Shown here: piece after piece, positions 1 to 40,382 of the stretch
How the letters are laid out: every line of letters begins with the position of its first letter
How positions within the stretch are numbered: the first letter of the stretch is position 1
Notes under the pieces: generated by a model
The model's input: only the letters and a program-made list of their open reading frames with translations
The model's database searches: none
What the model was told of the DNA's origin: nothing
Position numbers and translations under genes: made by a program
Assembly: GCA_016176465.1 (NCBI GenBank)
Contig: JACOXD010000002.1
Span: 1 to 40,382 of the forward strand
Direction: 5' to 3'
Length of the DNA stretch: 40,382 nucleotides
Source of the DNA: Candidatus Daviesbacteria bacterium
GTDB lineage: Bacteria > Patescibacteriota > Microgenomatia > Daviesbacterales > UBA10151

Positions 1-582
1 AATATTTTCCTTGGTAGTTTCCTTAATTAATTCCTGTTTAAGTTCGCTATTAATTTCGGAAGGAATTTCACCCCCATAAGTTAAGGTGAATTTCTCCAAG
101 TCACTCATGAAGTAAGTTACATTTTTCCCCCAATGAGGAGAAGCAGCATATACCCTATTCATTGAATATGGATCTTTTAAACCTTTATCAATATAATTTT
201 CCTTTAAACCCTCGGTAACTGTAAAAATACCATCTCTCCATGAGGCGAAATAAATTGCGTTATCTCCATAAACACCCCATCCCCAACCGTTAAATCCACC
301 TGGAATGCTTTTACCAAATGTAGATTCAACCCCGGCAATAGATGGGACTAATTTCCAGTCAACTGAATAAGCATCAGCGGCATCAATAAAGTCTTGAGCA
401 TGATATTGCAAGGGAGAATTATATTTGGCTAAATAATCCCTTAAAATTTCTGATCTTTTATCCAATTTCTTCATTTGGACACGTTGTTTTACGCCTGCAT
501 CAGTCGCTATTTTAGCCTGGAAATTTCCGGCAGAGATAAATAAATATGGTAAAAGGAAAGCTAAGATAATTAGTCTATACAT
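1..582 (-). CDS. Secreted lysozyme-like (transglycosylase/glucosaminidase fold) protein, C-terminus cut by window edge
   Basis: The reading frame is open from an ATG at 582 to the window edge, giving 194 codons with no stop. The first ~25 residues (MYRLIILAFLLPYLF then small residues) look like a signal peptide. Residues 70-130 contain VPSIAGVESTFGKS followed by GFNGWGWGVYG. This Glu-containing helix plus Gly/Trp loop is typical of the lysozyme-like superfamily that cleaves peptidoglycan glycan strands; E in GVESTFG is the candidate catalytic acid. An exported cell-wall hydrolase is therefore likely. The start codon sits directly after a hairpin and a run of eight T, so the gene appears to be read through a terminator-like leader (separate entry). 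Family assignment is by motif only; the missing C-terminus could carry other domains. Confidence 0.65.
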   Translation of the reverse strand, partial: MYRLIILAFLLPYLFISAGNFQAKIATDAGVKQRVQMKKLDKRSEILRDYLAKYNSPLQYHAQDFIDAADAYSVDWKLVPSIAGVESTFGKSIPGGFNGWGWGVYGDNAIYFASWRDGIFTVTEGLKENYIDKGLKDPYSMNRVYAASPHWGKNVTYFMSDLEKFTLTYGGEIPSEINSELKQELIKETTKENI

Positions 583-620
583 AAAAAAAATCCTGGGGTA
601 TGAGGGGTCACACTCCAGGA
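583..620 (-). terminator. Terminator-like hairpin with T8 lying between promoter and start codon
   Basis: On the minus strand TCCTGGAGT (620-612) can pair with ACCCCAGGA (599-591), a 9-bp stem with one G-U pair and a 12-nt loop. It is followed at once by eight T and then the ATG at 582. It could end transcripts from yvcK. It also lies downstream of its own promoter, so it may act as an attenuator for the lysozyme-like gene. Confidence 0.65.
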
Positions 621-630
621 TCTGTCAATT

Positions 631-659
631 ATTATACCCTATAAAAAAACAAATTGCAA
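631..659 (-). promoter_or_regulatory. Strong promoter for the lysozyme-like gene
   Basis: On the minus strand TTGCAA (659-654) is followed after exactly 17 nt by a perfect TATAAT (636-631). Transcription should begin near 623-624, only a few bases before the hairpin at 620-591. Confidence 0.7.
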
Positions 660-661
660 GT

Positions 662-1675
662 TTATAGGCTTAAAATTGACTTTGCAAGCTTCTCTGAATC
701 ATGTCTTAATAAGTGGACTCCAGGGAAATATTTTGCAAGTGGGGTTTTAATAATTTTTGCCTTAGGGGCTAACTTTAAGCAGACCTCTTCGTCAACTGTT
801 ACAGGCTCCTTTCCCTCTTCTTTATAGACTTCTATTACTTCAGGGGAGATATGGTTTTCGTTGGCAATAATGTAGTCTAATCTTTCAGGACTCCCTAAGT
901 AAAAAAGCAATGCCTTAAGAAAATCCGAAGCTTTATATTTGTCTGTTTCTCCTTTTTTAGTCATCAAGTTTAGGACGAAAATAATTTTGGCCTTTGAGTC
1001 GACAATTGCATTAGCAACTCCCGAAACTAAAAGGTGAGGCAAAATGCTAGTATATAAATCCCCTGCTGAAAAAACTATTTTTTCTGCCTGAGAAATAGCT
1101 TCTAAGGCTTTAGGATTAGGATCAGCAGTAGTATCAAAATAAATTCTTAATATCCCATCAGAACTGTCATAATTTTTTTTCTCTCCCCTTAAGTCTATAT
1201 CTGTTTCCCCTTCAATAACATTTCCTTTTTTTGTTTCAGCGCAAAGTTCCAAATCAGAGAGTGAAATTGGTTCAATGTGGGCTCTAACTCTAAATAAAGC
1301 TCTCGCCGCATCAATTCCCCTATCCTGGCCTTGATAAATCCGCTGCAACTGGGATTCAATTAAATTACCCAAAGCATGACCTTTTAAAGGGCCTTCCACG
1401 CCAGTTAACCTATCATTAAAAAGCTTTTGTGCCACTTGCTGCTGGTTCCCATCTTCCATTAATGCTAATAAACATTGTCTAATATCTCCTGAAGGTAACA
1501 CACCAAGCTCCATCCGCAATCTGCCGCTGCTGCCCCCACTATCCCAAGTGCCTGTTATAGCTGTAATTCCATCAGGATCATTGCTTTCAACCAATCCACT
1601 AAGTAAAGCAAAATGTCCAGTTCCACCACCAAGGGTGACAACTTTTTGAGAAAATTTAGAATTATCTACTGGCAT
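662..1675 (-). CDS. yvcK: YvcK/CofD-family UDP-sugar-binding gluconeogenesis/morphogenesis factor
   Basis: The 337-residue product starts with VVTLGGGTGHFALLSGL, the glycine-rich nucleotide-sugar loop of the YvcK/CofD family. DSGGSSGRLR (about residues 45-55) and LPSGDIRQCLLAL follow, both family hallmarks, and GHALGNL is also present. In Bacillus and other bacteria YvcK binds UDP-GlcNAc and is needed for cell shape and growth on gluconeogenic carbon sources. It has no demonstrated transferase activity, unlike archaeal CofD. The length is normal for YvcK (about 320-340). The gene runs toward the lysozyme-like gene; the hairpin at 583-620 probably ends its transcript. The nearby UDP-sugar genes glmS and murA fit a link to wall-precursor status, which is inference. 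Confidence 0.88.
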   Translation of the reverse strand: MPVDNSKFSQKVVTLGGGTGHFALLSGLVESNDPDGITAITGTWDSGGSSGRLRMELGVLPSGDIRQCLLALMEDGNQQQVAQKLFNDRLTGVEGPLKGHALGNLIESQLQRIYQGQDRGIDAARALFRVRAHIEPISLSDLELCAETKKGNVIEGETDIDLRGEKKNYDSSDGILRIYFDTTADPNPKALEAISQAEKIVFSAGDLYTSILPHLLVSGVANAIVDSKAKIIFVLNLMTKKGETDKYKASDFLKALLFYLGSPERLDYIIANENHISPEVIEVYKEEGKEPVTVDEEVCLKLAPKAKIIKTPLAKYFPGVHLLRHDSEKLAKSILSL

Positions 1676-1744
1676 TGGATTTTAAGTAGCTTATCATAAC
1701 TAGACTGCAAAATAAATCTTGTTGCGGTAAAATTAGTGCTGAGT

Positions 1745-1828
1745 GCCCCGATGCTGGAACTGGAAGACAGGCTGGCCTCAGAAGTCAGTGCCAGAAATGG
1801 CGTGGGAGTTCGAATCTCCCTTGGGGCA
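1745..1828 (+). tRNA. tRNA-Leu(CAG)
   Basis: Class II cloverleaf. Acceptor GCCCCGA (1745-1751) pairs with TTGGGGC (1821-1827) with one wobble, and A1828 is the discriminator. The anticodon stem is CTGGC/GTCAG around the loop CTCAGAA, so the anticodon is CAG. A long variable arm is present, and the T-arm GGGAG TTCGAAT CTCCC is intact. CCA is not encoded. Confidence 0.93.
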
Positions 1829-1843
1829 CTTTAAAAATAAAAG

Positions 1844-1877
1844 ATGACAGTGGTAGACGCTATATTGTTGAGATTGG
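1844..1877 (+). other. Possible degenerate 5' fragment of a tRNA-Leu
   Basis: Between tRNA-Leu(CAG) and the endonuclease gene lies GATG, then TGGTAGAC, GCTA, ATTG and GAG, in the same order as in the D-arm and anticodon arm of the intact tRNA-Leu(GAG) downstream. The acceptor strand and everything 3' of the anticodon loop are missing. The match is partial and D-loop words are shared by all leucine tRNAs, so this is a weak call. It is strengthened by the much clearer tRNA-Gln case at 26995. Confidence 0.4.
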
Positions 1878-1883
1878 TATAAT
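1875..1883 (+). promoter_or_regulatory. Extended -10 promoter of the homing endonuclease gene
   Basis: TGG then TATAAT (1878-1883) is a perfect extended -10 with no good -35. ATG 1890 lies 6 nt after it, so transcription should start at or next to the start codon. Confidence 0.6.
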
Positions 1884-1889
1884 ATGCTC

Positions 1890-2555
1890 ATGGATTGGAA
1901 TAGTAATCTTGCTTATTTAGTTGGTCTAATTACAACAGATGGAAGTTTATCTAAAGATGGGAGACATCTAGACTTTACATCAAAAGATAAGGAATTAATT
2001 GAAACATTTGCTAGGTTGTTAAACTTAGCAAATAAAATAGGTTTCAAGAGAAGTACATATAATCCACGAGGTATATATTTCCGAATTCAGTTTAGCAATG
2101 TAAAGCTTTACAGATTTTTACTTGGTATTGGTTTAATGCCGAATAAGACTAAAATAGTCGGTGAGTTAAAAATACCAGATGAATTTTTTGCAGACTTCTT
2201 AAGAGGTCATTTAGATGGAGATGGAAGTACCTATTCGTATTGGGATAAACGTTTCAAAAGTAGCTTCATGTTATATACGATATTTATGTCTGCGAGTAAA
2301 CCCCATTTAGAATGGATAGCTAAGATGATTAAAAAACTTTATATGTTGGAAGGTAGGATAACTTTTCATAATAGATCTTATTTTCATCTAAGATATGCCA
2401 AAACAAATTCAGTTATCTTATTGAAAAAAATTTATTACAAAGAAAACCTCTTTTGTTTAAAACGGAAGCGATTTAAAATTATGCAGGCCTTAGGTATAAT
2501 AAGCGATAGCAGCCGGGATGCTGGAACTGGTAGACAGGCTAGATTGAGGTTCTAG
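1890..2555 (+). CDS. LAGLIDADG homing endonuclease between leucine tRNA genes
   Basis: The protein has two LAGLIDADG-type helices, YLVGLITTDGSL (residues 8-19) and DFLRGHLDGDGS (about 102-113). Each ends in the acidic residue that binds the catalytic metal, so it is a single-chain two-motif enzyme of normal size (221 aa). Such enzymes cut a long specific DNA site and drive copying of their own gene. I chose ATG 1890 rather than 1884 because the TATAAT box ends at 1883 and would overlap the leader. The frame runs 44 nt into the intact tRNA-Leu(GAG) gene, so the last ~15 residues are a translation of tRNA sequence. No group I intron core can be seen around it, so it does not look like an ordinary intron-borne gene. 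The most likely target is a leucine tRNA gene. Confidence 0.85.
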   Translation: MDWNSNLAYLVGLITTDGSLSKDGRHLDFTSKDKELIETFARLLNLANKIGFKRSTYNPRGIYFRIQFSNVKLYRFLLGIGLMPNKTKIVGELKIPDEFFADFLRGHLDGDGSTYSYWDKRFKSSFMLYTIFMSASKPHLEWIAKMIKKLYMLEGRITFHNRSYFHLRYAKTNSVILLKKIYYKENLFCLKRKRFKIMQALGIISDSSRDAGTGRQARLRF

Positions 2556-2596
2556 TGCCCCTTAAAGGCGTGCAGGTTCAACTCCTGTTCCCGGCA
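2512..2596 (+). tRNA. tRNA-Leu(GAG)
   Basis: Class II tRNA. Acceptor GCCGGGA (2512-2518) pairs perfectly with TCCCGGC (2589-2595), and A2596 is the discriminator. The anticodon stem CTAGA/TCTAG encloses TTGAGGT, anticodon GAG. The T-arm is CAGG TTCAACT CCTG. CCA is not encoded. The 3' end of the endonuclease gene overlaps its first half. Confidence 0.93.
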
Positions 2597-2600
2597 CAAT

Positions 2601-2672
2601 GGGCACTTAGCTCAGTGGTAGAGCGCTTCGTTTACATCGAAGATGTCGGGGGTTCAAATCCCTCAGTGCCCA
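2601..2672 (+). tRNA. tRNA-Val(TAC)
   Basis: Acceptor GGGCACT (2601-2607) pairs with AGTGCCC (2665-2671) and A2672 is the discriminator. Anticodon stem CTTCG/CGAAG encloses TTTACAT, anticodon TAC. It starts 4 nt after tRNA-Leu(GAG), so the two are surely co-transcribed. CCA is not encoded. Confidence 0.95.
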
Positions 2673-2692
2673 CTGAAGTTAATAGAATTGCT

Positions 2693-3229
2693 TTACCTCT
2701 GATTAAAAAATTCTGTTCGGGTATCTTTGGCTGCTTGTATCATTCTATTTAAGCCCATAAGTGGAACAGCAATTCCACTAGTGGATACTGTAAATACTCT
2801 GGGAAATGTTCTTTGCATCCCAAATTCATTAATATGGGCAACCGCTATTTGTGTAGGATGAAATGGTCTAAGATAACTATCAACTTCTCTAGAATAGGCA
2901 ACTGTAGGAGTAAAATTAAAATAATTGATCAGAGCTAATTCTTCTTGATTAATGTCTTCCCAAATCCTTACACAAACACTATTACCAGAAGTACGTACTA
3001 AAATGGCTAATCGATAATTTCCTTCTAATCCCACCTCCATGCATGCTCTTCTTGCTAGAGAATTCATGTTATCCACGGTTCCAATATGGATCTCAAAATC
3101 TGTTAATAGCCCTCGTCGAGAAGTAAGCGGGCGATCTGATGGACGTTCTAATAGCGCACTCATCACTTCTCTCCTATTAAGGGGAGTGATTGCAGCAAAT
3201 CGAATCATTCTTTCATTCGAATCAGACAT
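2693..3229 (-). CDS. Conserved-looking hypothetical protein, leaderless
   Basis: 178 residues, no family recognised. It is a mixed alpha/beta soluble protein without signal peptide or membrane segment, and contains stretches such as YRLAILVRTSGNSVCVRIW that look like a beta hairpin. I chose the ATG at 3229 (MSDSNERM) instead of the ATG at 3268. A near-consensus promoter, TTGATA (3264-3259), 17 nt, TATACT (3241-3236), ends only 6 nt upstream of it and would lie inside the longer frame. The mRNA would then be leaderless. The 3' end lies 20 nt from tRNA-Val on the other strand. Confidence 0.6.
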   Translation of the reverse strand: MSDSNERMIRFAAITPLNRREVMSALLERPSDRPLTSRRGLLTDFEIHIGTVDNMNSLARRACMEVGLEGNYRLAILVRTSGNSVCVRIWEDINQEELALINYFNFTPTVAYSREVDSYLRPFHPTQIAVAHINEFGMQRTFPRVFTVSTSGIAVPLMGLNRMIQAAKDTRTEFFNQR

Positions 3230-3235
3230 TGTTAT

Positions 3236-3264
3236 AGTATACATTACTATAAGCCGATTATCAA
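3236..3264 (-). promoter_or_regulatory. Near-consensus promoter placing the TSS at a start codon
   Basis: TTGATA, 17-nt spacer and TATACT on the minus strand, 6 nt before ATG 3229. This is the best single example of the leaderless pattern in this window. Confidence 0.72.
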
Positions 3265-3378
3265 GCAAATACCCTTTTTTGAGAACCTTTTCTTGCCAAT
3301 TCCTTACCTGCCTTCAACATTTTTCTTAAAGCAATCTAATAAGATTAACTTCCTAAAAAAATAAGGAGGTGAGGCAAA

Positions 3379-3561
3379 ATGGAGGAAGGTAAAAAGAAGC
3401 AAGTCCAACAAGAGAGTCAGGAAAATCAAAACCAACAAGAACAAGGTGGTCAGCAAAATGAGGAGTATTTCTCTGAGATTACAAGTGGCTCCCGTCCTAA
3501 CCAAAGACAACGAGGTCAACCTCAAGGACAATCTCAAGAAGAGAACTTGGACGAGGATTAA
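3379..3561 (+). CDS. Small Q/E/N-rich disordered protein with strong Shine-Dalgarno
   Basis: 60 residues, almost entirely Q, E, N, G, R and K, with no hydrophobic core, signal peptide or membrane segment, so it is probably intrinsically disordered and cytoplasmic. It has one of the few textbook ribosome-binding sites in the window, AAGGAGGTGAGG (3363-3374), just before the ATG, which suggests abundant product. Function unknown. It resembles the P/Q-rich small protein at 9150-9410 in style, size and ribosome-binding site. The strong SD makes it more than a chance frame. Possible roles are a nucleic-acid or ribosome-associated tail protein, which is a guess. Confidence 0.6.
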   Translation: MEEGKKKQVQQESQENQNQQEQGGQQNEEYFSEITSGSRPNQRQRGQPQGQSQEENLDED

Positions 3562-3586
3562 TTAATATTTGTGATATATTAACTTT

Positions 3587-3808
3587 ATGGTCTCTACAAT
3601 GCTTGCTCTTTTGGCGCTGGTATTTGTAATCGAAGTTTTACTCTATAATGTTGTTAAGCCTGACCTTTATAAAATTCCCGGAGATCTATATATTAATAAA
3701 TGGGGCTTGAGGATTTATATTCCCTTTGTTTCTACTATAGTTATCTCAATTGTCCTTTCAATCCTGGCTAATTACTTTTTAGACTGGAAGGGGCTAGTAA
3801 GCTACTAA
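3587..3808 (+). CDS. DUF2905-like small membrane protein
   Basis: 73 residues with two hydrophobic segments (about 3-22 and 48-66) flanking a loop containing KIPGDLYIN. The IPGD signature followed by a strand and then IPFVSTIVISIVLSI matches the DUF2905 family of two-TM membrane proteins of unknown function. Length fits the family. An extended -10 TGATATATT (3572-3580) ends 6 nt before the ATG, so the message is probably leaderless. There is no Shine-Dalgarno. Confidence 0.7.
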   Translation: MVSTMLALLALVFVIEVLLYNVVKPDLYKIPGDLYINKWGLRIYIPFVSTIVISIVLSILANYFLDWKGLVSY

Positions 3809-3850
3809 AAACTTTATCTGTAATTAAAAATATTGTACAATTTCCAACGT

Positions 3851-3923
3851 GCCTCGGTTGCCAACGTGGTCAAGGCGCTTGTTTGAAGAACAAGTTATCT
3901 CAGTTCGATTCTGGGCCGAGGCA
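3851..3923 (+). tRNA. tRNA-Phe(GAA)
   Basis: Acceptor GCCTCGG (3851-3857) pairs perfectly with CCGAGGC (3916-3922), and A3923 is the discriminator. Anticodon stem CTTGT/ACAAG encloses TTGAAGA, anticodon GAA. T-arm loop TTCGATT. CCA is not encoded. A run of seven T follows at once (3925-3931), so the acceptor stem may double as a terminator stem. glmS starts 26 nt downstream. Confidence 0.94.
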
Positions 3924-3949
3924 CTTTTTTTGTTTGGCATTTCTCATAT

Positions 3950-5707
3950 ATGTGCGGCATATTTGGAATTATAGGTAATGATTCTTCTGCTCCCCAGAAA
4001 GTTTTCCAAGGACTAAAAGATATTGAGTATAGGGGTTATGATTCTTGGGGGATTGCTTATCTGCAAGAAAGCTCTGCTTATCCTAAAAATAATAGTTTTG
4101 AGATTATTAAAGATACTGGTTTTTTACCCAAAAACCTAAAGTTAGAGGATGGAAACTTGGCACTTGGCCATACTAGATGGGCAACCCATGGAGGTGTAAC
4201 TAAGGCAAATGCCCATCCCCACAGTGCTTGTAGTGGAAAGATTGTATTGGTCCATAATGGTATAGTTGAAAATTATTTAGAGATTAAAAAAAGTTTAAAA
4301 ACTCATAAATTTAAATCCCAGACAGATACTGAAGTTGTATCTCACCTAGTTGAGGAATTGCTGGAAAAAAATAATTTAAAGCAAGCTATGGCTAAGGCTT
4401 TTAAAAAACTGAAGGGGCTAAATGCATTTGTAGTCTCCGATGGTAAAACCCTAATAGCTTGTAAGAACAGCTCTCCTCTTGTTATTGGTCAAAGCAAAGA
4501 TGCTTTATATATTGCATCAGATCCCAACGCGATCCTACCGTTTACTAACAATCTTTATTTTTTAGAAGATAGTCAACTCGCAGTTTTAGGGAAAGATCTA
4601 GAAGTATTTTCAGTATCGAATTTAAGTAAAGTAGCTGTAAATTTTACTAAAGTAGATTGGGATTATAAAAAATCTACTTTAGATAAATTTCCCCATTTTA
4701 TGCTCAAAGAAATTTTTGAGCAGCCCAAAGTTATAAGGGCGATCTCTAAAAACGAGAAAGAGATTGAAAAAGTAGCCAATTTAATAGAAAAAGCCTATGG
4801 AACCTTTATGATAGGCTGTGGCAGTGCCTCCTACGCTGCACTCTCGGGAGTATATTTATTTTCTAAATTTGCCAAAAAGCACGTAAATTTTTCTATTGGT
4901 TCAGAGTTTAATTATATTGAACATTATTTAACTCCTAAAAGTTTACTTATTGCTGTTTCTCAATCTGGTGAGACCATGGATATTATTGAACCAGTAAAGT
5001 TTGCTAAAGAGAAAAAAACTAAAATTGTTGCTTTAACCAATGTTTTAGGATCGTCTCTTTATAGAATGTCCAACTACCCACTTTTGCTTTTGGCTGGTCC
5101 AGAAAAAGCAGTCTGTGCAACTAAAAGTTTTATTGCCATGCTCTCTAATATGATTATGCTAACTTTTTTTGTAGCTGAGGAAAAAAATAAAGGAGTTAAT
5201 ATTCTAGAGAAAAGCTCTAAAGAGATTGAGAGGATATTGGAAAATAAAGAGAAAATTAAAGGCTTGGCAAATAAAATCTCAAATTCTTCCCATATCTATA
5301 TTTTGGGAAGAGGTTTATCATATACTATTGCGCTGGAGAGTGCTTTAAAAATAAAGGAGATTTCCTATATTCATGCAGAAGGTTTTGCATCTGGTGAGCT
5401 AAAGCACGGAGTTATAGCTTTAGTTGAGAATGGTACTCCTGTAATTGTTTTTGTCCCAAATGATGAAACTAAAGAAGCTACCTTAGCTAATGCAATGGAG
5501 GTAAAAGCAAGAGGTGCGTTTGTGATAGGAGTAGGATCAGAAAATAATGAGGCCTTTGATTTTTTCTTTGAGGTTAAAGATTTTGGTGCCAGTTCTATGT
5601 TACCCAATACAGTCTTCGCTCAGCTACTTGCCTATTATTTGTCAATAAAATTAGGTTTAAATCCTGATAAACCCAGGAATCTAGCAAAAAGTGTGGTAGT
5701 GCGTTAA
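3950..5707 (+). CDS. glmS: Glutamine--fructose-6-phosphate aminotransferase (isomerizing)
   Basis: GlmS makes glucosamine-6-phosphate from fructose-6-phosphate and glutamine, the first step to UDP-GlcNAc for peptidoglycan. The protein begins MCGIFGIIG with the N-terminal nucleophile Cys2, followed by GHTRWATHG and HNGIVENY of the class II glutaminase domain (residues 1-~220). Two SIS sugar-isomerase domains follow, with SQSGETMD (about 344-351) in the first. The conserved C-terminal tail NPDKPRNLAKSV is present. At 585 residues it is slightly shorter than the usual ~605. There is no room for a glmS ribozyme: tRNA-Phe ends 26 nt upstream, so control by the known riboswitch is excluded. No clear SD is seen. 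Confidence 0.95.
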   Translation: MCGIFGIIGNDSSAPQKVFQGLKDIEYRGYDSWGIAYLQESSAYPKNNSFEIIKDTGFLPKNLKLEDGNLALGHTRWATHGGVTKANAHPHSACSGKIVLVHNGIVENYLEIKKSLKTHKFKSQTDTEVVSHLVEELLEKNNLKQAMAKAFKKLKGLNAFVVSDGKTLIACKNSSPLVIGQSKDALYIASDPNAILPFTNNLYFLEDSQLAVLGKDLEVFSVSNLSKVAVNFTKVDWDYKKSTLDKFPHFMLKEIFEQPKVIRAISKNEKEIEKVANLIEKAYGTFMIGCGSASYAALSGVYLFSKFAKKHVNFSIGSEFNYIEHYLTPKSLLIAVSQSGETMDIIEPVKFAKEKKTKIVALTNVLGSSLYRMSNYPLLLLAGPEKAVCATKSFIAMLSNMIMLTFFVAEEKNKGVNILEKSSKEIERILENKEKIKGLANKISNSSHIYILGRGLSYTIALESALKIKEISYIHAEGFASGELKHGVIALVENGTPVIVFVPNDETKEATLANAMEVKARGAFVIGVGSENNEAFDFFFEVKDFGASSMLPNTVFAQLLAYYLSIKLGLNPDKPRNLAKSVVVR

Positions 5708-5725
5708 AATATACCACATCTATCT

Positions 5726-5800
5726 GCGGGAGTAACTCAGTGGTAGAGTGCCTGCTTGCCAAGTAGGATGTCGCGGGTTCGACCCCCGTCTCCCGCTCCA
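5726..5800 (+). tRNA. tRNA-Gly(GCC) with encoded CCA
   Basis: Acceptor GCGGGAG (5726-5732) pairs with CTCCCGC (5790-5796). T5797 is the discriminator and CCA is encoded (5798-5800). Anticodon stem CCTGC/GTAGG encloses TTGCCAA, anticodon GCC. The next base after CCA is the A of an ATG start codon. Confidence 0.95.
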
Positions 5801-6325
5801 ATGGCTGTTAAAATTACTTACTTTGTCCACGGAACTAGCATTGATAATGAAAATGAAAAGCTCTCCCCTTTAGGCATAAAACAAACTAAACAGTTAAGAG
5901 AACAAACTAAAGATAAAATTTTTGATGTTATTTTTTCCTCTGATTTAAAAAGAGCGATAGATACTGCAAAATTTGCTTTTGAAGGTAGGGCTCCAATTAT
6001 TCTTGATAAAAGATTAAGAGAGTGTGATTATGGCGAGCATAATGGAAAGCCTACGTCGATAGTAGAACCTTTGCAGGAGGAGAATATTTTCCATAGATTC
6101 CCGGATGGTGAGAGTTACGAGGATATAAAAATAAGAATTGTAGATTTCTTAAATTTTCTAAAAGAAAATTATGATGGTAAAGCTGTTGCTTTAGTAGCTC
6201 ACAAAGGACCTCAACTTGCTCTAGATGTGATTATAAAAAATAAAACGTGGGAACAAGCATTTGCTGAGGATTGGCGCAAAACAAAATCTTGGCAACCTGG
6301 CTGGGAATATATTCTCAATACTTAA
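5801..6325 (+). CDS. Histidine phosphatase-like protein lacking the RHG arginine
   Basis: 174 residues of the histidine phosphatase (phosphoglycerate mutase-like) fold. Visible are SDLKRAIDTA (about 46-55), LRECDYGEHNGK (about 73-84, with the acid of the L.E.xxG block) and VAHKG, with the second histidine. The defining RHG near the N-terminus is instead FVHG: the nucleophilic His10 is kept but the preceding arginine that binds phosphate is missing. Activity may be weak or altered. The start is the ATG directly after the tRNA-Gly CCA; the open frame extends upstream into the tRNA but that part cannot be coding. Processing of the tRNA 3' end would free an mRNA that begins exactly at AUG. Confidence 0.75.
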   Translation: MAVKITYFVHGTSIDNENEKLSPLGIKQTKQLREQTKDKIFDVIFSSDLKRAIDTAKFAFEGRAPIILDKRLRECDYGEHNGKPTSIVEPLQEENIFHRFPDGESYEDIKIRIVDFLNFLKENYDGKAVALVAHKGPQLALDVIIKNKTWEQAFAEDWRKTKSWQPGWEYILNT

Positions 6326-6340
6326 AACACACCCGGTGTG
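6324..6340 (-). terminator. Intrinsic terminator between convergent genes
   Basis: CACAC (6328-6332), loop CCG, GTGTG (6336-6340). Read on the minus strand it is followed by TTTT. On the plus strand the sequence after it is also T-rich (TATTGTTTTC), so it may serve both convergent genes. Confidence 0.6.
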
Positions 6341-6351
6341 GGTATTGTTTT

Positions 6352-7332
6352 CTAAACATCTTCTGGGTAAAAGTTCCTAATCCATCTTTGATTTTTGAGA
6401 TATTCGATTTCTTCTTTGCTTAAATTGATGTCTAAACTCTTCGTATTTTCCAGTACGTGCGTAGGATTTCTCATTCCAACAATAGCAACATCGGCACCGT
6501 CATCTAAAAGAGAGAACTTCAAAGCAATTTGTGCCATAGTTCTATTAGTGCTTGCTAATTTATTTTTCATCTGCTTGACTCTATCTACAACTTCCTTTAA
6601 CCTTTCTGGAGTAAAATAATCTTTTCTCCAATCATTGAAGGTAGTTTGATAATCAAATGTACCACCTAGTGAACCTTCGTCTAAAGGTACTCTGGCAATA
6701 ATACCAACGTTTCTTTTTCTTGCTAGAGGGAACAATTCGTCTTTAGGCGCTTGATCAAAAATATTGTAAATGACTTGAATGGTATCTATTTCACCTGAAT
6801 CTACAATTTTTAATGCGGAATTTGGATCATGATCGTTAACGGAAATCCCAAAAAACTTAGCAACTCCTTCTTTTTTAATTACAGCAAATGCCTCACGCCA
6901 TACGTTTGAATCAAACCAATCATCCAGCCATACATGCAATTGCAAAATATCAATTGTTTTGCTTCCTAAGTTTTTATAGCTAATTCTAGCTTTTTCAATA
7001 ATATAATCCTTAGGAAAAACTTGATTTATATCTTTATTTTGTGCTGGCCAATGACCATCTAATGGTGGAATTTTTGTAGCAACAATAATGTCTTTCCCTG
7101 CTAATGTTTCTGCTATTAATCTTTCACTGTGACCGTCAGCATATTCCAATGCTGTATCAAAGAAGTTTACTCCTACCCTATACGCATTTAACAACGCTTG
7201 CTTGGAAAGTTTATCATCAGCTTTCCACATATCTTTCCAATGTAACACCGGGGCTCCTCCACCAATTCCCCATGTGCCAAAGCCGATTCTTGAAATCCTT
7301 AAACCTGTTTTACCCAAAGTAGTATATTGCAT
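6352..7332 (-). CDS. Aldo/keto reductase
   Basis: 326 residues, full length for the NADPH-dependent aldo/keto reductase barrel. It begins with YTTLGKTGLRISRIGFGTW, the usual opening strand. The catalytic set is visible: Asp in FFDTALEYADGHSE, Tyr in the same block, Lys in IVATKIPP and His in LQLHVW. C-terminal VAIVGMRNPTHVLEN is the cofactor-binding region. The substrate cannot be read from sequence. It is monocistronic and divergent from the beta-helix gene. TATAAT (7346-7341) lies 8 nt before the ATG, giving an essentially leaderless message. Confidence 0.9.
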   Translation of the reverse strand: MQYTTLGKTGLRISRIGFGTWGIGGGAPVLHWKDMWKADDKLSKQALLNAYRVGVNFFDTALEYADGHSERLIAETLAGKDIIVATKIPPLDGHWPAQNKDINQVFPKDYIIEKARISYKNLGSKTIDILQLHVWLDDWFDSNVWREAFAVIKKEGVAKFFGISVNDHDPNSALKIVDSGEIDTIQVIYNIFDQAPKDELFPLARKRNVGIIARVPLDEGSLGGTFDYQTTFNDWRKDYFTPERLKEVVDRVKQMKNKLASTNRTMAQIALKFSLLDDGADVAIVGMRNPTHVLENTKSLDINLSKEEIEYLKNQRWIRNFYPEDV

Positions 7333-7361
7333 ATTTATTAATTATATATTCAAACTCTTTA

Positions 7362-7390
7362 TTGACATAAACTGTTTTTTTTATTAGTCT
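7362..7390 (+). promoter_or_regulatory. Candidate promoter of the beta-helix gene
   Basis: TTGACA (7362-7367), 17 nt, TAGTCT (7385-7390). The -35 is perfect and the -10 poor. It leaves a leader of about 17 nt before ATG 7414. Confidence 0.45.
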
Positions 7391-7413
7391 AGCAAGACTA
7401 CCCCTTAAACATT

Positions 7414-9105
7414 ATGTGGAGTAATTTGTTTCATTTTCTACTATTGCCTACCATATTCTCACTTATTTTTATTAGTATATTTTATCCTCAGATCAGCGCT
7501 TTTGTACATGCCCAGGAAACAAATCTGACGTATTATGTCTCACCGTCAGGTGATGATGTGCTTGGGGATGGTTTTAGTGATAAACCGTTTAAGAGTATTC
7601 AACACGCTCTAGATCTTGCGGAGGCGGGTACAACTATTCTTGTAGAAGAAGGTACGTATAACGAACATTTAGTAACAAAAACTAACGGGACACTCTCTTC
7701 ACCAATTACCCTAAAAGCAGAGGGAAAAGTTGTGCTCAAAGGATCTGATACCTCAAGAATATTTGATCTTTTCAATGATTACTATGTTATTGAAGGATTT
7801 GAATTTGATGGAGGATATTTTGATACAAAAGATGTTACAAAAACTGTCGATAAATTATTATGGGTAGAAACTGCAAGTTTTAATAGTATTCGATATAACA
7901 ATTTTCATCATGCACAAGGAGAGTGTATCAGAGTAATTTTTTTCTCAGAAGGAAACCGTTTTGAGTACAATACTATTGCTAATTGTGGTTTGAGGGATTT
8001 TGTGGGATTCAGGGGGGAAAGCTATAAAAATGGTGAGGGTATTTATATAGGGACAGCTCCTGAGCAAATTGACCCTTTGAAATGTAAAACAGAGGAATGT
8101 AAAACACTTATTTTAGAGACAGGACTACAAAAATATGGCAGAGAGACTTACACAAAAGACACGATTGTTGACCACAACTTCATTGACACCCACGGCAATG
8201 AATGCACTGATATTAAAGAAGGCTCAAGTGGGAATGTTATTTCAGATAATGTTTGTATCAGTCAATACGACTTGCAAAGCGCTGCCTTTAATACCAGAGG
8301 ACCTGCAAATACCTTCCTTCATAATACTGTAGGATATTCAGACGCATACAGCCAAAACCTGATTGGTGGTGATCATACAAGTAGCATAAGAGCAACAGGA
8401 CATGAAATACTTGGAGCAGCATTTCGAGCGGGTGGGGATGTAGTAGGTGATGGCGCTAACAATAACATTGTGAAAAACGATGTGTTGGACTTTGAAGGAG
8501 ACGCAAAAGTCGTTGTAAAAATACCAAAAGATGATATTCAAGGTGTAATATGTCAAAATAGCGTCGCATTTTTTTTAAGCGGTGGTTTTTCTGATAGCAG
8601 CAAAGTTATAAATGCTTCTATTTGTCCCTCTAGCTTTACTACAACAGAGCAAGCAGGAGCACGCGGCTGTGTCGGGCATACTTGTCAACCTATAGCACCT
8701 TCACCAACGAATTCTCCCACACCAACTCCATCACCAACATTAACGCCGAGCGCCTCGCCTACTCCAACTCCAACGCCAACTCCGACTCCTACCCCGACTC
8801 CAACAGTGACTCCCTCACCGACAACAGACATTTTACCTGCACCTGAAAATCTTACCGCTTTTTCCCCATCAGATAGCCGGGTAAAATTGAGTTGGGAAAA
8901 AGTTTCTGGTGCTGTTAAATACGAGCTATACTGGACATATTCAGGCTGGGGGAACATTTTCAAATATAAAAAATCTTCAACATCGGGAAACACCTCTGTT
9001 ACTGATGCGAAAAGTGGAAAAGATTACTCCTTCTATGTCACTGCTGTTGACTTGAATGGAAAACAGTCTCAACCAAGTAATATTGTTATTGTTAGGGTAA
9101 AATGA
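7414..9105 (+). CDS. Secreted right-handed beta-helix protein with Pro/Thr linker and fibronectin III domain
   Basis: 563 residues. Residues 1-34 form a signal peptide ending near AFVHAQ. YYVSPSGDDVLGDG and FKSIQHALDLAEAGTTILV (about 40-80) are the classic DUF1565/pectate-lyase-like opening, followed to about residue 415 by beta-helix rungs with repeated N and G turns. A linker of SPTPTP type spans about 428-475, and its DNA is a string of near-identical Pro-Thr codons. The last ~85 residues (LTAFSPSDSRVKLSW to the C-terminus) form a fibronectin type III domain. It is likely an extracellular polysaccharide-binding or -cleaving protein; a lyase of the PL6 type is possible but no catalytic residues can be named. 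There is no sorting signal, so it may be released. Confidence 0.82.
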   Translation: MWSNLFHFLLLPTIFSLIFISIFYPQISAFVHAQETNLTYYVSPSGDDVLGDGFSDKPFKSIQHALDLAEAGTTILVEEGTYNEHLVTKTNGTLSSPITLKAEGKVVLKGSDTSRIFDLFNDYYVIEGFEFDGGYFDTKDVTKTVDKLLWVETASFNSIRYNNFHHAQGECIRVIFFSEGNRFEYNTIANCGLRDFVGFRGESYKNGEGIYIGTAPEQIDPLKCKTEECKTLILETGLQKYGRETYTKDTIVDHNFIDTHGNECTDIKEGSSGNVISDNVCISQYDLQSAAFNTRGPANTFLHNTVGYSDAYSQNLIGGDHTSSIRATGHEILGAAFRAGGDVVGDGANNNIVKNDVLDFEGDAKVVVKIPKDDIQGVICQNSVAFFLSGGFSDSSKVINASICPSSFTTTEQAGARGCVGHTCQPIAPSPTNSPTPTPSPTLTPSASPTPTPTPTPTPTPTPTVTPSPTTDILPAPENLTAFSPSDSRVKLSWEKVSGAVKYELYWTYSGWGNIFKYKKSSTSGNTSVTDAKSGKDYSFYVTAVDLNGKQSQPSNIVIVRVK

Positions 9106-9109
9106 AAAA

Positions 9110-9140
9110 TTCCCCTAACTAAACTAATTAATTAGGGGAA
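9110..9140. terminator. Bidirectional terminator hairpin
   Basis: TTCCCCTAA (9110-9118) and TTAGGGGAA (9132-9140) form a perfect 9-bp stem. On the minus strand it is followed by TTTTTCATTTT, so it mainly ends the 9150-9410 transcript. It lies 4 nt after the stop of the plus-strand gene. Confidence 0.75.
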
Positions 9141-9149
9141 ATTAAATTA

Positions 9150-9410
9150 CTACATTGCTCCACCCATAGGTCCACCTTGAGGTTGTCCACCACCTTGTGG
9201 CTGTTCTCCACCCTCTGCACCCGGAGCTTCCTCTGGTTGCGCTTGTGGTTGTTGTTGTGGTTGCTGCTCTTGTGGTTCTTCTGGTGTTACAGGTTCCGGA
9301 GTTGGATTTGGGTTTGGTGTTACATTAGGATCTACTGGAGGAATTTGTGTTCCATCACCAGCAGGTGGCATTCCACTTCCATCACCTGGTACATCTGTTG
9401 GTACAAACAT
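9150..9410 (-). CDS. Small Pro/Gln/Gly-rich disordered protein
   Basis: 86 residues. The N-terminal half is rich in P, G, D and T, the middle is Q/P/E (PEEPQEQQPQQQPQ) and the tail is GGGQPQGG. No signal peptide, membrane segment or known domain is seen. The start is ATG 9410, because GGTGGTG at 9426-9420 then sits 9 nt upstream as ribosome-binding site. The longer frame from GTG 9425 would begin inside that site. Like the Q-rich protein at 3379 it carries a real Shine-Dalgarno, unusual here. Function unknown; its own terminator and RBS argue that it is a real gene. Confidence 0.6.
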   Translation of the reverse strand: MFVPTDVPGDGSGMPPAGDGTQIPPVDPNVTPNPNPTPEPVTPEEPQEQQPQQQPQAQPEEAPGAEGGEQPQGGGQPQGGPMGGAM

Positions 9411-9496
9411 ATTAAAAATCACCACCTCTCTCTAAGTTTGTTTCTAGTTTAATTTTTTTGCCTATCTTTAGTCAATAGCAAAAAATATAGTATGGA

Positions 9497-10942
9497 TTAA
9501 TTAGATGATAGTATTTTTAGAGGTATTTGTAATGGTTTACTTGGTGGAATATTAACAATCTCTTTTTTCTTCTCTCCTATATCGGATGGGTAGACACCGG
9601 AAAAACAGGAAGTAGAAAAGTGTTTTTCTGGCAACCCAGTAGCTTTTATCATTCCTTCATAAGATAGAAAACTAATAGAATCTGCTCCAATTTGTTCTTT
9701 AATTTGATCTAGCGATAAATTGGCAGCTATCAACTCCTTTTGGGTTGGCGTGTCAATTCCATAAAAATCAGGATACTTTACTTCTGGAGATGAAACACGG
9801 ACATGGACATGGCTAGCTCCGGCATTTTTAAGTATTTTTACAATCCCCCCGATAGTATTTCCTCTAACAATAGAATCATCAATTAAAATAACGGATTTTC
9901 CTTGCAGTATTTCCCTAATTGGATTTAATTTAAGCTGAACATCTCTTTTTCGCAAATGTTGTTCAGGTCTTATAAAGGTGCGATGAATATAGCGATTCTT
10001 AACTAAGGCTAAACTTAGAGGTATTCCTGATTTTGCAGAGTAACCTACTCCTGCCGGTATAGCCGAATCAGGGATAGGAATTACCAAATCGGCATCAACA
10101 GGTGATTCGCTGGCTAGCTCATAGCCAAAATTTTCTCTTACTTTATAAACATTTTTTCCCAATATTTTCGAATCAGGTCTGGCAAAATAGACAAACTCAA
10201 AAATGTCTAATTTTTGAGTTCCTTTTACAATTTGAATAGATTTTAATCCACTTTCATCCATAATCAACATCTCACCCGGATTAACCTCTCTTAAAAAAGT
10301 AGCGTTGACTGTATCCAGAGCGCAAGTCTCAGAGGCAACTACAAAACCGCCCCCATTCAGGGCTCCCAAAGAGAGCGGTCTAATTCCATACCTATCTCTA
10401 ACAGCTATTAATTTATCTTTAGCTAAAACTAAAAAACAAAAGACTCCAGTGAATAGTTGATAGGATTTGGAGATTGCCTTTTCAATTGAAAAATCCTTTT
10501 GTAAATAATAATTAATTGCTTCAAACATCATCTCAGAGTCATTCAAACCAGTAACATCAATTTTTTTTGACTTTAGGAATCTTTCTAATTTTTTTACTGA
10601 TGGAAGATTGCCATTATGAGAGAGGGCAAACTTTCCACCTTTTTGGATTACAGGTTGGTTATGTTTTAAAGTTGACCCGCCTGATGTTGAGTAGCGGTTA
10701 TGGCCAATACTAATATGTCCTTTTAATTTCTCAATATCGTTTTCGTTATAAACATGGGCTACCAATCCTTGTTTTTTATGAACTTTAATTTTTTTGCCAT
10801 TTGAGGTAGCAATACCGGAACTTTCTTGTCCGCGATGTTGGAGTGACCAAAGTCCTAAATAAGTTAATCTAGCTGATTCGAAACCCTCGCCGAATACCCC
10901 AAAAATCCCGCATTTTTCACCGGGGCGAGGCATTAAAAGCAT
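9497..10942 (-). CDS. purF: Amidophosphoribosyltransferase
   Basis: PurF transfers the glutamine amide to PRPP, the first committed step of purine synthesis. The N-terminus has a short propeptide (10 residues) before CGIFGVFG, whose Cys11 becomes the nucleophile after processing. HNRYST and SHNGNLPS belong to the glutaminase domain. VILIDDSIVRGNTI (about 353-366) is the PRPP loop. FSTSCFSGVYP near the C-terminus corresponds to the region with CxxC iron-sulfur ligands in Bacillus PurF, but only one Cys is present, so the cluster is probably absent. At 481 aa it is full length. TATAAT (10956-10951) lies 8 nt before the ATG. No other purine genes are nearby, so whether the pathway is complete cannot be judged here. 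Confidence 0.93.
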   Translation of the reverse strand: MLLMPRPGEKCGIFGVFGEGFESARLTYLGLWSLQHRGQESSGIATSNGKKIKVHKKQGLVAHVYNENDIEKLKGHISIGHNRYSTSGGSTLKHNQPVIQKGGKFALSHNGNLPSVKKLERFLKSKKIDVTGLNDSEMMFEAINYYLQKDFSIEKAISKSYQLFTGVFCFLVLAKDKLIAVRDRYGIRPLSLGALNGGGFVVASETCALDTVNATFLREVNPGEMLIMDESGLKSIQIVKGTQKLDIFEFVYFARPDSKILGKNVYKVRENFGYELASESPVDADLVIPIPDSAIPAGVGYSAKSGIPLSLALVKNRYIHRTFIRPEQHLRKRDVQLKLNPIREILQGKSVILIDDSIVRGNTIGGIVKILKNAGASHVHVRVSSPEVKYPDFYGIDTPTQKELIAANLSLDQIKEQIGADSISFLSYEGMIKATGLPEKHFSTSCFSGVYPSDIGEKKKEIVNIPPSKPLQIPLKILSSN

Positions 10943-10976
10943 TATGTAAGATTATATATGAAAATAAAAAAAATTT

Positions 10977-12239
10977 TCAATCTAGCCTTTGGATCTTTGC
11001 ACCTAAAGAAACAAGATTTTCTACAACGTTCTCATAACCTCTTTCTATTAACTGTGCTTCGTTAATAACACTTTGTCCATCTGCTCTAAGTGCTGCTAAG
11101 ACCAAAGCCATGCCAGCCCTAATATCAGGGGTTTCTAACTCTCTTCCGTAAAGTTTAGTTGGTCCGTAAACTAAAACCCGATGGGGATCGGCAATAGTAA
11201 TTTGGGCACCCATACTGATTAATTTATCTACAAAAAACATTCTTGATTCGTACATCCAATCATGAAGTAAGGATACCCCATCAGCGCTTGTTGCCAGTAC
11301 AATAACTGCACTCATTAAGTCTGTTGGGAAACCAGGCCAAGTGTTGGTGATTAATTTAGGTAAAGATTCAATTTTATCGGACGATACCTTGATGCTTTTA
11401 TCTTTGCCTTGGAAATTAACTCCCATTTTTTGCAGGGGTAAAACAATTGGTTCCAAATTAATTAAAGATGCATTCTCTAATTCTATTTCACCTTGAGTTA
11501 ACGTCGCAGCAATGGCATAGGTTCCTACTTCTATATAGTCTGGGCCAATACTAAATTCACACCCATTTAAATCTTTGGATCCCTCAATTACTAATGTAGA
11601 TTGGCCCACTCCTTCAATTTTTACTCCCATTAATTTAAGCATTTCACAAAGATCAACTATGTGGGGCTCCTTAGCAGCATTTTTGACAGTTACTTTAGAG
11701 GGGGTAAGGCTACAAGCGAGGATAATGTTTTCTGTAGCAGTGACTGATGCTTCCTCTAAAAAAATTTGGCAATTTTGGGGACACTCTTTTTTCCTCTCCC
11801 CCTTATAATGTCTATCGGAAACACTAAATTCAAATCCAAGTTTTTCAAATCCTTCAATGTGGGATTCAATACTTCGCTTACCAATAACATCTCCCCCTGG
11901 ATGATAAAAGTCTACTTTTCCTTCTCTGGCCAGAACTGGTCCCACTAGTAATATAGAAGCACGAAGCTTAGAAACCAAATCCTGAGGAAGAGAACTGGTG
12001 GCTATTTTGCTAACCTGAAGAGTTATTAGATCGTCTTCTTTTTTTTGGATGGAAACACCTAAATGTTGCAATATTTCTAGCATTATCGAAACATCCAAGA
12101 TAGATGGGACATTTTTTAAAGTGATCGGCTTACTGCTTAGTAAAACAGCAGCTAAACACGGCAAAATCGAATTTTTATTTCCGGAAATTTTAACCTTACC
12201 TTTTAATCTATTCCCTCCCTCGATAATATACTTTGCCAT
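10977..12239 (-). CDS. murA: UDP-N-acetylglucosamine 1-carboxyvinyltransferase with Asp in place of catalytic Cys
   Basis: MurA adds enolpyruvate to UDP-GlcNAc, committing it to peptidoglycan. The 420-residue length and ISGNKNSILP (18-27, with the conserved Lys-Asn) are standard. In HPGGDVIGKR the residue aligned with E. coli Cys115 is Asp117. The same replacement occurs naturally in Mycobacterium, Chlamydia and Borrelia MurA and makes those enzymes insensitive to fosfomycin. The enzyme should therefore be active but fosfomycin-resistant. It lies 34 nt upstream of purF on the same strand; purF has its own -10 in that gap. A TATAAT about 17 nt before the murA ATG gives a leader of about 10 nt. 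Confidence 0.95.
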   Translation of the reverse strand: MAKYIIEGGNRLKGKVKISGNKNSILPCLAAVLLSSKPITLKNVPSILDVSIMLEILQHLGVSIQKKEDDLITLQVSKIATSSLPQDLVSKLRASILLVGPVLAREGKVDFYHPGGDVIGKRSIESHIEGFEKLGFEFSVSDRHYKGERKKECPQNCQIFLEEASVTATENIILACSLTPSKVTVKNAAKEPHIVDLCEMLKLMGVKIEGVGQSTLVIEGSKDLNGCEFSIGPDYIEVGTYAIAATLTQGEIELENASLINLEPIVLPLQKMGVNFQGKDKSIKVSSDKIESLPKLITNTWPGFPTDLMSAVIVLATSADGVSLLHDWMYESRMFFVDKLISMGAQITIADPHRVLVYGPTKLYGRELETPDIRAGMALVLAALRADGQSVINEAQLIERGYENVVENLVSLGAKIQRLD

Positions 12240-12319
12240 AAATTGCTCTTATGATAATTATAACAAAATTACATAAATTTTTAAGTTTACTTTCCATGGT
12301 AAAATGATTTGTTAAAAAT

Positions 12320-12853
12320 ATGTTAGGAAATAATTTATTTAATTTAGGCGCATTGATTATTTTTGTGGTGGTGATACTGTCGCTTTCTCAAAGTGGTCTT
12401 TTGAAAAATGCTAGAGATGAAGTAGATTTAACTTCAGAGGATATAGGGGTGGATACAGAAACTAGTGAAGTTCATTCTTCCCCTTCTCCTACAGTAAGTC
12501 CCCGCGTATCAAGCAGTCCCAATCCTGTTCAATCTATAGCTCCATCAACTTTGGGAAGTACGGGCAATAATAGTGTTCCACTCGATGACTTTATTTTTCC
12601 CGGTTCAACAATTGTTAACAAAACCAACGTTACCCTATCTTTAAGTAGTAACAAAAGTAGTGATGAAATTACCAATTGGTATAAAGAAAAAATTAAATCT
12701 TTAAACTTTAATGTAAACTCTAACGTTACCACTCAAACTAATGGAAATGTCTTAAATAAACTATCAGCTGCTAAGATAAATCTTAAAGTCAATATTGAAA
12801 TTAGAAAATCAACTAATGATAAAAATGTCTCAATTGTAGTTTCTAAAGATTAA
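12320..12853 (+). CDS. Membrane-anchored hypothetical protein with Ser/Pro-rich stalk
   Basis: 177 residues. One N-terminal transmembrane anchor (about residues 7-27) is followed by an acidic stretch, a Ser/Pro/Thr-rich stalk (about 52-90) and a C-terminal domain of roughly 85 residues. The end of that domain (LNKLSAAKINLKVNIEIRK) has alternating hydrophobic residues suggesting beta strands. No family recognised. The topology predicts a small domain held outside the membrane. A candidate -10 TAAAAT lies about 14 nt upstream. Confidence 0.6.
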   Translation: MLGNNLFNLGALIIFVVVILSLSQSGLLKNARDEVDLTSEDIGVDTETSEVHSSPSPTVSPRVSSSPNPVQSIAPSTLGSTGNNSVPLDDFIFPGSTIVNKTNVTLSLSSNKSSDEITNWYKEKIKSLNFNVNSNVTTQTNGNVLNKLSAAKINLKVNIEIRKSTNDKNVSIVVSKD

Positions 12854-12865
12854 TCAATTGCCTGG

Positions 12866-12894
12866 TTGACAGAATTTTTTTGCTTTGCTAAGAT
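12866..12894 (+). promoter_or_regulatory. Promoter upstream of hairpin leader
   Basis: TTGACA (12866-12871), 17-nt spacer, TAAGAT (12889-12894). The expected TSS is near 12901, seven bases before the hairpin at 12908. Confidence 0.6.
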
Positions 12895-12907
12895 TCTAAA
12901 AGTTAAC

Positions 12908-12935
12908 TGCCTCATAATATTTGAGGCATTTTTTT
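12908..12935 (+). terminator. Terminator hairpin with T7, just before the DUF2292-like gene
   Basis: TGCCTCA (12908-12914) and TGAGGCA (12922-12928) form a perfect 7-bp stem with a 7-nt loop, followed by seven T. It can end the upstream gene but also lies between a promoter (12866-12894) and ATG 12949, so it may attenuate the next gene. Confidence 0.75.
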
Positions 12936-12948
12936 GCACTAGATTAAG

Positions 12949-13185
12949 ATGAAAAACTTTTCCAAAGAATTGGCCAAAATTTTATCGGAAGCTGTAAATA
13001 ATAAAATCTATGGCAGTGTGGAAATTTATTTTGAATCAGGGAGCGTTACTCAAATAACCCAGCGGATTATAAGCAAAATAAATAATGGTAAAGTTTCAAA
13101 AAAACTGACCGTTAAAAGTAAATTAGATCAAAAAAAGGAAGAAACTAAAGTTGCCTATTCAGCATCCTCCCAAACAGTAAACTAA
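12949..13185 (+). CDS. DUF2292/YezD-like small protein
   Basis: 78 residues. Residues 13-44 contain KIYGSVEIYFESGSVTQI, which matches the core of the DUF2292 (YezD) family, where a YGSV strand is followed by a G-V-QI strand. The family function is unknown. The C-terminal 35 residues are lysine-rich and probably disordered. No SD is visible; the start lies 13 nt after a T7 tract. The gene is read toward the surface-repeat gene at 13327, which has its own promoter. Confidence 0.6.
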   Translation: MKNFSKELAKILSEAVNNKIYGSVEIYFESGSVTQITQRIISKINNGKVSKKLTVKSKLDQKKEETKVAYSASSQTVN

Positions 13186-13203
13186 ATATTTAGTTTTACC
13201 TAC

Positions 13204-13326
13204 TTGACAATTAACTTAAAAAGCATTAAAAAGATTTTACAAGAAACTTATAGTCCGACCGCCAACGGAGGCTTTTCTTTCTCGATTTAGGTCGAGACAA
13301 GATTGCCTCTTATTTTTGTAAAAATT
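13204..13326 (+). promoter_or_regulatory. Promoter and structured leader of the sortase-substrate gene, sharing a 24-nt element with the 36.3 kb leader
   Basis: TTGACA (13204-13209), 17 nt, TAAAAA (13227-13232). The leader then carries ATAGTCCGACCGCC plus ten more bases (13250-13273) identical to 36298-36321. GGAGGC at the end of this element can pair with GCCTCT (13305-13310), enclosing a small hairpin CTCGA/TCGAG (13281-13295), and TTATTTTTG follows. That is a terminator-like shape directly before ATG 13327. The architecture suggests an attenuator or ligand-sensing leader; no known riboswitch class was recognised. Confidence 0.6.
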
Positions 13327-14466
13327 ATGAGACTGTTTAAAAAATTACTTATTGCTTTAGCCCTTTCAATTGTCAGCTTATTTAGTTTTTCTGGAATAGC
13401 TTTTGCAGATGAGTTAAGTAATTCCAATACTGGTTCAGATTCAACTAATACCATTGATTCATCTCAATCACAAGATGCTACAATTAACAATTCCAATACT
13501 TCAACAACAACTAACACTATAAATCTAGACAGCAACACTGGAGGCAATAGCGCTTCCGATAATACTGGAGATGCAGGAGTTTCAAGCGGTAATTCAAATT
13601 CTAATTTAACTGTTGATAACAGTGGAAATACTAATACGATTTCTGGTGCCTGCTGCCAAGGAGAGGGCGAGTTAAACTTAAGCAACAACAATACTGGTTC
13701 AGATTCTACTAATACAATTGATTCAGACTTGTCTCATCGAGTAAATATTAATAACACCAATGACGCTAATATAAATAATACAACTACAGTTAACGCCAAC
13801 ACTGGTGGAAATAATGCCAACGACAATACTGGCAATGCTGATATTTCAACCGGAAACATTAAAGTTGATGAAAGTATCAGTAATCATGATATCAACTTGA
13901 ACAAAGTATGTTGCCAGGGAAGCGATGGGTGGAATATTACTGCTTCCAATTCGTTTACCGGATCGGACTCCGACAATAACATTGATGTAAACGTTAACGA
14001 TATTTTCAATATTAATAATAACAGTGATGCAAATATTAATAACGAAGTTATAGTTTTTGCTGAAACTGGCAACAATAACGCTAACGACAATACAGGTGAT
14101 GCCTCAATAGAGACTGGAGATATAGATATTAATGTTGAAATCGAAAATGCCCATATTAATGAAAACATTGTTGATATAAATTGTGAAGAGGAAGAACCTG
14201 GCGGCGGCGGACCTGAGCAACCTTCCCCTCCTTCAAATGGGGGCAATGGTGGCGGCAACGGCGGAGGTGGTAATGGTGGAGGAGGAAACGGCGGAGGTGG
14301 TGGAGGAGGCGGGGGTCAAGTACTGGGAGCTGCTGCTGGAGAGGTACTACCAATTAGTGGAAACTCATTACTAGTTTACCTGACCCTACTAGCTGCCATA
14401 ATGTTTGGTTTAGGGTTATATTTACGGTTTCACTCGGGGCGCAGCCCAGGAAAATTAGCCTACTAA
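13327..14466 (+). CDS. Sortase-anchored surface protein with three Asn/Thr/Gly-rich repeats
   Basis: 379 residues. A signal peptide (1-28, ending GIAFADE) is followed by three ~90-residue units. Each starts with NTGSDSTN or FTGSDSDN and later has a TG-x-N-x-A-x-DNTG block and a short TG/SG turn. The first two units end in a Cys-Cys pair (ACCQG, VCCQG), the third in a single Cys. A long Gly-rich linker follows, then VLGAA and LPISG, a hydrophobic stretch and a basic tail: a cell-wall sorting signal of LPxTG type. The sortase gene lies 70 nt downstream. I chose ATG 13327 because the longer frame has no ATG and its N-terminus would spoil the signal peptide. It belongs to the same family as the proteins at 36493 and 38202. 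Likely role: a wall-anchored fibre or adhesin (inference). Confidence 0.85.
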   Translation: MRLFKKLLIALALSIVSLFSFSGIAFADELSNSNTGSDSTNTIDSSQSQDATINNSNTSTTTNTINLDSNTGGNSASDNTGDAGVSSGNSNSNLTVDNSGNTNTISGACCQGEGELNLSNNNTGSDSTNTIDSDLSHRVNINNTNDANINNTTTVNANTGGNNANDNTGNADISTGNIKVDESISNHDINLNKVCCQGSDGWNITASNSFTGSDSDNNIDVNVNDIFNINNNSDANINNEVIVFAETGNNNANDNTGDASIETGDIDINVEIENAHINENIVDINCEEEEPGGGGPEQPSPPSNGGNGGGNGGGGNGGGGNGGGGGGGGGQVLGAAAGEVLPISGNSLLVYLTLLAAIMFGLGLYLRFHSGRSPGKLAY

Positions 14467-14471
14467 AAATT

Positions 14472-14500
14472 ATCCCACCATCTCGGGTGGGATTTTTTTT
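14472..14500 (+). terminator. Intrinsic terminator after the surface-protein gene
   Basis: ATCCCACC (14472-14479) and GGTGGGAT (14486-14493) form an 8-bp stem, followed by a run of eight T. Confidence 0.85.
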
Positions 14501-14536
14501 AAAGTTAGAATAGTTTATACTTTCTGATCAGCTGAT

Positions 14537-15118
14537 ATGGAAAGTAATAATGAGGCAGTGCTAAAAGGGAAACCCCTTGTTTATTATATTGGTAATGTTT
14601 TAATAATAGCTGCATTAGCTCTATTTATATTTATTTATTATCCTTTTATAAGCATTTATTTTATTTCTCCAAAGCCAATTGATTTTAGCGATCAAAGTTT
14701 TACTATCACAATACCTAAAATTAAAGCCATTTCTTTAATCCAAAAAAATATTGATCCTTTCAATGAAAAGGAATATAAGAGTGCACTGCAAAAAGGGGTG
14801 GTGCATGCCAAAGGGAGTGGCTTACCCGGAGATCAAAAAGGAATATTTTTATTTGCCCACTCATCATTACCCCCCTGGGAGATGACAAGGGTAAATACGG
14901 TCTTCTTAAGACTTGGAGAGCTAAATTTAGGTGATGAAATAACTATAAGAAAAGATGGAAAGCAGTATAAATATAGCGTTTTTGATAAAAAAGAGGTCTG
15001 GCCAAATGAGGTTAGATACCTTAAAGAGATTCACAGTAGAGTCTTGGTTTTACAAACTTGCACCCCAATTGGAACAGACTGGAAAAGATTACTGGTGTTT
15101 GCAAAGCCAGAGAATTAG
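14537..15118 (+). CDS. Sortase
   Basis: 193 residues. One N-terminal membrane helix (about 14-43) is followed by the sortase beta barrel. Catalytic residues are visible: His108 in FLFAHSS, Cys175 in VLQTCTP and Arg184 in DWKRLLVFAK. The TLxTC-type motif and the spacing to Arg are standard. It joins LPxTG-like proteins to the cell surface by transpeptidation outside the membrane. Its nearest partner is the LPISG protein encoded just upstream; the large repeat protein at 38202, whose end lies outside the window, may be another. Class E/F-like by brevity of the C-terminus, but I cannot assign the class firmly. Confidence 0.92.
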   Translation: MESNNEAVLKGKPLVYYIGNVLIIAALALFIFIYYPFISIYFISPKPIDFSDQSFTITIPKIKAISLIQKNIDPFNEKEYKSALQKGVVHAKGSGLPGDQKGIFLFAHSSLPPWEMTRVNTVFLRLGELNLGDEITIRKDGKQYKYSVFDKKEVWPNEVRYLKEIHSRVLVLQTCTPIGTDWKRLLVFAKPEN

Positions 15119-15152
15119 CATTAAGTATTAATCTAGTATTTACTTTGAAGAA

Positions 15153-18065
15153 TTATTTTACAGCACTTAGTAAGTTAGGCTTAGATACTGAAGAAGTGTA
15201 AATATTTTGTCCATTACTATGGATTGTATTATCATCCAGATAGTTCTTTGATCCTTTAGCTGTTTTATTAAACACACCATAAGATCTATTGTTAGAAATT
15301 GTATTGTTTGATAACTGATTATCTGATGCATAATCCAATAAATAAACTCCAACTTTATTTTGAACAATTGTATTGTCAGCTAATAAATTAGCTGAAGTTT
15401 TAATATAAACTGCATTTGTATTGGCTGTTAGGTTATTGGCAACTAAGTTATTTTTATTTGCCTGTCCATAAAGGTAAATGCCAAACTGCTTATTGTTGCT
15501 GAACTGATTATTTGTAATTATATTCTCTTCAGATTTCATATTAGCCCTGAACCCTCTTTGGTTATTCTTAATGGTGTTGTTTTTAATAATATTTCTGCTT
15601 GAATCATAAAGGGCAATACCGTCTTTGTTTCCATAAACAGTATTTCCCTCAACAATGTTGTCATTTGAATTTCGATCAAGCATTATTCCATGCAATTTAT
15701 TATTATAAGAGAGATTATTTCTAATTATATTGTTGATACATCTTTTTGAAAAAATTATTCCATGGTTTCCATTATCATGGAAAGTGTTGTTTTCCACTAA
15801 GAAGTTATTAGAATCATCATGAGGGTCTAGACCGTATTGAATGTTTGAATAAAACTCATTATTTTGCCAGACCATAGCTGTAGCTCCATATGTGTAAGCT
15901 CCAAAGTAATTATGATGGAATTTAGAGTTTTTAACCTCCCCTGTACTTAAGTATTTTCCTTTGCTATCATTTGGAATTTTCCAAGCTACACCATAGGATG
16001 AACCATCAATTGGAGATTTAGGGAAAAAGCCTAAATATGCCAATTCTGAATCGTAAACATCCATTCTGGATGAATACTTAGCCATAATAAATGACCTGCC
16101 GTTTTTCTCATCCTTATCATAGTCATTTTTAACTTCATCCCAAGAAGTTACTTTGACTCCGTTAAAAGATAGACTTCCCCCATTAACCCTGATCCAAGTA
16201 AAACTTTGAGAGCCACTCGCCATTTTTAACCATGTTACCTGGGATTTATCAAGTTTAACTGTAACACCATTACCGATTTTAAGATTTGCTTTTAATAGCC
16301 ATTCTTTATCTTTGAGCTTCACTAAATGTTTATCCCCTACTTCCTCATAGATATCTTTTAGTGAAACTTGAGTACCTCTACCCAAGATATTTATGGTATT
16401 TGAGTCTTTAGCATAAGAAATAGTTGCTGTAGGTAAGTTTTTAATAGTATGAGAATACTGCTTGGCGCTGCCTACCTGGAAATCCTGGTAGGGTATACTC
16501 AAAATCAGCCCAGGTTCAATTTTGCTCCAGTTAGGCAAGACTTGGATGTTTGCCTCTAATAAATCTTCAGGTTCAATATTAAACTTATAGGCAATAGTAG
16601 ATAGTGTATCCCCAGTTTTGACTTGATAACCTTTAATCAACTCACCCTTAGAGTTATAAAAAGCTATCGCTTGAGTGGCCGCTGGGCTGGCTTCCTTTTG
16701 ATCTATTTTTCCGAAAACTAAACTTTTGGTTTGGGTAGAAGTTATTGAAGCCACTTTAGTTTCCCCATTGATACTTTTACCCTTAAGGTTAAATACCAAG
16801 GATGTTAGTATAACTAAGACTATTGCACTCATTGCATACCCTGGGATTTGCTGCATAAATTTAATTTGTGGTAACCTAGACTTATCCCATCTGGTCATCC
16901 AGCCAGAGGTATTTAAAGTAAAGAAAGCATAAATTTTAAGCAAAGCGCTTAAAAAAGTATACAAAATAAAGACAGGCAAAACTAAAATATCCTCCGGCTT
17001 ACGCTTTAAATGAGGGTAAAGTTTAATGGTTCTGGAAAGAAACCACCAAGTAGCAATAATCGCAGCTCCAAGATAGTATCCTTCAAACAAAGAAAGCAAA
17101 AAATAAATAGGGCTTAAAAGTATAGCTGGAGCCTGTACGAATTTATCAACTTGGTAAAACGCTAAAGCAGGATGCTTCCAGGACCATCCTTCCATCATTG
17201 CCCTTAAATCTGATCTTAAACCATTTCGAGTCCATCTCAATCTTTGTTTTAGGTAAGATTTTAAATCTCTCATTCCTGGTGTATAAATTCTGGCGTTTCC
17301 TTGATAACCTACTTTCCATCCCGCTTTCAAAACAAGGTATGTTAGTCTCTTATCATCCCCAGAAACTACTTTCTTACCCATGAATGTTTCATTAATTAGG
17401 TCATTGGTCATGGGTCTAATAACTTCTCTTCGATAAAATGAAGTTCTACCTGTTAAACAAACTACTGCATCTCCTGCGGCAGCCATAAATGGATAATCTA
17501 AGAAATACCTTAAGTCTAAGTTAATATCAAAAAGTTTTTGGGCTAAAGAATTTGAATCTATTACATTTTCCCTAGTTGTTACACCTGCTACCCTGGGATC
17601 CTTAAAAGGAGACAATGAATTTTTAATTACATTTTCTTCCCATAAAATATCTGAATCAACTAAGGCAACAATTTCGCCTCTGGCAGCTTTAATCCCATCA
17701 GCTAAAGCAGCTCTTTTACCAGGGATTTTAGTAATTAGAAGTCTTGCTCTTTTATATTTTTTGGCAAAATCCCTAAAAACTTCTATACATCTTAAATCTG
17801 TGTAATCTATGACTGCAATAATTTCCTCAGGTGAATTTTTAGCCCAAGATAAAAGGGCCTTTTTAAATAAAGTGGGATCCTCATTGTAAACAGGAGTCAC
17901 TATAGAAACAGAGGCGCTAAATCCCCATGTGATAGGTTTATAGTAGTAACTTACTGTTTTTTTAAATACCCACACTAACCACCTCCAAATTCCCACAATA
18001 CCTAGTGGAAGATAGAATAAGATTACGGAAAAGTAGTTTTGGATAAGGGCAATTAAGTTTTCCAT
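15153..18065 (-). CDS. Fusion of GT2 polysaccharide synthase, LysM domain and AlgG-type polyuronate C5-epimerase
   Basis: 970 residues in one frame. Residues 1-30 hold a membrane helix. Residues ~50-300 are a family 2 glycosyltransferase of the hyaluronan synthase/Alg8 type, with VTPVYNED, DSD (137-139), GDD (236-238) and QRLRW (274-278), followed by membrane helices to about 427. Residues ~478-525 form a LysM domain (VKTGDTLSTIAYKF). Residues ~600-970 form a right-handed beta helix. It contains SRMDVYDSELAYLGF, HHNYFGAYTYGA, YGLDPHD (744-750) and GNHGIIFSKRC, which match the catalytic core of AlgG-type mannuronan C5-epimerases (DPH motif). Synthase, peptidoglycan-binding and polymer-editing parts are thus in one chain: catalysis inside, export through the membrane, epimerisation outside. 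The dehydrogenase gene 11 nt upstream would supply the uronic acid donor. The polymer is unknown (mannuronate or glucuronate). Confidence 0.88.
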   Translation of the reverse strand: MENLIALIQNYFSVILFYLPLGIVGIWRWLVWVFKKTVSYYYKPITWGFSASVSIVTPVYNEDPTLFKKALLSWAKNSPEEIIAVIDYTDLRCIEVFRDFAKKYKRARLLITKIPGKRAALADGIKAARGEIVALVDSDILWEENVIKNSLSPFKDPRVAGVTTRENVIDSNSLAQKLFDINLDLRYFLDYPFMAAAGDAVVCLTGRTSFYRREVIRPMTNDLINETFMGKKVVSGDDKRLTYLVLKAGWKVGYQGNARIYTPGMRDLKSYLKQRLRWTRNGLRSDLRAMMEGWSWKHPALAFYQVDKFVQAPAILLSPIYFLLSLFEGYYLGAAIIATWWFLSRTIKLYPHLKRKPEDILVLPVFILYTFLSALLKIYAFFTLNTSGWMTRWDKSRLPQIKFMQQIPGYAMSAIVLVILTSLVFNLKGKSINGETKVASITSTQTKSLVFGKIDQKEASPAATQAIAFYNSKGELIKGYQVKTGDTLSTIAYKFNIEPEDLLEANIQVLPNWSKIEPGLILSIPYQDFQVGSAKQYSHTIKNLPTATISYAKDSNTINILGRGTQVSLKDIYEEVGDKHLVKLKDKEWLLKANLKIGNGVTVKLDKSQVTWLKMASGSQSFTWIRVNGGSLSFNGVKVTSWDEVKNDYDKDEKNGRSFIMAKYSSRMDVYDSELAYLGFFPKSPIDGSSYGVAWKIPNDSKGKYLSTGEVKNSKFHHNYFGAYTYGATAMVWQNNEFYSNIQYGLDPHDDSNNFLVENNTFHDNGNHGIIFSKRCINNIIRNNLSYNNKLHGIMLDRNSNDNIVEGNTVYGNKDGIALYDSSRNIIKNNTIKNNQRGFRANMKSEENIITNNQFSNNKQFGIYLYGQANKNNLVANNLTANTNAVYIKTSANLLADNTIVQNKVGVYLLDYASDNQLSNNTISNNRSYGVFNKTAKGSKNYLDDNTIHSNGQNIYTSSVSKPNLLSAVK

Positions 18066-18076
18066 ATTGACTTTCT

Positions 18077-19000
18077 TTAAAGTGGAAGCTCGGGATAATC
18101 GCTGATCCGAGAATCCTTCTCGCTGGAGGATCTTTTAATTTTTGAGGCTAACTTATTATTGACGCTAATAGTAGTTTCCAGTAATTCTGCTTCCAATCCT
18201 TTGCTTTGAGCGAAGGCATAAAAAGCTTGAGTGTCTTTTGGCAAGCAGCTTCCAGAGAAAGGTCCCAAGTTTTTAGTTCCATATTTACCATTCCAAATTC
18301 CCTCACAGCTTTTAACCACCAAGGCAAACATATTTTCAGTATCGACCTTAATGCTTTGGGCAATTTCTCTCATCTCATTAAAGAAAGTTATTTTGCAGGC
18401 GTTATAGAGGTTGTGAACGTATTTTTGCATCTCAGCTTCTTTTATGGGGACTTTATAAATTGGACAATTAAATCTTTTGTAGACTCGCTCCAGTAAATCA
18501 CCTGATTTTTCATCGTAGTTTCCAATAACAACTATCCAAGGGTTGGCAAAATCCTCAACTGCAGAAACTTCCCTTAAATATTCGGGATTCATGCAAAGCC
18601 CAAAACCTTTGCCAACTTTTTTGCCTGAATGTTTCTCTAATGTTTTTAAGACCAAGCCTTCGGTTGTTCCTGGGACTACTGTTGATCTAACAACAGCTAG
18701 GTGGTACTTTTTCATATTGGCAATCCTTTTACCCAAATCAACTGCTGCAGCTTTTAAATATTTAAGGTTAATTTCACCATCAACAGTGGGAGTTGGAACT
18801 GTAAAAATAGAAATATCTGTATCTAGCGCGTTTAAGGAATCAGAAGCAAGATATGCATCATAACCTTCCTCACGAAGCTTTTCAATGATATAGGGATTTA
18901 CGTCTATAAAAGTAACTTCAAACCCTTTTGACATAAATCCTTTTCCAGTTGCTTGTCCGACTACTCCAGAACCAATGATTGCAATTTTCAAATTTTTCAT
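18077..19000 (-). CDS. UDP-glucose/GDP-mannose 6-dehydrogenase family protein, lacking most of the C-terminal domain
   Basis: 307 residues. GSGVVGQATGKGF (10-22) is the NAD-binding loop, VRSTVVPGTT (104-113) is typical, and MQKYVHNLYNACKITFFNE carries the conserved Lys and Asn. SCLPKDT holds the catalytic Cys252. The family oxidises a nucleotide-activated hexose to the uronic acid in two NAD-dependent steps. Usual length is 390-450; here the C-terminal sugar-nucleotide domain is reduced to a short tail, and the stop is clear. It is followed after 11 nt by the GT2-epimerase fusion, so the two form an operon. UDP-glucose is the more likely substrate because a UDP-glucuronate decarboxylase lies 1.3 kb away, but GDP-mannose (as in AlgD) would fit the epimerase. 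Confidence 0.87.
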   Translation of the reverse strand: MKNLKIAIIGSGVVGQATGKGFMSKGFEVTFIDVNPYIIEKLREEGYDAYLASDSLNALDTDISIFTVPTPTVDGEINLKYLKAAAVDLGKRIANMKKYHLAVVRSTVVPGTTEGLVLKTLEKHSGKKVGKGFGLCMNPEYLREVSAVEDFANPWIVVIGNYDEKSGDLLERVYKRFNCPIYKVPIKEAEMQKYVHNLYNACKITFFNEMREIAQSIKVDTENMFALVVKSCEGIWNGKYGTKNLGPFSGSCLPKDTQAFYAFAQSKGLEAELLETTISVNNKLASKIKRSSSEKDSRISDYPELPL

Positions 19001-19098
19001 AAGTCTACTAATTTTTCTATAGGTATAAAGTATTTAAAGATTAAAGTAACTTTAACTACAAATAACTTTTAATAGTAAATATTACAGGATATTTTACA

Positions 19099-19117
19099 GA
19101 CAAACTTATAGTTTGTC
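19099..19117 (-). terminator. Hairpin between the propeller gene and ugd, weak terminator
   Basis: GACAAACT and AGTTTGTC form a perfect 8-bp stem with a 3-nt loop. On the minus strand it lies just past the stop of the 19126 gene. No good T-run follows, so termination is uncertain. Confidence 0.4.
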
Positions 19118-19125
19118 AATAGTTA

Positions 19126-20285
19126 CTATAGGGAATTTAAAGGGGCTTCTCCAAAATATATGGGAAAGAATTTATCTTTTAAAGAATATAGAATAAATGT
19201 TTTATTATTTTGGTTTAACTTAGGGACAACATTTGGATAGTAACTATTAGTTGAAATTAGAAACTTATCTTGGAATTTGTCTCCATCCAAATAAGTTATG
19301 TAGCTATTGCCCTCTTTGGGGTCTTCTTCTGGAAACTCGTATTTATTTGTAGTCTCAAACCAAGTAATAAAGATTTTACCTTGGCTTTCCCCAATTTGGG
19401 AGAAATATTGATAATCCTTTGATAATGCTACAGCCATAGGCTTACTCCAGACACTGCCGTCAAAAAATGAATAGTAAATCTTGGTTCTTTTTGTCTTAGT
19501 ATCATATTGCCGCCAGGTAGTATGGATATTATTACTTGTGTCAATGGTTGCATCTACGTGCCTTGAGTCTGTTTTAGAATTTGCAATATTGCTCCAGTCA
19601 CTCCAGGAATCTCCCCCATCATCTGAGCTTGTCACCCAAATTTGCTGATTACTTAATCCATTCTTGGAATATGTAAAAACATATAGTTTGCCACTGCTAT
19701 CTTGGACTAGAGTTGGTCTGGACTGAGAATTATTTGCACTTTTTATATTCTTCCAACTTGACCAACTACTACCTCCATCTAAGGACTTTGAAAATTTAAT
19801 TTGCTGATTACTTGTATTTTTATCCTTTCCTTCCCAAACGATAAAAAGTGTATCGTCTTTGCCTACTAAAATATCAGGATGCTCTTGCCATAAGCTCTGA
19901 CCATTAAATCCATCAACATAGGAAACATTTGCTGCAGTACTCCAAGTGTCTCCTCCATCTAAAGACTTAGCATATTTAATCTGCCTGTTGTTTTCCAATT
20001 TAGGATCATCTGTTCCATACCAAACAAGATGAATATTATCCTTAGAATCAATTGCAATGGATGGGACTCTTTGGTTAACTTTTTTATTTATATTAGAAAC
20101 ATTAAAAGTTTTTTTAACAACGTATGATCCGTTTTCCTTAAATAACTTACTTACAAAAATTAGGTATCTACTTTAGTATTAGAAAACTCCAACTTTTTGG
20201 TGCCTTCTTCACTTACCCTTTGATGGTTCCAAAAAAAGATTGAGATTAGCGCAATAATTAATCCAATAATGATAACTTTACCCAT
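19126..20285 (-). pseudogene. Membrane-anchored sialidase-like (BNR/Asp-box) propeller, frameshifted near its N-terminus
   Basis: The main frame (stop at 19126) encodes repeated SLDGGxTWS / SKSLDGGSSWS Asp-box motifs (at least three) alternating with HPDILVGKDDTLFIVW-type strands, as in sialidase-like beta propellers. It has no ATG start, but coding-like sequence (PSIAIDSKDNIHLVWYG) continues upstream to a stop at 20173-20175. A second frame starts at ATG 20285, gives MGKVIIIGLIIALISIFFW, a membrane anchor, and stops at 20160-20162. Joining the two frames by a single-base shift between about 20163 and 20172 gives one protein of ~385 residues with an N-terminal anchor. It is either a recent pseudogene, an assembly error or a programmed shift; no slippery run is seen at the junction. 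Residues for sialic acid cleavage were not identified, so binding alone is possible. Confidence 0.65.
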
Positions 20286-20333
20286 AAACAATGAAAGCAT
20301 CATACATTCCAAGCATTTTTTTGTCCACTTTTA

Positions 20334-20339
20334 TATAAT
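20334..20339 (+). promoter_or_regulatory. -10 box of the uxs-nudix operon
   Basis: A perfect TATAAT 7 nt before GTG 20347. It overlaps the in-frame ATG at 20338, which rules that ATG out as the start if this is the promoter. Confidence 0.6.
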
Positions 20340-20346
20340 GATTTTA

Positions 20347-21291
20347 GTGAAAGTTATCGTGACCGGTGGTGCTGGTTTTGTAGGTTCCCATTTATGCGGC
20401 AAGCTGATTGAGTCAGGTAATCAAGTAATTTGTCTTGATAATCTTTTAACTGGTAGTAGAGGAAACATAAAACACCTAGAGGAAAATCCTAATTTTGAGT
20501 TTTTAGAGTTTGATGTTTGCAAAAGACTACCCGATACTCTTGAAGCTGATCAAGTTTATCATCTAGCTTCCCCTGCCTCCCCGAACTTGCATAGCAAAAA
20601 AAGCTATCATGCTCTTCCTTTTGAAACAATGATTGTTAACACTCAAGGAACTTGGGGCCTAGCGCGGTTTTGTTTGCAAAGAAAAGCAAAATTTTTATTT
20701 GCTTCCACCTCGGAAGTTTATGGTGATCCCTTGGAGCATCCTCAGACTGAAGAATATAAAGGAAATGTTTCAACAACCGGTCCCCGTTCTGTTTATGATG
20801 AATCAAAAAGATTTGGCGAAACTATAGTGGCCGCTTTTGTTAGATCAAAAGGGCTGGATGGAAGAATTGTACGGATTTTTAATACGTATGGACCAAGAAT
20901 GGCCTTGGATGATGGCAGAGTGATTATTGAATTTATAAAACCTGCCTTGGTAAATAAACCGTTACCCGTATTTGGAGATGGGGAAGGAACTAGATCTTTT
21001 TGCTATGTGGACGATTTGGTCGAGGGAATTATCAGGGCCATGAATACTCCTAATACAAAAGGAGAGGTTTTTAATTTAGGTAATCCCAGTGAAATAAAAA
21101 TAATTAACTTGGCCAAGAAAGTAATTGAGATGACAAATTCAAACTCTACAATTGACTTTAGTCAACCCTTACCTGAGGATGATCCTAAAAGAAGATGCCC
21201 AGATATTTCTAAAGCTAAAGATAAATTAGGATGGGAGCCTCAAGTTGATCTAGAAGCGGGTTTAAAACTGCTCATAGAATCCCTCAAATAG
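20347..21291 (+). CDS. uxs: UDP-glucuronate decarboxylase (UDP-xylose synthase)
   Basis: Extended short-chain dehydrogenase of 314 residues. VTGGAGFVGSHL is the NAD loop, LASPASP (about 72-78) and STSEVYGDP are hallmarks of the UXS group, and YDESK is the YxxxK catalytic pair. RIFNTYGPRM and GDGEGTRSFCYVDD are also standard. It converts UDP-glucuronate to UDP-xylose. I chose GTG 20347, which gives the family-typical N-terminus (M)KVIVTGGAGFVG and lies 7 nt after TATAAT. The upstream ATG at 20338 overlaps that box. It is the first gene of an operon with the Nudix gene 1 nt downstream. Together with the dehydrogenase at 18077 it forms a UDP-glucose, UDP-glucuronate, UDP-xylose route. Confidence 0.88.
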   Translation: MKVIVTGGAGFVGSHLCGKLIESGNQVICLDNLLTGSRGNIKHLEENPNFEFLEFDVCKRLPDTLEADQVYHLASPASPNLHSKKSYHALPFETMIVNTQGTWGLARFCLQRKAKFLFASTSEVYGDPLEHPQTEEYKGNVSTTGPRSVYDESKRFGETIVAAFVRSKGLDGRIVRIFNTYGPRMALDDGRVIIEFIKPALVNKPLPVFGDGEGTRSFCYVDDLVEGIIRAMNTPNTKGEVFNLGNPSEIKIINLAKKVIEMTNSNSTIDFSQPLPEDDPKRRCPDISKAKDKLGWEPQVDLEAGLKLLIESLK

Positions 21292-21292
21292 C

Positions 21293-21841
21293 ATGAGCAG
21301 TAAACAAAAAAGAGTTTTTAAAGGAATAATTTATGATGTTTATCAGTGGCAGCAAAAAATGTTTGACGGCTCATACACCATCTTTGAGAAACTTAAACGG
21401 GCAGATGCTGTGACTGTTTTTCCAATAACTTCTGATAAAAAAATAGTTTTAATGGAGCAAAAACAACCGATCGGTTCTTTATTTATCTCTGCTCCCGGAG
21501 GTAGAATTGATGAAGGTGAAACTCCCCTTAAGTGTGCCAAAAGAGAGCTACTTGAAGAAACAGGATTTAGCTCAAATCATATAACGCTTTGGGAAATTCA
21601 AACTCCTTTCTTAAAAATGGATTGGGAAAATTATTTCTATATAGCCAAAAGTTGTCAAAAAGTAACTGATGCAAAACCTGATGCTGGCGAGAAAATTAAG
21701 TTAAAGATAGTTGACTTTGAGGAATTTTTAAAAATAGCTTCGCAAGATAATTTCAGGCATCCCTTTGTAACTATAAAAGTTTTAAAGGCCTTGCTTGATA
21801 AGAAAAAAATGGAGGAAATAAAGAAGTTATTTTTGGATTAA
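21293..21841 (+). CDS. Nudix hydrolase, ADP-sugar pyrophosphatase-like
   Basis: 182 residues. The full Nudix box is present: GGRIDEG, then seven residues and RELLEETG (about 69-90). The N-terminal strands and size match the NudF/ADP-ribose pyrophosphatase group, which hydrolyses nucleoside-diphosphate sugars. It starts 1 nt after the uxs stop, so it is translated from the same message and could act on a UDP-sugar or on ADP-ribose; this is not decidable from sequence. Its 3' end overlaps prs tail-to-tail by 15 nt. Confidence 0.88.
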   Translation: MSSKQKRVFKGIIYDVYQWQQKMFDGSYTIFEKLKRADAVTVFPITSDKKIVLMEQKQPIGSLFISAPGGRIDEGETPLKCAKRELLEETGFSSNHITLWEIQTPFLKMDWENYFYIAKSCQKVTDAKPDAGEKIKLKIVDFEEFLKIASQDNFRHPFVTIKVLKALLDKKKMEEIKKLFLD

Positions 21842-22723
21842 TTTCCCCAGTTCCTTCGCGATCAAAGGAGTAGTCGATAAAACTACTATTTTAGAGGAGT
21901 TAAGCTGTGAAGGAAGCGGTGTGGTATCTGTACAATAGATTTTACTAACTCCCATCTGCCAAAGCTTGAGCCACTTTCTACCAGTAAACAAGCCATGAGT
22001 AACCATAATAGTAATATCCTCCCCTCCTTTTTGTCTGATCTGTTCAACTGCTGAGATTAAAGTACCACCAGTGTCTAATATATCATCCATAAAGATAACT
22101 TTTTTACTTACCTTACCTTGAATTTCAGAGTGGGAAATCCCCTCGCGAGTTCTAATCTTTTTTAGATAAGCCACACTACCTTTTTTGCCGGCTAATTTTA
22201 GTATCTTTTCAATTCTGGGAATGGAGCTTTCATCAGGGGATACAAAGCTAACCTTATCAAAATCCATGGAACTAATAACATCCGCAAAAAGTTGATATGT
22301 TGGGATGGAAATTAAGGGAATTGGAAAAAGTTCTTGACACATTTTAGAGTGAACCTCAACAGTAATAACTTGATTGACTCCAGAGCTTTCAAATAATTTA
22401 CCCGAAAGCGCTGTAGCTAAACTCTCCCCCCTTTTATCTTTATCTTGCCTTGAATAACTAAGGTAAGGAATGAGTAAAGTAATTTTTTTGGCTCCTTCCT
22501 TTTTTAAAGTATGGGTTAAAAAAAGCATCGCCAGTAATTGTTCATCTGGCGGGGCAATAGATCCAATAATTAAGCAATCCTTTCCTTCCACATGATCGTC
22601 GATATTTAGGACAAGCTCCTGATTGGAGAATCTATCTATCCAAAATCTCCCTGGCTCTAGCGGTAGTGTTTCCCTAAGTGCATCAAGAAGAGGGTCATAT
22701 TGAGGAAAAGTAAAGGTGAGCAT
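21827..22723 (-). CDS. prs: Ribose-phosphate pyrophosphokinase (PRPP synthetase)
   Basis: 298 residues. RFSNQEL (about 31-37) and PYLSYSRQDK (89-98) bind ATP, and VIFMDDILDTGGTL (about 209-222) is the PRPP loop. The enzyme makes PRPP from ribose-5-phosphate and ATP, the substrate of PurF encoded elsewhere in the window. It is slightly shorter than the usual ~310-315, and the regulatory flag region looks reduced. A possible -10 TACATT lies 7 nt before the ATG, and no SD is visible. Confidence 0.92.
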   Translation of the reverse strand: MLTFTFPQYDPLLDALRETLPLEPGRFWIDRFSNQELVLNIDDHVEGKDCLIIGSIAPPDEQLLAMLFLTHTLKKEGAKKITLLIPYLSYSRQDKDKRGESLATALSGKLFESSGVNQVITVEVHSKMCQELFPIPLISIPTYQLFADVISSMDFDKVSFVSPDESSIPRIEKILKLAGKKGSVAYLKKIRTREGISHSEIQGKVSKKVIFMDDILDTGGTLISAVEQIRQKGGEDITIMVTHGLFTGRKWLKLWQMGVSKIYCTDTTPLPSQLNSSKIVVLSTTPLIAKELGKLIQK

Positions 22724-22779
22724 TTAAGATAATGTATTATTAGGGTATAGTTTTTTAATTTGCAAGTACTATTATGAAC

Positions 22780-22850
22780 GCTTTTTGCTCAGCAATCCGG
22801 GTAGCCTCCTTCGCCTCTGCTTGTGCGTCTCGCACTTAATAAATGAGCTT
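22780..22850. other. GC-richer intergenic patch with a small hairpin, unexplained
   Basis: This patch is clearly GC-richer than its surroundings and has a GTGCG-TCT-CGCAC hairpin (22823-22835). I looked for a tRNA, found no T-arm on either strand, and saw no coding frame with a start. It may be a decayed RNA gene or the 5' region of prs. Confidence 0.25.
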
Positions 22851-22893
22851 ACAATAGCTTGTGCAATAGACTAAACTTTGTTATATTGAGTTT

Positions 22894-23331
22894 ATGAATT
22901 GCCCCAACTGTAATAATCCCCTTTCTAAAGAAAACTTCGAAGATATGGAGGTAGAGAAATGTAGCATCTGTCAAGGAATGTGGTTTCAGGAAAAGGAGGT
23001 TGATTCACTTGAAGATAGTATCTTTCCAGAAGATGCCTGGAAAAACTCTATGATTACCAACGTTCGTGATTCAGATAGAAAATGTCCAACGTGTCAGGCA
23101 CCAATGAAAGTATTTAAGTATCGCTTCGAAGATCTAGAAGTAGATTATTGTATCAATAAACATGGTTTTTGGCTGGATAAAGGAGAGGAAGAGAGAATAA
23201 AGGAAGTTATGAAAGAATATGCAGATGATTTAGATAGAAGGCAAAAAGCAGAGGCAAACTTGAAGAATGCCCTAACTAAAATGAGAACTCCTGGATTTTT
23301 TGACCAGATTAAAAATTTACTGGGGCTTTAA
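22894..23331 (+). CDS. Double zinc-ribbon (TFIIB-type) protein
   Basis: 145 residues with two zinc-binding units of the zf-TFIIB type. The first is CPNCNNPL with CSICQGMWF (residues 3-30). The second is CPTCQAPM with CINKHGFWLD (about 67-97), where the final position uses Cys-x3-His. The C-terminus is a charged helix. Such proteins are common small bacterial proteins of uncertain, perhaps nucleic-acid-related, function. TATATT (22882-22887) ends 6 nt before the ATG with TTGTGC 17 nt further up, giving a leaderless mRNA. Its stop overlaps the next, convergent gene by 4 nt. Confidence 0.8.
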   Translation: MNCPNCNNPLSKENFEDMEVEKCSICQGMWFQEKEVDSLEDSIFPEDAWKNSMITNVRDSDRKCPTCQAPMKVFKYRFEDLEVDYCINKHGFWLDKGEEERIKEVMKEYADDLDRRQKAEANLKNALTKMRTPGFFDQIKNLLGL

Positions 23332-24038
23332 TATACTATCCTAAGTCTAGGGTTTTCTACAGTGGCTAAATTCCCGTTTAAGCTGTGCATTTGAACGTTT
23401 AAATTCAGTTTGCCAGATAAAAAAGTTAAGGGACCTGATTCTATTAATTTGGAAGTCAAAGAGGTATGAGAAATTTCTGAATCTTGAACACCTACAAAGT
23501 GGTTAGCATCATAGATTCTGGCGTAAGCTGTTCTATCAGGGGCATCGGATTTTAAATTAGCCTGAAAATAAATTGCTTTTACCCCCGGATAACTACTAAT
23601 GTCAAAAGTAATTGTGGAGCCTGCTAAATCAGTCCAAGTGGTTAAAGTGCTAGACCCATTTACTCCAAAGTTAATAAAAACTTCTTTAGGAGAATTGGTT
23701 GAGGTAGTTTTGGTTGTAGTTTGTTTGGAAATTTGTGAGAGTAAGTCTTTTTTGAGAGTAGCAATTTTTTGATCTATCAATGCCTGGCACTGTGGGCCGC
23801 AAGAGTCACTTGTTACAACAGTTGCACTTAGATTTTCACTATCTAGGGTGGAACTTGGGGTAGCCGCTTCAGTGCCAGATCTTTTAATACTTGATTCGTT
23901 TGTTTGGCTTTCTTTGGCGCTGGGCTTTGAAGTATTTACTGAGGATAATAGCTTAAAATCAAGAAAAATTAAATTTCCAACTATGAATGAAAAAGAAACA
24001 ATCAAGACAGTTAACTTTAATTTATTTAAAGGCAACAC
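23328..24038 (-). CDS. Membrane-anchored or secreted hypothetical protein with C-terminal beta domain
   Basis: 236 residues. The N-terminal helix (about 7-27) is an anchor or signal peptide. A Ser/Thr-rich spacer, a short helical segment with CGPQCQALIDQKI (possible disulfide) and then a ~105-residue beta-sandwich-like domain (FINFGVNGSSTLTTW to the end) follow. No family recognised. The GTG start at 24038 is supported by a perfect TATAAT (24050-24045) only 6 nt upstream, so the message is leaderless with a GTG start. It is divergent from the cation efflux gene, with a 40-bp shared promoter region. Confidence 0.65.
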   Translation of the reverse strand: MLPLNKLKLTVLIVSFSFIVGNLIFLDFKLLSSVNTSKPSAKESQTNESSIKRSGTEAATPSSTLDSENLSATVVTSDSCGPQCQALIDQKIATLKKDLLSQISKQTTTKTTSTNSPKEVFINFGVNGSSTLTTWTDLAGSTITFDISSYPGVKAIYFQANLKSDAPDRTAYARIYDANHFVGVQDSEISHTSLTSKLIESGPLTFLSGKLNLNVQMHSLNGNLATVENPRLRIVY

Positions 24039-24078
24039 AATTTAATTATACATTACAATACTTTATACTTAACTCATA

Positions 24079-25005
24079 ATGTCTGAAACTGATTCCCGGG
24101 GAGTTTCCATAAAAAGGGTTGTTGTTACCTCTTTTGTAGTAGATTTACTTGATGTTTTCACAAATTTAGCTGTGACATTTCTTTCTGGAAGTGTAGTCAT
24201 GCTCTCCCAAGCACTGGAGGGTGGTGCAGATTTAATTTCCTCTGGGCTTTTAGTAATAGGTCATAAGCGCTCAGCAAAAGAAGCTGATGTAGCTCACCCA
24301 TTTGGTCATGGTCGAGAGATGTATTTTTGGGCAATGCTTTCTGCTTTAGTAATGCTGGGAGTGACTGCGACACTCTCTTTTTATTTTGGGTTACAAAGAT
24401 TTTTACATCCTAGCCCGCTTGAAAATATTTATTTAGCATATATAGTTTTAACTATAACTATTTTTACTAATGGGTATGCTTTATTTTTGTCTGTGAAGAG
24501 ATTAATGGGTAGAAAAAATTATTTAAATATTAAAGAGGCTTTTTTTCACTCACCATTAATTGAAACTAAAACCACCCTTATCTTGGATTTGATGGGAACT
24601 TTGGCTTCAATACTTGGATTAATAGCTTTGGTTTTGTATTTCATAACAGGAGATTTAAGGTATGACGGGTTAGGAGCAATGATCATTGGAATCATGATTG
24701 GGGTATTCTCGCTCTTGTTACTTCTTAGTGTTTTTGATTTAATTATTGGCAAAAGTGCTTCCCATTTAACCAAGGCACAAATCCGCCAGGCAGTTTTATC
24801 AATACCAGAGGTAAAAAGTATCTTGTCTCTTAAGACGCTTCATTTAGGTCCTGAAAATTTAATGGCAAACATAGACGTTCATTTGGAAGATAACTTAACT
24901 ACAGATCAAATAGAAAAAATAATAGAAAAAGTTAAATTTAATGTAAAAGAGGCTGTACCTTCAGTATCCCAAATCCAAATTGAGCTTAATTCTCCTAAGC
25001 TCTAG
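24079..25005 (+). CDS. Cation diffusion facilitator family transporter
   Basis: 308 residues with about six membrane helices (starting near 16, 40, 84, 115, 160 and 197), then a cytoplasmic domain of ~85 residues (VLSIPEVKSIL onward), the standard CDF arrangement. HPFGHGREMYFW (about 73-84) is a family signature. Acidic metal-site positions are visible in LEGGADLISS and in ILDLMGTLAS. It should export a divalent metal such as Zn, Mn or Fe in exchange for protons. TATACT lies 9 nt before the ATG, giving a near-leaderless start. Confidence 0.9.
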   Translation: MSETDSRGVSIKRVVVTSFVVDLLDVFTNLAVTFLSGSVVMLSQALEGGADLISSGLLVIGHKRSAKEADVAHPFGHGREMYFWAMLSALVMLGVTATLSFYFGLQRFLHPSPLENIYLAYIVLTITIFTNGYALFLSVKRLMGRKNYLNIKEAFFHSPLIETKTTLILDLMGTLASILGLIALVLYFITGDLRYDGLGAMIIGIMIGVFSLLLLLSVFDLIIGKSASHLTKAQIRQAVLSIPEVKSILSLKTLHLGPENLMANIDVHLEDNLTTDQIEKIIEKVKFNVKEAVPSVSQIQIELNSPKL

Positions 25006-25435
25006 CTCTTTGTAGATGTTCCAATCCTAAAAATAGTGCAGAAATAGTCATGGCAATTCTAATATCGCCATTAACAGCAGCTTCTCTAGCTTGGGCAGGA
25101 GTTAATAATACTACTTCTCGTAAAGTTTCAGGTTGTTGGACTTGGGTAGCATTAAGACCAAAATAAACTTCATGATCAGCACCATCAATTTTATCAGCAA
25201 AGTCAATAAGTGGTTTTTGGCTTATTTGAACTAAGGATTGGGGACATTGATATCCTGTTTCCTCAAGTAATTCTCTTCCGGCTGCTTGGTCTAATGCTTC
25301 ACCTTTTTTGGCTCCACCTGTTGGAAGAGAGATAAAAAAGCCCATTTGACCATATTTAGGCTCTCTAACAAAAACTACTTCACTCTCAGAAGTTAGTACA
25401 AATGCTATAGCAAATCTTTTTCCTCCTCTGTTCAC
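24995..25435 (-). CDS. Nudix hydrolase
   Basis: 146 residues with an intact Nudix box GGAKKGE-x7-RELLEETG (about 39-61). Substrate unknown; the size fits small MutT/ADP-ribose-type enzymes. The start is a GTG at 25435. The leader contains the small palindrome CACCTGGGAGGTG (25449-25461). The 3' end overlaps the cation efflux gene by 11 nt in convergent orientation. Confidence 0.85.
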   Translation of the reverse strand: MNRGGKRFAIAFVLTSESEVVFVREPKYGQMGFFISLPTGGAKKGEALDQAAGRELLEETGYQCPQSLVQISQKPLIDFADKIDGADHEVYFGLNATQVQQPETLREVVLLTPAQAREAAVNGDIRIAMTISALFLGLEHLQRARA

Positions 25436-25563
25436 CTGTAAATCAAATCACCTGGGAGGTGGAATATGCGTACACCTAGGGATTATTGTTCCAAAGTTAA
25501 ATGCTCAATTACTTTTAAATCTCAATTCAATTATACTAAAATAGCTTGAAGTTAAGTTAAAGC

Positions 25564-26037
25564 ATGATTAAAACTATTCTTTTTGATTTTTCAAGAGTAA
25601 TACTTTTACCTAAAGATGAAAATTATTTAGGTGGGTTAAATGATTTACATAAAAAACTTAAAAGTGCACTGGGTTATTCTTTAATTGATTATCTTTATTT
25701 AAATGAACCTCTCCTTAAAAAGTTAAAGAATTTTAAAGACAAATTTAATTTATGCATCTTTACCACAGGTACAATTCAAAATGAAAAACCACTAAGGGAG
25801 ATCTTAGATAAAATATTTTTAGACATTTTTACTGTATCCAATATTGGCCCAAAGACTGATCCCAACTCTTACTTAAAAATTGCTGGGATTATTAATGCTC
25901 CTCCTGAGGAAATTTTGTTTATAGATGATCAATTGAAAAATACGAAAGCAGCAAAAGAGGCTGGGTTGCAAACAATTCACTTTCAATCTAATGATCAATT
26001 ATTTAAAGACTTGGATTTGCTGGACGATGGAATCTAA
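25564..26037 (+). CDS. HAD-superfamily hydrolase, small
   Basis: 157 residues. ILFDFSRVI (5-13) is motif I with Asp nucleophile. The usual second Asp two positions on is Ser, as in some DFGGV-type members, so phosphatase activity is uncertain. CIFTTGT is motif II, GPKTDPNSY gives the motif III Lys, and FIDDQLKNTKAAKEAG is motif IV. The cap domain is very short. The substrate is unknown. The last 35 nt overlap the convergent PP2C-like gene. Confidence 0.78.
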   Translation: MIKTILFDFSRVILLPKDENYLGGLNDLHKKLKSALGYSLIDYLYLNEPLLKKLKNFKDKFNLCIFTTGTIQNEKPLREILDKIFLDIFTVSNIGPKTDPNSYLKIAGIINAPPEEILFIDDQLKNTKAAKEAGLQTIHFQSNDQLFKDLDLLDDGI

Positions 26038-26914
26038 CTATCATAACTGTCCTATCGTCAGTACTTTTTCCATCTACAGAACCTTTTGTTGAAGGATATT
26101 TGTCTAACTTTAAGGGATCCTCTGCTTCCACCTCTGTAAATGCTTGTTCCCAAGAATCAATCGTGGGCTCATCAGCTATCTTAAAATATCCATCAGAGAA
26201 TATCTCCAAAGTATTTATATCAGCAATATTAAACTCATAGACTCTAACATATTTTTCTGGCACTTTCCTGCCATCAATAACGCCATATCCTAAAGGATGA
26301 TCGGGATTATTCTGATAGACACTTACTTGTGTATTTAAAGACTCTGTTATAGCAGCTCTACCTAGTTGCATTAGCTCAGGAAGAGGTATATCAGGAGTTT
26401 CTTCCTTAGCCTTTTTTATTGCCTCAACTCTCAATTTAGCATTTATAGTATCAATCTCTTTACTGTTTTCATAAATATCTTTACCATTAACTCTAAAAGA
26501 TACATCCCCTACTTGAGTGACAATCACCTTACCATTTAGTAATGATGCAGCAACAAATGAGGCAGAAGGCCTAGCATGAGGGGTTTTCTCAAGGTCTACG
26601 TCTAATAATTTCTCCAGTGACTGATGAAACTTTTCGCTAACTTTATTTACTAATTGTTTACCATAAACTCCAGCTTCTATATTTTCTAATATATCTTTCA
26701 CTTCATCGCCAGCATACTTACCGCTACTTCGCCCATCAAAAAGAAATGGCGCCTTGGCAGTTGCACCATCAATGACAGCAACTAAATTAGGTGTAGCTAC
26801 CCAGTTATCTTCATTTGAATCTAGTGTTTTGCCATGAGTAAAAACTTCAACAGAAAATCTCTCAAACTCTTTTCTTTCTATCTCTGGATTCATTGATGTA
26901 TCTCCTTCAGTCAT
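26003..26914 (-). CDS. PP2C-like protein serine/threonine phosphatase domain protein
   Basis: 303 residues. EDNWVATPNLVAVIDGAT (about 35-52) is the metal-binding motif with an Asp-Gly pair. TQVGDVSFRVNG, LEIFSDGYF and STDDRTVMIVRF carry the remaining PP2C landmarks (VGD, SDG, DDR/DN). It is a soluble metal-dependent phosphatase without added domains. No cognate kinase is seen nearby. Two starts are possible. ATG 26914 lies 8 nt after TATATT (26928-26923). The in-frame ATG at codon 8 is preceded at good spacing by AAGGAG. I give the longer form. Confidence 0.78.
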   Translation of the reverse strand: MTEGDTSMNPEIERKEFERFSVEVFTHGKTLDSNEDNWVATPNLVAVIDGATAKAPFLFDGRSSGKYAGDEVKDILENIEAGVYGKQLVNKVSEKFHQSLEKLLDVDLEKTPHARPSASFVAASLLNGKVIVTQVGDVSFRVNGKDIYENSKEIDTINAKLRVEAIKKAKEETPDIPLPELMQLGRAAITESLNTQVSVYQNNPDHPLGYGVIDGRKVPEKYVRVYEFNIADINTLEIFSDGYFKIADEPTIDSWEQAFTEVEAEDPLKLDKYPSTKGSVDGKSTDDRTVMIVRFHRPANPSL

Positions 26915-26994
26915 TTGAAAATAATATACTACATTTATCCTAAGCTTTTTTTAAAACACATTCTTTGATAAAATTTATAAGCTAAATAAAACAG

Positions 26995-27025
26995 TGCGGG
27001 ATCGTCTAATGGCAGGACGACTTTG
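26995..27025 (+). other. 5' fragment of a tRNA-Gln gene
   Basis: TGCGGGATCGTCTAATGGCA and the following GGACGACTTTG match the acceptor strand, the whole D-arm and the start of the anticodon region of the intact tRNA-Gln at 27758 (D-arm differs at one base). The 3' half is absent: no T-arm or matching acceptor strand occurs before the endonuclease-like gene. Its acceptor strand TGCGGGA would need TCCCGCA, which the downstream tRNA does not have, so it cannot be a 5' exon of that tRNA. Confidence 0.75.
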
Positions 27026-27068
27026 TACATTTACATTTGAACCAAGTTGTTATAAACTATGAACTATA

Positions 27069-27755
27069 ATGTTGGTTCACCCTAGCAAAAATAAGCAACA
27101 TGCTTTAGAACTAAGAAGTAAGGGTAAGTCGTATAGAGAAATTAACTCGATATTAGGTGTGTCTAAGTCTACGCTCTCATATTGGCTAAATAATGTAGAA
27201 GTCACCTATAAGCAGAAAGAATATTTGCTTCAAAAACAACGAGAGGGGCGTATTAAAGGTGCTCAAAAAAGAAGAGATCTGAGAATTGCAAAAGAGCAGA
27301 TGATTCTAGTAAAAGCTTCTAAGGAAGTATCTAGAATATCAAAAAGAGAACTATGGTTATTAGGAACAATAGCATATTGGTGTGAAGGGTCTAAACAGAA
27401 AGCCAATAATGTATCAGGAAGAGTAATATTTGCCAATTCTGATCCTTTTTTAATAAAACTTTTTGTCAGATGGATCAAGGAAATTTGCAAAGTTCCTGAG
27501 GACAGACTTGTTTATACTTTATACATACATGAAACTGGAAACCTAAAGGCAAGTCTTAATTACTGGTCAAAAATTTTAGAAATTAATAAATATCGCTTTG
27601 CAAGAGCAATACTAAAGAAACACAAAGTGTCAACTAACAGAAAATATAACAATAGCTTATACTTTGGTTTATTAAGAGTAACTGTAAGAAATAGTACAGA
27701 TTTAAATAGACAAATAAGAGGATGGATAGGTGGAGTTAATAATTTATTAAAATAA
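27069..27755 (+). CDS. Helix-turn-helix protein with divergent LAGLIDADG-like domain, probable homing endonuclease
   Basis: 228 residues. The N-terminus has a resolvase/transposase-like helix-turn-helix (ALELRSKGKSYREINSILG then SKSTLSYWL, about 11-41). ELWLLGTIAYWCEGSK (about 93-108) has the hydrophobic-helix-to-acidic-residue shape of a LAGLIDADG motif. It is followed by strands and NSDPFLIKLFVRWIKEI, which recur in a group of similar proteins I recall from Patescibacteria and archaea, usually annotated as hypothetical. It is framed by a tRNA-Gln 5' fragment on the left and an intact tRNA-Gln 2 nt after its stop, the same setting as the LAGLIDADG gene at 1890. That context supports an endonuclease targeting tRNA genes. 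Enzyme activity is inferred, not shown. An extended -10 TGTTATAAA (27048-27056) gives a leader of about 6 nt. Confidence 0.65.
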   Translation: MLVHPSKNKQHALELRSKGKSYREINSILGVSKSTLSYWLNNVEVTYKQKEYLLQKQREGRIKGAQKRRDLRIAKEQMILVKASKEVSRISKRELWLLGTIAYWCEGSKQKANNVSGRVIFANSDPFLIKLFVRWIKEICKVPEDRLVYTLYIHETGNLKASLNYWSKILEINKYRFARAILKKHKVSTNRKYNNSLYFGLLRVTVRNSTDLNRQIRGWIGGVNNLLK

Positions 27756-27757
27756 AT

Positions 27758-27831
27758 TGCCGGGTCGTCTAACGGCAGGACGTCGCTCTTTGGAAGCGAC
27801 TATCTAGGTCCGAATCCTAGCCCGGCAGCCA
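27758..27831 (+). tRNA. tRNA-Gln(TTG) with encoded CCA
   Basis: Acceptor TGCCGGG (27758-27764) pairs perfectly with CCCGGCA (27821-27827). G27828 is the discriminator and CCA is encoded. The anticodon loop CTTTGGA gives TTG. T-arm CTAGG TCCGAAT CCTAG. It begins 2 nt after the stop of the endonuclease-like gene. Confidence 0.93.
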
Positions 27832-27846
27832 AACATCTTATAGTAT

Positions 27847-27875
27847 TTGACATTGAACACTTCTTAAGTTAGAAT
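27847..27875 (+). promoter_or_regulatory. Consensus-like promoter
   Basis: TTGACA (27847-27852), exactly 17 nt, TAGAAT (27870-27875), 8 nt before ATG 27884. Confidence 0.72.
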
Positions 27876-27883
27876 AACTGCCT

Positions 27884-28405
27884 ATGTCACTTGAAAGTCG
27901 AATTGCACGCATGCGGCTTGAAATTAGAGGAGAAACCCCAATTCACTCTCTTATCATAAGAGCATTACAAGAAGATAGAAAAGCACTATTTGCTTACTTC
28001 AAACAAGATAGAGGTACACAAGCACTAGATGAAGAATTGGTGGATGTGTATGAGCTAAGACCTGCTGAACTTCCAACACTTACATTACCCAACAATTTGT
28101 CATTTGTAGAAGGATTTAGTTATGTTGCAAGTCATTGGTATCCTCTTGTAAGGGCTGTAGCCTCTGGTGCTGTTGCACCAGGAGAAGAACATTTTATGGA
28201 TTCACATTTAGATCGCGTGTTTCCTGATGGAAGAGTTACTACTCAACAGCTTCGAGATGCATTACTAGCCGATCCAAGTGGCGCAACATGGCTTGAACAA
28301 ATGGCTCAAGATGAATTTAGAGAAGGAAATCTAGAGCTTACAGGTGCTCGAAAAGCCATAACTGGAGCAAAAAGAATGTATGAGCAATTGATCGCTGTAG
28401 CGTAA
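27884..28405 (+). CDS. Hypothetical soluble protein
   Basis: 173 residues, mostly helical by composition, rich in Leu, Ala, Glu and Arg, without signal peptide or membrane helix. No family recognised. The sequence is less AT-biased and its protein less lysine-rich than its neighbours, a possible sign of transfer, though weak. A clean promoter 8 nt upstream of the ATG (27847-27875) supports expression. It sits between tRNA-Gln and the RAYT element. Confidence 0.6.
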   Translation: MSLESRIARMRLEIRGETPIHSLIIRALQEDRKALFAYFKQDRGTQALDEELVDVYELRPAELPTLTLPNNLSFVEGFSYVASHWYPLVRAVASGAVAPGEEHFMDSHLDRVFPDGRVTTQQLRDALLADPSGATWLEQMAQDEFREGNLELTGARKAITGAKRMYEQLIAVA

Positions 28406-28467
28406 AGTTGCAAATGTTATATGTACTCTAATCCACTGGCGCTCAGCAGCTAGGCATATTTTATATT

Positions 28468-28490
28468 ACTACGTTCACACCCTCAGGGTG
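28468..28490 (+). repeat. Left REP-like palindrome of the RAYT unit
   Basis: Contains the 14-bp inverted-repeat arm and CACCCTCAGGGTG, a 6-bp stem around one base. It is placed just upstream of the RAYT promoter (TTGACA 28498-28503, TATTAT 28522-28527). Confidence 0.65.
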
Positions 28491-28534
28491 GAATAGCTTG
28501 ACACCTTACTATTGATACTCTTATTATTTGGTTA

Positions 28535-29212
28535 GTGACTAACTTTCGCAAAGTGGTATTAGCAAATGATCAAATTTACCATATTTTTAATAGAGCAATT
28601 GATAGACAAACTATTTTCAATACTAGATGGGAATATGGAAGAGCAGTTGAAGCATTTAGGTTTTGTCGTTTTGCAGACTTGCCATTTAGATTTTCTCACT
28701 TGCTAAACCTACCAGAAGGTGACAGGCAACGTGTGATTCAGGATCTTAATCAAAATAAGGAAAAGTTAGTAGATATAATAGCCTTCTGTATAATGCCTAA
28801 TCACTTCCACTTTATACTTAAGCAGCTAAAAGATAATGGTATTTCAAAATTTATATCAAATTTTACTAATTCCTACACAAAATATTTTAATACAAAGCAT
28901 GAAAGAAAGGGGCATCTATTTGAGGGACTATTTAAAGCTGTTTTAGTAGAAACTGATGAGCAATTAATACATCTTTCCAGGTATATTCATTTAAACCCAG
29001 TAGCCTCTTTTCTAGTTAAAGTAGGAGATTTAGAGAATCATCCATGGTCTTCTTTCCCAGAATATCTTAATTTAACCTCAGATAATCTTTGTCAAAAAGA
29101 AGTTGTATTGGGATACTTTTCCTCGATAGAGGCATATAAACAATTTGTATTAGATCAGGTAAAATATGCGCAGGAACTGGAAAAAATAAAGCATCTTTTA
29201 ATAGAGACGTAG
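28535..29212 (+). CDS. REP-associated tyrosine transposase (RAYT, Y1_Tnp)
   Basis: 225 residues of the IS200-like Y1 transposase family. IYHIFNRAIDRQTIF is the opening strand, MPNHFHFIL (about 88-96) carries the HUH metal-binding His pair, NSYTKYFNTKHERKGHLFEG contains the candidate catalytic Tyr, and SRYIHLNPV is the typical C-terminal block. RAYTs are single-copy, domesticated relatives of IS200 transposases that act on REP palindromes. The gene uses a GTG start 7 nt after TATTAT, so the message is leaderless. Flanking inverted REP copies are listed separately. Confidence 0.9.
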   Translation: MTNFRKVVLANDQIYHIFNRAIDRQTIFNTRWEYGRAVEAFRFCRFADLPFRFSHLLNLPEGDRQRVIQDLNQNKEKLVDIIAFCIMPNHFHFILKQLKDNGISKFISNFTNSYTKYFNTKHERKGHLFEGLFKAVLVETDEQLIHLSRYIHLNPVASFLVKVGDLENHPWSSFPEYLNLTSDNLCQKEVVLGYFSSIEAYKQFVLDQVKYAQELEKIKHLLIET

Positions 29213-29214
29213 AA

Positions 29215-29242
29215 GGTGTGAACGTAGTTCACCCTGAGGGTG
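29215..29242 (+). repeat. Right REP-like palindrome of the RAYT unit
   Basis: GGTGTGAACGTAGT (29215-29228) is the exact reverse complement of the left arm, followed by CACCCTGAGGGTG. It begins 2 nt after the RAYT stop codon. Confidence 0.65.
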
Positions 29243-29293
29243 GAAATACATATGAATTAGATCCATATCATAAAGGCCCATAATTGTAAAGTG

Positions 29294-30151
29294 CTAGGGA
29301 TTTTTTTCATTTCCCAGATATTTCTTTATAATTTCTGCTAGACTCTGTGGTGACTCTAAAGGTGGGATATGGCCAGAACCAGGAATAAAATCTAAAGTAG
29401 TATCTCCCCAAAGACTCCTAAATCGCTGTGCCTGATTTTTGCTAACCAGCAAGTCTTCATCGCCATGAATTAAATGGACTCTTTTCTTAATTTGTTTTGC
29501 TTTTGAGTAGTCATAACACACCATGCTATTCCAGGCATCCTCTACTGCTTTCTCATTTTGTAAATGTTGGGTCTTAATAGTTTTTAAAATAAAGTTTAAT
29601 TTTTGCTTTTTAGTTTTAAACTTTAAGGAAAATATATCCATTACACTTTGAAACAATCTGTTTCTCCAAAAGAAAAAAATGGGTCTAATAATGGGTGGAA
29701 CATTACTGCTAGCTTGCGCTAAAAGAGAAAATATTTTTCCCCTTATTGTATTATTTAAATATGGTGTGCTTACTAAAATAAGGTTATTTATCCTATTCGG
29801 GAACTGGTAGGCAAACTCAAAAGCTACTGCTGCTCCCATACAGTGTCCCACAACGTTAATCTTTTCGATATTGAGATGATCAAGTAATTTTCCAAGGTAT
29901 CTTCCATAATATTGCAAGTTTAAATCTTCCTTTGGAGCATCCGACTTTCCCCAACCAGGTAAATCCGGAGTTATTACTAAAAAATCACCCGTTAAAAGCT
30001 TTGTAAAACCTTCCACTTCTGCATACGTCCCAGTATAGCCCGGTAGAAATAGCATTGGTGGATTATTCTTCTCCCCTTCTATCCAATAGAAGCACCTAAT
30101 ACTATCTTGCGGATAGAATATCCCCTCAACTTTTCGGTAGCTGCCGCTCAT
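29294..30151 (-). CDS. Alpha/beta hydrolase with Cys at the nucleophile position
   Basis: 285 residues from the ATG at 30151; an ATG at 30178 would overlap the upstream gene by 23 nt. MLFLPGYTGT is the oxyanion-hole region. VVGHCMGAAVAFEFA is the nucleophile elbow, with Cys where most family members have Ser. HGDEDLLV holds the acidic residue and GSGHIPPLESPQ the catalytic His. The Cys-Asp-His arrangement recalls dienelactone hydrolase; activity on esters may be low. No substrate can be assigned. It is in an operon with the DUF1003 gene, 4 nt apart. Confidence 0.82.
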   Translation of the reverse strand: MSGSYRKVEGIFYPQDSIRCFYWIEGEKNNPPMLFLPGYTGTYAEVEGFTKLLTGDFLVITPDLPGWGKSDAPKEDLNLQYYGRYLGKLLDHLNIEKINVVGHCMGAAVAFEFAYQFPNRINNLILVSTPYLNNTIRGKIFSLLAQASSNVPPIIRPIFFFWRNRLFQSVMDIFSLKFKTKKQKLNFILKTIKTQHLQNEKAVEDAWNSMVCYDYSKAKQIKKRVHLIHGDEDLLVSKNQAQRFRSLWGDTTLDFIPGSGHIPPLESPQSLAEIIKKYLGNEKNP

Positions 30152-30155
30152 AACC

Positions 30156-30785
30156 TTAAGAAGTCTTTTTTGCCTCAACAGTAGCGGGTGCGGAATCCCT
30201 GCCCATATTTTGGACAGCCTCGATTGGCCTTTTTATAGGTGCTAAAAGCAGTTCAGGAAATTCTTGGGCAAGCTTTTTAGCCAATGGTTGATTTGCTCTA
30301 TCAATTTGCTCAATTATTGAATGCTCAATATATCCTGTATCTATTCTTTTTAGCATTTCTTCCAACTCTGGGTCAGGTTTTTTAATTCCCAAGTGCTTTC
30401 TCATCTCTGCTAATACCTCTAATACTTTTGTTACCTCCTCCTCTGCTATTAAATTAACCCTTAGGTGGACTTCTTCCCGTAGTGAGTTTATAAAAGAAGA
30501 TCTATTTTGAGAGACCAAAATAAAGATAGCCAAAAATATTGCCTCAATCGATAAGATCATAGTTAAAAGGCCAAACGGGAAAGGATCAAAGATATTTACC
30601 CATGGAACTAATCCTAAATTAGCGTATATCCAAAAAGAAATAGCAAAGATATGGAAAATCAAAAAAGGGGTTGAGCCACAAATTGAAGTTAGATCATCTG
30701 AAATTTGAGTTAAAAGTGAGCGTGAACGCAAAGATTTAGCCTCAAAAGACTTAAAGAACTTTCTTCTTCGCTCAATGTTTTGCAT
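30156..30785 (-). CDS. DUF1003 membrane protein
   Basis: 209 residues. Two membrane helices (about 40-60 and 72-95) are joined by WVNIFDPFPFGLLTMILSIEAIFLA, the core signature of DUF1003, followed by SQNRSSF. The C-terminal ~100 residues are a charged, probably coiled cytoplasmic region. Function unknown; the family is often associated with metal transport or stress loci. It is the first gene of a two-gene operon. Confidence 0.85.
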   Translation of the reverse strand: MQNIERRRKFFKSFEAKSLRSRSLLTQISDDLTSICGSTPFLIFHIFAISFWIYANLGLVPWVNIFDPFPFGLLTMILSIEAIFLAIFILVSQNRSSFINSLREEVHLRVNLIAEEEVTKVLEVLAEMRKHLGIKKPDPELEEMLKRIDTGYIEHSIIEQIDRANQPLAKKLAQEFPELLLAPIKRPIEAVQNMGRDSAPATVEAKKTS

Positions 30786-30867
30786 TAAATTCAGTATGCA
30801 CTAAGCAAATAAAATAAGTCAACTTGGAGTAGCAAATAGTCTTATAGTATGTTATAATTATAGGCCT

Positions 30868-31506
30868 ATGTTAGATACTGCCCTAGTTGCTTTAACTACT
30901 ACTGCAGCTTTAATTTTTAACCTGCCTCATGAAAAACCAAAAGAGGTTCTAGCTTCCCATGAGATTTCACTTAAAGAAAGAACTCCAGGGGGAGGGTCTA
31001 TGTCAGATGTAATGGCTGACAATATTTTATTAACTTTAGCTTATCTTAATAATGATGAATTAGATCCTAAAAATGTTAATTGGAGTAAGGTAAGAGAAAA
31101 TAGGACTGTTGAGTTTTCCCTAATGCCAAATCAAGCTTTTGCCTACCATGAAGGTTATTTGGAAGAATATAAAGATAAAATAGTTAAAACAACTAATGCT
31201 AGATTTTCTGGTGATCAGGGATTTAAACATGATGGCTATTTAATGGGAGATGGGGTTTGTCATTTAGCCTCCCTTATATATTGGGTAGCTCTTGATGCTA
31301 AATTAGACACAAAAGCTCCTGTAAACCATGATTTTATGCTTATTCCAGGAATTGATAAGAAATATGGAGTTTCTATTTATCATATGCCTGGTTCAGACGC
31401 TGTTAATGCAATGCAAAATTTATATATTAAAAACAATTTAGACAGTGAGGTAACGTTTGAATTTAAAAAAGAAAGAGACATTCTTAGGGTAAATGTGATC
31501 AAATAA
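30868..31506 (+). CDS. VanW-domain protein
   Basis: 212 residues. A hydrophobic N-terminus (about 5-20) may be a signal peptide or anchor. VEFSLMPNQAF and GDGVCHLASLIYWVALDAKL (about 125-145) correspond to the VanW core, where GGGVCQxxTTLYNAAL is usual; here His replaces Gln. VanW domains occur in glycopeptide-resistance clusters and many wall-related proteins, but their activity is not known. Extended -10 TGTTATAAT lies 9 nt before the ATG. Confidence 0.75.
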   Translation: MLDTALVALTTTAALIFNLPHEKPKEVLASHEISLKERTPGGGSMSDVMADNILLTLAYLNNDELDPKNVNWSKVRENRTVEFSLMPNQAFAYHEGYLEEYKDKIVKTTNARFSGDQGFKHDGYLMGDGVCHLASLIYWVALDAKLDTKAPVNHDFMLIPGIDKKYGVSIYHMPGSDAVNAMQNLYIKNNLDSEVTFEFKKERDILRVNVIK

Positions 31507-31521
31507 CTGAGAATCTATTGC

Positions 31522-31548
31522 GCAATAATCACGCAAAATATTACGCAA
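31522..31548 (+). repeat. 27-nt inverted-repeat copy upstream of fic (operator-like)
   Basis: Reads GCAATAATC then ACGCAAAATATTACGCAA. It matches the reverse complement of 32841-32867 at 24 of 27 positions. With the base before it, it holds three CGCAA words spaced 11-12 nt apart, about one helical turn, and lies just upstream of the fic -10 box. Confidence 0.7.
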
Positions 31549-31552
31549 CTTA

Positions 31553-31561
31553 TGTTATAAT
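31553..31561 (+). promoter_or_regulatory. Extended -10 of fic
   Basis: TGTTATAAT, 10 nt before ATG 31572 and 4 nt after the CGCAA repeat copy. A protein bound to the repeat would cover the promoter. Confidence 0.6.
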
Positions 31562-31571
31562 TAATAAGCGT

Positions 31572-32627
31572 ATGTTCCAGCCTAAATACTCTATTTCCCC
31601 TGAAGTTTTAGCTGCAATTTCTGAGATTGCTGAAATAAAAGTTATTGTTGAACGCTCTAAAGTGTTACCCCTTAATGAGTTGCAACTTAAAAGACAGGCT
31701 TTAATAAGGATGGTTCATACCTCAACCTCAATTGAGGGTAATAAGCTGGCAGAATATCAAGTAGGTAAAGTTTTATCAGGAATGTCCATTCAAGCTGATG
31801 ATAAAAGTATTTTAGAGGTAAAAAATTACCAAAATGCTCTTAAAGAAGTAGAAAAAATAGCAGAGAAAAAAGTAAAAATTACCAAGGATTTAATTTTAAA
31901 ATTGCACGGCGTTGCTATGAAGGGCTTAATGGATAAAGAAAAAACCAGCAAATGGAGACCAGGAGATATCTATATCATAGACGATTTAGGTAATGGTAAA
32001 GAGAAGTTAAGATTTAAAGGGCCTGGAAGTTTTGATGTAGTAAGGTTAATTGATGCACTGCTTGATTGGCTAAAAAAAGCTAATAAGAAAGATTTACATC
32101 CCATTCTTAAGGCAGGAATTTTTCATTCACAATTTGTTCACATTCACCCTTTTACAGATGGAAACGGTAGAGTAACAAGGTTACTTACTACATTATTATT
32201 ATATTTAGACGGCTGGGACTTTAGGAGGGTAATTGTTTTAGAGGAGTTTTATAACAAAAACAGACAGGATTATTATAACGCCTTAGCTTATGGTTGGGGA
32301 GAAAAGTATCAGGACGGGGCTGAGTTTACTGACTGGTTAGAGTATTTTGTTGTAGGGTTTTTGGTTGAGGCTAGAAAAGTAAGAAAAACTATCACCTCCT
32401 TAGGATTTGATAAAGTTAGTATTAAAGAGCAAACTTATCTTGATCCTGATGAGGTAAAGATAATGGATTATTTAGCAGTTAGTTTTAAGATGAGATCAGA
32501 AGATATTACCAAGATCTTACCCATTGCAAAAAGAACAGCCCAACTAAAACTTAAAAATTTAGTAGAAAAAGGTTTAATCAAACCTCAGGGAAAAGGCCCA
32601 AGTACCTACTACGTACTTGTACAGTAG
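31572..32627 (+). CDS. Fic-domain adenylyltransferase with built-in inhibitory helix and C-terminal winged helix
   Basis: 351 residues. TSIEGN (52-57) is the inhibitory (S/T)xxxE(G/N) motif, placing it in class II, where the inhibitor helix precedes the Fic core. HPFTDGNGR (192-200) is the complete catalytic loop, so it should transfer AMP to a target hydroxyl when de-repressed. The last ~60 residues (DEVKIMDYLAV to KGPSTYYVLV) form a winged-helix DNA-binding domain. I chose ATG 31572, because the longer frame would start upstream of the promoter. The CGCAA repeats at the promoter and after the module are plausible binding sites of its own winged helix, giving autoregulation (inference). Confidence 0.9.
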   Translation: MFQPKYSISPEVLAAISEIAEIKVIVERSKVLPLNELQLKRQALIRMVHTSTSIEGNKLAEYQVGKVLSGMSIQADDKSILEVKNYQNALKEVEKIAEKKVKITKDLILKLHGVAMKGLMDKEKTSKWRPGDIYIIDDLGNGKEKLRFKGPGSFDVVRLIDALLDWLKKANKKDLHPILKAGIFHSQFVHIHPFTDGNGRVTRLLTTLLLYLDGWDFRRVIVLEEFYNKNRQDYYNALAYGWGEKYQDGAEFTDWLEYFVVGFLVEARKVRKTITSLGFDKVSIKEQTYLDPDEVKIMDYLAVSFKMRSEDITKILPIAKRTAQLKLKNLVEKGLIKPQGKGPSTYYVLVQ

Positions 32628-32653
32628 TACTTTTTAAATTAGAATCTAGACAC

Positions 32654-32812
32654 ATGGACAACAAAAATCTTGCAAAATTAATTAAAGAATCATTCTCTAA
32701 GGTTAATAGAAGATTTTCTGTGCGCCAGGAGCAGGCTACCCATTCAGTTCAACATACAGATATAAATGACCGACTCGAGTCTATAGAATCTACCCCCACG
32801 GTTGCGCACTAG
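32654..32812 (+). CDS. Small hypothetical protein after fic
   Basis: 52 residues starting MDNKNLAKLIKESFSKVNRR, an amphipathic basic helix, then a polar tail (VQHTDINDRLESIES). It starts 26 nt after fic and ends before the inverted repeat, so it lies inside the bracketed module. It could be a regulator or target of the Fic protein, but nothing in the sequence proves this. It is short and without SD, so it may be non-coding. Confidence 0.4.
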   Translation: MDNKNLAKLIKESFSKVNRRFSVRQEQATHSVQHTDINDRLESIESTPTVAH

Positions 32813-32840
32813 CTTAAAAGGAAAAAAGCAACATAGTTCC

Positions 32841-32867
32841 TTGCGCAATCTTTTGCGCGATTATTGC
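32841..32867 (-). repeat. 27-nt inverted-repeat copy downstream of the fic module
   Basis: Reverse complement matches 31522-31548 at 24 of 27 positions. It lies in the convergent gap between the small gene and nth, where a promoter-type operator would not be expected. Confidence 0.7.
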
Positions 32868-32947
32868 GGGATTAATTGAAAATTATTCAAGGCTACACAT
32901 CGGAGGTGTAAGGCTAAATATCAGGACACATTAACAGGTATCCTTAT

Positions 32948-33598
32948 TTAAAGATCTGGGCATAAATTCCCTAAAGGGCAATCTTTACAAACATGTGGCC
33001 TGGCAGGACAAAATTCCCTACCATAATTTATTAATAAGTGAGCAAAGTCTATCCATTTATCTTTTGGAACTACCTCCATTAAATCTTTCTCTATTTTTAC
33101 AGGATCCTTTTCCTTAGTTAAACCAAGTTTTTGAGAAAGCCTCATTACATGAGTATCTACCACAATCCCCTCTGCTTTTTTAAATGCATTCCCTAAAACA
33201 ACATTAGCTGTTTTTCTGGCTACCCCAGGAAGAGAGTCCAAATCTTCCATATTATCTGGAACTTCACCATTAAACTTTTCAACTAACATTTTCCCCATTG
33301 CCTTAACCAACTTTGCCTTATTTTGATGAAAGTTAACATTAGTAATATAGCTATCTAGCTCTTTTAGGTCTGAATCAGCATAATCCTTAGCTGTTTTGTA
33401 CTTTTTAAATAAAGCTGGGGAAGCTATGTTGACAGATTTATCTGTTGCCTGAGCAGATAAAATTGTAGCCACTAAAAGCTCCAGGGGATTTGTATATTCT
33501 AGTGCTGTCCTTGGATTTGGATAAACTTTATAGAGTTTTTGAAGTATTAATTTAACTTTTTGCTTTTTAATACGTAATATCAAGCTTTGCTTATCCAT
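32948..33598 (-). CDS. nth: Endonuclease III (DNA glycosylase/AP lyase)
   Basis: 216 residues from ATG 33598, the usual size. SAQATDKSVN is the family opening. LPGVARKTANVVL is the helix-hairpin-helix with the catalytic Lys, VVDTHV holds the catalytic Asp, and C-x6-C-x2-C-x5-C at the C-terminus binds the [4Fe-4S] cluster. It removes oxidised pyrimidines and cleaves abasic sites. A longer frame starts at 33679, but its extra 27 residues are a translation of promoter and REP-like sequence. TTGACA (33670-33665) and TAAAAT (33648-33643) would begin transcription at about 33636. Confidence 0.93.
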   Translation of the reverse strand: MDKQSLILRIKKQKVKLILQKLYKVYPNPRTALEYTNPLELLVATILSAQATDKSVNIASPALFKKYKTAKDYADSDLKELDSYITNVNFHQNKAKLVKAMGKMLVEKFNGEVPDNMEDLDSLPGVARKTANVVLGNAFKKAEGIVVDTHVMRLSQKLGLTKEKDPVKIEKDLMEVVPKDKWIDFAHLLINYGREFCPARPHVCKDCPLGNLCPDL

Positions 33599-33601
33599 AA
33601 T

Positions 33602-33636
33602 GAGATCCTTCTGGTCCAGTGGACCACCAGGATGAC
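33602..33636 (-). repeat. REP-like palindrome in the nth leader
   Basis: On the minus strand: GTCATCCTGG, the perfect 7-bp palindrome TGGTCCA-x-TGGACCA (33612-33626), then AGAAGGATCTC. The outer parts resemble the GTCATyCTGA...GAAGrATCTC short palindromes that recur in many bacterial genomes (from memory, not searched). It covers nearly the whole expected 5' leader of nth. Confidence 0.5.
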
Positions 33637-33723
33637 AAACAAATTTTAGGAATTTTAATTTGCTTGTCAAATATACCATTTTTTGTATTTTGCTGCTTAT
33701 TTGCTATAATTATAGGTTAAATT

Positions 33724-35118
33724 ATGACTGAAAAAGGAGTTGATACTCCCAGAGAGATTTGGCAATGGACCTTTGATAATTTAGCAAAAGCTGCCTCTTT
33801 ACTTTTTGAAGAAAGCCCCTATAAAATGGGTGGCCAGTCAAAGGATGCTGATTTAGCTAGATTCCACTATTTTTACCGTGCAGCTGATTTTATCGCCGAT
33901 CCTTTAGTTTTTAACGAGGAAAGAACCCAAATTCATATAGCAGCTATGTCTTTTTGTGCCCAACACTTAGGAAGAAGACTTAGGGAAGTTGGTGTAAATA
34001 TAGATTTGATCGAGCTGGAAAGTAGAGCTTGGTACCAGAATCTGGGCCAAGTTATGTCACTTCGCCCACTTACTCACCGAAATATCGGAGCACAACTTTT
34101 GACTGCAGCCGGCTTTCAGGTAAGATTCGCTCAGGAATTAAAAGCTGCTGCTGCTGGAAAAAGGCGGACTTTAACTTACAGTACCTCTTTCGCTAATGAA
34201 CATCCAGAAGATGCACTTTTACTTCTAGCTGATAATTTATCAATATACGAGGGTGTGCGTCTAAGAAGATGGGAAGATTCCCCCTCCGATTCAAACAAAA
34301 GAAAGTTAGATCAAATTCGGATGTGGATAGAAGAAAAATTAGGGCAACCAATTGATCAAACATCCAAGGAACTGGAATCTGAATTAAGAAGATGGCGGGT
34401 CATCAGTTTTAGAGAAGCAAATAGAAATTTAGTATTACCCTTTAAGTCAGTGGTTTTTGATATTGGAGGGGTTATCAAATATGGAATAGCTTCTTTAGGT
34501 GATGAGAAGTTACTACAAAGAATAGCTCAGATTTATCAAATTAATGACCCACAATCTCTTGAGAAGTTAGCAGAATATTTTAATCAGTGGATGATGGAGG
34601 CTAAGATTGGTGCTCAAACTTTTTCTGATCTGGCAGCAATTTTAGCAGAAATATTTGGAAAAGTAGATGAGGCTGGTGAAGATTTAGTAGCAGAGGATAA
34701 TGGGTTTGTTGATCCAATTATGATTAGAGTTATTAACTATTTAAAAGTAAAAGGAGTGAGAGTTGTTTTAGCCACCAACACAATCCCTAGACACTGGAGA
34801 GGAACGACTCAAGATTTTAGAAGAGTTGGTTTAGCTCATCAAAGAATGCCTAAAAGTTTAAAAAACGAAGGTCTTTTAGACACTGATGTTATCCCAGTCT
34901 TTACATCATTTGATCTTGGAGTTAGAAAAGGAGGCACTGGGGAAAGTGGAAAGTTTTTCCAAAAACTATTTTCTCATTCTGGTTTAGACCCAGACTCAAC
35001 TTGGGTAGTAGATGATAACCAATCATTTGCGCAGGAAGCAGCTGCTGTTGGAGCTAAGGGGTATCATTTTAAAACACCCGGCGAATTTGTAGTAGACTTG
35101 ATTTCTCCTATCTATTAA
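33724..35118 (+). CDS. Two-domain protein: unknown helical N-terminal domain fused to HAD-like hydrolase
   Basis: 464 residues. Residues 1-~235 are mainly helical, without recognised family. Residues ~240-464 form a HAD hydrolase: VVFDIGGVI (motif I, DIGGV), LATNT (motif II), RKGGTGESGKFF (motif III Lys) and WVVDDNQSFAQEAAAVGA (motif IV, DD). The second motif I Asp is Gly, as in many DxGGV members. The N-terminal part may set the substrate; with Arg/Tyr-rich helices it could bind a nucleotide or RNA, but that is a guess. The promoter element TATAATTATAGG lies upstream and is shared with the VanW gene. Confidence 0.72.
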   Translation: MTEKGVDTPREIWQWTFDNLAKAASLLFEESPYKMGGQSKDADLARFHYFYRAADFIADPLVFNEERTQIHIAAMSFCAQHLGRRLREVGVNIDLIELESRAWYQNLGQVMSLRPLTHRNIGAQLLTAAGFQVRFAQELKAAAAGKRRTLTYSTSFANEHPEDALLLLADNLSIYEGVRLRRWEDSPSDSNKRKLDQIRMWIEEKLGQPIDQTSKELESELRRWRVISFREANRNLVLPFKSVVFDIGGVIKYGIASLGDEKLLQRIAQIYQINDPQSLEKLAEYFNQWMMEAKIGAQTFSDLAAILAEIFGKVDEAGEDLVAEDNGFVDPIMIRVINYLKVKGVRVVLATNTIPRHWRGTTQDFRRVGLAHQRMPKSLKNEGLLDTDVIPVFTSFDLGVRKGGTGESGKFFQKLFSHSGLDPDSTWVVDDNQSFAQEAAAVGAKGYHFKTPGEFVVDLISPIY

Positions 35119-35214
35119 GCTAAAATCCATCCTAGTGCTAGTTAGAGTTATCCTGATAGATCATTAATCTAGTTGAGGGAAGTTACTTTAGCAGCTAGAT
35201 TGGTGGTGATTTAT

Positions 35215-35469
35215 ATTAAAAAATTATTCGTTGGTTCCCTTCCTTGGGGAGTAGATGATAATCAGCTTCGTGACCTTTTTTCCCAGTATGGTGAAGTTAT
35301 TTCTGCTGCTGTTTTAAAAGATAGGCAAACTGGCAGATCCAGAGGTTTTGGATTTGTGGAAATGGCAAATGATGATCAAGCTACGGAAGCTATCAATAAA
35401 TTGAACGGTTCTGATATGGATGGAAGAAAAATAGTCGTTAATGAAGCTCGACCCAGGGAGGAACGTTAA
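35215..35469 (+). CDS. RRM RNA-binding protein, probable AUU start
   Basis: A single RNA recognition motif of ~85 residues. KLFVGSLPW is RNP2 and RGFGFVEM (about 43-50) is RNP1, with a short charged tail. Such glycine-poor RRM proteins are common in cyanobacteria and other bacteria and bind RNA, often in cold response. The natural N-terminus should be (M)KKLFVG. No ATG lies there: the codon is ATT (35215), 6 nt after GGTGGTG (35202-35208), a good ribosome-binding site. Other in-frame starts, TTG 35173 or 35200 and GTG 35203, lack an SD or overlap it. An AUU start, as in infC, would make translation sensitive to initiation factors; a sequencing change of ATG is the alternative. Confidence 0.82.
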   Translation: MKKLFVGSLPWGVDDNQLRDLFSQYGEVISAAVLKDRQTGRSRGFGFVEMANDDQATEAINKLNGSDMDGRKIVVNEARPREER

Positions 35470-35478
35470 AGTAAGTTA

Positions 35479-35509
35479 AAATGGCCTCGAGAGATCGAGG
35501 CCATTTTTT
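35479..35509 (+). terminator. Strong intrinsic terminator after the RRM gene
   Basis: ATGGCCTCGA (35481-35490), GAGA tetraloop, TCGAGGCCAT (35495-35504), then TTTTTT. It is the strongest terminator in the window. Confidence 0.92.
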
Positions 35510-35514
35510 AAGCA

Positions 35515-35543
35515 TTGACAAATTTTTTCAATTCAGGTTTAAT
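35515..35543 (+). promoter_or_regulatory. Promoter of the DUF4352-like gene
   Basis: TTGACA (35515-35520), 17 nt, TTTAAT (35538-35543). It leaves a leader of about 30 nt. Confidence 0.55.
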
Positions 35544-35579
35544 ACGCATTACTCTGCCCCCCTAAAGTTTCAAGCAAAA

Positions 35580-36122
35580 ATGGATACATTTAAAAAATAT
35601 CTAAGACCTTTAGTATTAATAGTATTGTTAGTTGGTTTACTTGGTGGAGCCTATTATCTTTATCAAAACCAAGATTCAACAAATAAAGCACCCACATCCA
35701 GGAAGGTTGAAAGGCAAGTTATAACCTTAAACAAATCTTTTGAGTACCCGGTAAGCAATACTGATACGAGCCTTAGCCCCTTAAAAGTGACTTTTGTAAC
35801 AGCCCAACTTACCAATCGAATTTTGGTTTCCCGAAAACCTCAGTATGCAAGATCTGGAACCAAATATCTAATGCTTAATTTATTATTGGAAAATGAAAAT
35901 ACTAAAAGAATTAATTTTAAAACCCGGGATATTGTCAGATTAATTGATAATAACGGTAAAAAGTTTGCTCCCTCTTATTTTAATAAAACAGTTGCTGTTG
36001 AGGGAGATTCTGCCAAAAAAGACGTTGTTGGATTTTTGGTTCCTATTGATATAAAAAACTTTAAAATCCAATATGGACCACTAGCTGGAAGCAAGCAAAC
36101 TTTAGAATTAAAGTTTAAGTAA
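35580..36122 (+). CDS. Membrane-anchored DUF4352-like (immunoglobulin-fold) protein
   Basis: 180 residues. A basic N-terminus and one membrane helix (about 10-28) are followed by a linker and a C-terminal beta-sandwich. LKVTFVTAQLTNR and YLMLNLLLENEN (about 95-110) fit the DUF4352/telomeric-repeat-factor-like Ig fold found in bacterial lipoproteins and membrane-anchored proteins. The function of the family is unknown. I chose ATG 35580, because the longer frame begins inside the terminator at 35481-35504. Confidence 0.72.
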   Translation: MDTFKKYLRPLVLIVLLVGLLGGAYYLYQNQDSTNKAPTSRKVERQVITLNKSFEYPVSNTDTSLSPLKVTFVTAQLTNRILVSRKPQYARSGTKYLMLNLLLENENTKRINFKTRDIVRLIDNNGKKFAPSYFNKTVAVEGDSAKKDVVGFLVPIDIKNFKIQYGPLAGSKQTLELKFK

Positions 36123-36492
36123 CTCCTTTTCCCTTACAATAATCTTTCCCTTTTTTTATCTAATAATTATTAGAGGACTTTAAGATATCTTAATATTTAT
36201 GTATTATTAATTAAGTTATCGGATATGAATTGATTACTTAAATAGTCTCTTGACAATTATTATGAAAGCTCATAACATATCAGAAAAGTATAGTTTGATA
36301 GTCCGACCGCCAACGGAGGCTATCTTATCTTCTGAAAGAAGAGAAGCGCGTAAGCGATTCATCTTTTCTTAATGAAGGTAGGAGGGCCTCCGTTTTCTTG
36401 TCCGCCTAGGCGGAAAACGGAAACCTAAATAAAATAAGCTTACCTTTATTTATATTTAGGCTTATGTAAAGAAGGGGGGTGAACTTAAATAT
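36123..36492 (+). promoter_or_regulatory. Gene-free region: palindrome, promoter and long structured leader of the Asp-rich surface gene
   Basis: TCTAATAATTATTAGA (36158-36173) is a perfect palindrome. TTGACA (36250-36255), 17 nt and TAACAT (36273-36278) form the promoter, with the same spacing and flanks as at 13204. ATAGTCCGACCGCC plus ten bases (36298-36321) is identical to 13250-13273. CGGAGGC within it can pair with GCCTCCG (36386-36392), followed by TTTTCTT, a terminator-like shape. Next comes TCCGCCTAGGCGGA (36401-36414), a perfect palindrome flanked by CCGTTT and AAACGG; this competes for the CCG of the first stem. CCTAAATA/TATTTAGG follow, then a G-rich ribosome-binding site (AAGGGGGGTGA) before ATG 36493. 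Mutually exclusive stems suggest attenuation. Confidence 0.6.
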
Positions 36493-38130
36493 ATGTTAAA
36501 AAATTGGCAAAAAGTACCTGCAGCAATAGTTATGGGTTTAACCACCTTAGCTTATGCAGCAACACCAGCATTGGCACTAGAAGGTGAAGCCTCTAATGAC
36601 CATACTGGTTCAGGTTCTACTAATAATGCAACAATAAACGTTACAAATAACCAAACCGTAAATAATACCAATAACGCTACTATTAATAACACCATAAACC
36701 TAACTGCTCGAACCGGCGATAATGACGCTAACGACAACACTGGAAATGGTGAAGTTAATAGCGGTGATGCTTCCGGAAACGCAACAGCAAATACAACCGC
36801 AAACACCAATAATACTACCCTTTCATCAGGTGGTACTACTAATGTTACGGCAAGCAATTCATTTACTGGTTCTGGTTCAACAAATGATGCAGACGTTGAT
36901 TTAGATAATGATGTTGACGTCGATAATGATAATGATTTAGATGTCGATAATGATATCGATATTGAATCTGATACAGGAGGAAATGACGCTAACGACAACA
37001 CTGGAAATGGTGAAGTTAATAGCGGTGATGCTGATACCTCAGCAGATGTTAATACCTCTGGTAACGACAACGACACAACCCTATCAACTGCTGATGATCC
37101 ATTAGTTGCAAGTAACGATCACACCGGATCTGATTCTGACAATGATGCAACCATTGATGTCGATAATGATATTGACATAGATAATGACAATGATGCAGAC
37201 GTTGATAACGACGTTGATTTAGACTCAGACACTGGCGATAACGATGCTAACGACAATACCGGAGACGGTTCTGTTGATAGCGGAAATGCTGATGCTACAC
37301 TTGATATTTTAACCGACGTCAATTCAAATGACACCTCGGTTGAGGGGGGTTCTGATTTAGATGTTGAAGTTTCAAACTCCAACACTGGGTCTGATTCTAC
37401 CAATGATGCATCAGTTGATATCGACAATGACTTAGACGTTGATAATGACAATGATTTAGATGTCGATAATGACGTTGATATTGATGCAGATACTGGTGAT
37501 AACGATGCTAACGACAATACCGGAGACGGTTCTGTTGATAGCGGAAATGCCACTATAGATTTTGATGATAGTGTAGACACTACGGGAAACACCAACGTGA
37601 CTGAGCTTGACGGACTCTGGGGTAGCACTTCTGGAGTAGTTTCCAATGACACCACAGGTTCAGACTCAGATAATGATGCCTCCTTAGACGTTGATAACGA
37701 CATTGATATTGATAACGATAACGACGCAGACGTTGATAACGATTTTGATATCGATGGAGAATCAGGAGACAATGATGCGAACGACAATACCGGAAACGGT
37801 AGCGTTGATTCAGGAGATGTTACTTTGGGGGGTAGTGCTACTACCGATGTCAACTCTAATACTGTTTCTGGCGTTGAAGCTGGAGACGTAGATGTTGATG
37901 CAACCAATGAAAATACCGGATCTGATTCTGACAATGATGCAACTCATGACGTTGACAATGATCTTGATATAGACAATGACAACGATAGTGACGTTGATAA
38001 TGACGTTGATGGAGATTTGGATTCTGGTGACAACGATGCTAATGACAACACTGGAGACGGTGAAGTAACTTCAGGTGAAGTTGAAGCGGATGTTGATTTC
38101 ACAACTACACAAAATACAAATAATGTGTAG
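36493..38130 (+). CDS. Secreted Asp/Asn-rich tandem repeat protein
   Basis: 545 residues with a signal peptide (1-29, ending ATPALALEG) and six units of ~85-92 residues. Each unit starts SN-x-x-TGS-x-S-x-N, runs through ~30 residues in which nearly every second residue is Asp or Asn (DVDNDNDLDVDND), then has TG-x-NDANDNTG-x-G-x-V-x-SG and a variable spacer. Unit 1 uses Asn/Thr where units 2-6 use Asp. Such alternation would put one acidic face on beta strands, suggesting a beta-solenoid that binds divalent cations; this is inference. It has no sorting signal, membrane helix or Cys. A G-rich Shine-Dalgarno and a shared leader element imply strong, regulated expression. Same family as 13327 and 38202. 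Confidence 0.85.
   Translation: MLKNWQKVPAAIVMGLTTLAYAATPALALEGEASNDHTGSGSTNNATINVTNNQTVNNTNNATINNTINLTARTGDNDANDNTGNGEVNSGDASGNATANTTANTNNTTLSSGGTTNVTASNSFTGSGSTNDADVDLDNDVDVDNDNDLDVDNDIDIESDTGGNDANDNTGNGEVNSGDADTSADVNTSGNDNDTTLSTADDPLVASNDHTGSDSDNDATIDVDNDIDIDNDNDADVDNDVDLDSDTGDNDANDNTGDGSVDSGNADATLDILTDVNSNDTSVEGGSDLDVEVSNSNTGSDSTNDASVDIDNDLDVDNDNDLDVDNDVDIDADTGDNDANDNTGDGSVDSGNATIDFDDSVDTTGNTNVTELDGLWGSTSGVVSNDTTGSDSDNDASLDVDNDIDIDNDNDADVDNDFDIDGESGDNDANDNTGNGSVDSGDVTLGGSATTDVNSNTVSGVEAGDVDVDATNENTGSDSDNDATHDVDNDLDIDNDNDSDVDNDVDGDLDSGDNDANDNTGDGEVTSGEVEADVDFTTTQNTNNV
36592..38127 (+). repeat. Six tandem ~260-nt coding repeats
   Basis: Units begin at SN-x-x-TGS. DNA blocks are nearly or fully identical between units: 51 nt are identical at 36721-36771 and 36982-37032 (units 1 and 2), and 53 nt at 37237-37289 and 37498-37550 (units 3 and 4). 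This points to recent duplication or gene conversion. Confidence 0.85.
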
Positions 38131-38142
38131 TTAAGTTTCTTA

Positions 38143-38174
38143 CCTTGGGGCTTTGAGGAAGCCAAGCCCCAAGG
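38143..38174 (+). other. Stable intercistronic hairpin
   Basis: CCTTGGGGCTT (38143-38153) and AAGCCCCAAGG (38164-38174) form a perfect 11-bp stem with a 10-nt loop. No T-run follows on the plus strand, so it may protect or separate the messages of the two repeat-protein genes rather than terminate. Confidence 0.7.
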
Positions 38175-38201
38175 AAAAGAAAAAAATTAATTTATAAATA
38201 A

Positions 38202-40382
38202 ATGAAGATATTGAATAACAAAATAGCAATAAAAATAGCAGCCTTAGTTTTAGTAATTAACTTGGGTTTTTTTGCGCCAGTTACTTATGTATTGGCTCAA
38301 GAGGCTTCCCCATCTCCAGATGGAGGAAGTGCGGAAAACACTGCCTCAGCAGAAAACACGCAAACAGGATCAACTTCTGATAATACTTCCAACACAACTA
38401 TTGATAACACTTCTAATACTACTAATAACAACACTGCGGATGCCACAAATAATACAACAGGAACGGTTGACTCTGGCACAAATACTGCCTCTGATAATAC
38501 AGGTAATGCCACAGTGGGAAGCTCTGATGCCACCGCTAACTCCACCACATCTACCAATGTTAATGAAACTTATTATGAACCAATGCCTTGGACAACTTGG
38601 ACTGGTCAAGGAGATTGGACAACTTGGTCAAGTAATAACCAAACTGGTTCAGGTTCAGATAACAGCGCCAATACAACTGTTAATCAAACAGAGAACCTGA
38701 CTAATACTAATAATGCTACTGTTAACAACACTGCTGATACAGGTGCTGCCACAGGTTCTAACACCGCTTCAGATAATACTGGTAATGCTACCATTGCAAC
38801 CGGAGATGCTACTAATAGCTCTGGCACCTCCACAGTTGCCAATACCAACTATATCCAATGGACAGGCCAGGGAGATTGGACAAACCTTTGGAATGGTGAA
38901 GCACTAAACTGGATGACAGGGAGTAACTCAACCAATGAATCGGCTGCTAATTTTAGTAAAATTTTAGACGTCTTAAATCAAAATGGAGTTGATGTGAACA
39001 ACCTAATTAATTCCTTCTCCCATAGCGGGAACAATATAGCATCAGATAACACAGGGAATGCAACCATCCATACTGGTGATGCCTCAGTTTTAGCATCCTT
39101 ATTTAATATGGCAAACTCCAATATCTTTGGAGCAAATGCTATAGATGTTTTATTCCAGGATATTTATGGAAATTATTCAGGCAATGTCTATTTATCAAGC
39201 GCTACCCCTGTTTCTTTGAATGGGATAGATGCCGCTCCGATTGAGTATAATTCAGCAAATAGCCAAACCGGATTTAACTCAACTAACAATGCAACAGTGG
39301 TAGGCAGCCTAGTTTTAGATATTTTAAACGATAACAGCGGAGTATTACACAACTTAATGAATTTGGAGGCTATTACAGGAGAAAATACCGCCTCTGATAA
39401 TACGGGGAATGGATTCATTGAAACTGGAAATGCGGAAATAATAGCTAACTTAATCAACTTCTTAAACACTAATATCTTTGCCAATGATGTTTATTTGGGA
39501 ATGGTCAATGTCTTTGGGGACTGGGCTGGAAACTTGGTACTGCCTGAATATAATGGAACCAATGATGGTGGCTCAGGTGCTTTAGAGCTGGCTGCCAATA
39601 ATGGCTTTACAGGATCCAATTCTGATAACAACTCAACTACAAATATAAGCAGTGATGCTAGTTTAACCAACAATAATACAGGTATAGTTAATAATAACTT
39701 TAACGCTGCTGTTGAAACAGGCAACAATAGCGCATCTGATAATACTATGCATGGATTTGTCAACTCTGGTAATGCTTTTGCTGAGGGAAATGTGGCAAAT
39801 TGGGTAAATACTAACGTTATATCCGACTCACCATGGTGGTTAGTTTTAGTCAATAATTTGGGCCATTGGACACCTGTGTTATTCCCCTCATACAATAGCG
39901 GTACCCAAGTGGTATTGGATATTGATGATTTAGGATTATATGGGGGGGATTCTCCATCAAATTCTTCCGCTTATTCAGGCAATAATATAACCGGCTCCCT
40001 ATCAGATAATAATGCAACTACTGATTTATCATCTACTTCGAATATTACCAATAACAATACCGGGACCATACATAACAATGTAGATGCACTGGCTTTGACA
40101 GGAAACAATGAAGCTGATAGGAATACTGGTAGTGGGACTGTTTTAACAGGTGATGCCTCAGTTTGGATCAATGCTTTAAACTTCTTAAACACCAACGTAA
40201 TCGCACCATCATTTATGATAACAATTGTTAATATCTTTGGATCGTGGACCGGAGATATTCTAAATTATGGAGAACCATCCACAGTTTATGAACCTCCTCC
40301 AGCACCTGAAAATCCCCCTGTTAATAGTGGCGGAGGCATTGAGGGTCAACAAGGCGGAAGTGGAGATCAAGGATCAAGTTCT
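38202..40382 (+). CDS. Large secreted repeat surface protein, C-terminus beyond the window
   Basis: 727 codons from ATG 38202 to the window edge without a stop. The signal peptide (1-33) ends near YVLAQEA. At least six units follow with the same TGS-x-S-x-N start and TG-x-N-x-A-SDNTGN block as in the other two proteins. They are longer (~95-125 residues), with hydrophobic inserts containing Trp and Phe (WTGQGDWT twice; LINFLNTNIFAN and NFLNTNVIAP near unit ends). The visible C-terminus is Pro-rich then Gly/Gln/Ser-rich, like the linker before the LPISG signal of the 13327 protein, so a sortase signal probably follows outside the window (inference). It is downstream of the Asp-rich protein with a 71-nt gap and probably co-expressed. 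Confidence 0.82.
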   Translation, partial: MKILNNKIAIKIAALVLVINLGFFAPVTYVLAQEASPSPDGGSAENTASAENTQTGSTSDNTSNTTIDNTSNTTNNNTADATNNTTGTVDSGTNTASDNTGNATVGSSDATANSTTSTNVNETYYEPMPWTTWTGQGDWTTWSSNNQTGSGSDNSANTTVNQTENLTNTNNATVNNTADTGAATGSNTASDNTGNATIATGDATNSSGTSTVANTNYIQWTGQGDWTNLWNGEALNWMTGSNSTNESAANFSKILDVLNQNGVDVNNLINSFSHSGNNIASDNTGNATIHTGDASVLASLFNMANSNIFGANAIDVLFQDIYGNYSGNVYLSSATPVSLNGIDAAPIEYNSANSQTGFNSTNNATVVGSLVLDILNDNSGVLHNLMNLEAITGENTASDNTGNGFIETGNAEIIANLINFLNTNIFANDVYLGMVNVFGDWAGNLVLPEYNGTNDGGSGALELAANNGFTGSNSDNNSTTNISSDASLTNNNTGIVNNNFNAAVETGNNSASDNTMHGFVNSGNAFAEGNVANWVNTNVISDSPWWLVLVNNLGHWTPVLFPSYNSGTQVVLDIDDLGLYGGDSPSNSSAYSGNNITGSLSDNNATTDLSSTSNITNNNTGTIHNNVDALALTGNNEADRNTGSGTVLTGDASVWINALNFLNTNVIAPSFMITIVNIFGSWTGDILNYGEPSTVYEPPPAPENPPVNSGGGIEGQQGGSGDQGSSS

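Follow-up and report, generated by a model that had tools for sequence, protein, structure and literature searches.

The window, the whole stretch of 40,382 nucleotides that was analysed, comes from a Patescibacteria-type draft genome of 1.07 Mb in 18 contigs, assigned to Candidatus Daviesbacteria; among named groups its nearest matches are in Daviesbacteria and Levybacteria. On its minus strand lies a single gene of 970 codons (15153 to 18065) in which a GT2 synthase, a LysM domain and an AlgG-type beta helix follow one another in one chain, and a gene for a short nucleotide-sugar dehydrogenase ends 11 nt upstream of it on the same strand. The features of the two genes are:

15153 to 18065, minus strand: fused gene for a GT2 synthase, LysM and putative AlgG-type C5-epimerase, 970 aa (frame, domains and full-length homologues)
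17949 to 18062, minus strand: N-terminal hydrophobic helix, residues 2-39, a predicted membrane helix (AlphaFold model; hydropathy peak at 13-31)
17223 to 17918, minus strand: GT2 catalytic domain, residues 50-281, with D87, DSD 137-139, GDD 236-238 and QxxRW 274-278 (PF13641 at 1e-27; invariant residues; hyaluronan synthase fold)
16761 to 17171, minus strand: predicted C-terminal membrane and interface helices of the synthase, residues 299-435, including W-x-T-R 389-392 (model, hydropathy and alignment to the WGTR of hyaluronan synthase, HAS)
16491 to 16628, minus strand: LysM domain, residues 480-525 (PF01476, 38.3 bits)
15195 to 16430, minus strand: AlgG-type right-handed beta-helix domain, a putative C5-epimerase, residues 546-957 (NF038177, AlgG 4ozy, AlphaFold and Foldseek)
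15816 to 15827, minus strand: DPHD, the putative catalytic motif, residues 747-750 (conservation; role of the AlgG His, PMC4444821)
18077 to 19000, minus strand: short nucleotide-sugar dehydrogenase, 307 aa, with catalytic Cys252 and Lys193 and with PF03720 absent (Pfam, NCBIfam and alignment)

The original prediction had described this frame of 970 codons from the letters alone, and the GT2 motifs it named are all in place, the third reading QRLRW, as are those of the epimerase part (YGLDPHD at 744-750 and HGIIFSKRC). The three domains were borne out by Pfam and NCBIfam, and the gap to the dehydrogenase gene is exactly 11 nt (18065 to 18077), as had been stated.

The synthase part is matched by PF13641 over residues 53-281 in Pfam, and all of 50 sequences keep the catalytic residues D87, D137, D139, D238, Q274, R277 and W278. 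The protein thus has what marks a processive GT2 enzyme, that is a D, a DxD, a motif of the GDD/TED type and QxxRW together with membrane helices, and Pfam found no PilZ domain in the synthase-epimerase protein itself. The AlphaFold model of this part (pLDDT 93.3) has its best fold match in the hyaluronan synthase of a Chlorella virus (7sp7, Foldseek 4.5e-21), with the cellulose synthase BcsA next, whilst the best glycosyltransferase match in NCBIfam is NodC. With hyaluronan synthase and NodC it has in common the GT2 motifs, the interface helices and the gating-type WxTR motif, to which the protein of the window adds the C-terminal LysM and epimerase parts; identity to the window protein is 39-64% within its own clade and drops to 19% for HAS when the folds are aligned. 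If the stretch around WxTR serves, as it does in the HAS structures, as a gating loop on the cytoplasmic side, the helix at 357-382 would be an interface helix and the last helix, at 402-435, would lead the chain out, and the LysM and epimerase parts would therefore be extracellular; hydropathy alone would permit a different helix count.

The beta helix is related to AlgG in both sequence and fold. The AlgG model NF038177 matches residues 561-864 at 3.5e-37 in NCBIfam, Beta_helix PF13229 is found by Pfam at 8e-33, and AlgG 4ozy is the best match in the PDB by sequence (3.5e-29), with AlgG again first by profile (2.9e-55). Structure prediction of the C-terminal part, which had been proposed as a check, gave a right-handed beta helix (pLDDT 93.7) for which the four best fold matches in the PDB are AlgG entries (best Foldseek value 1.2e-20, TM 0.69 on target), followed by AlgE4. 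The window domain shares the right-handed beta helix, YG(L/I)DPHD and HGII with the AlgG of Pseudomonas and Azotobacter, and differs in being the C-terminal half of a synthase chain and in its hosts, which lie outside those genera. It also stands far under the equivalog cut-off for AlgG (128 bits against 700) and so is to be regarded as a homologue of AlgG rather than as a certified AlgG. His749 is present in 45 of 45 sequences, Asp747 and Tyr744 each in 44 of 45; in AlgG the His of DPHD is held to be the base and the Tyr to coordinate the donor water (PMC4444821).

The same domain order is not confined to this gene. A second fused copy lies on another contig of the same genome (C15), 57% identical over its full length, with its own dehydrogenase gene overlapping its start; a gene in the divergent direction encodes a further, unfused epimerase, which is secreted and has 605 aa. 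The search for the order in other genomes that the original prediction had proposed found, by a scan of GTDB genomes and an HMM survey, 48 fused ORFs at 46 loci in about 42 genomes, mostly Patescibacteria, with carriers among the Davies-, Levy-, Ames-, Curtiss-, Roizman-, Woese-, Moran-, Nomura-, Staskawicz- and Falkowbacteria and WWE3; one of the contigs with a fusion is labelled Chloroflexi and may be misbinned. The short dehydrogenase gene is present at 43 of the 46 loci, nearly always directly up- or downstream. Amongst 95 related genomes the fusion is present in 5, and of 380 genomes drawn evenly across the phylum 3 gave strong matches, including that of the window, so the system is patchy. 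A mobile or viral origin was considered and rejected, as no relative was found in viral contigs and the plasmid matches are to NodC and other GT2 genes, none with 80% query coverage; a GT2 operon on a Curtobacterium plasmid, at first sight a relative, was likewise discarded, since it encodes a GH26 protein, its dehydrogenase is of full length and it has no epimerase.

The LysM domain of the window protein is well above threshold in Pfam (PF01476, 1.3e-9, 38.3 bits against a cut-off of 20.9). It had been suggested to hold the exit site to peptidoglycan, and such anchoring is plausible, but it is not universal: a LysM is found in 33 of the 48 fusions, and none is detected in the other 15, mostly from Moranbacteria and their relatives, so that anchoring by LysM is no defining part of the machine.

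The dehydrogenase is unusual. It has the NAD-binding and central domains (PF03721 and PF00984) together with the catalytic Cys and Lys that are common to AlgD and UDP-glucose 6-dehydrogenase, it passes TIGR03026 with 201 bits against a cut-off of 190, and within its family Cys252 is kept in 40 of 42 members and Lys193 in all 42. Unlike those enzymes, the window family is only about 300 aa long and lacks the C-terminal nucleotide-sugar-binding domain (PF03720) in every member found; lengths run from 229 to 340 aa, the shortest being truncated where a contig ends or the frame is broken. The absence of this domain throughout the family had been overlooked in the original prediction. That another gene supplies the domain can be rejected, as PF03720 is absent from the whole genome of the window; it is also missing from 4 of the 5 fusion genomes checked and present in 14 of 14 control genomes. 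With PF03720 lacking from both protein and genome the nucleotide-sugar substrate is uncertain. The gene had been called an Ugd-type dehydrogenase, which holds for its first two domains, but it is no standard Ugd, and the UDP-glucose dehydrogenases are not nearer to it than those for GDP-mannose. The family profile gives AlgD its highest score, 238.6 bits, the best UDP-glucose dehydrogenase having 218.8, whereas a single-sequence phmmer search has a UDP-glucose dehydrogenase slightly ahead (161 bits against 156 for AlgD). In the tree a grouping with AlgD is neither backed nor rejected (AU p 0.17), and the choice between AlgD and UGD stays undecided. The Leu of C-L-P-K-D is found, as in AlgD, in 41 of 42 members. 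The genome encodes one more dehydrogenase of short type, its third, which is not linked to the synthase; this one reads CFPKD and prefers UDP-glucose dehydrogenases.

Which polymer would be made is suggested in part by the neighbours of related genes. An alginate lyase gene of family PL7 (PF08787) adjoins the synthase in 16 related loci, two of the flanking lyases giving 2e-41 and 1.7e-38, and amongst the 95 related genomes PL7 is found in only 2, both of them carriers of the fusion, and in none of the 90 fusion-negative relatives (Fisher p=0.002). The genome of the window itself has no PL7 gene, yet does encode a mannose-1-phosphate guanylyltransferase of the ManC type (TIGR01479, 8.9e-72). 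An alginate-type product is therefore favoured by the AlgG-type beta helix, by PL7 at the 16 loci and its restriction to carriers and by the ManC homologue, as well as by the first rank of AlgD in the dehydrogenase profile and the Leu of C-L-P-K-D. It is weakened by the absence of PL7 from the window genome, the missing PF03720, the outcome of the dehydrogenase tree and the AlgG score under its cut-off, and further by ManC, which is only weakly enriched in fusion carriers (29 of 39 against 50 of 90, p=0.05). To read the donor sugar from this co-occurrence was thus abandoned, being contradicted also by a 99%-complete Daviesbacteria genome (G016) that carries the fusion and has no NTP_transferase (PF00483).

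Taken together the two genes are probably a minimal machine that makes a polyuronate of alginate type by the synthase-dependent route and epimerises it at C5 as the chain exits. The dehydrogenase would oxidise a hexose at C6 to give a uronic-acid donor, most likely GDP-mannuronate, which the GT2 part would polymerise at the cytoplasmic face, with the chain passing through the membrane pore of the GT2 part itself, like that of hyaluronan synthase. The C-terminal beta helix would lie on the outer side of the membrane, where the pore opens, and flip C5 of some residues in the emerging chain (M to G, if it is mannuronan), and the LysM, where present, may keep this outer part near peptidoglycan. 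That a uronic-acid polymer is made and edited on exit was already part of the original prediction, and the AlgG fold with its His, the HAS-like synthase fold, the paired dehydrogenase and the PL7 genes of relatives support it; the Ugd on which it had drawn does not stand, and its anchoring by LysM is only plausible. Sequences and models show the fusion, both folds, the conserved catalytic residues, the constant pairing with the dehydrogenase and the link to PL7, and from these the enzyme activities, the direction of export, the donor sugar, the polymer and the LysM anchoring are inferred.

It is possible, if rather unlikely, that the polymer is a uronan other than alginate, for instance a glucuronan or a copolymer resembling hyaluronan, in which case the beta helix would convert GlcA to IdoA or act on some other C5 pair. 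The nearest solved fold of the synthase, hyaluronan synthase, uses UDP-GlcA, the NodC match and the slight lead of UDP-glucose dehydrogenase in phmmer point the same way, and some fusion carriers have no ManC. Against this, the epimerase part is AlgG-like in both sequence and fold, the flanking lyases belong to PL7, which is an alginate lyase family in Pfam, and the dehydrogenase profile ranks AlgD first.

Less probable again is that the beta helix is now no epimerase and serves as a lyase or polymer-binding domain, trimming or holding the chain at its exit. Beta-helix epimerases and lyases share a mechanism, and AlgE7 carries out both reactions from one catalytic site (PMC4444821). The position of the AlgG Arg that neutralises the carboxylate is not cleanly aligned: K774 faces an Arg of AlgG (in HGIIISREV) in an alignment of ambiguous register, and R775 is kept in 42 of 45 sequences. 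The invariance of His749 and near invariance of Tyr744 and Asp747 across 45 divergent sequences argue against a loss of epimerase function, as does the dedicated PL7 lyase that often adjoins. That the gene is an assembly artefact or a chance join of two genes, a risk the original prediction had raised and which a draft in 18 contigs might encourage, is excluded for practical purposes by the same full-length order in the paralogue on C15 and in dozens of independent genomes.

A C5-epimerised polyuronate as the product of a synthase, an epimerase and a dehydrogenase is also consistent with the form the system takes where the genes are separate. The same synthase clade and the same short type of dehydrogenase are found in Chloroflexota, Saccharibacteria, a Peribacteraceae genome and archaea of the Nitrososphaerales, and most of these unfused carriers have, close by, a gene of its own for an AlgG-like beta helix; those of the archaea match the AlgG model only weakly. 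As the separate genes co-locate, the three proteins are tied together independently of the fusion. In the GT2 tree, several inner forks of which are not resolved, genes of the Chloroflexaceae type are deepest and the fused forms lie in Patescibacteria.

The alginate system of Pseudomonas and Azotobacter is a multi-protein machine that spans two membranes. Bacterial alginate was, according to a 2015 review, isolated from those two genera (PMC4444821). A search of the open-access literature found no published description of a synthase-epimerase fusion, in agreement with the original statement that none had been described, and, for Patescibacteria, Chloroflexota or archaea, nothing relevant on an alginate locus or a mannuronan epimerase. 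What would be new here is the architecture of a synthase-dependent biosynthesis of alginate type, to which an unusual dehydrogenase belongs. Whether this amounts to an undescribed alginate-type system, apart from that of Pseudomonas and Azotobacter and spread across Patescibacteria, Chloroflexota and Nitrososphaerales, is finely balanced; such a system would combine a HAS-like synthase and an AlgG-like epimerase, fused in Patescibacteria, with a new minimal class of dehydrogenase working without the usual substrate-binding domain, and how a dehydrogenase works without that domain is a question it raises.

It appears that in dozens of tiny uncultured bacteria one protein both builds an alginate-like chain and reshapes it on exit. 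If this is true, the fusion could provide a compact enzyme with which alginates of defined make-up are produced, ultra-small bacteria would have a far simpler route to alginate, in which the enzyme that edits the chain stays attached to the pore, and a gelling surface polymer would be predicted for Patescibacteria.

The window genome carries a second fused synthase-epimerase on another contig (C15, locus L009), with its own dehydrogenase gene, the two overlapping, and this locus also encodes a secreted AlgG-like epimerase of 605 aa, divergently oriented. Three short sugar-nucleotide dehydrogenases are found in this genome, the third of them UDP-glucose-dehydrogenase-like, and the C-terminal domain PF03720 was found nowhere in it. 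The features concerned, with those around the window fusion, are:

L009:7225-12993, second fused synthase-epimerase, dehydrogenase and separate epimerase
window 18077-19000 and L118:1081-1923, short dehydrogenases
window 13303-15118, sortase gene and adjoining surface protein, next to the synthase
window 19126-19998, BNR-repeat protein, upstream of the dehydrogenase
window 20269-21291, SDR-family sugar-nucleotide dehydratase/epimerase, divergent from the synthase locus
window 7414-9105, L038:12961-14262, L071:12840-13997 and others, secreted DUF1565-type beta-helix protein

The surface protein ends in an LPISG-type sorting signal, and a sortase/surface-protein pair is also close to the synthase in another Daviesbacteria locus (L030). 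Homologues of the BNR-repeat protein, of 425-484 aa, adjoin the fusion in nine other loci, the window gene may be broken as the 5' part is absent from its open frame. The top NCBIfam match of the SDR-family gene is dTDP-glucose 4,6-dehydratase, with a score below the cut-off. About two dozen loci have the DUF1565-type protein in the neighbourhood of the fusion; it is possibly another lyase or epimerase acting on the same polymer.

Among loci L065, L070 and L075 the fused frame is broken into two ORFs in two Patescibacteria loci, and in L075 that of the dehydrogenase is split; these are decay or sequencing errors. An operon on a Curtobacterium plasmid (L134:5917-10488) encodes a GH26 protein alongside a related GT2, and its UDP-glucose/GDP-mannose dehydrogenase is full-length; this operon is a polysaccharide synthase unit of a different kind.

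Synthases of the clade to which the window fusion belongs also occur in Nitrososphaerales archaea (L087, L088, L090-L092, L094 and L097), where the accompanying short dehydrogenase is divergent and a weakly AlgG-like protein is encoded some 4 kb away in four of the seven loci, a possible archaeal uronan locus.
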